A DNA stretch of 64,000 nucleotides from Haematococcus lacustris (taxonomy: Eukaryota; Chlorophyta; Chlorophyceae; Chlamydomonadales; Haematococcaceae), in NCBI GenBank assembly GCA_030144725.1, contig JASKMD010000002.1:5273362-5337361 (forward strand), written 5' to 3'. Positions 1 through 64,000 of the stretch are shown one piece after another. Numbering within the stretch: the first letter of the stretch is position 1; each line of letters begins with the position of its first letter. The translations under genes were made by a program, and so were the position numbers. The notes below the pieces were generated by a model, which was given only the letters and a program-made list of their open reading frames with translations, was not told the DNA's origin and did not search any database.

Positions 1-3000
1 GGCAGCAGCGTCCAGGCCGTGAGCCGGGCCAGCCTTGCTGCTCCATGAGGGTGCTGGCTGGCAGGGAGCCCGGTGAGGCTGAGGCACTGCCACCCCTCAC
101 ACATCACACATCTCCCTTGCCCGACCCAGCCCCGCCTTGCCCCGCCTGCTCCCATCATCACCCCCGCCTGCCCCTCACCTGCTCCCCCCTCCCCCCTCCC
201 CTCCCTCCCCCCCTCACCTGGCCCTGCAGAAGCGTCCCGGCCGCGCCCCCCCCCCTGTTCCAGCCCGGGCTGCGTCACGCTGAGGCCTGGCAGCCCAACA
301 CCTGCACCCTGGCCCTGGCCGCCTCCCCTGCCTGGCAGCGCCTGCTGGCCTGTGCGGGGGACCAGCTGCTGGCGCACCTGCTGCTGCACGCGGCGCTGTT
401 CAGCCCCCTGGGCAACGCCAACTACCTGCAGCTGTCAGGCCGCGGTGTGGCAGAGGTGAGGGCAGCCACACTCCTCAGGGGGGGGGAGCAAGGTCGCGAG
501 GGGGTGGGGCGGAGGGGGTGGGGGCGGAGGGGGTGGGGGAGGAGAAAGGGTGGGGAAAGGGGGGGAGGGGGGCAAATGTGGATGGACAAGGAGAAGAGTG
601 CAGGGGTGCAGGGGTTAGGGTTGGTGAGGGCGAGACACGGGTTCGAGCTGGCTGGTTTGGGCTGACCCCTGCCCCTGACCCGCTGACCCCTTGCCCAGGT
701 GGCCCGAGCCCACAATGCCCGCCACACCCAGCTCAGGGGGCCGGGCCGCTATGCAGCGGAGGGGGCAGGGCCAGGGGCAGGGGGGGCGCCCCCCTCCGGG
801 CCCCCTGACCAGCCCCCTCCCGCCCCCCTCAACCCGCAAAAGGGCCGCCCCCCCAGCTGGCAGCGCCGCAAGGCCGCCCGGCAGCGTGCAGCGGCTGAGG
901 CCCAGGCAGCCAGCGCCGCGGTTATGGTGGCACAGGAGGAGGAAGGGGGGGAGGCGTGGGAGGGGGAGCTGCCGGTGACCCAGGTGGGTGAGCCGGGCAT
1001 CTGGCCTGATCAGGGCGGGGTAGCAGAGTACCAGTGGATACTGTACAATACTGTACTGGATATATATAGTTTACAAATCTACTTTATATGTCTTTATTAT
1101 TCTTTTATTACTTTACTGTACCAAATATATCACAGGTTACCTCTTTGAAGTGTGGTGGCAGCTAGTGCTGCTGCTGCGGTGTTGAGGGCCTGATGGCGGG
1201 GCAGGGCAGGGGTAGCAGTGGTGGCGCAGTGAGGAGTCAGGGCTGGTGCAGCCTCAGCCTCAGCCTCAGCCTCCACAGCAACGGTAAAGGTCCAGGAGGG
1301 GGGCTGAACGGCAAGGCAGGGTGGCGGCAGCCTGCTGGGGCGTGCTGGCAGGCAGTGGCAAGGAGCCTGAACCAGTCCCACAGAGGGCCTGAAAGGGAGC
1401 TGGGCAAGGAAGCAAGGGAGGCGGGCTGAGAGGACTGCTGGCTGCTGGCTGTGTCCTGCCCCATGCCCACTGCCGGTGACAGCCTGGGGGGAAGGGGGGC
1501 AGAAGGGAAGGCAGGTGGGAGGTATAGGGAAGAGGACAGTGTCCATGCCTGCCCCCATCAGTGACCCACCTGGGCTGGGCAGCGCCCTGGTGCAGCTGCA
1601 GGGCGCAGCGCTGGCCTCAGGGGCGCTGGCCGCTGGCTGCCCCCTGGCTGCAGGAGCTGTGCCGCAGCCCCCTGGCGCTCTGGGAGTGGCCCTCACCACC
1701 GCACCCCTCACCATCGCCCCCCCCGCCCCCTACCTTCTCACCCCTGCCACCCCTGGACCCCTCCTCGCCCCTGTCCCCTCGCCCGCCCCCCCCGCAGCTC
1801 CGCGCCTCTGGCAGCAGCTCAGGCCCAAGACGCCCTGCCCTGTCCCGCCCCCTCCCCCCCGCCCCCCATCCCCTTGCCACCACCAAGGCCTGCTGGGTGC
1901 CCCCCCGCCCACCCCCCCCAGCGCTGGCTGTGCCCCCACCCTCCCCCCCAGCAGCTGCCGCCCTGGTGAGCCTGACCCTGGCCCACCCCAGCCCTCAGCC
2001 ACCGCCACCAGCGCTGCCCAGGTCCGTGGCAGGGCTGGGGGGGCCGCCCCGACTGACCCTAGCCCCCCCCTCCCCCCCCGCCTGCCCCCCCCCCAGCCGC
2101 CTGCTGCTGCCCCGCAACCTGCTGCTGTACAGCGCCACCTTCAACAAGCGGCCGGGCCTGCCTGCCAGGCGTGAGTGCCAGGGGGGCTTGGGGAGGGGGG
2201 CTGCAGGGGTCAACGGGAGGGGGGGGGGGGGGCTGCAGGGGTCAGGGGGGGCAGGGCAGGGAGAGAGGTGGCATCATCCCCCCCCCACCCTCCTCTAACC
2301 CCCCCCCTGCCCCCCCTTGCCCCCCTCATGCCCTGTCCCTGCCCCTGACCTGCAGACCCCCTAAGGCGTCTGGCCTCACAGCCCCGGGGCAGTCACGCCC
2401 TCTTCCGCATCATCTTCAAAGACCCACTGCACCCCCTCCCCCCCGCCCCCACACCTGCTTTCCCGCCCCGCCCTGCTGCTGCCGCAGCCCGCACCACCTT
2501 GGCTGCTCGCCCCCCTCCCGCCCCCGACTTGCCCGGCCCCCCCCCCCGCCCCTGCCCCCCCCTGCCCCTCCCCCCTGCCCCCCCCTCCCCGCTGCCCCCC
2601 CTGCAGCGTGTGGCCCGGCCCCTGGCGGCAGCAGCGGCAGCAGCCTGTCAGGCCTGCAGGGGCCGGGCTGGCAGCGAGCCTTCTTCAGCCGGGCGGCAGC
2701 AGCTGACCTGGACCGCCCGCTGCAGCCCGGGGCAGCGCCGGGGGGGCGGGGCCCAGAGCCAGCCGCCAGGGCAGGGGCTGGAGGCCAAGCCCTGCCAGGA
2801 GCAGCAGCAGGGCCAGGGCTAGGGCCACTACAGGGCGCGAGGCATGGGTCGAGGCCAGGCCCCACGGGGGGGGGGGCAGGGTCAGGAGCGCCGATGGAGG
2901 GGCGGGGAGGCAGCAGGGGGGGTCAGGGAGGGAGGGGGGCCGGGGCAGCCGCGGGCCCCCCCGGGGATTCGCACACGGCCAGCCCCTGGTGTCAGCAGGG

Positions 3001-4076
3001 CTGGTGTCAGCAGGGGGGTGGGAGGGGGGGGGCATCCCAGGGGGCCGAGGGGGGCCAGCCGGGGGCGCCTGTCTGTCTGGTCGTGTGTCTGNNNNNNNNN
3101 NNNNNNNNNNNNNNNNNNNNNNNNNNNNNNNNNNNNNNNNNNNNNNNNNNNNNNNNNNNNNNNNNNNNNNNNNNNNNNNNNNNNNNNNNNNNNNNNNNNN
3201 NNNNNNNNNNNNNNNNNNNNNNNNNNNNNNNNNNNNNNNNNNNNNNNNNNNNNNNNNNNNNNNNNNNNNNNNNNNNNNNNNNNNNNNNNNNNNNNNNNNN
3301 NNNNNNNNNNNNNNNNNNNNNNNNNNNNNNNNNNNNNNNNNNNNNNNNNNNNNNNNNNNNNNNNNNNNNNNNNNNNNNNNNNNNNNNNNNNNNNNNNNNN
3401 NNNNNNNNNNNNNNNNNNNNNNNNNNNNNNNNNNNNNNNNNNNNNNNNNNNNNNNNNNNNNNNNNNNNNNNNNNNNNNNNNNNNNNNNNNNNNNNNNNNN
3501 NNNNNNNNNNNNNNNNNNNNNNNNNNNNNNNNNNNNNNNNNNNNNNNNNNNNNNNNNNNNNNNNNNNNNNNNNNNNNNNNNNNNNNNNNNNGCAACAGCA
3601 GCCCCCCATACCCAGCCTCCCCACCCCAGGCCCACGGCTGCGCCTCCCCCCCCCCCTCCCTCTCCCCCCCCCCTGCAGACTCAATGACTCACCACCGCCT
3701 GCCCTACAGGACACCCAGCCAGTGGGCGACCCCCTCCCCTCCCCCTCTCCTCTCCCCTGCCCTCCCCCCTCCCCTCCTCCACCCTGCCCCCCCTCACCCC
3801 CCTTCACCCCCACTGCCCCTGGCCCCCGCCCCCCACCCCCCACCCCCTGCACCCCCTGCCTGGGCCCCCCCACCAGGCTCCTGGCAGCAGCGCTGCAGCC
3901 CGCCAGCGCCCTGCCCCCGCAGCCCACCTCCCCCCCCCCCCCGCCCTTCCCCCTACACGCTGCACGGGGCTGCGGGGGGTCTGCCCAGGGCGCTGCATCG
4001 ACCCTGACCAGGCCCCCTCACCCGCTGCCTCCGCCTGGCCGCCTCAGACGCCTCTGGTACCGCCAGCACCGCCAGC

Positions 4077-4109
<33 letters not shown>

Positions 4110-6235
4110 GGGGGGTCAGCAGCCGGCGGCGGCCTGCTGAACCCTGCCAGGTGCCTACCTCGGCCCCTGACCTGCCTGCTGCCCCCCCCCCTGACTCAGC
4201 CCAGCCAATGGAACACAGCTCCCAGCACACCCACATGGACCAGGGGGCCAGAGGGCAGGGCCAGGCGGCTGCCCCCCCCGCCCCCCCTGCCCCCCCTGTC
4301 CCCCCCGCCCCCCCCGCCTCCTCCCTGTACCTGCGCCTGGTGGACGACCTGCTGTTCGTGAGCACCAGCCTGCCCGCAGCGCACGCCCTGGTGCAGCGCC
4401 TGGGTCAGGGCTTCCCCTCGTGAGTGCGGGCAGGGGGGAGGGAAAGTTAAGGGAAGGGGGAGGGAGGGGAGAGGGGAGGGGCAAGGAAGAAGGGAGATGC
4501 CTCATGTACCTCATGTTCCAGTCAGCTGCCCCCCCTGACCCCTACTGGCCCCCCCCCCCTGTCTGGCTCTGCCTTGTTGTTCCTGCCGGGTGCAGACACG
4601 GCTGCAGCTGCAACCCAGGCAAGACGCAGACCAACTTCACCCTGACAGCGCCAACAGGGGGCCTCAGGGGGGGGCCAGCGCACCCTGCCCCTGCCCCCGG
4701 CCCCCCGGCCCCCCCGCACCCTGCTGCTGCCGCCCCCCCGCACCCGCCCTCTGATGGGGCGACCAACACAGCTGGGCCAGGGGCGGGTGGGGCAAGCCAG
4801 CCTCACCTGCAGGCGCAGCAGCAGGAGGGGCAGCAGGGGCAGCCCACGCAGGGCCCCCCCCCCTGCCGCCCCCTACAGTCGGCCCCTGTGGCGAGATGGC
4901 CAGGGCAACCCCTTCATCAGGTCAGCCGGCGGGAGAGGGGGGGGGCGGGCGGCAGGTTTTTGAGGGGGCGGCCAGGGGGACGAGGGGGGCAAGGGGGGCA
5001 GGGGTACGAAGGGGACGAGGGGGGCAAGGGGGGCAGGGAGATACTGTTTGCGATGGTGGTGGTGAGGGTGAGGGTGAGGTTTGTAGTCAGTGTCTGGCGG
5101 CTGAGGTTGCAGGTGGTGCGGCCTGCTGCTGAACGCCAAGAGCCTTGAGGTGCAGGCCGACTACACGCGCTATGTGGGCGCCCACCTGGCCACCAGCCTC
5201 ACAGTGCCCTTGACGGCCAGGCCAGGTGGGGGGGAGGGGGGGCGGCAGGGGTCAGGGAGCAGGGAGCTGGCAAGACTGGGGGGCTGCTGCCTGGCTGCAG
5301 GGAGGCAGCTGGCTCAGCGGCTGGCGCAGTCACTGCGGCCCAAGTGCCACCCGCTGCTGATCAACACAGCCCTCAACTCCCACCACACCGCCTGCCTCAA
5401 CGTGTACCAGGTGGGGGGCAGGGGAGGCAGGGGGCAGGGGGTGCGGGGGGCAGAGCAGGGCAGGGCAAGGCAGGGGCCCGGTGAGCTGTGTGCGCAGTTT
5501 CTGAAGTGCTGCTGGAAGCCTTTGGCCATGATGGTGTCTGCCATTACTGCGGTGCCTGCCATTGCTTGCAGCGCAGGCGTTTTTGGTGTCGGCGATGAAG
5601 TTGCATGGCTACTGGTCGTCTGTGACGCGGCGAGCTCGGGGCGCTGGAGTGGGGCGGGCGCTGCTGCGTCACGCGGCCAAGCCGCAAGGTTACCGGAGCT
5701 CCGCCTCAACCGCAGCGCCCGGGGCTGCCCACCGGCCTGCCGGTAAGGCCGCGAGGTTCCGGGTCGCGCGGCGATCCCAGCAGTCGGAGGGGAGGGAACC
5801 GTCGGCGCCGGGGCAGCGTCTCATCCTGTCGGCCATCCACAACGCGGTGGATTACATGTCCCGCTTGGCTCGTAGTCGTGCGGCAGCCGTGGTGCGCGCT
5901 CACCCGGAACAATTGGCGGGGCTTGCGGACCGCCCGCTGCCGCACGCCGTCGTGCGCTGGCTGGGCATCACGGCGTTTGAGCGAGTGCTTTCCCGCAAGC
6001 AAACCGGCTTTGGCGAAGTGCTACAGGTGTGTGCCAAGGCGCAGCGCGGGGCAGGCAGTAACACCAGGCACCTCCGCAACGGTCTTAACAGCAATCGCCC
6101 TTGTGTTGCGCTCCTCGCGCGCTGCAGCATTTACGCGAGGAGCTGCAGAGACCAGCTGCACGCCAGTGGCGGCACCGCCTTGCCGGAGTGGTTTCGCCAG
6201 AGCGCTCGTCGGCCTTCGACGGCATCATCTTCTAG
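1..6235 (+). CDS. TERT: Telomerase reverse transcriptase (5' partial, contains assembly gap)
   Basis: Catalytic subunit of telomerase, which copies the telomerase RNA template onto chromosome ends in the nucleus. Visible blocks in order: a TEN/GQ-like segment in the exon ending at 458 (GDQLLAHLLLHAALF, NYLQLSGRG); an exon 699-983; a CP-like motif (PRNLLLYSATFNKRPGLPA) ending near 2170; catalytic motif C, YLRLVDDLLFVS at 4328-4363, with the Asp pair typical of TERT; motif D (GCSCNPGKTQTNF) from 4596; motif E (WCGLLLNAKSLEVQADY) in exon 5113-5225; then C-terminal extension exons 5301-5410 (LRPKCHPLLINTALNSH), 5577-6026 and 6128-6235, ending LREELQRPAARQW...GIIF and TAG. The order and spacing match human and plant TERT. 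Motifs T, 1, 2 and A were not located and may lie in the 500-N gap; motif B' is uncertain (a GSAQGAASTL stretch near 3970). Long Pro/Gly/Ala-rich linkers make exon limits between 1000 and 4300 unreliable. The identity is firm because motifs C, D, E and the C-terminal extension agree. Confidence 0.9.
3092..3591. other. Assembly gap of exactly 500 N
   Basis: A run of exactly 500 unknown bases lies inside the TERT gene, in an extremely G/C-homopolymeric stretch. The round length suggests a default scaffold gap, so the true size is unknown. Continuous reading frames through it are artefacts. Confidence 0.99.
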
Positions 6236-6274
6236 TTCTACCGCAGCCGCTGGAGGCCGTTTGCCGCAGCATGC

Positions 6275-6386
6275 CCAGGCACAGACACCGTCAGAACAGG
6301 TTACATAGATCAAAGCTGTTGGACAACTCCCACCACAACAACTTTCATACTTGAAGAGAACCAGGCACAGACACCGTCAGAACAGG
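6275..6386. repeat. 26-bp direct repeat downstream of TERT
   Basis: Two identical 26-bp copies beginning CCAGGCACAGACACCGTC lie at 6275-6300 and 6361-6386, 86 bp apart, in the presumed TERT 3' untranslated region just after the TAG at 6233-6235. No coding potential is evident between them. Confidence 0.85.
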
Positions 6387-6554
6387 TGCCTCTACTGCCT
6401 GATATAGCAGCAACTCACACATATTAGACCCGGTGGTCCGGACCGCTGGACCGGTGCGTGATCCTAAGCATGCACTATTTCCAACAGCAGGCAGATTAGG
6501 TCGTCTTCCTGCTATTTCTGCTTGTTTTTGCGCAGCAGCCTTGTGAACAGGGTG

Positions 6555-6664
6555 CGGTTGAGTATACAGCACAACAAAACTTATTCAACACGGAACAACA
6601 TGTTGGGCTGCGGGTAATCTCACTCAGCTACTACAAACATGTATCGGTTGAGTATACAGCACAA
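6555..6664. repeat. 20-bp direct repeat downstream of TERT
   Basis: The 20-mer CGGTTGAGTATACAGCACAA occurs at 6555-6574 and 6645-6664, offset 90 bp. The spacing is close to that of the 26-bp pair just upstream, so this 400-bp stretch may be a decayed tandem array of about 86-90 bp units. I see no other feature between 6387 and 6690. Confidence 0.8.
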
Positions 6665-6690
6665 GCCCGTGGCAGGCACGAGTCACCTTG

Positions 6691-6837
6691 TCAGCGACTT
6701 GCAGCCTCTCCTGAAGCCTTCCTTTTGCGCTCTGCCTCGGTCAAGTCAGGTTGGGCTGCCTCGTCGCGGTCGAAGTCGGGGTCCTCCGGCACTGCTCTAG
6801 GCCCACCCACACCGGTTCGTCTCTTCTTCCTCGCCAT
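6691..6837 (-). CDS. Possible 48-aa basic protein, unrecognised
   Basis: A short reading frame on the minus strand starts MARKKRRTGVGGPRAVPED and ends KRKASGEAASR. It is rich in Lys, Arg, Glu and Asp, compositionally unlike the Pro/Gly shadow frames elsewhere. It lies between the TERT 3' end and the divergent PLAT gene start at 6973, so it could share that promoter region or be an exon of an element I do not recognise. No ribosome or splice signal decides the start. I do not recognise a family; it could be chance. Confidence 0.2.
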   Translation of the reverse strand: MARKKRRTGVGGPRAVPEDPDFDRDEAAQPDLTEAERKRKASGEAASR

Positions 6838-6972
6838 AAACAATAGAAACGCGAGGCAGCTACATGTACTAGGGATTTTCGTGTTGTGTGTGATAAAATG
6901 TGTGTGTCTACACATGCTTCCATGCTTAGATAGCTGCAATAGGATGAGAGCAACATCGCAGGTTGCGAAGTG

Positions 6973-9900
6973 ATGCTGGGCAGCGGTGCATACACGAACC
7001 CCAGGCCTCCCGTGACTCCGCCAGCTCATGCCGTGCGCCCACCTCTACGCACCTTTCGCGATGCGACTTGCAGAGCACGGCGAGAGAGGCACAGCGCGAG
7101 TGTGCCATCCCCGCAATTTGTTTCGGTGCATCCCACCAGCTTGATGCAATCACCGCGGTCAGCTGGGCTAGAGGTACGCAAGCACGATACGTACTAACAC
7201 GACTCACCATGACGCAAACCCTAACCGGGCTGACACCGTCGCCTGGGCCAACATGGGTTGCCTGGGAATCCCTGCAGCCCTACCAGCCCTGCAGCCGCAG
7301 TGCAAAGTCACTCTGGCTGCTATTGGCATCCCACAGCCACTGCCTAGGTGCCTAGTTCGACTCCTGGAGGGGAAAGGGAAGAAGAGAAGCAGGGATGGAG
7401 GAAGGAGGAAGGAGGGGGGAGGGCCGGGTGCCTCCAGCTGCCCCCCCACCACTGTCCCCTGGCGGTCCTGCCCTGCAGGTCCTGGATGACGGGCCTCAGG
7501 GGCAGAGTGCAGTGGGAGCCGGGGGGGCGGGGGCTGCGCTGACGCTGTACTGCTGCCGCTTCACCACGGGCCAGGGGCGCGGCTCCGGGCTGTCTGACCC
7601 CTGCAGCGCCGTCAACCTGTGCCTGATTGGCGCTGACGGCCGCGCCGTGCTGCACCGCCTACAGCCCTACAGCCAGCAGGAGGCCGGGGCCGGGCAGCAG
7701 GTGAGGAAGACGGGCTCCCTGCCCTTCCCTCTCCCCCCTTGATCCAGCAGGGTACTATGGACAGGAGGGTGGCAGCGGAAGGGGGGGGGGCAGCAGGGGG
7801 AGGGTGGCAGCGGGGGGGGGGGGGGCATCAGGGGGAGGGTGGCAGCAGCAGGGGGAGTGGCAGCAGGGGGAGGGTGGCAGCAGCAGGGGGAGGGCAGCAG
7901 CAGTGTGTGGGGGTTAAGTGGGACCTCATGGCTGCTGTGCTGCTGCAGGGCCAGCTAACTGCCTGCCCACCCTCCTGCCTGAGGCCTGCCCCCCTCACCC
8001 TGAACCAGCAGGCCAGCTGCTCACCCCCCCGCCGCTGCCTTGGCATGCAGATCAGCCAAGGCGCCTCCCCTCAGCCTCAAGGCCTGGGCGTGGACTTCAC
8101 ATCCAGCTGGGGCCCCCCCCCCTGCCTCCCCCCCTGACCCTGGCACCAGGTGCGGCCCCCCCCACCTTCCCTCCCCCCACCTCCCCTCCCGCGACCCCTG
8201 GTCCAGCAGCAGCCCAGGGAGCGGCTCTGCCTCCCTGAGGCCTCAGGGTCCAGGGGGGGAGCAGCAGGGGGGGGGGGGCAGCAGGGGGGGGGGGGCCAGA
8301 GGCCAGGGCCCGGCCCCGCAGGTGGTCAGGCCTCCAACCCTGGAGCTGTGCCCTGCAGCCCTGGTGCTGTGCGGCGCCGCTTTGAAACCGGAGCGGTGGA
8401 CGAGGTCAGCTTCCTGGCACCTGACCTGGGCCCGCTGGCAGCGCTGCTGGTGAGGCCAGGCGGGCAGCAAGGCGAGGGTGCAACATGACAGGCCAGTACA
8501 GACAGCCCAGGTCCCCCCCCACCAGCCTCCCCACGCCACCCCCCCTTGGTCACACTCCATGGCTGGGTAGTGCCAGGCAGGCAGGCAGGGCAGGTGTGCA
8601 TGCTGCAGCCCTCACCCCCCCGCGCCCCCCCCCCTGGCCCGTTGAGCCCAGCCCGCCCTTTCGCCTGCTGTTGCATTGCAGGTTGGTCCTGAGAGCGGCA
8701 GCTGGGCGCTGCAGGAGCTGCAGGTGGCTGCCTCGCCCTCAGGCCTCAATGCCAGGTCAGCCCCCTGGGGCTAAGGGGGGCAGGGGGGTTAGGGGGGCAG
8801 GGGGGGAGGGGAGAGGGAGAGGGAGTAGGGTAGGGTAGGGGTGTGAGGGGAATAGCAGTGGCGGGGAGGGGAGCCTGGGGGGTTCCTAGGCTGTGAGTGA
8901 GGTGTGACTGCGCTGCCGCAGGTTTGTGTGCCAGCGGCTTCTGGGCAGTGAGGCGGGTCAGGGGGCGGCCTACCTCACCCCAGTGCCCGCAGGGGCCGTG
9001 GTGTACGGCTCAGGAGGCAGCGCCCGCACGCTGTCACAGGTCAGGGGGGGCGGGCAAGGCAGGGCGGGGAGGGGCAGGGCCGGGAGGGGGTGTGGGAGGG
9101 CAGAGGCTGCTTGGGGGGAGGCAGGAGGGGGCAGAGGCATAGGAGGGGCAGGGGGGGGAAGCCAAGGAGTTGAGAAAGTCAGGTGGGTTGTGGGGGAAGT
9201 GTGGCGCGGCATTGGCCTCCACCAGCAGCAGTGCCTGGGCCCCTGGTGGTCTGGTCAGGCGGAGCTGGAGCCAACAGCCAGCCCTGAGGCCAGGCACAAC
9301 CCAGTGGAGCAGGGTGGCCCCCTAGCCGCTAGCCCTGCACACCCACTCTCACACCCCACCCTGCCGCCCCTCACCCCTTGCTCTCATGCCCCACCTTCAC
9401 CACGGCCTTTGCCGTCATCAGCAGCACCATGCACCAGGTGGGGGGGGCAGAGGGGAAGGAGGAGCAGCAGCCAAAGCTGCAAGGGAAGGCACAGCTGCTG
9501 CAAGGCAAAGCTGGTGGGAAGGCATCACCATCACTGCCATCACGTGGCTCTCGTGCCGCCCCCCCCCCCCTCTTGCCTGCTGTGCGCAGGCTCAGGCCAG
9601 CAGCTTGCGCGCCACAGGCCTATCCGCCTACCAGCAGCTGAAGGCGCAGCTGCTGACCGCCACCGCCCTGCTGACCCTGGGCGGTGCTGCGCTGTCTGGC
9701 CTGCTGGCCGGGCGGGATGCGGCGCTGCCCTTTGCACTGGGCGGGCTGGCTGGGTGTGTGTACCAGTGGCTGCTGCAGCAGGGGGTGGAGGGCCTGGTGG
9801 GGGGCGGGGACACGTTTGTGGTCAGCAGGGGGGGAGGTGGCACGGAGGGGGGGCAGGGGCTGCACTGGTCGCCCGCCCTCCAAACCCAGTCAGTGCTCGA

Positions 9901-10787
9901 CCAAAGTGCCAGCCGGGTTGAAGAAGTAGGCGGTGCTGCCTCCCCCTGCCAGGGCAATGAGCCCCACCTGGAGACAGGCCAGACAGGGCTGCTGGCGGGG
10001 GAGGGCGGGGCGAGTGTACAGCAGCAGCAGCAGCAGCAGCCAGGGTGGGGGGCTCAGTGGAGGGGCGGGGGGGTCCTGCAGCGGGTGGCGTCCAGCCCAG
10101 GGCTGCGTGTGGGGCTGGTGGCCGGCCTGGGCCTGGCTGCAGCCTCGCTGCTGGGGGGGGGCGGGGGGAGAGTCAGGTGCGTGTGGCCAGGGGCAGGGGC
10201 AGGGGCAGCGGTGCAGCAGCAGGCCGGGGTGCAGGCCAGGGCAGGGCCTGGGGTTAGGGGGGCAGGCAGGAGGCTTAGCAGCCAGCTGGTGTGTGGCCTA
10301 AACAGGTGTGGCTGATCTGGCAGACGTGGCAGGTGCAGGTGGTGGGGGGGCGGCCTGTGGCACTGTCAGGCAGATGCACAGGTTTGGCAGGTCAGGGGGG
10401 GTGACAGGGCCCAGTGGTTAAGCTGTGAACACCGTAAGGATTTTGCATGGTTGCAGGCGGCTTGAGCGAGGAGCATGGGATGGTGTGGCATCTTGTGCAG
10501 CCAAGTCGGGGGCAGGTGCAGCAGCTGGCCCTTGGGGCGCTGGGTTTCATGATGGTGAGTGACAGGCCCCTCCAGCTATAGCTTGCTCCACACCCCTGGC
10601 ATGGTCCACACCACTGACCCAGTGCATGGCACAGGTCGGCTTGCGCAAGTGATGCCTGGCCAGCCTGCAATCCCCACCATGCCCGCAGTACAAAGTCGCC
10701 CTGGTGGCAGTCACTGTGTCCTCCATTTCTGACCAAGGCACTCAAGAGCCTTCATCAGCGATCAGTGATGACGGAGGCTTGTCGTGA
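6973..10787 (+). CDS. PLAT/LH2-like domain protein with C-terminal membrane segments, probably plastid
   Basis: Exon 1 (6973-7173) starts MLGSGAYTNPRPPVTPPAH and is rich in Arg, Ser, Thr and Ala with few acids, like a plastid transit peptide. Exon 2 (7479-7700) has LYCCRFTTGQGRGSGLSDP and VNLCLIGADG, and the next exons have RRFETGAVDEVSFLAPDLG (ending 8449), GPESGSWALQELQV (8682-8755) and RFVCQRLL (8922-9039). These alternating strands resemble a PLAT/LH2 beta-sandwich. From 9591 the protein has two hydrophobic stretches (LLTATALLTLGGAALSGLLA and LPFALGGLAGCVYQWLLQ), a low-complexity loop, then a further membrane-like end, LALGALGFMMYKVALVAVTV, encoded by exons ending 10554 and starting 10689. 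The combination recalls a plant plastid family (DUF7755-type, from memory). Biochemical role unknown. Exon limits at 7949-8449 and 9900-10456 are not resolved. TGTAA signals follow the stop. Confidence 0.6.
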
Positions 10788-10971
10788 CCAGCTGCTTCGG
10801 TGCCACTCAGAGTCACGGTACTGTTTTGAGGCAACTTCCCATCTCACTGTCCCGATTTCGAACCGGTAATCGTGACCGTATCACCGCAGGCTGCTCGGCC
10901 CACCCTTTCCCATCTCGTGGCACGTCGTATCAAGTGCGGGAACATGTTCACATGCGCTCACGGCGTAGACT

Positions 10972-10984
10972 TGTAATGATGTAA
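10972..10984 (+). terminator. Paired TGTAA polyadenylation signals
   Basis: TGTAA, the usual polyadenylation signal of chlorophycean algae, occurs at 10972-10976 and again at 10980-10984, about 190 bp after the stop of the PLAT-like gene. Its 3' end is therefore expected near 11000. The rest of 10788-11242 shows no gene. Confidence 0.5.
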
Positions 10985-11242
10985 CGTCCTTTGTAGACAA
11001 GTGCCCGTTCCCCCACATCAGTGCAAGTTGTGCAAGTGCACGCCTCGAAACGACCGAATATCATAGTGGCAAAAGTGAGGACGCGACAGTTGCTTTCACA
11101 GCTATCTTGCCAAGGTCTAACGCAAGCGCAGACAAGCAGTAAGACTAAGCGCCGTGTAAATCTTGTCGTGCTGTACTGTCGGCTCCCTTGCTTGCGTGCA
11201 ACACCAAGAACATTGGAAGACCTGCTTTGTGACTAAACGACG

Positions 11243-13705
<2,463 letters not shown>

Positions 13706-14010
13706 GGGCTGACAGCGTTGCACCTTGGATTGGTTCAAAGGGCAGCATTTGCGCCTACAGTGTCACTTCAAGATCAAGATCTGTCTGCATCAATTCATGC
13801 AGAGCATCTGCACAAGGACGTGGCTACCTATCATTGATTTCTTAGGGCTTGCAGCCATGTTTGCCTCTATGTAGATACTTGCTGCTAATCAATGGTGTGG
13901 AGGGGCTGAGCTCCTGCTGCATCTTTGTTAATTGGCTTACACCTGCTGAGCTTGGGCTGACCGTATGCTGTGGAAGGCTGTGGAAGGTTTTCACGTGGAA
14001 ACCCTGATTA

Positions 14011-14015
14011 TGTAA
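14011..14015 (+). terminator. TGTAA polyadenylation signal of the mutase gene
   Basis: TGTAA lies about 305 bp after the UGM stop in otherwise gene-free sequence, a plausible algal poly(A) signal. Confidence 0.4.
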
Positions 14016-14109
14016 GATACGCCTGAGCCCGTCCTGCCAGTCACGACATGAAACGAAACAAGAGTGCTGCTGAGCCCAAATAGGGAAAGCGAGGGCGGCT
14101 TCACGCGAT

Positions 14110-14440
14110 GACTAAGTGGGGTGGATGGAAAGGATAGGCGGCTTGCACCGCTCAAACCGTCAACCGGTAGACTGTTAGGCCGCCCTCCCCATCTAGGGGT
14201 TCGGGACTTGCTCTAACGCACTTCAAAGCAAGGTGCACAAACAAAGGTGCACATGGGCTCAAAATGAAGTCATGCAAATTCTCATTATTGTTCTGGAACG
14301 ACATGCCAAATCCCGGCTGCTCCCCGATGGGACTCGTGGCAGTGCACTCAATGATGAATTGCATTGCGTCATCCACTACCCCTCTGTGCATCTTGTGCAT
14401 GTGCGATCACAATCCTTTGCAATTGGTTGTAGTCCAGGTA
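14110..14440 (-). repeat. Dispersed repeat, copy 1 (uninterrupted)
   Basis: Read on the minus strand, this segment is clearly related to 31830-32080 on the plus strand. Shared blocks include GAGTGCACTGCCACGAGT / GTGCACTGCCACGAGTT, TTGCATGACTTCATTTTGAG, CACCTTGCTTTGAAGTGCG and CCCGAACCCCTAGA, with cognate GGGAGGGCGGCC and GGTTGACGG parts. No conserved reading frame or family is recognised. It separates the UGM gene from the LHCI gene, so it may contribute to the LHCI promoter. This copy lacks the insertion carried by the plus-strand copy. Confidence 0.75.
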
Positions 14441-14657
14441 TGCATTGAGTAAGGAAGGCAGCCTGTGGGGGCGAAGGAGTGAGTAACAGAATCCGGGGCT
14501 AGCTAGCTTTCCGAGCCACGGTAACTGCACCCACAGGCAAACAAGTTGTTTCATGTTGTATTTTTGCCTGAATATCACTCCGCTCACTCCGATCTTTGAT
14601 CGTCCCCAATCCCCAAGCCACGACCTGTAGCCCGTACCGTTGTAAGCAGCATTCAAG

Positions 14658-17600
14658 ATGGCCACCGTGATGCAGCGCGTTACTCTGGGCACCCCAGTGG
14701 CAGCCAAGGTGTGCAGTGCGCCAAGCTGCGATGTAGCAAATGACATAGGCTGCCTGCGAGTTGAGTGTCTCTCTCCAACATTGTTCGCCCACGACCACAG
14801 GCATCTCGCCGCTCCATTGTCACCAGGGCCGCTGCCGCCAACAGGCCGCTGTGGTGAGCGACATGCAGCCTCGCCTGGCCTGCTTGCGATGTACAACGGA
14901 CTTCTGCTCACGGATTGCCAGCGCCTAGGATTCTTAGCCAACAGCATCGGATGCCTTCGCAGGCTGCCAGGCGGAGCGGTGCCAGCTCACCTCAAGGGCG
15001 AGCTCCCAGGTGTGATCTCTTCCCGATCTCCGTCGCGTTGACTCGCCATTCTATCGGCTTCAATGCAAAAGAAAGCTGACGACACACGTGCACCATGCAG
15101 GTGACTTTGGGTTTGACCCTCTGGGTCTGGCCTCCGACCCCAAGGCCCTGGCATGGTAAGGCGCGAGGCCCTGGCATGGTATTGCAGCCTGGGTCCAGCC
15201 AGCTGGCAAAAGGAGTTGAAGAGCAGCGGGAAGCTGTCTCAGCCCAGGGAGCCAGCCTGACCTCTCCAGCTTGCTGCCTGCCCCGCAGGTACCAGCAAGC
15301 CGAGCTGGTGCACGCCAGGACTGCGGTGAGCGGCAGGGCGGGGCATGCCTAACTGCACCCTTCCCAGATGGGCCCTGGTCCTGACAACTTTACCCTGCCT
15401 GCCGTGCCCTGTTGACCCCTCTCCTTTCCCCAAGTGACCAGGGCACAAGCTAAGCTAGGGCAGGGTAGGACAGGGCAGGGCAGGGCAGGTCCTAGGTGAG
15501 CCTCAGCCTGCACTGCAGCAGGCCAGCATCCAGCGGTGTGTGGGGAGGGGCAGCAGGTGCCAGGCAGGAGGGCTGCGGGCAGTGCACCCTGAGACGCAGC
15601 AGCGCACCCTGCTCTAGCAACCGGCAGGCCTTGCGGCCCTTCCACTGCAATCGACTGTCAGGACAGTCACACCAGGATGTGCGAGGCCTCATCCGGCCAT
15701 CTGGGTTTGACCTGTCCAGGATTGCTGGCATCACCCTCCATTGCATCAACCTGCATTGCCCCCCTCTCCTGCTGCGTGTGCAGATGATGGCGGTGGCAGG
15801 CATCCTCATCCCTGGGGTGAGCCCGGCTGCCTTGCCTGCTGCTCAGCTGCCCACAGCCCCTGCCCCCTTGCTGCCTCCTCGCTCCAGCTCCCCCCCGCCC
15901 CTACACTGGTCCTAGCACTGCCCCCCCGGGGGGCCCCCACCCAGTCCTGCTGACACGCCCTCGCCCCCTAGCCCCCCGAGCACCTGACCTGCTGCCCACT
16001 GTGGCCAGGGCACTGCCGGCTGCTGGCTGCCAGCCGTGTTGCTGCGCCCGCACAGCCCCACCCTGACCAGGAGCTGCCTCCCGGGGCTCACTCCTGGCTG
16101 GCCCCAACCCGCAGGCCCTGACCAAGCTGGGTGTGGCCAACATCCCCGAGTGGTATGATGCCGGCAAGGTGTACATCGAGTCCCCCAACGCTATCCCCTT
16201 TGGTGAGCCGCTTGCAGTCCCGCAACCACTACATCACAGGCCGCTGCTGCTGCCGCCACTGCTCCCACTGCTGCCACTGCTCCCACTGCTGCTGCTCCCG
16301 CTACCGCCACTGCCGCTGGCCCCGCTGCTGCTGCTGCTGCCGCACCGGTTGCTGCTCAGCTGCTTCCACTTTGCGGCTGTAGCCTCAGCTGCTGCCTCCC
16401 GCCCTCCCCCCTGCACAGGCACCCTGCTGATGGTGCAGTTCTTCCTGTACATGTTTGTTGAGATCAAGCGTGGGGCCGACCTGCTGAAGCCCAAGAGCCA
16501 GGCAGAGAAGGGCACCTTCTTCGGTCAGTGCCTGGCTGCTGGGGGGGAGGGGGGAAGGCAGGGGGGAGGGGGCAGGGGGCAGGTGCAGGCGCCTTGAGGG
16601 GTGAGGGTAGGGTGCTAGTGAGGCAGGGCAAGCTGGCATCCAGCGCTTCAGGCTGTAGCCAGCGCTGGCAGTCAGGGCCCTGGTCAGCGCTGTCCTGCTC
16701 TGCCTCGGCCCTCCTGCCTGGTGGTCACCGGGCCTGGCCCTCTGCTGCTCGCAGGCTTTGAGGGCGCCTTCACAGGCATGAGCAACGGCTACCCCGGCGG
16801 TCCCTTTGACCCCATGGGCTTCTCCAGGTGAGCAGTGGGGGGAGGCGGGCAGGCAGGGGGGGGGGGCAGTCTAGAGCCAGCCAGGCAGGGTGGGCTGCAG
16901 CGCACCTCCCTAGGGTTCTGTTGCCGTGTGGTGTCTGGCAGGTCGCAGGCAGGCAGGGTGGGGTCGGGGGGATGTGGGAGGATTTCTGCCGCCAGCTGGG
17001 TGCCTGCTGACCCCCCTGGTGCCCCCCCTGCCCTGTGGGCTGCAGGGCCGGTCCCGAGGCTCTGGCCCAGTACCAGCTCAAGGTGGGTCGCTCCCTGCCT
17101 CATCCTGCCCCCACCCTGCCTCAGCCTGCCCTGACCTGACCACCTCGGGCAAGCTTTCTGCCCCCCTGCCTTGGCGGCCAGCCACCTGCACTGGCCCAGG
17201 CCTGTTGCCTGCACACCTGGCCACCTTGAGGCATGGCAGCAGCTGGACAGGCCCCTGGGTCGCCACACTGGCTGCCGGCCACCCTGACCCTCCTGCCTTC
17301 ACTAACCTCGACCGCTGCTGGTGATCTGCAGGAGATCAAGAACGGGCGCCTGGTGGGTGGTGGCTGCGCTGTGGGCGGTGCCTTGGAGCAGGCCTGATCT
17401 CCAGGGGATGGCCAGCCCTGCCTGCCTGTGCGCCTGGAGTACCTCTGCCCCTGCTCTGTGGCTGGGAGGTCCCTCCTGGTCCACGGGGGGGCTGCTGCCG
17501 AAAGATGCACCTGGCCCAGTGGCCATGTTCCCAAGCTTGGAGCCAGGCCCTGACCTGCTGCTCCTGACCACCACCTGCTGTCCATGTCCAGCTGCAACTG

Positions 17601-18091
17601 CCCTCATCTGCCTGCTGCCCCCGGCCCTGCCTGCGGGCCCTGCCCCACCCTGCTGGCCCTGGCCCTGCGCAGGCCATGCTGGCATTCATGGGCTTTGCCG
17701 CCCAGCACGCCGCCACCGGCAAGGGGCCCCTGGACAACCTGGCTGACCACCTGGCTGACCCCTGGTGAGACGGCCTTGGGGCAGGGGGGCAAGGAGGGGC
17801 AGAGGGGCATGGGGGGGGGGGGCAAGGGTGGCTGAGGGGCCTAAGCAGGGCGGTGGAGGGAGGGGAGTCCTGCTACTAGCCAGGCAGCAGCTGGGAGCAG
17901 GGGCGGGGCACCAGGCAGCTGCTGGCGGACAGCTGGACACCTCCCTGCAGCTGCGGGTGGAGGCATGACCTGAGGCCTGAGGCAGCTGTGGAGCAGCACC
18001 CAGCAGCCTACTGCGGCCCCCTGGCCCCTTCCTGTGTGCCCGCAGGCACAACACCTTTGCTGAGAACGGTGTCAGCCTCCCCTTCCTGTGA
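14658..18091 (+). CDS. LHCA: Photosystem I light-harvesting chlorophyll a/b-binding protein
   Basis: Nuclear-encoded, plastid-imported antenna protein of PSI, in the thylakoid membrane. Thirteen exons: 14658-14708, 14801-14853, 14963-15009, 15101-15155, 15289-15325, 15784-15816, 16115-16202, 16419-16523, 16755-16827, 17046-17082, 17332-17352, 17673-17764, 18046-18091 (245 aa, all phases close). The first about 30 residues form a transit peptide ([34 protein letters not shown]). [16 protein letters not shown] is the LHC N-terminal signature. Helix B region is [19 protein letters not shown], helix [18 protein letters not shown], helix [20 protein letters not shown] with the Glu/Asn/Arg chlorophyll-binding residues, and the end is [17 protein letters not shown]. 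The [14 protein letters not shown] loop and KPKSQ...GFEGAF...[13 protein letters not shown] are LHCI-like rather than LHCII-like. Odd points: helix B has Thr where Trp usually follows His-x-Arg, and EIKNGRL is encoded by its own 21-nt microexon. The exact LHCA number cannot be given. Confidence 0.92.
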
Positions 18092-19321
18092 GCCTAGCTT
18101 CGTCCGACTCCTGCGCTGTCTCAGCATCTGTCTTCGCAACTACGGCAAGCAAGCGCTTCAGGCTTGAGGGCTCAGTCCTCAGTCCTCAGCAGCCGGCAAG
18201 AGAGGCGGTCAAGGCACCAAGTGCACGCAACGATGTGTGTTTGGCGCCCCGTCATGTACTGCTGTCTGCATCTATTAGCCTGGGATGGGTAGACGTGTGA
18301 AGGGCACGCTAGCCAATGCCTGCTGGGTGCATGGCTACCGGCCAGTGGGCAAGTGTCCTCTGTTGTAACATTACAGAAAGGATGATGCAGGCGGTGCTAG
18401 CCTGGTTGTGGTTCACGAGATTAGCTGCTTTGCGCGTAGTGTCCAATGTTACTCCCCTTCGGGGCGGTACTCACCGTTCCTGTACCGACCCATTCCGCCT
18501 GTCCCTTTGTAATTCTGAAAACCTGCACTGCCTCCACCGTCGGCTACCAGGCTGCTTGGCTTGGCTTCGGTTTGGGACTGCCAAGGAGCTGATCAACCCT
18601 TAATACCTGTTGTAGGGAGCTCGCGCATGTGCGTCTCGTGCATGTGGACAAAGCAACACGGCCAGAAAGCAAGCCTTGGCACCCCCTCAAAACGTCGTCA
18701 CCCAGCTTTAGCCTAGTCATGCTTGTGCGGACCTTTGGAAACAGCAGATACAACAGTACAACCCCATGCTCGCTTGCTTATACATGCATTATACGCATTA
18801 TGCATTATACGCGCACACTGTGTTTGGTGGACGGAGTGGTTGGATTTGAGGATACTAAACATCGCGAGGAAGCTATCCGTCGCATGAGGCTCTGGGGCCG
18901 ATGTGTGGAGGTGTTGGAGCAAAAAGTGGTTGCCGACAATCGTATGCTTGCATACATGCAAGCATTCCGTTGTTGGTCGAGGCATACTCTGCACTGCTCG
19001 AGGCAAAGCAAAAGAGTGCCAGGATATCAGACACAGCCGTATCATCTGTTATTGTACCGTCGCACACAGGCAGGGATTTGTGAGTCCGTAGCAGGTACGC
19101 TACCGCAGCAACCTCACCTTCAAACCTTTCACCTTGGGGCGCAAACCATTTGCGGTCGCCCACCTCTCCGCACTCCTTGGACGGCCCGGGTGCTTAAAAG
19201 GTGCGGTACTAAGAACAGCACGCGATGACACAGAACACGGCATTGCAGCGCTACCTGTGTGCATGTAGCACGCTGTGCTTTGGCAGAACCAGGATACCCT
19301 GGTTTGCCTGCCTGCACACAG
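18092..19321. other. Intergenic region between LHCA and the AP2 gene
   Basis: A TGTAA at 18364-18368 could end the LHCA transcript. The remainder, about 1 kb, shows only short chance frames, and I see no recognisable gene, RNA or repeat. The proximal part before 19322 should hold the AP2 gene promoter; no clear TATA box was found. Confidence 0.5.
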
Positions 19322-22300
19322 ATGGAGTTCGACTTCGACAACATCGCTGGCAATGCGCACAACAGCCTGCAGCAACCTAACGAGCCCAGTGCGCTGGAAG
19401 CGATGGTCGCGAGGACGTCGGCCTGCTCCGCCATCGGCCTGACCTGCGATGCCGGCCCCGGCGTCCCCTGCTCCCCGCACTCCGGAAGGCCACAGTCCTT
19501 CTACGAGTACCCGCTGACCATGACAAATGCTGCGGAACAGCAGCACCAGCAGCTAATGCAGCAGCTGGCATTCGACGATTGGCCCGGCGACCTGACCGCG
19601 ACCTTGAACCTGACTGACCCATTGGTTGTCAAGGATGAGCCGGAGGAGGGCGGCGCGGCCTCTGACGCTGCAATGGCCGTCACCCACACTGGTCGCCTGC
19701 CGCAACATGGCTCAGCCCCACCCACAAGCAGCAACGCCCAGCAGCAGGAGGACGAATGCATCCTAAACAGCAGCAGTGACATGCCCCAGCCGCAGCAGTG
19801 GCTGCCAGGCGAGCAGGTGGACGCAGTGCAGCCTGGGGCCCAACCCGCCTCACCCTGCATCTCCTCACACCACTCGGGGGACAGCGGGTCAGCAGGTGCG
19901 CCACAGCCCCTGTGGCACCCCTTGTGGGCAGCCTGTGCACTGCACCCTGCCCTGCTGCTTAGCACTGCCTGCCCCCCCCACCACCACACACGCACATGAG
20001 TAAATGGCATCCAGGCACAAGCCATTGGCCCTCCCTGGCCTTGCCCTGATGCAGCTCAGCTTGGTATGCACCTTGGCCAGCCCCTGGCCTGGCCTGACTT
20101 GGGCATGACTGGGCCGACCGGGCAGTGCTGGCTTCGTCACTGTAAGACCTGCGCCTGCCTGGTGGTCCCCTGCCGTAGGCCGTACGGGCAGCCTCAAGCA
20201 CAGCCTGGACCTAGGCTGTGAAGGGGACGCCAAGCGCCGCCTCACCAGCACTCGTGCAGCAGTCTCCCTGGGCAGTATGGGCACGGCCTCAGATCCCCCC
20301 GGGCAACACACTCAAGCGCGCTGTGCCTCCCCCGCTCCTGGCCCCTCCCCCTTGGGCCGACACACCGTGCCAACCCTCCCCACCAACGCTGACCTGGGCC
20401 ACTGCCCCTCCAGCCCCCACCTGCACCACCTGGGCGCATGGCCGCTCCCCCGCCAGCAGCTTGTGGCGCTGCTCCGCTCAGCCGCCTCCCTAAGCCCGGG
20501 CCCGGGCTCCCCACGTGCCCCACACCCAGGCACGCCAGGCAGCCCCCTTGCCCCTGCCCTGCCTGGCCTCATCCCCACCCCCTCCCTCACACCCCCACCC
20601 CCCACCCCGGCTGCCCCTGGCAAGCTCTCCCGAATCTCCACCGCTTCAGCCTTTGCACCTCTCTCCCAGCTGGCCCCCTGCAGCCCCTTGGCCCGCTCCT
20701 CCGTCGCCTCCCCTAGCCTTGGTGCTGCCAGCAGTGCACCACACCTGCTGCTGCGGGGCAGCGGGTCGCTGCTGGGGCTGGGCAGCAGTGACGGGGAGAA
20801 GACGCCCAGCAGGCAGTCGCAGCAGACACGCCAGGAGGGCGGCACCTCCAAGTTTAGAGGGGTCACGAGGTGGGTGGTAGGGGCAGCAGCAGCAGCGGCA
20901 GCAGAAGGCATGGGAGGCACCAGGTCCCCAGGGGGTGCAGCTACACCCTGCAAGGGGCTTCACACCTCCCTGCCAGCCTGCGCACCTACCTTCCCATCTA
21001 CCCCAGCTTTCAATGCATGTCTGCACTATTGCTCAGCAGCCTCCTGCCTGGCTGCCATGGCCAGCCTTAGGCATCTCCAGCGCTCCTCCACCTCACCAAC
21101 TGTACATACTGCATGCCCCCAGCTACTGCCCAGCCGCTGCACTGGCTGAGAGCGTAGCGCACTGCCTTGCATGTGGCTGCCTGGTGCTGGAGGATGCGAC
21201 TGCCCGCATGACTTCAGGGCAGTCTCCGCTGCCCTCTGGCTGATGGCGCAGGCACCGCCACACACACAAGTTCGAGGCTCACTTGTGGGACAGCAGCGTG
21301 CCGCGCAAGGTCAAGGGCAAGGGCGGCCGCACGCGGGGCAAGCAGGTGTACCTAGGTGAGCTTCACCAGCCAGGCTGGCCCTGCAGCCAGCCAACGCTTC
21401 CAGCCTGCCAGCTAGCAGGGCCTGCCTGCCCACTGGCAGTCAGGCACCTCCAGAAATCCAGGAGCATCAACCTGGCTTCGGCACCCTGCCAACCGGGTAA
21501 TCCTCTTATGGACAAGGTGTAGTGCCTGCCCTGGCCCTCGCTGTGCTGCATGGCGGTAAAGCCCATTGCGGCGTGCTGTGCTGCTGTGCCGCACGCAGGT
21601 GGATTCCCAACAGAGGAGGAGGCAGCGCGGACCTATGACCGTGCGGCCCTGGCATTCTGGGGGGACTCCGCGCAGCTGAATGTGAGTGGGTGCGACCGAC
21701 CTGCCGCCGATGACACGATGACCACTGGAGCCGGGGCTGGCAGATGCACTGATGCGTGTTGCGCACTCACACCTCCGTTGACGTCCCGGCTGGTCTCGCA
21801 GTTTAACATTGAGGACTACGCAGCTGAGCGCGAGACCCTCTTCACATTGAGCCGCGAGGAGTGCGTGACCTTGTTGCGGCGCGGCAGCAGCGGTTTTGCT
21901 CGTGGCGCGTCCGCTTACCGCGGAGTGACCAAGCACCACCAACAGGGAAAGTGGGAGGCGCGAATCGGACGCGTACCAGGCCACAAGTACATGGTGAGTC
22001 GCTTGTGACCGTATAGCTTGGGCACTTCATCGCATCACTTCATCGCGTGCGTATGTCAAGAGAGAGAGGCTTACAATCAGGCGCTCCCAACATTCAAAAA
22101 ATGGCAGTAAACCGACCCCTGGTAGTAGGACGGCTGTAACTCTGCACTCGCTGCGCCAAAATTTATGCTAGCTGGCTCAGAATGTAGCCAACCCAGCCAG
22201 CTACCTTTCACCCATCCAGAATAATTATCCAGTTAGTAGGCCGTGCAGTGCAAAGCATCAAAGTTAGTAATTTGAATTTGAGCCGGTTCGGGGCATGCAG

Positions 22301-25300
22301 TCATCGCTGCGACCGCCCGCGCCGCTTAGGTTGCTCTATACGAGCATGCGCATCGGCAGAAGCAGTCGGATTGAAAAACGGTTGCGGGAATGTGGCACGA
22401 AGGCGGTTGGCAGGTGGTTGGGGGAGGTGGCCGGTACAGCCTTTGTTGCGCACTTTACAACCTGAGTTGGCGCTGGGGGGCTGTCTAACTAAGTCTCGTG
22501 GATCACCGCTTGCGCTTGGCAGCTGTCTTGGGCAGCCCCAACTCAGAAGGTGTGGTACGCTTGCGTAGCGTGAAGCCAGGAGCCGGCGCTGCTGCACCTG
22601 GCTCACTACCTTGAGCCGGAGCAGCCTGCCCTTGGGTGGCGATTGCAGCTAGAGCCAGCTGATACATGTGCCGTAAATCAGGTGATGCAATAGGCCCCTG
22701 AGGCGACGCAATGGGTGGTGCCAGCATCTGCCCCTCTAGGGCTGTGCCCCACGAGCTCCGGCCCTGCTGCTGGGGTGGCTGCTGTGGGGGGGCTGTTGGG
22801 GCAGGGGGGGCTGTGGAGCAAGGGATGGGTGGGCTGGGAGGGGGTGGGGCAGGGGGGGCCCGCAACACCATGGCGTCGTTCTGTGCCTTCTTCATCTGAG
22901 CTTTCAAGCCACTAGGGCAGCACTTAAACCCTGCCTTGGGTGAGGCGTTCAGCTTTTGCAGCTGTTGACGCTTCTTCTTGCTGGGCCTTTTACCCCCCAT
23001 GGTGGTGGCTAGGGCTAAAAGGGGGCGGGGGGGGTGGGGAGGGGGAGCAGGCAGCGAGCAAGGGATGGGTGGGCTGGGAGGGGGTGGGCTGGGAGGGGTG
23101 GGCCGGGAGGGGTTGGGCTGGGAGTGGGTGGGCTGGGAGGGGGTAGGCTGGGAGGGGTTGGGCTGGGAGCGAATGGGTTGGGAGGGATGGGCTCCTGAAA
23201 TGAGGTGGGCTCCTGCAATGATGGGTGGAGGGGGGGCGGGCATGGTGGGTTGTTGCATGCCGTGGCCTAGAACCTGCCTAGTGAACATGATGTAAGCTGT
23301 CAAACTGAACGAGGCCTGGGCTGTTTGTTGTGCGGTTTGTTTCACTAGATGCGCCAATGGGTAAAGAAAAAACATTTCGTAGCCATTTTCTTGTGGGTGC
23401 AGCGGGTGCAACACAGTGGAGGACACAGTGGAGAAGGGGGGGGTATAAGCCGGTGATACCTTCGGCGGAAGCGAGTACGATTATATGTTTCATTCACCCC
23501 GTCTAGGCGCCCTGCACGCCCGGCAGGCATCGCGATGGGTGTTGGCCGGACATTCCATTTGTGAAGAACCAGCTCACTACGCTAGGTAGATGGGGCCACA
23601 GCGATGCGGCTCACCGTGCCAAGGAGACCCGTCTCGCCGCTGTGAATTGTTCGCGGGCACATGTGGCAGTACGCGAGCAAAGACTCCAATGGCTAGCGCT
23701 GATGGTCAGATTACGCGGACTAGACCGCGGCTGCCAATGTGACAAACGCTATTGAAAACGATGCGGTATTCAGAGAGTAGTCGCATGAACATTACTAACC
23801 CCATGTTGGGGCGGCCTGACTTACAACAGATCATTGCTGCCTTCTGCCATCACCGTAGTACTTGGGCACATTTGCTCTGGAGCGCGAGGCGGCGGTCGCG
23901 TACGATCACGCAGCCTTGGAATTCCGTGAGGACGATAAGTCTGCGCCAATTACAAACTTCCCGGCCAATAAATATTTTGACGAGGACGGAAATCTGCTGC
24001 CATTGGAGCAGGTGAGAGAGGTCACTGTCCTGCCAGGCTTGGCCAAGCTCCATCACTCCAGCTTCCCTTGGTCGCAGCAACTGAATGTCTGGCTAGGTAG
24101 CTGCTATTGCCTGTCCAGCCCGCCTAGCTGCTGTCACCCGTCCTGCCCGCTCAACCTGTTGTTAGCTGTTCTTCTCCGCAGCTGCTCATTATGTGCCCCC
24201 GCTGGGCGGAGTCTCCGCTGGCGGAGCCTGCCAGTCGGCCCAGCGCCTCGGGAAACAGCGACAACTCACCTAGCCGATCAGCCAAGGCGACGGAGTCGCT
24301 GCATGCCCACACGAAACCCATGCCCGAGACACCCGGAGCAAGCCGCGCTTCAGTAGCAGGCAGTTACACCCCCGCGGCCTCGGCCCTCCTGCCGGGCACG
24401 CTCGTCGGCGCCCGTTCCCTTGGGGCCGCGTTGGCCAGCGCTGCCTGGATGCTGCCCAATGCTCAGCTTAATGCCACGAGCTCCGCCCAGCAGTCGGCTC
24501 CCAGTGCGCGCCCTCGCCCACCCAGCGGCCCGCTGCTAGTCGACGCGACCGCCCCGGCTGTCACGTCGGGGCCTGGCTGCGTGGTGATACAGGAAGTGGA
24601 GGCCGCTCAGCCCGCCAAGCCCGCAGGCCGGCCACGAGGGCGCCCCCGAAAGGACACCGCCAAGTGTGACACGCCCACCAGCGCCCGCAGCTCCGCTAAG
24701 TCGAGGCAGCACGCTTCACAGCGGGCAGTAGCGACGCGCAGCCAGCAGCATATGGCCCCAGCAGCGGGCCTGATGATGCAGGTGGGCCTTTCACCTCTTC
24801 CCTAAGCCATGCAAGGCCTCACTCGGCCCTGGGTCATGGCTCGTGCCCCTGGCTGTGTATACATCCATGGCCGTCAAACCATAACCCCATGACCCATGCC
24901 CTGGCCTGCTTCCCTCCCTGACCCCTGCTCCTCACCGGCCCTTTTGGCTCAGGCCTGCTCCAGTCCTTATTTGCCCCGCAGGTGCAGCAGGGCATGATGC
25001 TGCACAGCCCTGGGAAGCCAGGCATGTGGGACAGTCCTTCACCCTGGCCGCTGCCCCTACCCCTGGACCTCCTGCCTGGAGGGCTGCACCCCCTTAGCCT
25101 GCAGCTCCCAGAGGCACCCCCCCTCAGCTGGCCCCTGCTGCCGCCCCCCGGCTGTGTTGCCCATGCGGCGGTTACCGTCACCACCACTGCCCCCTTCGAG
25201 CTTGGGAGCTTGATGCCAGGCATGCCGCACCCCTCCGCCCTGGCCCCCGCCACTGGCCAAGCTGCTGACGCTCCCTTCTCACTCGAAGGGATGGAGCTGG

Positions 25301-25650
25301 AAGGCCTGGATGTGGACCCCTGCCTGCCGCTGCCCAGCCTCACCGCCCACGGCCAGCCATCAGAAGGCGGTGGCAGCCTGGTCTGCCGGCTCTCTCTAGG
25401 CCTGACGCTGGCGGAGGCAGAGGAGCCCCTGCTGGCTATCGAGTCGGATCAGCTGGGCCGCCTGCCGAGCTGGATGGGCACCAAGGCCGGCAGTGTGGGG
25501 GGCGGGCGCAATGGCAGCCTGCTGGGGTGGGCTGGTGGGCTGGCGGGCGGGCACGAAGAGGGCATGGCTGGGGTCATGAGTGGGGCAGAGCTGGCGGCGG
25601 CGCTGAACCAGCTGGGGATGCCCTCCCTGGACCTGCTGGCGGGGCGGTGA
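19322..25650 (+). CDS. Double AP2-domain transcription factor with AT-hook
   Basis: Nuclear DNA-binding regulator of the AP2/AINTEGUMENTA type. Eight exons: 19322-19895, 20179-20869, 21252-21355, 21599-21681, 21802-21993, 23859-24011, 24182-24781, 24982-25650 (1021 aa, phases close). AP2 repeat 1 is split over exons 2-5: SKFRGVTRHRHTHKFEAHLW, an insertion (VPRKVKGKGGRTRGK), then QVYLGGFPTEEEAARTYDRA and FWGDSAQLNF. Repeat 2 spans exons 5-6: SAYRGVTKHHQQGKWEARIG, GHKYMYLGTFALEREAAVAY, DHAALEF. Both keep the YRG/FRGVT and YLG elements, and the repeat-1 insertion is characteristic of the AP2/ANT class. Exon 7 holds an AT-hook, GRPRGRPRK. The N-terminal about 420 residues are acidic then Pro/Ser-rich; the C-terminus is Leu/Gly-rich. 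Target genes cannot be read from sequence. Intron 6, between the two halves of repeat 2, is 1865 nt because it contains a complete transposon. Confidence 0.9.
22077..23819 (-). mobile_element. DNA transposon copy A in AP2 intron 6 (7-bp target duplication)
   Basis: The element begins TCAGGCGCTCCCAACA and ends with the inverted complement TGTTGGGGCGGCCTGA, about 17-bp imperfect terminal inverted repeats. It is bracketed by perfect direct repeats CTTACAA at 22070-22076 and 23820-23826. The sequence inward from the right end (to about 23735) matches in inverted orientation the left end of copy B at 32088. The left end (TTCAAAAAATGGC, CCGACCCCTGGTA) matches the right end of copy B. Length is 1743 bp. 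It contains a G/C-rich minisatellite (about 23020-23210) and a minus-strand frame with no recognisable transposase, so it may be non-autonomous. The superfamily is not assigned; 7-bp duplications are unusual. Confidence 0.85.
22503..23426 (-). CDS. ORF inside transposon copy A, unrecognised
   Basis: An open frame of up to 307 codons, carried by the element on the strand opposite to the AP2 gene. The N-terminal half is Pro/Ser-rich and encoded by the minisatellite. A more natural start is the Met at 23000, giving 165 aa beginning MGGKRPSKKKRQQLQKL, strongly basic. Then come KCCPSGLKAQMKKAQNDAM, a Pro-rich linker, LRHMYQLALAAIATQGQ and a basic tail FTLRKRTTPSELG...KRKR that resembles a nuclear localisation signal. 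I see no DDE or other catalytic signature. It may be an accessory protein of the element or a captured fragment. Confidence 0.4.
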   Translation of the reverse strand: MSSTVLHPLHPQENGYEMFFLYPLAHLVKQTAQQTAQASFSLTAYIMFTRQVLGHGMQQPTMPAPPPPIIAGAHLISGAHPSQPIRSQPNPSQPTPSQPTHSQPNPSRPTPPSPPPPSPPIPCSLPAPPPHPPRPLLALATTMGGKRPSKKKRQQLQKLNASPKAGFKCCPSGLKAQMKKAQNDAMVLRAPPAPPPPSPPIPCSTAPPAPTAPPQQPPQQQGRSSWGTALEGQMLAPPIASPQGPIASPDLRHMYQLALAAIATQGQAAPAQGSEPGAAAPAPGFTLRKRTTPSELGLPKTAAKRKR

Positions 25651-27417
25651 GGGCTCTGAGGGGCGGCACTGGCACTTCACGCAACCTCAAGGCGCCCAGT
25701 GGACGGTGCCTAGTTCACACAACTGTCCGCAGCTAATTGGAACACCTGAGAAAGTATGATCATCTACTGAAGCGTTGCATCATCATCAGGAGTGGGGAGA
25801 ATACCATCATCACCGACAGTGGCAGCACCGGGGGCACAGTCTCCAACCAGCGTTGTCGGCGCTGAGGGCGGGGCATGAGTCATCGTCATTGTCGCTGTCA
25901 GTCCTATGGCGAGCTGCCTGAAAGTCGCACCAACCCATGTTCATCAGGCCTGGCTTGCTCAGGTTAGGTACCTTGGCGGATGGGTGGACAGGGACTGCAA
26001 CCCAGCTCTCTACCGCCAGCGGCCAGGGCAGGCCCCATGCGCCTAGGAGCTGTGGGCCGTGTGCCTGTGCGTGGGCCGTGTGCCTAGGAGCTGTGCTGGT
26101 AGCCACACCGAGCAAGGGCACCGGTCCTAGGCATGGAGTACCCTGGCCTGGTTTTCACGAAGCAGCGAGACCAAGCACCCACGACCATGGCCCAGCAGCC
26201 TGCAGCCTAGTGATGTGCTCGAAGCACTGGTACAGCCCCGAGTTGAAGAAGAAGAAGAAGACTACGCCAGTATTCGCGGAGTGCAATTCGGGAGGAGCTA
26301 CCGCCTGGGGCGCGGTCTGCTCCCGCCATGCCCCTAGCTGCAGAAATGGAGATACGTGCTGCATTCAGGGAGGTCGAGCCATGGGTGGCCTCGAGGGGCA
26401 TGGCACCCGGACTGGTCGCTGTCTACGTGACTACCCCCGTTCATGCGAGGCTGGGAACTCTGTACACAGCATCAGCACAAGTATGTCCCGTCATGGTCAG
26501 TGGCATGACTACGCGCTGCAGAGGGTGGGATTCCTACCGTGGTTAACATGGCCCTCAAAACGCAGCACTTACATCAATGTCTCTCACTGTCATGTATTGC
26601 TTATTACATATCACCCCCCGGATCGGGCTTTGGTGCTCATCATTGCCTGCGTGCCTAGATGTGCATGGAGGTGTATGAGTATTTTGCATGCGTGATGTCG
26701 TTGCAGCTGGCCATTGAAGTCTGCTTGAGGGCAACTAATGGATTTTATTATTTGCATGCTTTTATTCAACACTCGCATTGATTAATCCACATTTGTAGGC
26801 CAAGTAGCCGATCAGCTGGCGGCTTACGCCATGTAAGCCATCATCGTCACCACGTTCATACGTCTGTCGAGGACCAAGGTGAGTCCCTAACTGCATGACG
26901 CAAGGAACCTGGTTTCGTGCGGCATGCGAAACGACCCAGCTGTCAGCGACTCATGACAAGTAAGATCAGTTGGGCTGATGGCCTGGTGCTGCAACGGGCC
27001 AGAGCCAGTGGCGGCAGTGTCATCATGGCAGCGACACAGCAGACACAGCTTTAATAGGCAGCTACACAGCAGTGGAGACACAACATCCTGCTGCCGTTGC
27101 GACGTCCAAGCATTCAGCACGACATGCAGCGCCCCCATTCCCTAGTCCCAGCCACCAGCAGCTCAACTTGCTCGCCGGCCCCAGGGCATCAGGTGGCGCA
27201 AGGGTCCAGGTATCACGGCTGTTGCTTGCTGCCATGAAGCACATGTGCCATGAAGTGCCACGACAGGCCAGTCGCGATGAAGTGCGGAGCATAAAGTCCC
27301 TCTAACCCCTAGAGAAGGCTGCGCCACGTAACCTGACAGCTGACGACGTCATCAGTGCGACCAAGTGCTCTTGAGGAGTGAGGGGTGAGGGCGAGCGCTC
27401 CCCCGCTGCGCCGAGCA
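25651..27417. other. Intergenic region between the convergent AP2 and methyltransferase genes
   Basis: No gene is supported here. Short frames on both strands lack homology that I recognise, and an AGAAGAAGAAGAAG tract lies near 26244. The right end holds a fragment of the dispersed repeat (27270-27360). The two flanking genes converge here, so both 3' untranslated regions lie inside. Confidence 0.5.
27270..27360 (+). repeat. Dispersed repeat, short fragment
   Basis: Plus-strand blocks GAAGTGCGGAGCATAAAGTC, AACCCCTAGAG, CCACGTAACCTGACAGCTGA correspond in order to AAGTGCGTTACAGAAAGTCC, AACCCCTAGAG and CCACGCAGCCTAACGGCTGA at 31948-32010. It is a degraded partial copy. Confidence 0.55.
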
Positions 27418-29460
27418 TCAGCCTGACTTGCGGCACGCATACACCCAGTGGCTGTACTGCAGCTGGGCGGCAATGGGGTCTGCTGGCTGACCTGGCGCCT
27501 GGGGCTCAGGGTCGACGGCGTGTGGGCCGTGGAGGGCGCCCTGCTGCCCCACCTCCCACACCTCTATGGCCGCCCACCCCAGCTCAGGCTGCTGGAGGTA
27601 CCTGGCAGGCAGTGTGCAGCGCAGGGTGGGAGAGGGCAGAGGGGAGCGCTGCCAGCAGCAGTCAACGGCTGAGAATAGGGTCAAGGGACAGGCGAGGTGA
27701 AAGGGAAGGCTAGAGCAGAGGCAAAGCGGGCGAGCAGGGACAGTACGTGGATGCCCTCACGTGGCTCCCCTGCTCATTCTATCCCAACCGCCCAACGGAT
27801 TTCCCCTCTCTGGCTGCCGGTGAAGCCTCAGTCTTGCTGAGTACACCCACCCTCATAGCCCACAAGCACGTCAGACTGGCGCCTCAGCTGTGCGACTGCA
27901 CCAACCGCTAGGCACCAATCACGACATCGCACACCTTAGGCGTGAAGCTGGGGCCGCGTGCGTGATCTGCAGGTACCAGGCGGCAGGTCGCAGCACTCGC
28001 ACCGCCTCGTGAAGCAACAGCCGGGTATCAGCGTCATGCGTGTCGCCGCACCTGCGTGGTCGCGGCACCCCTGGCGAAGTCAGGGTCAGCGCCTGGCTAG
28101 ACATCGCACACCGAGCTACAGGGCGAGTGATGTGGGCGCTGTGCGTGACAGTCTAGGGCTCGGCCCTGCTTAGGCCTCACAGCGCCCACTGCCTGGCTGC
28201 AAACCTGAACGCTGCTAACTGCAGTGCGGCTGGCTGCTGCGGGCCCCACATTAGCGCGTCCAAGGTGCCTTTGTCCAGGACCCCGCCGAAGCTGGCGTCC
28301 GGGAACTGCTCCGGCGGCAGACAGCGCGCGTCCGCGTGCTTGAACTGGAGCTGCGGCATACCCTGACACGCCTCCTGCTGCTGTGTCACTGATGCGAGGG
28401 CGAAGTCGACTGCACAGCAGCACAGACCCAGAACCCATCTACCAAACCCGGCTGGGCAGAACTAGGCCCAGCTGCTCTAAGCCTGGCTGGGGTGGGCTGC
28501 TGCAGACCAGCCTCCGACCATGGGTGCTGGGCTCACCTTCAACCTACTCACCGCTCACAATGCTCTGGTAGGCTGCCAGCTGCACCATGTCCACATGCAG
28601 CTGGCTGCTGCCCATGCCCAGCTGCAGGGCAAGGCCAGCTCAGCTGTGAGGAGCCGCAGAGGGGTGAGGGTCAGGGTCATGGTGTCTGTGTGCGAGCAGA
28701 GCAGCTGCTCCAATCAGCACTGCCTTCCAAACATCATGCGGTAGCAGCAGGCCACAGCCAAAGGGCACGGGGGTGGGGTGGGGTGGGGTTGATTGGGGTA
28801 TCCCCCATCCTCCATCATCTTTCCCCTCATCGCCACCCCCACCCCCTCCCCCTTCCCCTCCCCCTGTGCCCCTCTGCCCCTCTGCCTGCAGCCTCAGCCC
28901 ACCTCCCTGCCCTATTCTCTCCCATTGTTGCCCCCCCCTTCCATCCTGACCCCCCACTGGCTCTACCAGCCCTTCAGTCTGCACACCTGCAGGCAGGGCT
29001 GACTGGGTGGCAGGTAGCGCAGGAGCAGCGGCCTCAGGCTGCTGAAGCCCCGGTACCTGCACAGGATGACCCAGCACATCACTTGTCAGGCAGTCAGGCA
29101 CTACACATGGCATCCAGGCCATCAGCAGAGCAGACAGGCATCTGAAGCAGCAGCTCTCGCGCACTGCCAAGCAGTCACCGAGGCCTATTAGGACAGGTGC
29201 CTCCCCCTGGCCTGGGGTGGGTGAGAGTCCACCCCCAAAGCCTACTGCCAACCTAAGCTGCTTGGCCAAGGTTGACCGTCACACTGCAAGCCTACCAGAC
29301 CCTCAGCAGCAGGACTACACCAGCAAGAGCAATGCCATCTGACACTGGCGAGGGGTGGGCATGGCTGCCGCCTGCTGCTGCTGCCTCACCACTCAAAGCT
29401 CTGACCAGGATGGCTCTTGTATCGACCATCCCAGTAGCTGGCCTCTGCAAACTGCAGCAT
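27418..29460 (-). CDS. METTL13/EEF1A-lysine-methyltransferase-like class I methyltransferase
   Basis: SAM-dependent methyltransferase of the family that includes METTL13/EEF1AKNMT and related protein methyltransferases. Exons on the minus strand: 29460-29390, 29056-28987, 28621-28552, 28409-28205, 28051-27935, 27601-27418 (238 aa, phases close). The start is MLQFAEASYWDGRYKSHPGQ, then FEWYRGFSSLRPLLLRYLP, motif I LQLGMGSSQLHVDM, the acidic ribose-binding strand YQSIVSVDFA, LPDASFGGVLDKGTLDALM-type motif (PDASFGGVLDKGTLDALMWG), the helix LLLHEAVRVLRPAAWYLQIT, and a C-terminal SHWVYACRK strand. The VLDKGTLDAL motif is diagnostic of this family. Motif I reads LGMGSS rather than the common G-x-G-x-G form, as in METTL13-like proteins. 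Length fits single-domain members. Substrate is not certain; EF1A is only an inference. The start lies about 20 bp from the end of a transposon-derived segment. Confidence 0.82.
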
Positions 29461-29477
29461 GCAAGGTGCAGCATGCA

Positions 29478-29741
29478 AACTGTGGTCGCCGCACTCCGGA
29501 TGGCCGGGCCCGCAACAATGCGTAGGCCCTAGCAGTTTGCACAGGCTGTTAGCCTTACATAAAGCTGTTAGTTTTGATGAGGTGCCCAGTGGTCAAGGGG
29601 GATTAGCCCCAGGAAAGAGTGCCATCGGTGTGGGGTTTGTAGTCATCAAGGGTGCAACCGAGGTTGCTTCAACTTGTTTGTAGTAGCTGAGTGAGATTAT
29701 CCACAGTCCAACATGTTGTTCCTTGTTGCATAAGTTTTGTT
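29478..29741 (+). mobile_element. 3' end fragment of TnpB/Fanzor-like element, copy 2
   Basis: The frame at 29478-29526 reads NCGRRTPDGRARNNA and stops at TAG, which matches the C-terminal tail I recall from a repetitive family in volvocalean algae (from memory). Downstream, 29627-29741 is about 80 percent identical by eye to 51398-51514, which follows the other relic; a shared block is GGTGTGGGGTTTGTAGTCAT. No upstream catalytic region is recognisable, so this is a 5'-truncated fragment. It lies in the 780-bp gap between two divergent genes. Confidence 0.5.
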
Positions 29742-30241
29742 GGCACTGCAGCATGTAAGGGGTTATGCGGCCCTACCAGGGTGCCGGAGCTAGGGTGCCA
29801 AGCCCTGTGCCTAGTCTGCACAGCTGTGAGGCGTTATTCTTTACAGTATGCTCCCATTGCAGCTTCCGTCGTTGGCCTGGGCCCTGCCCTTGTCAGCAAA
29901 GGCAGGGACATTGCGCACCGTGTCATCATTGGTGAAGAGCGCAGGGTGGGTGTAAGGGGACGAACGCACAGCAGTTGGCGGTAGGCCACGGCGCGTCAAC
30001 CTTTCTGATGCTGGAGCAGCTGGGCACCCCACAGCGCAGGTCGGTTGCAGGCAGACCCTGGCAGGCCCTGGCTGGCCATGTCGCAGCTTGAGCATGGCGC
30101 CGCGCAGGGGTGCTGCCTGCGCAACGTTAGGTTGCGTGACATCTCACACGTCGAATCGAACGTGAACGCGAACCTGAACCAGTGCCCGCTTCGGCTTGGA
30201 TGGGCCAACCAGTACAGGTGAGGCAGGGCAGGTGAGGCATC

Positions 30242-30888
30242 ATGCAACAGGACGGTGCGGTGCCTAAAGAGCTGGGCCTGGACAAGCTGGTGCTTGTGGA
30301 CGACCTGCTCGATCAGAATAAGCTGCTGATTGCTGAGATAAACCAGAACCACGAGCTGAAGACGCCCGATGCTTTGGTAGGTTGGGCCAGGTGCTGACGC
30401 CGTCAGTGTAACAGAGTCTATCGTGAAGAGCGCTAGGAACAGTAGCAGTGCAGTGAGCTTGCTTGCGTGCATCAGAGGCTCTACTTGCGAGCATGGAGTC
30501 GGGGCATGCCAGCATGTCAGCCTAGTAGCAGTTACTGCACCAGCATTGTCTGGCTTGCACACCTGGAAATCCAGAGACTACAGCTGACCAAGCTGTAGCC
30601 AGGTGTTTGCCATAAGGGTCTCCAAGCAAAAGCTAATGCCTAGTTCAGTGCAATGGTCATGCCAGACATCGTAGCTGGCACTGTCCTCTGACCTTTTTTG
30701 ACCTCCTCTATGCTCTGTTTACACTGGTTTGTCAGTGCCTATGACCCATGCATACTTCAAGTGCAGCATGCACCACGTGCTGCATGCAGGTCAGGAATGT
30801 GGTGCTGATCAAGCAACTGAACGTCAACGTTTCGCGTGTTGTGACGCTGTACTCAGAACTAGCTCAACAGATAGAGAGCCTGCAGTAG
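30242..30888 (+). CDS. ELF4-domain (EARLY FLOWERING 4-like) small protein
   Basis: Two exons, 30242-30376 and 30790-30888, give a 77-aa protein. It begins MQQDGAVPKELGLDKLVLVD. The core LLDQNKLLIAEINQNHELK at residues 22-40 and VRNVVLIKQLNVNVSRVVTL at 46-65 aligns with the ELF4 family signature of plants (LDQNRLLINEINQNHES...RNVGLIRELNNNI.RVV.LY). In land plants ELF4 is a nuclear part of the evening complex of the circadian clock, with ELF3 and LUX. The protein is almost only the domain; Arabidopsis ELF4 is about 110 aa. A GT-AG intron splits the domain after PDAL, phase 0. An upstream 47-codon frame from 30079 may be a uORF. It is transcribed divergently from the methyltransferase gene. Role in an algal clock is inference. 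Confidence 0.85.
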
Positions 30889-31829
30889 CAGGCTGGGCTG
30901 AGATGAGGAGCAGTGGACCTGGCATAAGCATGCAGAGCAGCAGCAGTAGCAGCACAGTAGCAGGAGTAGTGGGTTTGGCAGCAGGGTGTAGCACAGCAGC
31001 AGCAGCAGCTGGCTTGCCCCCCAGTGAGTGTGGGGTGGGCTGGACATTCGACCTGGTGGGTGCTGAGCTACTGCCCAATGCTGCTTGGCAGGGGCCCACA
31101 GCTGAGGTAGGCAGGACATGACGTGACGCGACACAACCCTCCTGCCCTGTTGACCAGTGGCTGCCTCGTAATCGGCATCAGGGTGGTGCCATATGCTGTT
31201 CTGGCACTGCCTGCTGTGATAAGGTTCCTCACCGCGAGCTGTTTTGTGACTTGAGCTGATGCCAACGGCTAAGATTGATGCTGCCTTGTAGCTGGCCTTG
31301 CATAAAGGGGAGGCACTACACCTTTGCAAAGCCAGGAAAGAGGTTGTATGAGGTTGGTTGCTCTTGTATTCTAACAGCCCATGATGGAGACGCGCACATC
31401 ATCAACAGCCACAGCACCTTGGTGGCTGCATGAACAGCCTCCTGTGGATCCCAGACACCATTCCTAGGTTGGATAATGGATGCGTTGCAGGTCAGTGTCA
31501 TTGGTCGCCTGCTCTCATTGCCAGCACATTTGCATAGGGAGTGCGAGCGTACCGACAGCTGATGTGTGCTTTTTCTGACAGGGTAGCGATGTTAAGTACA
31601 TGGATTGAGGTGAGTGGATGAGTGAGTTGTGGTATGTGTACGTTGTCACGGACGTAGAATCGTTAGCTAGATGCTAGTGCATTGGGAGCTCTTGCTGCAG
31701 TCGGGTGGCTCTAGGTAGTATGTCGTGTAAAGATCATTCTCGCAATGTCATAATCTGAGAACTGATTGTCATCACAGAGCTTCATCTATGGTAAACCTTC
31801 GTTTGTCATAACTATCCACACAATATTTC
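30889..31829. other. Region downstream of the ELF4-like gene
   Basis: The first few hundred bases, including an AGC-rich stretch near 30940-31010, are probably 3' untranslated sequence. No other gene, RNA or clear repeat is seen up to the dispersed repeat. No convincing TGTAA signal was found. Confidence 0.4.
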
Positions 31830-32080
31830 ATCTTTGGGTGCACTGCCACGAGTTCCATCAGGTAACGGGCGGAGTTTGCCATGACTTTCCAGGACAATAT
31901 TGAGAACTTGCATGACTTCATTTTGAGCACATGTGCACCTTGCTTTCAAGTGCGTTACAGAAAGTCCCGAACCCCTAGAGGGGGAGGGCGGCCACGCAGC
32001 CTAACGGCTGACGGCTTAAGCGGTGTAAGCCACCTATTTATCTCTCTATCCACAAAATATGATAACTTGCATGCCTTCGT
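31830..32080 (+). repeat. Dispersed repeat, copy 2 (host of transposon copy B)
   Basis: Related in inverted orientation to 14110-14440. Within this copy, the segment ACAATATTGAGAACTTGCAT (about 31893) recurs as ACAAAATATGATAACTTGCA (about 32052), suggesting an internal unit of about 155 bp. The repeat is interrupted at 32081-32087 by transposon copy B and appears to resume at 34086 with CCATGCCTTGTTTATGCACC, which parallels CCATGTGCACCTTTGTTTGTGCACC in copy 1. Confidence 0.7.
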
Positions 32081-32087
32081 TCTAAAC

Positions 32088-34078
32088 TCTGGAGTCCCCA
32101 ACATGGGGTTGGTAATCTTCATGCAAATACTCACTCTATACTGCACCGTTTTCGATAGCGTTTGTCACATTGGCACCGGCGAATTACTACGCGTCTACTG
32201 GCAAGCGGCGCGTTAATCCTTGCATCAGAGTCCGTGCCGGCGCAAGCGAGCACGGACACACCTCAGCTGCTCACAACCGATTGTTCTAGTGGTATGTAGC
32301 GGCATCAGTGATAGAACTGCGCTTGCTATCGAGCCAGAAGTACAATCAATGTTTAGCCCGCCAGGCTCACTCCGCAAGCCTTTCATTGGTGCAGGCGGTG
32401 TCGGAGGACCGTCGTTGGGCAAGTTGACACTCGACATTGCTGCGAGGTGCGATTGGAAAGAGGTCTCTCTAGCCAGCCACACAGAAAAAGGGACCCCCTT
32501 GCACAAGTCGGCATGTTGTGAGCTGACCACTATGACTTTCCAGACTTTCGAGTGTCAACATTGTTCCTAACTCAACGACACTGCTGTTGGAGAAGAAAGC
32601 ACGTCATTTCATTGAGTAGGCTTGCGGGAACATACTTTGGCATGACCTAACTTTGCCTTGCAGTGCTGACTAGCCCAACCGGACCACCCCCTGGCAGCCC
32701 CACCCCCTCCCAGCCCCAGCCCCGCCCCTCCCACCCCCTCCCACCCCCTCCTACCCCCTCCCAGCCCCAGCCCCGCCCCTCCCACCCCCTCCCACCCCCA
32801 GCCCCACCCCTCCCACCCCCTCCCACCCCCTCCCAGCCCCAGCCCCGCCCTCCCACCCCCTCCCACCCCCAGCCCCACCCCTCCCACCCCTTCTGCTGCA
32901 CCCTCCTGCTGCTGCACCCCCCTGGCAGCAGCACCCCCCTGGCAGCACATGGGAGAAGCATAAAAAGCAGATCTGTGCCATGGCCGACATGCAAGCGTTG
33001 AGTGAGCAGGACCAGCAACAACTGCAAGTGCATCTGGAGGTGTATTACCTTGCCTGCCCAATCTCCAATGCCCCTGTGGAGTCCCTGCTGCAGCTACTCA
33101 AGCATGGGACGGGCATGTTCATGGAGCTGCCAGCTCTGCTTGAGCTCATGTCCATGCGTACCCACATCGATGCCATTGACGGCGTGGACGTGCTTGACTT
33201 TGCACAGCGGCTGCCAGAGCTACGCAAGGAAGTGCGGCGTGAGGAGGCAGCAGCAGCTATGGCCCGACGGATAGCAAAGGCGGAGATGAAAGCAGCAGCA
33301 GCAACTCATAGAGTGGGACAGGTGGTGGTTGATGTGGGGGACCATGAGGGGCAGCATAGACTGTCTGCAGCATATGCTCTGACCTATGATGGGCGCGACT
33401 ACAGGCAGCTGGTGCTAATGCCGCCCCTGACCTGCCCCCCCCTCCTGCTGCACCCCCCTGGCAGCAGCAGGCAGCTGGTGCTGGTGCTGCCCCTGGGCTG
33501 CCCACCCCTCCAGCTGAGCAGCAGGGGGTCAGGGCGGAGCTGGACACAAGCTCGACACGCAAGCGGAGGGCGGGCGGGAGGGATCGGACCCAACATGTCG
33601 AGCAAGGTAACGTAGCAATGGCCTACACACCTTGAGTGGCCTTACTGAGTGGCCAGGTAGTAGGTACTACTCACGAAGCGGTCAAGCAATGCAGCAGCCT
33701 TGTATACTTCCGAGCATGGGTGGAGGGGCGTCGTTACTTCGGTTTGGCGTGCCATGTGCATTGTTTTGACTGCGGCGACTGTCCCTGACTGTTTGCAGAG
33801 GCTACTGGGCCACGTCGGTCGCGGCGGTCGGTCGCGGCGAGGCCCGCATGAGCAAAACTGGCATGAGTTTGAATGTCAAGATTTGAGCCGCCATAACACT
33901 CAGCACACTGCACAATATTTAATGTTACAAGCTGCACCGCATAGCTGACAGAGTCCTCTATCCAGGGATGTGCGAAACATAAATAGAAACCACGTGGCTG
34001 AGACGCGGCGTCGTTTTGATTACCAGGGGTCGGCTTCCGATCATTTCCAGCCATTTTTTGAAAGTTGGGGTCGCCTGA
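32088..34078 (+). mobile_element. DNA transposon copy B (7-bp target duplication TCTAAAC)
   Basis: The element starts TCTGGAGTCCCCAACATGGG and ends AAAGTTGGGGTCGCCTGA. It is flanked by perfect 7-bp duplications TCTAAAC at 32081-32087 and 34079-34085. Its outer about 90 bp on the left and about 100 bp on the right match copy A in inverted orientation (for example GTTTGTCACATTGGCACCGG and TACCAGGGGTCGGCTTCCGA). The interior differs: a CCCCTCCCACCCC minisatellite (32690-32890) followed by a distinct ORF. Length is 1991 bp. No transposase is recognised. Confidence 0.85.
32980..33615 (+). CDS. ORF inside transposon copy B, unrecognised
   Basis: An open frame of 211 codons beginning MADMQALSEQDQQQLQVHLE. 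It continues with LPALLELMSMRTHIDAIDGV, DFAQRLPELRKEVRREEAAA and AMARRIAKAEMKAAAATHR, predicted mostly helical with a heptad-like Ala/Glu/Arg stretch that could form a coiled coil. The composition is unlike shadow frames and codon use looks coding. After about residue 130 it becomes low-complexity, and the frame may shift into a second frame ending with STRKRRAGGRDRTQHVEQG. No catalytic motif is visible and I know no family. It may be the cargo of the element. Confidence 0.4.
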   Translation: MADMQALSEQDQQQLQVHLEVYYLACPISNAPVESLLQLLKHGTGMFMELPALLELMSMRTHIDAIDGVDVLDFAQRLPELRKEVRREEAAAAMARRIAKAEMKAAAATHRVGQVVVDVGDHEGQHRLSAAYALTYDGRDYRQLVLMPPLTCPPLLLHPPGSSRQLVLVLPLGCPPLQLSSRGSGRSWTQARHASGGRAGGIGPNMSSKVT

Positions 34079-34350
34079 TCTAAACCCATGCCTTGTTTAT
34101 GCACCTGCTCTCACATGCCCCTCCTTAAGTTTTCTGCAGCCCGCTTGAGGTTCCGCACGAACATGTCCCCTGTGCTGACCCTTCCCTTTACCCCATCATC
34201 TTCATCATCATTTCCTGCCATGCCCCGACGTGGATCAGGCAGCTAAGACATAGCGGCAAACGTCCCAAGCAGTTGTCAAGCACACCCTACACAACACATG
34301 ACCTACATGCCATGGGTACATCCAGCAAACTGTAGACTCCACTGTCCAAT

Positions 34351-37300
34351 CTACTCTTCCTCCTCCTCCTCCTCGTCCTCCTCCTCGTCACCCTCCTCCT
34401 CCTCGTCTGTCGTGTCGCTGCCCAGGTCCACTGACACAGCCGACTGTCCCTCCTCGTCATCCGAGCCTCCTTCGGAGCCGCTCACAAATTCCTCGTCTGA
34501 CGCTGCCGCTTGGGCCACAGCTGGTGCACCCACCCCCTTGCCTTCTCCCTTGCGCCCTGGACTAAACTGCTGGTCGCCCGTGTCTTCGCTGTCGGAGGAC
34601 GCTCCAGCCGCTGTTTCTCCCTGCGGCTGAGGCGGCGCTACCTGGGCAGGCGTCCCGACCACAGCTGGTGTGGCCTCCGCAAGGGCGACCGCGGCGGTTC
34701 TCCTTCCTCTGCGGCCTTCAGGGGCTGGTACAGCAGCCTCAGGAGCGCCGCACTGCCGCTTCTTGGGCTCCGCTTTCTTCTGACTGGGTCCTGCCTCTGC
34801 CGCTGGCTGATCAGCGTGCTCAGCAGCAGACACTCCAACTGGTTGGCCACGGCCGCTGGCTGCTCCTGGCTCTTTCGTCAGCTTGGCACCAGACTGTTGC
34901 CCATTGACCGACTTGCGCTTGTTTTGCTTAGCTGCAGCCTTGGCGCCGGCTGGCTCCCCAGGAAGCACGGGGCCTGCCTCACAAACCTGGGGCCGCTTCG
35001 CTGCGTTAGCGGGCTTGGCCTTCTTGGCAGCTGGCGCATCCTGGCCTGATGTACCAGCTGCAGCAGCAGCGTCTGGTGCCTCCGGAGGAGCCCGACCCCG
35101 CTTCGGCTGCTTGGCCCCTGGCAGGGGTGGAAGGTCGTCAGAAATGTTATTGGCCACCACGTATGCAAGGCACCCATTCTGGGCTGCCAGGGCATAGGCC
35201 TGCAGGAGCAGTGCATTGGAGGTGGGTCTCTCAGACAGGCCAGTGTTGAGTAAGCCGACCGCCTGGAGCAATGCCGGCGCTACAGACAGTCACCTGCTTA
35301 GCTGCTGTACTGCATGCCTTCCAAGGCAAGCACTTGAGTGTGCACGACTATGGGCAGCTCACATCACACAGCAGCCCAGCCTTACCACTACTCTCTGCCT
35401 CCAGGCTTGTGTACCACAGCACTGGTGTGACGGACATCATACAATGATAGCAATGCTGACTCACCGCCTCCATCTCTGGGTCCTTGGTCTTCACCAGCGG
35501 CTGGTCCACAGCACTGGCTCCAGTGGCGTGGATAGCGGCCAGCAGACAGCGGCCCAGGGCAGCAGCCATGGGCGGGGCGACTGCATTGCCCACCTGAAGG
35601 CAGTGACAGAGTATTCAGAAGCAGACAGAACAGCTCTGGCACAAGCCGAGCTACCCAATGGGTGTGGTTTGCCGCAATGGATGAGTAGGGATGGGTAGGG
35701 AGCGGCATGTGTCGCTTTGAGTGCTGACCATATGTTCACTATGTCCACTGGAACAGGCACCATCACACAATGCCTGGCCAAGAGCACTTCATGGTGCATG
35801 CATCGTGCAGGCTCTCCAGCTCTGCTTGTGTGGCTCGGGGATCTGCAGGTGCACCTGCCAGGACGCACCTGGCGGTAGCGTGAGGGAAGGCTGCCAGTTT
35901 GAGCCCGCACCCCTGCCTGCATGCCCACAAACACCCAAGAGTCCGGGAAGCCCTACGCCAGCAACAAGCAACAGCAGGGGTGAGGCAGGTCACAGCCAGC
36001 TGGCAGCAAGAGGGTAAGCCCAGGCACTGTTGTGCAGGGCATGCACAGACCAGCCTGGTTCAGCTGAGGGAGGGTGAGGGAAGTGAAAGGGTGATTACAC
36101 CACCTTTGACACAGACGTGCCTCCTGCTTAGGCAACATTGCTAGTAGCAAAGTGGTACATGGAGTCTCAACCAGTGCCAAAGGGTCCACATGCAGGATGG
36201 GAGGCTAAGGACCAAGGACCCCATATGTATGTGATGTACCAGGAAGGGAGGCTGATGGCCAAGGACTGTATCTGTTATGGGCAGGAGATATGCTGGGTGC
36301 AGGACATACCTGGCACCGTGCATTTTCGCGGATGGTGAGGACACGGTTTTGCACTGGGTGCAGCACACGCAGGTTGTGCGGCTCAGAGCGCGTGACCACA
36401 GTGGAGATGCCTTCATCATGCCTGCAGCAGGTAGAGGGCTGGCGTGGGTGGCAAACCACTTCCTAACCTGACTAGCCATGGAGCCCTGCCCAATCCTTGA
36501 TTCTCAACTGGCAGCCTAGCAGCTGCACTAAGTCGTCCCTGACAGCCTACGCTTGCCCTCTATGTCCATCCACGGACAGCTTGGCAGCAGTGAGTGCAGC
36601 CATTGTCCCCTTGGCCCATTGTGCCCGGCCCGCTGCCCACCCACCACATGCGGCCGTAGCAGCTGTGGCGCATGCTGTTGCCGTCCTTGCCTTCCTTGCT
36701 TGCTTTGAAGGCTCCGCTCTTGCCCTTCATATAGGTCACGCACCACCTGCAGCCAGGCAATGAAGGGCAGGGATGATGCAGGTAGGCACAGGCAGGTGCA
36801 GAGGGAACCATCACACACTGCTTGCCTGATGCAAAGATAGCGGCCCTGCTCATCTGTGACTGACCTGGGCACCAGGAAGCCTCCAGTGGGGAGCCAGGCT
36901 GTGGTGGCCTTGCAGCCTGGCAAGGCCACGCCACGCCATCCACTGCAGCGGCAGCCACAATGTCACAGCAGTAAAGCGGGCGCAATGTCAGCGGGCAGTA
37001 GCAGCAGCATCCCGACATGTTCACAAGCAGCTGTAGCACCACCTGTCAGACTCAGCCGCACTCTCAACCCTCACTTTGACACCACCAACATCACCACCAC
37101 CACCAAGATCCTGTCACAGTCATAGGTACGCAGCAGGCGGAAGTGCTGTCAAGATTGCTGCAGCACCTAGTGTCAGGGGCATAAGCTGAGCGCATACCTG
37201 GCCTGCCCCACCGCCTTGGCTACTCACTTCCTGTCGTGATTCTCCACCCGCGACGACACAGAGTTGCCCTCGGGGGGAGCCTTGGTAACACCCCCTGCCT

Positions 37301-40300
37301 CACACCCACACTTCCCACCCTTGGGGATGTAGGCGTGGCAGTGCCCCGCACAGCAGGTGCCTGCAAGTGGGCAGCACAGCTTAAACACATGTGAGAAGGG
37401 GCAACATGTTCGTATCTGACTGTGTTTACTACGTCAGTCAGTTCTGCTCTGAGGGCTGGTCTGATGAACTTAACTGTGAGGTCTGTTACAGCTCGTGTTT
37501 GTAGTAGAGGTCATCACTGTTCGTTCGGTGTATTGCCTTGTCCCATACAGCTTCGGCCTTGCTTGCAACACAACCACAAAGGACGCATGCAACAGACAGG
37601 ACTTCAACCCACCGTCGCTGTTGGTCACCATGCCCATGAGATGCCTGAAGCATGCACCCTTGTTAGATGGCACCGCGGCCATGCGCAGGTAGTCGTCAGC
37701 ATTGCAGCGCAGCGGGCAGTGGTCACGCAGGGGGGCCAGCTGCCCCTCCGGCTCCTGCAAAGCTGCCTGGATTTGAGCCATGACCTGCAAGCAGGTGGCC
37801 ATGCAAGGGACAGTCAAGGCAGGCGGCTGAGGGCCTGATTCAGGAGCAGGAGAGACAAACCCGCAGAGCGTGCCAGGCGCATGTGCAGCCTGTGGTGTAG
37901 TGGTGGCAGCAGCAAGGCATACGGCACAGCAGGGAGAGCATGTCGCTAGGAAGCGCTTCGGGCACTGTGCTTAGTCTTCATCATCATCACATGGCGTTCA
38001 CCAAACATGGCGTTGCTGCAGACCCAGCTCCATCAGCAGAAGCAACATCATTTCGCTCCCAGCACAGCCTGTTCCAGAAGCCTAGAACTAGGGGCGGCCT
38101 GAGCTGCGCAAACCACATATGCCAAACTCGCACACATGCTCCAAGGCAAGCACCATATTACTTACGTTAAGGATGCTGTGCCTTCCAAGCAGACCGTGAA
38201 AGGTATGCCTTGCTGTTAGACTTTGCCCACACCTGCTGTCCTATGTCGATCTCGCACATGCGACGCCGGCGCTTAAACTCCTCGCACAGAGCCCGGCGCT
38301 CTTCAGCTGTGCTGCAGAAGGCCATCAGGTGCGCCCGCCACACCTGCAGGAAGGTCCAGGGCCAAGGGCCTGACAGTTGATGGCCTGAAATAACTGCTCC
38401 AGCAATGCGAGCAAAAATCTGTGGTTGCTGCTCCAGCAATGCTAAGGGGTGTAGCCGGTTGTGCAGCTGCTGCAAAGAACGCTGATGATAAAGCAAATAC
38501 AGATAGGGTCAGGGGGATCAGCTGTGGTGTACACGGATTGGGCTCAAGCAATGTGTCAAGAGGCGCTAGTGCCCCTCCCAGACGCCCACCCACACCAGCA
38601 GCAGTCACGCCTGGAGGCCAGCGACAGCTACACCTCCTTCCAAGACAGCTCATGGCGATCCTTGCGTCCATGGTGCCTAGTTGTGACAGTACAAACCAGC
38701 ACAGCCAAAGGAGCCCATGCGAGCCGTTTCATTATTGACTAGCGCCACACAGACCCACCCACCTCGTCAGTGTAGGCGCGGCTGGCCTCCACGTCCTCTG
38801 GTTCCTCCCTGACCTCATCGTCGGAGCCATCAGCCTCGGGCTGCCCCTCCTCGTCAATCGCGGAGGCCGCTGCGGCCACGCGCTTGTCGCCGCGCTTCTT
38901 TGCTTTGGCAGCGGACGGCCGGTTAGCAAGGGTGTCCCCGCCAGCCTGCTCCTCCCGGCTGATGCTGTCCTTGAAGGAGTTGACGTTGCGGTTCATGAAT
39001 ATCTTGCCCACAGCTTGCTGAAGCACCCAGCAACAGGCACACACAGCAGAAACTAGTTTTACCCAAAGGTAGCTTTTGCCTCCTACTTAGGTTTTGATTG
39101 TGGCAGCATCCCGTCACCCTGCCTCATTCCTTGCCTGACTTCTGCTCCTTACACATCAGCGTTTAGGTTGGTTGTGATTTGGATGTATGACACTCACAAA
39201 CTTGTCGTCGGGGTTGGGCCCTGCCTCTGCATAGGTGTCCAGCAACTTCTTGACCACCTGCAGGCGCTGATGCTGCTGCAGCTGGCAGGCCACCAGGCGG
39301 CGCTGCATCACAGGCACCTCCCCAGCGCCTGGCGGCCGGCGCAGATAGAACTGAAAGGGAGTTTTCGGCTCAGAACTGCGGCAGCAGACAATCTAGAAAT
39401 GAACACATGAGCAGGCTAGCAGTGCCAGGGTGACAGCGATGCAAGCATACAGGAACCATCTGTCATGAATCCTAGGGTAGGGGGCCTGGCAGCAAGCACC
39501 CTAGACCAGGAACTGCGATCTGTATGCAAGCTGCTGTGCAGGGCTAGCTGTCCTGGTATACCCTTCTGCCACTACCACCGTTACTACCGCTAGCCACTGC
39601 CAGCGCTAGCCACTACCGCTAGCCACTACCGCTAACCACTACCGCTAGCCACTACCACCGCTACTACCGCTAGCCACCGCCAGCACTGCACTGCGCAGCG
39701 TGGTCCCTGGAACACTCCATCTGGAACACACCACTATTAGCCGGGCTAGTCAGAGCAGACCAGGAGCTGCACTTTGCCACCCCCTTTGCGCACAACTGCT
39801 GCTGGTGCTGAGTGATCTCATAGCTAAGGAGGCTATGGATGACTGTTGGTGGCACTGGTCATCACATGCCCACGCCGGCATGGGACCTTTTGCCCTGCAC
39901 CTTACATGTAGTTTGTGGCGTCTGAGAAGCAGTAGTTGTGGACTGGTGGCAGGTCGCTCAATACATCTCCCAGCCTGTTGCTGGGGTGGGCTGTGCGCCG
40001 GTCCTCGTCGCAGAGGAAGTCTACGCGGCACTTCTGCAGCCCAGGGTCAGCAGTAGCTCAGGTTCAGCCCAGGGCCAGTAGCTGCTTGCGTTAGCCCATA
40101 GGAAGAGGGGTAATGGGCAACAGCAGCAGACCAAAGGTTGAGAGGGCATGTCTTGGATACATAGGACATGTTGTAGATGCCAGGGGTACGTGAGTAGCTC
40201 TGCAAGTACTCTGCAACACAGGAGGATGTGCTTGTGCTGAACAGGGTAGAAGACGAGAAAGGGCCCATGCGCATGCAGGCCTATGATGAGGGCAAAGACA

Positions 40301-43300
40301 GGTGAGGGGCAGCGGCTGGCTCCCCTCCCTCTCCTCAACAACATAGCAGACACGGACAAGCGCACCTTGGCGTTCTCAGGGATGGGCATGCGGAAGTCCA
40401 TGAGACGGTGTGTGGGAGCGGGCAGTGAGGGCAACACACAGTCCCCCCGAGCACCCAAGGTGATGCAGCGCGGTCGACCCTGCACTCAGCAGGCGAGGCA
40501 GAGAGACAGCAGCAGTACCTAGGTGGAAGCCGGAGATGCATGACCAGGTTTACTTCAAGGTTTGGAAAGGGCATAGGAAGCACAGGGAGGTAGCAAAGGG
40601 CCATTGCCTCGCAAAGTTGCATGCCATTGGCCCGCGCCTTCCCACCTGCGGGCAGCCGTAGTCACCCGCCAGCAGCACTCCAATGCGGCATTGGTAGCCC
40701 ATGGAGCTCAGGGCGGCTGTGCAGAAGCGTGCATACCGGGCATCCTCCTTCTTGAACATGTCCTGTGGGCAAACAAGCAGGCGCATAAGTGGACAGGCAG
40801 CAGGCATGCGGCTAAGCAGCTCAGCGGTGAGAAGCTGGCTGGCTATCATGCCATCCATACATCATGGAGGAGATCCATGAATGAGGACACTACATGGGCT
40901 GCTGTGTCAGCCAGCCAGCCTCTGAAACCCTCCTCATGTGGAGCATGGGCTGTTGGCTGTTCGGCAGGAGCTCGTCTGCTGCTGCTGCTGGTTTGGGTGT
41001 AGACTGGCATGCCTCACCGTGACCTGCTCTGTCAGGGTGTGCTGTGGCTTGAACCAGCCCACCATGGCCCAATACCTGCAGAGCATAGCATGCAGCTCAG
41101 GCCTCAGAGCACCCACTGCCCCAGCCCGCTACCATGTGCGCAGATGTGTGCGCATGTTGACATCGTCAAGGTGTGCTGGGGTGTGGAGGGGTGAAGGGGG
41201 GCCTGCAGCTGCCTGGACCACTTGCACTGTGATGAGGCGACTCTTGGGGTCCTGCAAGATCTCCAGCTTGGCTCCGTGGCGGTTTAGACCACTCAACTGC
41301 AGTCATGGCAAGCAGCAGGGAGCCATGGCACGACACCAGGGACCATGTCACTCCCGAGTTATAGCCAGGTGCATGCAACAGTGCACAGGAGGACAGGAGA
41401 GCACTATGCTTGCATGCCCATCCCTGACATCAGCATGCTCATAGTGACTACGATTACATGTGAAGATAAGATTATGGGCGTGTGTTGATACTCAGGTGAT
41501 GGTGTGGGGCAGGCTCCAGGATGGTGTGGGGCTGAGGATGGCTGTGCCCTAACCCGTGCAGCTAGGCCTGCTATGCAGTGTTGGACTCACTCCCTGGCAG
41601 GGCGGCCCCCCACTGATCATGTCCACATTTCCCGGGATGGGAAGGGCGTGGCTGAGCAGTTGTGCCGCAGCGAACGCGTCCAGGACCTGGTGCTTCTCCA
41701 TGTCAGACGCACTGGCCGGCGCACCCAGCTCCAGCAGCACGGCCAGCTCAGTGTCCCGCACCCACACCACCACCTCATCGCACTCCTTGCCAGCCTCTGC
41801 GTCAGCCGTGCCGTCACGTCGAGACTCCGCAATCAAGTTCCTGAGCAGCGCATCCTCCGCTGCATGTGCCTTGCGCCGATCCGACACACGCTTCTCGCAC
41901 ACGGCCTGGACCTCTGCTTTCCATGCCTTGAGGTCGGCGGTGAGCGCCGCACGCTCGCGATCAATGACATCTTGATCCGCGGGGAGTTTCTTGCCGCCCT
42001 TCTGGGTGGTGCCGCCCGGTGCGCCGGCTGCATTGCTTGCGCGCTTCTTCCCTTCTTTCCCCCCCTTCTCGTCGCGCTTGGCCTTGATCTTGCTCCAGCT
42101 GTGGAAGTCTGCAAGCGACTTGGCCACGGTGGTCACATCCCCACTGCCGGAAGCTGGCCGCTTAATTCCGCTCCGCTTGACTGCGCCGGTAGCGCCTGGC
42201 GCGTGCGCTAGCTCGGACCGACGAACTAGCTCTTCCGCCACCTTGCAACCAGGACGTACCCTGCGTATGGACGTCGACAGAAGAACTTCGACACGGACGT
42301 GCAGGCTATATGTCCGAGCGGCAGGTCATGTGCCCTCCTGGTTGCCGGTTTCACCAGCTTACCTTAGTCGTATGGCATATTTGAGCCAACACTGCTCAGG
42401 CGACAGGTCGCAGAACAGGTGGCCTTTGTTGCGAGGGGCGCAGTCTCCCAGTGTTACCTCCAGCACCTCCACCACCCACTGCGGTACAAAGCAAGCAGGA
42501 CAACCACTGATATGCCGCAGGTAAAATAGAGCAGATGCTATGGCCATAGACGCCATACTGTGCTATGGAACATACAGACGGCAGGACAGAACACACGATG
42601 GGCAGGATCGACAAGACGTTTGCAGAGCCGCGCACAGCTACACGAACCTTGTTACTGGAGCTGGCAGGCTGTGCTGAGGCCTTGGCGGGGCTAGGCTTGG
42701 GCTGTGCTTGGCGCTCCACAAAGCCTGGCAGCACACCCTGGACCCAGAGCTGGCTGGTCATCAGCACCTCATCCATGCCTGTGCGGAACATCTGCGTCAG
42801 CAACACCACTGGCCATCATCATCGACGTTACAGTAACCCAGTGGTGGCAGGATCAGCCACAGCACTGGCAACCACCTTGACCTGGCCTGCTACAGAGTGT
42901 GAACAGGTGCTGCTCCAGAGAGCGTGATGGTAGGTGAGCTAGCAGCAAAGCAAGGATGCAGCCAAGCCAGGATACCAGAACCATTACTCACAATGGAGGT
43001 AGGGTGGTTGGCTTGGTACCCTGCAGCTGCATCCTCGTCAATGTCAATGGCCCAGTGCGGCAGCACTCGCACATCCCGGCCTGTGGCAGGATCAAGTCCG
43101 CCCTGACACAAAAAGCTCAGCCCGCCCACCCCACTGCACACTTCCAAGACCCGGTACAGCTCGAGGCCCCCCTTGCCAGCTGCACCGCTGGCCCGACCCC
43201 CAGACTGTCGTGGCTGCATCCTTGCATGGGCTGTGTTGCTGCTTGGGCGGGTGGGCGGGGGGGAGGAGGGTGCTACACCCCCCTTCCTCAACACCCGCCC

Positions 43301-45518
43301 ATTCACGGTAGCCAAACTATTTTGAGCCAGAACCAGTGCCTGAGCCACCATGTCCGGCCTCTCCAATGCCGACCACATCTCTTTCACACTGGCCATGCCC
43401 AGGGGGCTACCTAGCCCCTCCGCTCCTGCCAGCGCAAGGACCCTGGCCCCCAGCCTCTCAGGGCTGCCCACAGCATCCATCACCCGGTTGGTGTGGCCCA
43501 GGGGGCTGGTGATGGAGCTTGCCGGGGCTTGAGGAACTGGGCCGTTGAGGGAGCTGGGGGTGGGGTGGGGCCCTGAAGGGGGGGCGTGGCATGAGGTAAA
43601 GACCAAACGGTCCACTATGGTCTGCTGTGCCTCCCCGGGGTGCTTGCCAGGTATGCTCCTGTGAAGAAGGGGAAGGCAGGCAGGGAGTTGGTCAATATAC
43701 CGCACACAGTTTGAGGCACAGGCTGACATTGGGAAACGTGACGGTGAGGGGTCAGCAAGGCCTGGTCGGCATATGCTGGGTTTGAGGGCCACGTATGTAT
43801 TGTTAACAGCCCTGGAGCCCAGTTTCAGATGACATGTTTGCCACCTGCCTGGTTAATTTGAGTGCAAGTGTGTGCCCCTGGGCCCGACATGCTGAGCACA
43901 AAAATACCGCGGGGACGAGCTGGCTGGTGATCGCCACACTGGAGCAGACCATGCCTGACCTGAAGGTATAGAAGGCTTCGCAGTGCGTTTGATTGAACCA
44001 GTAGTCATACTCGTCATCAGGCTTGGGAGTGCAGCCTGGCGCCACCTCCAGCACCTGTACCTTCCTGTGGGCAGCAGGCAGGGAGATACAACAATACTCA
44101 GGTTGTTTCAACACAGGATTAGACATTACACAGACGGAGGCAACAGGTAAGAAAAACAGAGTCAGGCTCTGGCAGAAGGAGCAGGGCTGGCAAAAGGGTG
44201 TGTGCACTGTAGGGTGGGAGGCATGAGAGCTGCAGGGGTTGAAGGCTTCAACGTGATAGAACTGAGGGGCCTGAGGCAGGGCACTGCTGAATAGCCTATG
44301 CATGAGCCATGGAGGTGGGCTGGTGCACCTGGCGATGACATCCAGCGAGTGTACAGTCAGGTAGCTGGCATTGTCCTGCTCAGTGGCCAGCCATAGGCGA
44401 CGATCGTACTGCTTCGCCTCGATACCCACCTGGCAGCCAGCAGCAAGGAGAGCGGCATTTTTCTTGTTTATTAGACTATCTGCACCGCACGTCCTAGGCA
44501 ATATATGCATATCTTGCCTGCTTGCATGCTGCATTGTCTGATTGCAGGGTGAACGTGCTCATGCCTCGTGTTGCAACATTGGTATACACAGACTCAGTTG
44601 CAGCTTCTGTACAGCGCTGCACACCCTGGCCCAAATGGTGATGGAGGCACTTCGCTCCTGACTCCGCCAGAGCTGCAGCTGAGCACACCTGTTGGTCCTT
44701 GTTCTGCATCACAGTCTCCTCCGCCTGGTACCAGTAGTGGCAGCTGAACAGCTTGGTACCCTGGGAAGCAGGATCGGGACAGGCCATGAGCATTCTATCT
44801 GACAACTAGCTGGACTCATGCAGACATGAGGTGGGTAAGTTGACTGTTTTTGTATTGCATGATTAGCTGCCACGGTCATATGACTTACAGCTACATCCTC
44901 AAACAGCTCAGTAACACGACCGACAAACGAGGTCTCCCCTTCCTCCGCACTCAACTCTACCGCATCGCCCACAGCCACCTGTACCAGGCAGCACTGCTGG
45001 CTGTCACATGATGTTTATCTCACATGCATAACAGGTGTCTGTGATTACTCACAGTGTAGGTAGTCTTCCCGTTCAAAGACGAAACCGCTTTTAGGTATTG
45101 CTTGGCGGCAATAAATGCTGCACTTGCCTACAGCAGGCGCCGAGTGCAGTAGGCACAGGGACAACATAGTCACTGACAGGGTCCAGCATGACTTGCACGG
45201 CTAACACGCTGCGTCTTGCATCGAGGATGGGGGTGGCTTGAAAGGCATGGCAGCTACCTTGGTGTTGTCGCGATCCAGCGTCGCAGCTTCGTACCCGGGG
45301 GGCACTGTGCTGCCCGTGCGCCGGTGCGGCCATCGGCGCTGTGCCTCAAGCTGCAGTTGTACAGTACACCCACATTTGTTACAGTGTATCCAGGCGATTG
45401 TAATTGAAGCAGTGCGCAGCAGGTTCGGTACCTTGTCGACAGCTGAGCCTGCCCAGCTCCAGTCTTGCCCCTCATCACTGGCCTCTACTTCTTGCTTCGA
45501 TTTGCCCTTCTTCACCAT
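34351..45518 (-). CDS. CMT: Chromomethylase-type DNA (cytosine-5)-methyltransferase
   Basis: Nuclear maintenance-type methyltransferase of the plant CMT family. Start exon 45518-45432 ([17 protein letters not shown]); following exons 45350-45258, 45127-45053, 44978-44889, 44760-44689, 44429-44329 and about 44065-43960 encode a BAH domain ([70 protein letters not shown]). Motif I is [20 protein letters not shown] with [19 protein letters not shown] (43150-43000). A degraded chromo-like segment [14 protein letters not shown]...WLKYAI (42500-42362) precedes motif IV GGPPCQG (about 41600), which is the CMT arrangement. Then [12 protein letters not shown] (motif VI region), [20 protein letters not shown] (motif VIII, 40740-40650), [48 protein letters not shown] with [10 protein letters not shown], and motif [14 protein letters not shown] (about 35570). 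A long Ala/Lys-rich tail with an acidic end ([18 protein letters not shown]) finishes at 34351. Many internal exon limits are not resolved. Confidence 0.88.
39541..39690. repeat. 13-bp tandem repeat in a chromomethylase intron
   Basis: Imperfect tandem copies of ACCGCTAGCCACT occur with interspersed CACTACCACCG variants. It lies between chromomethylase exons and has no coding match. Confidence 0.7.
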
Positions 45519-45862
45519 GGCGACTTGGTATCGCTGGCCCAAGGGGTCAAAAGTTTAAAACACACCGCTAACCCAGCGGGCGCGTGGGTTCTACGGGAGA
45601 CCTGACACTGGCTACGTGAATGGCGCTGAACGTGGGGCACAATTGAACTGTACGAGCGGCATGGGATGTTTCAGTAGCCCTTAGCATGGAATGAGTGTGG
45701 GCGCAAGCTCTAGGATCTCGACGGTTTCAAAACTGGCTTGCAGTAGCTGCGGCCGTGCACAGATATGGCATGATTGTCACTGTACCTAGCCAGTAACGTG
45801 ATCGGTACGTGTCAAACCTTCGAGCACAACTACCGGCTACCTCCTCGTGCTAGGATGACCGG

Positions 45863-48800
45863 CTACTTTGCCCTGCTCTCCTGCCGTGCTTCCTCAGCCT
45901 CGTCATCCTCTATAGAATCGTCCGACAGCCCGAGGTCCGCGCCGCTGTCGTCGCCCTCATCTGCTCCCGCCGTGTCCGGACCGCGTCGCGCTGCCACGAC
46001 GCCACCCGCCACCGGGTTGGCGTTGGACGGCCCCGCTGCCCGAAGACTGCTGCTGGCCTGGCCTGACCGTGTTGAGCTGCTGGCTTTCAATGAGGCAGCA
46101 GCCAGATCTTTGGCCACCTTAGCCATCTCCTTCTGCACGCGAGACAGCAGAAGCGCCACAGGCAGCATGCATGGAAAGGGTGCTGGTCGTGTCTGCAGGC
46201 GTGCATGCAGTGCAACATTCGACCATCTTGCTGCAAGACTTGCTGCCCATGCTGGCACCTCAAGCTCCAGACCTGAACATGCGGATGCAGCCTGCACAGT
46301 GGACCCCTCAGCCTCCTGCAAGGCTCACTGGCTAACTGGCCTGGCCCCTGGCACCCCTAACAGCTTTGACGCTTGCTGCAGCGCTTCAGCACAACTGTCA
46401 GCCCCACCCCTCCGCTGCTGCACTGTGGTAACCTGCTGCCCTACCCCCTCCTGCTGGTGGCAGCGCAGCCCCCTGTGGCTGCAGGCTGCCACCCGCAGCT
46501 CAGAGCACCTGCTGTCGGCGTGACTCCCTGTCCGCTTTTTCCTGCTGCCGGGCTGCAAGCTCAGGCACATAGAACTGCTCGTACTCCGCAGCCCCTGCGC
46601 TGACGGCCTGCACACACAGCAGCAGCACGCCAGAGTGCACCCCCAAGGGTTAGGGGTTAGGGTTAGGGTTGATGTTACGGTTAGGGTTAGGATTGTGATT
46701 ATGGTTAGGGGTAGGCACCCAGGCACCCTCCCAGGCACACAGGCCAGCTACAGCCTGTGTGAGCCAGTGAGGCCTGTAAGGGCCCTGGGCACCAGATGAG
46801 GGTGGGTTGCTGGCAAGAAGGGAGGGTTGGACAAGGCTGTGCCCCAGCTGCTACTGCCCCTCCCCACCTAGGCGACCTCAGCTGCCCTGGGCCAGTAAGT
46901 CACCTGTCCACCCTGCTGCTCATGTGCCCAAGCATGGAAAGGGCCCCCAGGCCCCATGGGCCCCTGGCGCCTCTTTTTGTCTTAAGCTGCTGCTGCTGCT
47001 GCTGCTGCTGCTGTCACCTGTCACCACCTGCGGCCACCTGTCAGGCCTGGTAGGGTCCCAGCGCACCTGGCAGAATTGGTCCATGCCCTGGCCAGTCAAG
47101 GCCGACACCCCCACGCAGCGCAGGTTGGAGTAGAACTCATCCAGCACCAGGGATAGGCTGCGGGACAAGGTGGCCGCATAGCTGCCATCCTTCTCCAGCG
47201 CTGCCTGCACATGCCACCAGCAGGAAAAGGCGGCCACCAGCATGACACCGACATACCAGGTTACACCCAAGTCACACTCCAGGTCTCACATTCAGTCGCA
47301 CTGGATGCCCCATGAGCGGCAACTCTACATACTAAGGGCGTGGTTACTGCTCACACATGGCTGGTCACACCTGGCCAACTCCTGATGTTATGCCTAGTGT
47401 GCATCACACCTGGGGTCACACCTGGTACACTTCAAAGTCTGCCATCCACTCCAAGGCAAAGTCGTGCTGCATCACGTCTGTCTTGTTGAACACCAGGATC
47501 ATGGGCAGCTTGGTCTTGTACAGTATGGATACCGCCTGGCCCAGAACACAGCACAGCAGCGGGCAGGCAGTGGTGGCCGCACCACAGCAATGGATCAGCA
47601 TGACAGGCTGAGCCGTGCACCAGTGTTACAAGGTTCCAAACAGGCCAGCTGATGTTTATCGCTCAGCATCCTAGCCCGTTCCCTAGCTGGTCGCGCTCTT
47701 ACTTGTGGAAGGATACAGCAGGGGAGGTTTTGGTAGGCCCTTTATTGTTGATAGTGCACCAATGTTTGTTCATAGTTGGCAACAGGACATGGCTCGCAGC
47801 CAGCACGGTCATGAAGCAGCCGCGGGCCCATTTGCTTACAAACATGCAAATACGACTTTTGCTTCAAATCATGACATATTATGAGAGACAACCCATTGCG
47901 CTTGTGCGCGCTCGTGTCTAAGGACCTACATCAGCTGCTGCTACACCACAGTAATGACGGTCCAGCTTAGGCTCGGTGACTGCATTGCCTCAGCCAAAGT
48001 GGCTAGGGATCAGTAGCAGGTGAGGTGGGGTGTAGGGCAGGGTGGTGAAAATGGCTGCAGCTGGCCAGCTGCTGCTGCTCTTCTCTGCCCCGCCCTGGTG
48101 TAGGCCGCGCTGCGCCTGCCCTCCCTTCCCCCTGCCTACCTGCAGCATGTTGCTCATGAAGGTCTGTGGGGCAGCGCACCGGGGCGTGTCCACAATAAAC
48201 CTGACAGGCCAGCGCATGGGCAGGCAGCTGGGTGACAAATGCCCCTGGCCCCAACCCTGCCACCATCCCAGTCCCTGCCGCCGTCCCACCTCCCCCCAGC
48301 CTCCCTGGCCTCGCAGCAGTTGTCCCATGTGCACCCTTGCAGCCTTGCCCCGCACCCTCTTCCCACTCACGCCACCACGGTAGGGAAGGAGGAGGCGAAC
48401 AGCTCCGTCACGATCTGCCCGCTAGCGCTCCAGGTGAAGATCTCAATCTGCCCAGGGGTGTCCAGCACGATGGTGCTCAGGGGCGGGTCACGTGCCTTCT
48501 CACACAGCCCAATGACCTGCAGGAGGCAGCAGGCACAGCAGCTCATTGCACCGCCCCTCACGTCGCCTCAGGCCCTGCCCCTAGGAGCCCACCCTCCTGG
48601 CACTGCCTGTACACTTGCCCTTGCTTCGCCCCTCTTGCCCATGTTCCCGCCCCTGCCCTGGTGCCCTTGCCCCCTCGTGCCCCTGTCCTCTGGCGCCCCT
48701 GCCCCTGCCCCTGCCCCTGCCCCTGCCCCTGCCCCTGCCCCTGCCCCTGCCCCTGCCCCTGCCCCTGCCCCTGCCCCTGCCCCTGCCCCTGCCCCTGCCC

Positions 48801-49499
48801 CTGCCCCTGCCTGGTCAAACCGAGTAGCAAAGAGGTTGCAGGAGGTGAGGATGCCGCCATTGGGTCCCAGGTTGTACTGCTTCATCACATTCTTGTACTT
48901 CACCTGCAGCCAGGCCCATAGGTGCGCCGCCCCTGCGCATCCCCCACCTCTGCTTGCATGATTCTAGTGGCCATGCTCGCCTGCCACACAAGGTGACACC
49001 CTTGCCTCACTGCACTGCTATCAATGAACTGCTGGGCTGCTGACATCAGCCGTTGGGACGCTGGCAGGAGCTGCCATGGGCTGTTGAGATGCTGGCTGCA
49101 TGGAGGACGCTAGAACCAGGCACTTCCGGGCTGCGCCATGTGAAATGTTCCCCACCGTGTCCCGGATGTCAATGTTGGCGCTGTATGGCACATGCAGCAC
49201 CGCAGGGTCCATATTGATAATATATGGGGGGGTTGTTTGGGCGGATAAATGAGAAGCAAGCCGCTGGATGAATGTAGTTTTCCCCGATCCAGCCATGCCT
49301 GTGTGCAGTTGCCACCATGTGCCTTAAGCCTTCATGCTGCATGTCAGTCCATACACAAACAGTCACGAGCAATGAGACCTAGCTGTAGCAGACAATACTG
49401 TTCTCGTGCAGACTTACCAATGACCAAAACAACTGTGGGCTTATTCTTGACGGGCTCGGCTGCTGTGGAGGGGTCCGCTGCTCCGACAGGGTCCGTCAT
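45863..49499 (-). CDS. GPN1: GPN-loop GTPase 1 (XAB1/NPA3 family)
   Basis: Cytosolic GTPase needed in yeast and animals for assembly and nuclear import of RNA polymerase II. Exons: 49499-49418, 49298-49156, 48903-48811, 48516-48371, 48200-48140, 47535-47422, 47204-47067, 46607-46509, 46132-45863 (381 aa, phases close). The P-loop [14 protein letters not shown] follows the start [17 protein letters not shown]. The family-defining Gly-Pro-Asn loop is in [21 protein letters not shown]3 is [17 protein letters not shown]4 is [16 protein letters not shown]; a GPN1-specific [20 protein letters not shown] follows. The C-terminus ([19 protein letters not shown] to [15 protein letters not shown]) is acidic, as in GPN1. 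Intron 3 uses a GC donor (GACCAG/GCAGGG). A further small exon between 46509 and 46132 cannot be excluded. Confidence 0.93.
46648..46715 (+). repeat. Interstitial TTAGGG-type telomeric tract
   Basis: About eight perfect or near-perfect GGGTTA units with two degenerate ones (TTACGG, ATTATGG) lie in the GPN1 intron between 47067 and 46607. On the gene strand it reads as CCCTAA. Confidence 0.8.
48696..48810. repeat. (CCCCTG)19 hexanucleotide array in GPN1 intron 3
   Basis: About 19 uninterrupted CCCCTG units; on the GPN1 sense strand this is CAGGGG and it directly abuts the GC-type splice donor at 48810. The tract G4-(N2) repeats could fold into G-quadruplexes in the pre-mRNA. Confidence 0.95.
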
Positions 49500-49704
49500 G
49501 ATGCAGTGGACGGAGAAGTCAACCCGATGAAGTGATTGATACTCGCGCCCCAGCCTCCCCACCGCTCAAACCCCACACTCACTTAGGAGTTGCACATGTT
49601 TTCCGCATGGGTTGCTGAGGAGCGCGGCTGTCGTCGCAGCTGCGACCTGGTAGTGCTCACATCAGCCTTTACGAGTTTACGCCAGGAATTGATCTGCATA
49701 AGAG
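49500..49704. promoter_or_regulatory. Bidirectional promoter region
   Basis: Only 205 bp separate the start codons of GPN1 (minus) and the 121-aa membrane protein (plus). Both transcription starts must therefore lie here or overlap. No TATA box is evident. Confidence 0.6.
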
Positions 49705-50281
49705 ATGACCTGGCCGGAGCCTCCCAACTACTATGAGCACGCGGAGGGCTCGCCTGTGGTTATCCTTCAACAGCCCACATACCCTGTCATTAACCCTGAG
49801 CCCTCATTCAGCCAGTCTGGTGCGAGACTTGTGTAGAGGGTGCAATGGCACAGTATTCATCTCAGCCACTGCTCATCGCCGTGCAGTTGCAAACATGCGC
49901 CCTGGGCATTGGACCCTGTTCGCGGGGATGACCCTGCTAGGAGCAGCTGCTGGTTACTACAAAGGTGCGCGAAGCCGACAGCGCGGATGAGTCCAGCCCT
50001 GTCTGTTCATCTCGCCCCACCTGTTTTGTAGGCTCCCAAGTCCATTGGCAAAAACCCGCCATGTACTTTGGTGCCCTCTTCATGGGCAAGTCTGGCCTGG
50101 CATGGGCGAGTCTGGACTCAGCACGTAAGGCAGTTGCACAGATGCACCAGTGCCGGTTGTAATGCTCCAGCATTGCCTTACTTGTTTCCTCTTGTCCGCA
50201 GAACGGCTGAAAGGCTTTAAGGAGAATGGTCTGGAGCTGCAGGCTAACATGCCCGGCATGCTGCAGCCAGAAGCATACTGA
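49705..50281 (+). CDS. Small membrane protein of 121 aa, unrecognised
   Basis: Four exons, 49705-49819, 49887-49964, 50032-50124 and 50202-50281, close perfectly in phase with GT-AG introns. The protein starts MTWPEPPNYYEHAEGSPVVI, a polar Pro/Tyr-rich N-terminus. Two hydrophobic stretches follow, HWTLFAGMTLLGAAAGYYKG (about residues 46-65) and PAMYFGALFMGKSGLAWASL (about 73-92). It ends RLKGFKENGLELQANMPGML, polar. The size, two short helices and absence of an obvious plastid transit peptide would suit a supernumerary subunit of a respiratory or other organelle membrane complex, but I cannot match it to a named family. It shares a short divergent promoter with GPN1. The clean exon phases make a real gene likely. 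Confidence 0.7.
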
Positions 50282-51034
50282 TTCTGTGTCAACGACAGAA
50301 AGCAATAGGCAGAGTCAGCAACGAGGCAGCGTGAGGCGTGCAGTGCAAGACAAAGGGCTTTGCAATGTGCAGCATTTGACGCAAGCAGAATTGTTTCACC
50401 TCTGCCAGGCATTATAGTTGTTATTGCTTTCATAGCTGAGCTGCAAGCCTGGTGAAGTAGCCTGGTGAGGTAGTCTGATGTGTTCAGGTTTGGCAGACAC
50501 TGGCTGTTGCGTGTCTGCAAGTGACACTCTGAGACCCGTGCGGGCAGCAGCAGTGCTGTGGTGATCTCTCAGTTAAGCACACTGTCAATGCGCCCACAGT
50601 CAGCCCCACCGGGAGGAGCAGCTGTGCCTGCTGGTCAGCGGTTGCAGCAGGTGGCCAAGCATGCACAGTGCGAATGTGGCATGACAGCCAGCAATAGCAG
50701 TGGACAGCCAGATTGGTTGCACCTGACGTGCCTTGTGATTGTGCAGGATACAGGTGGCAGCATGCGTCGAGGCTGCATGTCTCCGGGGGGGTTGGGAGCA
50801 GTCGTTGTTGCCAGGCCTGCAGGCTGGTAGACCTGGTCCTACAGGCAATAGCTCAGGGCTTTCCATCCAGCCGGCTTGAGAACAGCACACGTAGGGGAGC
50901 CTGACTAGTAGCTCCTGCACACAAAGGAAGGTTGAAGTAAGGGCCGGCCCACCAAACTTGCAGACAGCAGCAAGAGCTGCACTGCCCTCCTCGTTGACCC
51001 TTGAGCTTTGCCGACCAAACTGCTAGGAATGTAG
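50282..51034. other. Intergenic region upstream of the TnpB/Fanzor-like relic
   Basis: No gene or RNA is supported. Part of it may be decayed upstream sequence of the relic at 51035, but no motif could be recognised. Confidence 0.4.
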
Positions 51035-51382
51035 GTGAGAGGTTACGGCCTAGGGCTCCTGCCTGACCTGATCCTGCCTGGCCTGCTGTGGTGCCATGAG
51101 GTGCCGCCCAACCCGCCTCCCCCTCCCCCAGCCCAGGCTCCCCTTGCCCAGGACCCCCCTGCCCGTGCCCAGCCCCCACCTGGCCCAGTCCCCACCTGGC
51201 CCAGTCCCACCACCCCAGGCCCCCCATAGGGCAGGTGGCTGGACCGGGACACCAACGGATGCCTGAACCTGCAGCGCATTGGGGAGAGCATGCAGCGCTC
51301 CCTGGAGCTGTGCAGCTATGAGGGCTTGGAAGCTTCGCCGACCGTTGGCACGGAGTACTGGCAGGGCTATAAGCTGGGTTAG
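51035..51382 (+). pseudogene. C-terminal relic of a TnpB/Fanzor-like RuvC nuclease
   Basis: One frame runs from 51035 to a stop at 51227-51229 and continues in phase to TAG at 51380-51382. It holds GLLWCHEVPPN, a Pro-rich linker of about 45 residues, then GRWLDRDTNGCLNLQRIGES and LELCSYEGLE, GTEYWQGYKLG. D-R-D-x-N-x-x-x-N is the third RuvC motif of TnpB and its eukaryotic homologues, the Fanzor proteins (RNA-guided nucleases). The same WLDRDTN...ELC block is, from memory, very abundant in predicted proteins of Haematococcus. Here the codon just before GRW is TAG, and the upstream RuvC motifs and zinc ribbon are not found, so it is broken and truncated. Assignment to Fanzor rather than to another RuvC family is inference. 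Confidence 0.5.
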
Positions 51383-51514
51383 GGGGAAAACGCCACTGGT
51401 GTGGGGTTTGTAGTCATCAAGGGTGCGACCGAGGCTGCTTCAACTTGATGGGAGTAGCTGAGTGAGATTACCCACGGGCAAACTTGTTCCATGGTGAATG
51501 AGTTTTGTTTGCCT
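51383..51514 (+). mobile_element. 3' module of the TnpB/Fanzor-like element, copy 1
   Basis: Directly after the relic, 51398-51514 is closely similar to 29627-29741: GGTGTGGGGTTTGTAGTCAT, AAGGGTGC(A/G)ACCGAGG, GTAGCTGAGTGAGATTA. The shared non-coding sequence marks the 3' untranslated region or right end of the element. Its end lies only about 110 bp before the LPA1-like start codon. Confidence 0.65.
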
Positions 51515-51626
51515 GGGGTAAGTATACCAACGGGCCTTTTGATGGTCGACGTATGTTGCATGGGGTATATGTGTCCATTGTGGTCTCAAATCGTAACACT
51601 GTTCCGAGGTCAAACCGCTCACGCTG

Positions 51627-55642
<4,016 letters not shown>

Positions 55643-56064
55643 GTGGCGCGGTGGTGCTGTTGGGGCTCCCGCACATTTGGCCAGGTGGCTCGCGTTAGGC
55701 CGGCATTAGGCTCAACGGGTTCGAGGCAGCTTGGCCTCAGTTTTGGGTGGCAGTGCGCGCGTTCTCAGTTCGGGTCAGTATCCGGGCTGCCCTTTTTGGT
55801 GTGGGCGGAGGGGTTTGTCTACTCGAGAGTTCCTTATGATGCCTTATTGTTACATGGAAAAGCGGTGAGCCTGGCAGCGCGAGGATAGCGGCGGTGGTCT
55901 ATGGCCGGGAAACGGAAGTGCTACCGGCTAAAAGTACATATGGCAGCCACGTGAATCCCAACTCACCAATGCGACCATCGGCGCACCCACCCATCGCTGC
56001 TAGCAAGTTAACTTAGCTCGTGAGCGATAAGCTCATGCAGGGCTTGCACTCCGTCCAGAGAACT

Positions 56065-59000
56065 ATGCTGCGCTGCTACAACATGGCAGCACGGCTGAGC
56101 GAGCCTGTAACCGTGCTGGGTGCGCGGTGACGGACAACAACCTGCAGCCTGCATGTTCATCGTTGACTGTCATCTTGTGCGCGGCTTGCAGCGAGTAACG
56201 TCTACATTTCGGAGGGGCGGGACGCTGCCGTGATCGAGCAGCTTCAGGTGTGCCAGCCAGCCACCTGTCGGCGAGGTGGTACAGGGTCGGGCCAGGCATG
56301 CGGTTGCCAGTGCCAGGGCTACCAGCATGCACAACATGGGGCGAGCGCCACACAGGAACTGTATAGCAGTTGGGGTAGAGAGGAGGGCGGCGCTTGCAGT
56401 GTGGCAGCCAAGCGCAGTGGAGGCGGGCCCACACTAGCTTGTTTCATTGCAAGCTGGAGTCTGGGCAGCAGGCAGGCCATGCCTAGAGGAGTGGAGGGGG
56501 TAGAGGGGTAGGGGCAGTGGGATGGGGGCAGGGGGTGGAGGGGTAGGGGCAGTGGGATGGGGGCAGGGGGTGGAGGGGTAGGGGCAGTGGGATGGGGGCA
56601 GGGGGTGGAGGGGTAGGGGCAGTGGGATGGGGGCAGGGGGTGGAGGGGTAGGGGCAGTGGGATGGGGGCAGGGGGTGGAGGGGTAGGGGCTGCGCTGCTT
56701 CCTCAGCGCCAGCCACCCGCCACTCCTGTGGTCAGCCATGCTGCCGTGTCATGCTGCCCTGCCCCCCTACACAGGTGTGGCCCCCCTGCTGGCCACCCCC
56801 CTGCCTCCACTGGTGCTTCCTCTTCCTGCCTCCCTCTGCCTCCCTCTGCTGCCTCCCACGAACCATGTCTTTGCACCCATGCCGCCCCCCTCCCCCTGTT
56901 GCTGCCTCCCCAGCTGCCTCCCCCTTCCCCAGCACCCCTCCCCCGTCTCACCCACCTTCTCCAACGCCACCCTCCCCCCGCCCCTGATGCTGCTCCACTG
57001 TAGCACGCTGCCAGCGCCTCCCCAGGCGTGCTCCTAGCCCGCGTGTTTGTGGACCCCGCCTACCACCGCACCGGCTTCACCCTCACGTCAACCAGCCCTT
57101 CACAGGTGTGAACGCGTGTGACATGCCAGGTGTGACCTGCTGGCCGACAGCCCCGTGCTGCTGTCCTTGCGGGCGCACCGGCAAGCTGGTCTACACCGCA
57201 GGTCTGCTGCTGTGGGAGGGGTGTCAGACCCTCCCCGCCCACAGGGGGCTCAACAGGGCAGAGCAGCCCGCCGACCACACAGGCAGGCCCAGCTACCTCA
57301 CAGCTCCATCCCACCAGCTGACCTCCCCCCCGCCCAAGCTCATTTGCTGCCACAGCTGCCCCTGCTGCCACAGCTGCCACAGCTGCCACAGCTGCCCCTG
57401 CTGCCCCTGCTGCCCCTGCTGCCACAGCAGTGACCCATAAGCTCTCACTCCAGGGGAAAGTGCGCTGAATGCCCCCTGCTGCCGCTCCCACTGACCCCCC
57501 CGCCACTCCTGCTGCTCCTGACACCCCCCCCCCCCCCTGGGCCCCCTGCTGCCCCCCATGCTGCAGTTGGCTCAGGGCGTGGTTCACCTCTCCCAGACAG
57601 CGCTGAGCTGCCTAGACCTGCGCCAACACTCTGCCACCCACCCCCGGCTGGGCGTGGTGGATCACATCTCCCTCCACCCCCTCCACCCCCCCCCACCCCT
57701 CCCCATCCCAAGCACCCACCCCCCAGCAGCACCCAGGACCAGGTGCGACCCCCCCTGGATCCCTGCTGCCATGATAGGCCCACCCCTCCCTCCCCACAGC
57801 TTGGCTACTGCCTTCCTGACTGGCACTGCACTCGCCTACCCCTCTGCCCTCCCCCCTGCTGCTGCCCAGGGCCCCCCTCCCCTGCCATGGCGGCAGCGGT
57901 GCAGTGCGGGCTGGCTGTGGCAGCAGCCCTGTCGCAGCCGCCTTGGCTGCTGCCGGTGTTCCTGTACGGGGCCCTGCAGGCGGAGGGCCGGCGCCTGGCT
58001 GACACGCGGCGTGGCCTGGGTGAGGACCCCCCTCCCTGACCCCCCTCCCAAACCTCCCTCCCTGACCCCCTCGATGGACCCCCTCCCTGACACCCCTCCC
58101 TGACACCCCTCCCTGACACCCCTCCCTGACACCCCTCCCTGATCCTGACCAGCCTGACCCTCCCTCACCCTAGCCCCATGTCTTCCCCTGTCTGCCCCTG
58201 CTGCCCTTGCTGCCTTTGAGGCTGCTGCTGCCACTGCTGCCACTGCTGCAGCTCCTGATGCTGCCGCTGTCCACCCGACTGCTACTGGCTGCTACTGGCT
58301 GTGCTGCCGCTGCCCCTCCTTGCCTGCCGCCACCCGCCTGGCAGCCCAGGCTACTTCCAGGCTCCAGCCCAAGGCGCCTGCTGGTCTGGAGCGCTGCCAC
58401 TCATTTCTTTGTCACACTTCCCTCCCGACATGGGCCCCCAACATGTCACACCCCACTGGGGCTTGGTCACACTTGGCGCCGTGCCCTGGGTGGTGAACTA
58501 CAATGTGCCAGTGGCCGCCCTGAAGCCCGCCAAGGCCTCACCACAAGGTCAGGTCCTGTCCAGCCCTGGGAAAAAATCCATGAGATGATATACTCTGGAT
58601 AAGAGCGCACACACACTGACACTGGCACACACTGGTGCACACCAGTGATTTTTTTTGCGTAATACGTAACGATCGGAACCAAAAGCTCGTTTTCTAGGCC
58701 TGGATTTCGTTACCAAACGGACCCAGCCTTGGCTGGCCTCGGCTGCTTCGTAACCGAAAATATCTTTTTATGTATATAAAATGTACTTTTGTATACCGTA
58801 CTCTCCCTTTTGATTCGCGAGGCCTCGAAAACTATAATTAAATACTCTTTCCCGATCCCAAAAAAACATTGTTTACTTTTTCCCGATGCAAAAGTTGCAG
58901 CAAAACACAACTTTGACAACGTGGGTGTGCTTATAAATATTCAAGACAGCCATTCCTTGCATGACATGTCAATCCTCCGTGGACACTTTCTGCACAGGTC

Positions 59001-61045
59001 ACCAAGCCAAACCACCCGATCACCATGTCACAGCCACTCTGCAAGGGCCATCTTCGTGTTGGTCAACCTGGCGTAGCAGTTTTTCGGCTGCGTCGTCGGC
59101 ACTGATGCCACGGACCACGAAGCGGTCCATCGCAACACCATTCACGCAGGTCAAATAATTGTTTGACCACTTCGCGATTCAGCCAAAAATCACATTGTTT
59201 ACTCGTTCGCGATTTCGCGAGGCCAAAAAAACGATTCGCGGACGCGAATCAAAAGGGAGAGTACGGTATAAATATAAAATATATACTTTTGTATATAAAT
59301 AAAAAATGTCATTTTATGTATATAAAAACATCTTTTGGCATAAGAAAATGCTGCGATACTTGTTTTTCGTTACCAGTCGGGACCAACTGCGTAACCAGCC
59401 ATGTGATGGTCCTGGACCCTTCGTTACGAGCATCAGCTTGGCTGTTTTGGAAGGAAAAAAACTGGTGCACTCACATCGGCACAGCACGTCAGCCTCCCTC
59501 AATGCCCTCCCTCCCCCGCTTCCCTCCCTCCCCCTCTTGTCACACCCCACTGGGGCTTGGTCACACTTGCAGATACCCCACCACCTGGTGGCAAGCAAGG
59601 GGGACCGGGGGAGAGGGAGGTCCCTGGGGGCCCCTGCCAGGGGCAAGGTGGGGTGCTCCGGGCTGGGCCAGCTCCTGCACTGGCAGCCACTCCTACCCCC
59701 ACCCCTGGCAACGACATCAACTCGGAGCTGGCAGCAGGTTGGAGGATGCCAACAGATCGGGGGGAAAGGGCCCCTCTCCCCTTCCCTCTTTCCCCTCCCC
59801 TCTTTCCCCTCCCCCCTTCCGTTTCCTCCTCCCGCTTGCCGCCTCCTTCCCCTCCCTTGCCCCTCCTCTCTTCTCCACTACGCCAAGCAGAGCGCCTGCT
59901 GCCTGCAGCCCGCCATGTGGCCAGACGTCTCAGCGCACGGGGAGGCGGCCTTCCCCATGTGGAGGTGCGCTTGCATGCATGCTCCACAATGGGTGGGAGC
60001 GGGGGGCAAGGGCAGGAGAGGGTGGAGAAGGGGCCTGGGCGCCGGGCTGCAGGGCCCCTCCTCCACCCTGACCTGCTGCTGGGGCGGCCTGGCTGCACAT
60101 GGCTGCTTATGACCGCAGGCGCTGGCACTGGCCCATGCAGCGGGGGGGCTGGAGGTGGCCTGCAACCTGCTGCAGCCGGACCTCACCTCCCCCCAGGCAG
60201 TGCAGGTGAGCTAGGCCAAGGGCTGGGCCAGGGCCAGGGCAGCTGCAGGGCGCAGGCCAGAGGGCGGCATGGAGGGGAGCAGCAGTGATGCTTTGGGTGG
60301 CGCTGGTTTACATCGCTGAGCCAACAGCCTGGTGTGGCGGCTGGGCAGCCTTGGCGGAGCTGGGCTGGGCTGTTGCTCATAATGGGGATTAGGGGCGCAG
60401 GCTTAGGGTGTTGCCCTGTGTTGGTAAGGGCCTTAGCTTTTGCTCTGTGCTGCCTCTGCCAATATGCGCATGGGGTATAGTTGGCAGCAATACCCCGGCT
60501 GGCAAATGCCATATCAGGGTGTTGGTGGCCAGTCAGCCAACAACGCAGCGCCCTGGGTGCAGCTGACCGCACCGCAATGGGGGGAGGGGCAGGCCTAGCC
60601 GCTGCCTGTGCCTGCGGGTGGCCCGCATCATGTGCTGGGCGTACAGGCCGCTGGGTCACTCCTGGGCAAGAGTGTGATGGGGCATGGTCATGATGCTGAT
60701 GAGTGGACCTCGCATCTCACATTTTGCATGGACCATGCATGGACCTAGCACACTGCACATCACCTACCCACGGCTGCACTGAGTGTAACCGCCATGTGTG
60801 ACCTGTCGGCGTACCTGCGCAACTAACCGTCCGTAACTGTGCGTGTGGGGACTCCTTGTGAGTGTGAAGAACGTGCCATGCCCTGGTAGGGTGTTGCGCG
60901 GCTGCAGGCAGAGGTGGCGCGGCTGTGCGGCGCCGTGGGCCTGGTGGCGGGTCAGGGCTACCAGACCAACCTGACGGCTTCGGACCTGACGCGACTTGCA
61001 CTGGATGCCTCTGGCCACAGGGACGTGGCTGGACAGGTTGGCTGA
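56065..61045 (+). CDS. Formiminotransferase-domain protein (FTCD N-terminal-like)
   Basis: Related to the glutamate formiminotransferase half of FTCD and to single-domain plant homologues; in animals the reaction moves a formimino group from formiminoglutamate to tetrahydrofolate. Supported exons: 56065-56119, 56192-56247 (VLASNVYISEGRDAAVIEQL), one ending 57107 (RVFVDPAYHRTGFTLTSTSP), one starting about 57566 (LRQHSATHPRLGVVDHISLH, the His-rich substrate region), one ending about 58020 (LPVFLYGALQAEGRRLADTR), 58350-58547 (GYFQAPAQG, HFPPDMGPQHV, GAVPWVVNYNVPV), 59909-59964 (ARHVARRLSARGGGLPHVE), 60119-60205 (ALALAHAAGGLEVACNLLQP) and 60908-61045 (AEVARLCGAVGLVAGQGYQT). The order of motifs matches the family throughout. 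A small exon between 56247 and 57030 and exon limits at 57700-57890 are unresolved. No cyclodeaminase half follows. The intron between 58547 and 59909 contains an inverted-repeat element. Confidence 0.85.
56490..56690. repeat. 35-bp G-rich minisatellite
   Basis: About six tandem 35-bp units of the form GGGGTAGGGGCAGTGGGATG plus GGGGCAGGGGGTGGA, nearly identical, in intron 2 of the formiminotransferase gene. There are no spacers, so it is not a CRISPR array. Confidence 0.95.
58075..58141. repeat. 13-bp tandem repeat
   Basis: Five units of CCCCTCCCTGACA with period 13 lie just after the exon ending near 58020, in the following intron. Confidence 0.85.
58641..59466. mobile_element. AT-rich nested inverted-repeat element (MITE-like) in an intron
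   Basis: Outer ends ACCAGT...ACTGGT with T-rich arms (58641 and 59466) are flanked by GCAC on both sides. The outer arms, about 150 bp each, are imperfect inverted repeats (GTAACGA, TTTTTATGTATATAAAATG against their complements). Inside them lies a perfect 28-bp inverted repeat, TATACCGTACTCTCCCTTTT plus GATTCGCG, at 58792-58819 and 59243-59270, enclosing about 423 bp. The inner ends carry TA at the border, as in Tc1/mariner-type duplications. Base composition is far more AT-rich than the flanks. No transposase is seen; a minus-strand phrase RFVVRGISADDAAEKLLRQV near 59070-59130 might be a decayed coding remnant. Confidence 0.75.
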
Positions 61046-61914
61046 TGCAGGTTGTCGACTTCAGTACTGCGGAGAGCTCACATCGTTTCAATGGCGAACT
61101 AACTGAAAACGTGGGGCGGCGCGATCCTTCTCAAGAGCGCGACCCCTTGGCCGACGGCAGTGTTGGCTGTTCGGGGGCTGACGGGGGGCCTTATGTCGGG
61201 GGTTGGGACTTATGTCAGCTGGGCCCTTGTCCAGGGTTCAGGTACCGGCGGTGGTCGGAAAGCGGCTCAGTGACATTTTGTCCCGCCCCGCCCTCGCCCT
61301 CGTTGTTCTCAAATCACCGCTGTCTGTAACCGTTGTGTTTTGAACGTGTGCAAACTTGACAACTTCGCACTTCGCGCTAAAATCGTGCTCTTGACTATTT
61401 CATACCTGCTTCCTGCGCCGATGATGCTTCTGCCTGCTGTTTCGACGGGGTATCATTGGTCCTGCGGTCACTCATGTAGTCTCACACCGCGATTTCAATG
61501 AGGCGAGGCGCAGATAATTCACACGGTTAGAAATCGGACAATACTCAGAATTTGTACATCAGCAAAAGACCGAAAAGTTGGGGGCCCCAACCGCCAGCTC
61601 CGTCAGGCCGCAGCCGCACCCACCCGCAGCAAGACTCGCCCAGCACGTTGCGGGGCAGCCAAAGAGCTGGCTCCCCTGCGCCCGCCCCCACCCCAATGCT
61701 GAACGCTGCTCAACAAAGCAATGCAGCCAGGTTACCCACGCCGAGAGCGGGGCGCAGGCCACACCGTTAAGTTCAGCATGGGCGGTGCTGCCCCGCTGCC
61801 AGCCCAGCCAGCCCAGCCCGCCCAGCCTATGCGAAGGCGAAATCGCCCTGGTCAGCCTGCTCCCCAGCGTGCGTCTCAACGTGCAACCCACGACCAGCCG
61901 GAGCTCTAGGACCG
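61046..61914. other. Region downstream of the formiminotransferase gene
   Basis: A TGTAA at 61325-61329, 280 bp after the stop, is a likely polyadenylation signal. Beyond it no gene is supported; frames on either strand up to the minisatellite have no recognisable motif. Confidence 0.45.
61325..61329 (+). terminator. TGTAA polyadenylation signal of the formiminotransferase gene
   Basis: Only TGTAA seen in the first 300 bp after the stop codon at 61043-61045. Confidence 0.45.
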
Positions 61915-62600
61915 CCACATCCCAGCACTGCCCCACCCCTTCCCAGCCTTGCGTTGCCCCTCCCCTCCCTGCCCAGCCCTGCCCCACCCCCTCCCAGCCC
62001 TGCCCCACCCCCTCCCAGCCTTGCGTTGCCCCTCCCCTCCCTGCCCAGCCCTGCCCCACCCCCTCCCAGCCCTGCCCCACCCCCTCTCAGCCTTGCGTTG
62101 CCCCTCCCCTCCCTGCCCAGCCCTGCCCCACCCCCTCCCAGCCCTGCCCCACCCCCTCTCAGCCTTGCATTGCCCCTCCCCTCCCTGCCCAGCCATGCCC
62201 CACCCCCTCCCAGCCATGCCCCACCCCCTCCCAGCCTTGCGTTGCCCCTCCCCTCCCTGCCCAGCCCTGCCCCACCCCCTCCCAGCCCTGCCCCACCCCC
62301 TCCCAGCCCTGCCCCACCCCCTCCCAGCCTTGCGTTGCCCCTCCCCTCCCTGCCCAGCCCTGCCCCACCCCCTCCCAGCCTTGCGTTGCCCCTCCCCTCC
62401 CTGCCCAGCCCTGCCCCACCCCCTCCCATCCCTGCCCCACCTCCTCCCAGCCTTGCGTTGCCCCTCCCCTCCCTGCCCAGCCCTGCCCCACCACCTCCTG
62501 CCCAGACCTGCCCCACCCCCTCCCAGCCCTGCCCCACCCCCTCCCAGCCCTGCCCCACCCCCTCCCAGCCCTGCCCCACCTCCTCCCAGCCTTGCGTTGC
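61915..62600. repeat. Higher-order minisatellite, 72-bp unit of 21+21+30
   Basis: A 30-bp module starting CCTTGCGTTGCCCCTCCCCT begins at 61947, 62019, 62091, 62163, 62235, 62328, 62379 and 62451. The steps are 72, 72, 72, 72, 93, 51 and 72 bp. The steps are sums of the 30-bp module and one, two or three copies of a 21-bp module (CCCTGCCCCACCCCCTCCCAG). Long frames through it on both strands are artefacts. Confidence 0.97.
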
Positions 62601-62610
62601 CCCTCCCCTC

Positions 62611-62718
62611 CCTGCCCTGCCCTGCCCTGCCCTGCCCTGTTCTGCCCTGCCCTGCCCTGCCCTGCCCTGCCCTGCCCTGCCCTGCCTTGCCCTGCCCTGC
62701 CCTGCCCTGCCCTGCCTG
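62611..62718. repeat. (CCCTG)n pentanucleotide array
   Basis: About 21 CCCTG units with one CTGTT and one CTTGC variant directly follow the minisatellite. Confidence 0.95.
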
Positions 62719-63391
62719 TAGGTGTGTGGCAGTACAGGCTGCAGGTGTGCTGCAATGCATGAGCAGCAGCAGCAGCAGGCAGCTGTGCATGTGGTGGAGT
62801 GCATGAGCAGCAGCTGCAGCAGCAGGCTGTAATGCATGAGCAGCCGTGCATGGGCAGAAGCAGGAGTGTATGGGCAGCAACAGCAGGCTGTCGGTATGTG
62901 GCAGTGCAGGCTGCAGGTGTGCTTCAGTGCATGAGCAGCAGCACCAGCACCAGGCTCAAGTGCATGTGCTGCAGTGCATGAGCAGCGGCAGCAGCAACAG
63001 GCTGTAATGCATGACCAGCAGTGCAAGGACAGCAACATGTGCGGTGTGTGTCTGGTTGCATGCACAAAGCTGGAGTGGCAACCCGACACGAGGCATGCAA
63101 TTTGCGGTTGTTCAACCATGCCATTGCTTGTGTAGCCGCATACAATAGACCTAGCGTCCTTGACCGTGCCAATTGCAGCGTCGATGTAATACCGCGTGGT
63201 GGCATATGGTATATGGGGTAAGCCTAAATTTTCCAGCCTAAACACTGCTAGCACCGCCCTGCCTCCTAGCCAACACAACAGCTGTGGTACACTCTGATGT
63301 AAGCCAACACAACTACCATAGTGACTGTGGCACACTGTGACACCACCCGGCCATACCACTAGCTCATTACGCACCTACATACCTCGGCTAT
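62719..63391. repeat. Diverged tandem GCAGCATGAGTGCATG-type repeats, then unique sequence
   Basis: From about 62719 to 63010, phrases such as GTGGCAGTGCAGGCTGCAGGTGTGC, CAGTGCATGAGCAGCAG and variants recur (for example 62728 and 62897, offset about 169). From 63020 to 63391 I see no gene or clear repeat. Confidence 0.6.
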
Positions 63392-63898
63392 CACGTTTGC
63401 AGCATGAGCGCATCACCGCATGGTGGTGTTGTCCATACAAGGGGCATGTGGCGCACCACACCCTAGCATGTGGCTGGATCTGGTGAGCCTCCACTATAGG
63501 TACCATCCGTAGTCCAGCTAGCTGTGACACATTGGGTGTGGATCACTGCCAAGCCTGCACTTGCTAAGCATGACCGTGATGCATACATGCAAAGGGGGTA
63601 TGTACCAGGTGGCTACCACGTTTGCAGCATGAGCGCATCACCGCGTGGTTGTGGTGTCCATACAAGGGGCATGTGGCGCACCACACCCTAGCATGTGGCT
63701 GGATCTGGTGAGCCTTCACTATAGGTACCATCCGTAGTCCAGCTAGCTGTGACACATTGGGTGTGGATCACTGCCAAGCCTGCACTTGCTAAGCATGACC
63801 GTGATGCATACATGCAAAGGGGGTATGTAGCAGGTGGCTACCACGTTTGCGGCCTTAGCGCATTACCGCATGGTGGTGTTGTCCATACAAGGGGCGTA
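63392..63898. repeat. 225-bp satellite-like tandem repeat, 2.2 copies
   Basis: The phrase CACGTTTGCAGCATGAGCGC recurs at 63392, 63617 and (diverged) 63842, period 225 bp. The first two units are nearly identical over their length. The third diverges after CATACAAGGGGC near 63897. No coding function is evident. Confidence 0.95.
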
Positions 63899-64000
63899 GG
63901 TATCATATATGACGAGGATACACGGCTGATAACCACCACCGTTTTCTTCATTACATCTTGACCATTCACAGCTTACAAATCACGTTGTGTGACATGGAAC

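Follow-up and report, generated by a model that had tools for sequence, protein, structure and literature searches.

A high-copy DNA transposon family of Haematococcus lacustris with 7-bp target-site duplications and a putatively hAT-like transposase

In Haematococcus lacustris, a 1743-bp insertion, copy A, occupies an AP2 gene intron. It is very probably a non-autonomous representative, with an internal deletion, of a high-copy cut-and-paste DNA transposon family with a hAT-like transposase. The element has exact borders, inverted ends, a 7-bp target-site duplication and an element-free counterpart of its site, and longer copies with like ends carry an open gene. We read the family as a new hAT-like group that makes 7-bp rather than 8-bp duplications and is not Dada, a description that stops short of membership in hAT itself. 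Coordinates are those of the window, the whole stretch of 64,000 nucleotides that was analyzed; the features of copy A and its site are:

22077..23819, minus strand (coding strand): copy A, a non-autonomous, internally deleted A-type element of 1743 bp, defined by inverted ends, 7-bp duplication and an element-free second version of the site
22070..22076, no strand: left copy of the target-site duplication CTTACAA, a single copy in the element-free version
23820..23826, no strand: right copy of CTTACAA
22077..22093, plus strand: left terminal inverted repeat (TIR), TCAGGCGCTCCCAACAT, at the coding 3' side
23803..23819, minus strand: right TIR, at the coding 5' side, 17 bp like the left one and equal to it at 14 of 17 positions (comparison by eye)
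22503..23000, minus strand: transposase gene remnant of 165 codons, the N-terminus fused in frame to the C-terminal tail, the catalytic part deleted
22818..22858, minus strand: deletion junction, whose 31 bp at 22818-22848 repeat 23058-23088 exactly
23020..23190 (limits approximate), no strand: G-rich minisatellite lying upstream of the gene remnant, source of the filler
21994..23858, plus strand: AP2 gene intron holding copy A, 115 bp without the element and one duplication, its flanking exons joining within an AP2 domain

The assembly also contains another version of the AP2 gene (C89:271598-272072), 96% identical to the occupied one (912 of 950 aligned columns), that lacks copy A and has one CTTACAA; this version shows the exact insertion point. 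The borders, the termini and the perfect CTTACAA duplication stand as the sequence-only reading had given them. Once the exons on either side of the intron are joined, an AP2 domain is recovered across their junction (PF00847, E 8.9e-9), in line with the earlier claim that the element lies inside an AP2 intron and leaves the reading frame intact. The insertion would be tolerated because predicted splicing removes the element.

The sequence-only reading had named two tests on further copies, namely 7-bp duplications at their flanks and an end of homology at the proposed termini, and both came out in its favor; it had also suggested looking for a long copy encoding a transposase. The 23-bp A-type left end, with two mismatches or fewer, matched the H. 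lacustris genome 672 times, whereas a reversed-pattern control gave 0 matches. Among the 21 copies in which both ends are usable, which span three types of element (A, B and C), 19 are flanked by perfect 7-bp duplications, and the two misses, L009 (4/7) and L010 (6/7), are kept in the count; when the duplication ends of different copies were cross-paired (18 duplications), none of 306 pairings gave 7/7. Similarity between compared copies ends at the termini, except in nested or neighboring cases and for one weak match. The inverted repeats of the C type are 15 bp long and perfect.

The sample of 20 loci leans toward A-like copies, chiefly toward their left end, because it was chosen from 40 loci scored among 3995 candidates. 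A first table held 22 end pairs, 16 of them with 7/7. The final 21 leave out L014 and L017 (2/7 each, with TIR sequence lost at one end), the pairing L010 4235-7018 (5/7, involving an additional left end without a partner) and, at L025, the pairing 3139-5599 (4/7), which was superseded by the nested reading 3139-7180. One-ended copies were found at L013 (two copies), L015 and, for its A copy, L019; L029 and L032 joined the copy sample later, and a few border coordinates were placed by hand where BLAST ended early.

A second element of the window, copy B, lies in the orientation opposite to copy A and has a 7-bp duplication of its own:

32088..34078, plus strand (coding strand): copy B, a non-autonomous B-type element of 1991 bp
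32081..32087, no strand: duplication TCTAAAC at the low end
34079..34085, no strand: duplication TCTAAAC at the high end
32980..33402, plus strand: B-type transposase gene remnant that retains the segment of the E motif (codon of the E at 33079-33081) and has lost both D motifs

The two copies match over 99 bp at one end (82.8%) and over 58 columns at the other (74.1%), in agreement with the claimed homology of both ends of copy A to copy B.

Copies A and B are deletion derivatives, and full-length relatives carry open transposase genes. In a B-type relative of 5243 bp, 1330 codons run in one stretch without a stop, and a C-type relative of 4322 bp has two such stretches, of 352 and 802 codons; each relative encodes all five transposase motifs (D, D, CxxH, RW and E). 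The earlier remark that no DDE transposase is visible is right for copy A and wrong for the family. All five motifs are also present in 4 of 101 proteins examined, which are gene models, one or two per type. Another protein, P0081, passed a loose D1-to-E filter without having all five motifs and was rejected as a full-motif transposase. The motifs of P0042 follow the order D231, D319, CxxH, RW and E663, with a spacing that resembles that of hAT transposases.

Predicted structures, although of low model confidence, give a strand order compatible with an RNase-H-like DDE domain that has a long helical insert before the E. A first model of P0042 (pLDDT 38.8) was too poor for use; a low-confidence model of P0038 found Hermes (8sjd_B) as its best Foldseek match (E 5.4e-4, probability 1.00, TM 0.28-0.30), which is its sole match at E ≤ 0.001, and a second Hermes structure (2bw3_A, 0.011) ranks next. 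Pfam found no transposase domain in the four complete models (P0025, P0038, P0042 and P0060); specifically, hATC (PF05699, by hmmscan), a BED zinc finger, a THAP domain and the KDZ domain PF18758 are all without a match in these four. PF05699 does occur in P0052, within a canonical hAT part that is fused to the N-terminus of the A/B/C-type transposase family; a weak PF14372 match in P0073 likewise falls within a canonical hAT part, and PF18758 was found in one protein, P0096 (253-360), outside the family's own part. That part itself drew only weak coiled-coil and chance matches in Pfam scans, the wider of which covered 35 proteins with the best 25 of 76 families, and a PDB-sequence profile search returned 4 rows at E ≤ 10, no transposase among them. 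Two protein searches, each scoring the best 7994 or 7997 candidates by shared words, gave only H. lacustris proteins among the matches listed (56/56 and 52/52), and no relative of the catalytic alignment was confirmed among 18 and 34 pattern stretches from viral and genome contig collections.

The transposase of the longer relatives looks hAT-like. The elements share with hAT (Hermes, BuT2 and others) short TIRs, deleted derivatives that retain their ends, full lengths of 4.3 and 5.2 kb, and DDE-like motifs with CxxH, in addition to the Hermes matches in Foldseek. According to the excerpted text of PMC3942097, hAT elements have 8-bp duplications, TIRs of 10-25 bp and lengths of 2.5-5 kb; here the TIRs are 17 bp (A) and 15 bp (C), and the full copies are 4322 and 5243 bp, the latter slightly above 5 kb. 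The family differs from hAT in its duplications, 7 bp in 19 of 21 copies versus the usual 8 bp, in the lack of hATC and BED matches in the four complete models, and in a predicted helical N-terminus (low confidence).

Another reading, which we consider rather unlikely, is that the elements form a separate eukaryotic DDE superfamily whose resemblance to hAT and P is limited to an RNase-H fold, a CxxH motif and a long insert. The 7-bp duplications, the four complete models without a Pfam transposase match and the restriction of the listed protein matches to H. lacustris argue for such a separation, as do VIA-align comparisons in which generic RNase-H proteins score like Hermes. Against it stand the first and second ranks of Hermes in Foldseek, with the only E-value below 0.001, and the hAT-resembling motif spacing of P0042. 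It is likewise rather unlikely that the A, B and C types represent an undescribed superfamily-level DDE group, so far seen only in Haematococcus, which would make 7-bp duplications and tend to insert into its own terminal repeats, forming the clusters of tandem and nested repeats that are characteristic of the genome.

That the family is an offshoot, strongly diverged, of the P superfamily is a good deal less probable. P superfamily duplications are 7-8 bp, a range that includes the 7 bp seen here; Galileo, a member, makes 7-bp duplications in the portion of PMC4168063 consulted, and a C/DxxH motif is said to be common to hAT, Kolobok, P and MuDR in excerpts of PMC3706591. The present elements differ from Galileo in their target consensus and in their TIRs, which at 17 bp are short where those of Galileo are long; Pfam scans of the four complete models showed no THAP domain, and P-element structures are absent among the best 50 rows in each of two structure comparisons.

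The sequence-only reading is supported in proposing a family of DNA transposons that make exact duplications of 7 bp; its hint at Dada is not supported, and we regard that assignment as very improbable. The excerpts of PMC3706591 describe Dada as making 6-7 bp duplications and having a DDE transposase with a DxxH-type motif, both of which recall the present family, and as lacking TIRs and sitting in snRNA or tRNA genes. Dada is rejected because the TIRs here are clear and the flanks differ between copies, with no target shared among the flanks of 20 copies; in addition, Pfam detected no zinc fingers, and copy A lies in an AP2 intron. No tRNA gene was found in 17 loci, in which a gene split by the element could escape detection, and the only Rfam match in 13 loci is a U5 snRNA that lies 229 bp from the L018 A-type copy, close to the kind of target Dada uses, though not at the border. 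The KDZ group (Kyakuja-Dileera-Zisupton) likewise comprises green-algal DNA transposons, since excerpts of PMC8226300 report Zisupton and Kyakuja from Chlamydomonas and relatives, and was rejected for want of a PF18758 match in the complete models. That the termini and duplication of copy A are a chance pattern within a longer repeat is negligibly probable, because the element-free AP2 version has a single CTTACAA and 19 of 21 copies have perfect duplications, besides the count of 672 left ends against 0 in the control.

Under the preferred hAT-like reading, the gene of the longer copies would encode a DDE transposase that has the five motifs and whose RNase-H-like fold contains a long helical insert. 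This protein may bind the ends (TCAGG...CCCAACA) of deleted as well as full-length copies, cut at both of them and join them to target DNA cut at positions 7 bp apart. Copy A could have originated when a longer copy excised and the gap behind it was refilled incompletely, repair synthesis having switched template to the minisatellite within the element; the 31-bp exact copy of that minisatellite at the deletion junction suggests that the deletion arose by such abortive gap repair.

Repeats or transposable elements make up about half of the H. lacustris genome, 47.3% in section 3.5 of PMC7617258 and 50.8% in excerpts of PMC10400597, and the consulted parts of these two papers do not name the A/B/C family; a search of the Haematococcus literature, mostly at abstract level, did not find it either. 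The family is now described by exact borders, an element-free site and copies in which the transposase gene is open. Its case suggests that Pfam can miss a hAT-like transposase in an algal lineage. Haematococcus is an alga with few genetic tools, and if activity were shown, the family could serve as a tagging tool. The 56 proteins among the matches listed also suggest that H. lacustris gene models contain many transposon pieces.

Two internally deleted, non-autonomous copies of one transposon family lie in the window, one of them in an intron of the AP2 gene:

21994-23858: AP2 gene intron with copy A, 115 bp long after removal of the element and one duplication
22077-23819: copy A, with a CTTACAA duplication on either side
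32088-34078: copy B, orientation opposite to copy A, with the duplication TCTAAAC on the plus strand (GTTTAGA when written in the orientation of copy A)

The sequence-only reading had proposed these borders and the CTTACAA duplication for copy A, and both are borne out, as is the proposed homology of its two ends to copy B (99 bp at 82.8% identity at one end, 58 columns at 74.1% at the other). By eye, the termini of copy A are 17-bp inverted repeats with 14 of 17 positions equal. A second stretch of the assembly, C89:271598-272072, matches the insert-free joined flanks without interruption at 96% identity, while the window locus matches them as two pieces. In the alignment of the sequence at this site with the joined flanks, 912 of 950 columns agree. 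This element-free version, either the second haplotype or a paralogue, carries a single CTTACAA, and in both cases the borders of copy A and the length of its duplication, 7 bp, are established. Passages of PMC7617258 describe H. lacustris as diploid. Translation of the joined exons gives an AP2 domain that crosses the exon junction (PF00847, E 8.9e-9). The interrupted repeat looks like AP2 repeat 2, judging from an apparent first-repeat end in the upstream ORF.

The family is abundant in the assembly (307.9 Mb, 597 contigs). Whole copy A as query returned at least 92 matches (40 of 3995 candidates scored), and the 23-bp left end of the A type, one of three types (A, B and C), occurs 329 + 343 = 672 times with up to two mismatches, compared with zero occurrences of the reversed pattern as control. 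Twenty fetched loci, the window and later stretches yielded 21 copies with two usable ends, some pairs having been excluded beforehand. Flanking 7-bp duplications, expected of other copies if the borders were right, are perfect in 19 of these 21 (14 A-type, 4 B-type, 1 C-type) and imperfect in L009 (4/7) and L010 (6/7). Homology running past the termini was likewise sought; flanks are unrelated between copies, except where copies are neighbours or one lies within another, and except for a single weak match of 53 columns. In a small sample (n=18), the first base of the duplication tends to be C or G, the fifth C and the seventh G. Two loci, L020 and L032, share the 7-mer GGGTGAC, read with the element in opposite orientations.

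No DDE transposase had been visible at first, and a long copy encoding one was to be looked for; two candidates were found:

C143:14690577-14695819: full B-type copy, 5243 bp, start TCAGG, end CTGA, ATGAGGC on both sides
C118:598534-602855: full C-type copy, 4322 bp, 15-bp perfect inverted ends, GGGTGAC on both sides

Both carry all five motifs of a putative hAT-like DDE transposase. The B-type copy has them in a single stop-free stretch of 1330 codons; in the C-type copy the stop-free stretches measure 352 and 802 codons. By their anatomy the two are candidates for self-mobilising elements. A repeat-rich stretch of the B-type copy has intron-like borders (GTAAGG ... GCATGCAG), and skipping it reproduces the join of protein model P0041. 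Locus L013 (C49:5665500-5675499) holds at 1085-9562 a head-to-head inverted pair of near-full-length A-type copies, 99.65% identical over 2857 bp and both without the coding 5' end, which is either a rearrangement or an assembly artefact.

The remnants in the window align to parts of longer proteins, copy A to the N-terminus and C-terminal tail and copy B to a late middle segment; P0016 is the one protein that matches both the N-terminal part of the A remnant and the segment kept in B. Of 18 protein matches to the copy B ORF, 17 carry the name Haematococcus lacustris, and searches with longer queries gave at least 56 and at least 52 matches, all H. lacustris (7994 and 7997 candidates scored). 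P0008, which is assigned to Bosea sp. and comes from a contig of 1173 bp, matches 34% of the B-type query ORF at 96% identity and is probably algal DNA within a bacterial assembly. The three transposase types share ~45-60% identity, and a fourth relative (~31%) lies at L020:759-1610 with the motif SNAHVESALQHAKHG. All five motifs, in the order FDGC, ADSAxVNMG, QPCYSHG, CDTRWASY, SNAPVESLL, are present in 4 of 101 proteins (P0025 and P0038 of type A, P0042 of type B, P0060 of type C); the remaining models are mostly fragments or fusions. Among the latter, P0035, P0019 and P0051 join transposase pieces to host-like domains (ER lumen receptor, SAP, FKBP), by either exonisation or annotation error; the fusion point of P0035 is the end of transposase exon 1.

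Relative to the 3595-bp copy at L012, copy A lacks the sequence between positions 1036 and 2853 of that copy, and its junction holds 31 bp that exactly duplicate its own upstream minisatellite. This filler suggests that copy A may have been born by abortive gap repair with a template switch. Compared with the full B-type copy, copy B lacks the sequence that runs from its minisatellite to somewhere before the E motif, along with part of the C-terminal repeats. Across 15 A-type copies, mean identity is 98.4% in the first 700 bp, a value biased by the selection of copies, 95.3% in the last 160 bp, and 88.7% in the stretch from 600 to 160 bp before that other end. G-rich tandem repeats similar to the element's minisatellite also occur at 61928-62630 of the window.

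We regard the family as new and hAT-like; no published description was found in the Haematococcus literature searched. In contrast to typical hAT elements, its copies do not show an 8-bp duplication, and no hATC or BED domain was found by Pfam in its four complete protein models; we therefore do not claim membership in hAT. Seven-base duplications are made by Galileo, according to a portion of PMC4168063, and part of PMC4455052 mentions them for some Repbase hAT families. P0052 and P0073 combine sequence of this family with segments of canonical hAT type (PF05699; weak PF14372), and ordinary hAT elements therefore also exist in the H. lacustris genome.

The hint at Dada elements, with their small-RNA targets, found no support, since ARAGORN detected no tRNA gene in 17 loci and the one Rfam match in 13 loci, a U5 snRNA (RF00020, 52.7 bits, L018:3587-3697), sits 229 bp from the A-type copy at 3926; a gene split by the element could escape both scans. 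The family may prefer its own ends, as hinted by two of the 21 copies lying inside the terminal repeat of another member: L012, with the duplication CCGCCTG, and in L025 the inner copy, with GTTGGGG. By a rough hand estimate, uniform insertion would give far fewer such cases, since even 4000 ends of 16 bp amount to ~0.02% of 307.9 Mb. On contig C476, head-to-tail neighbours stand 7 bp and 1 bp apart; short repeats of H. lacustris are described in passages of PMC7617258 as tandemly organised, with complex patterns.
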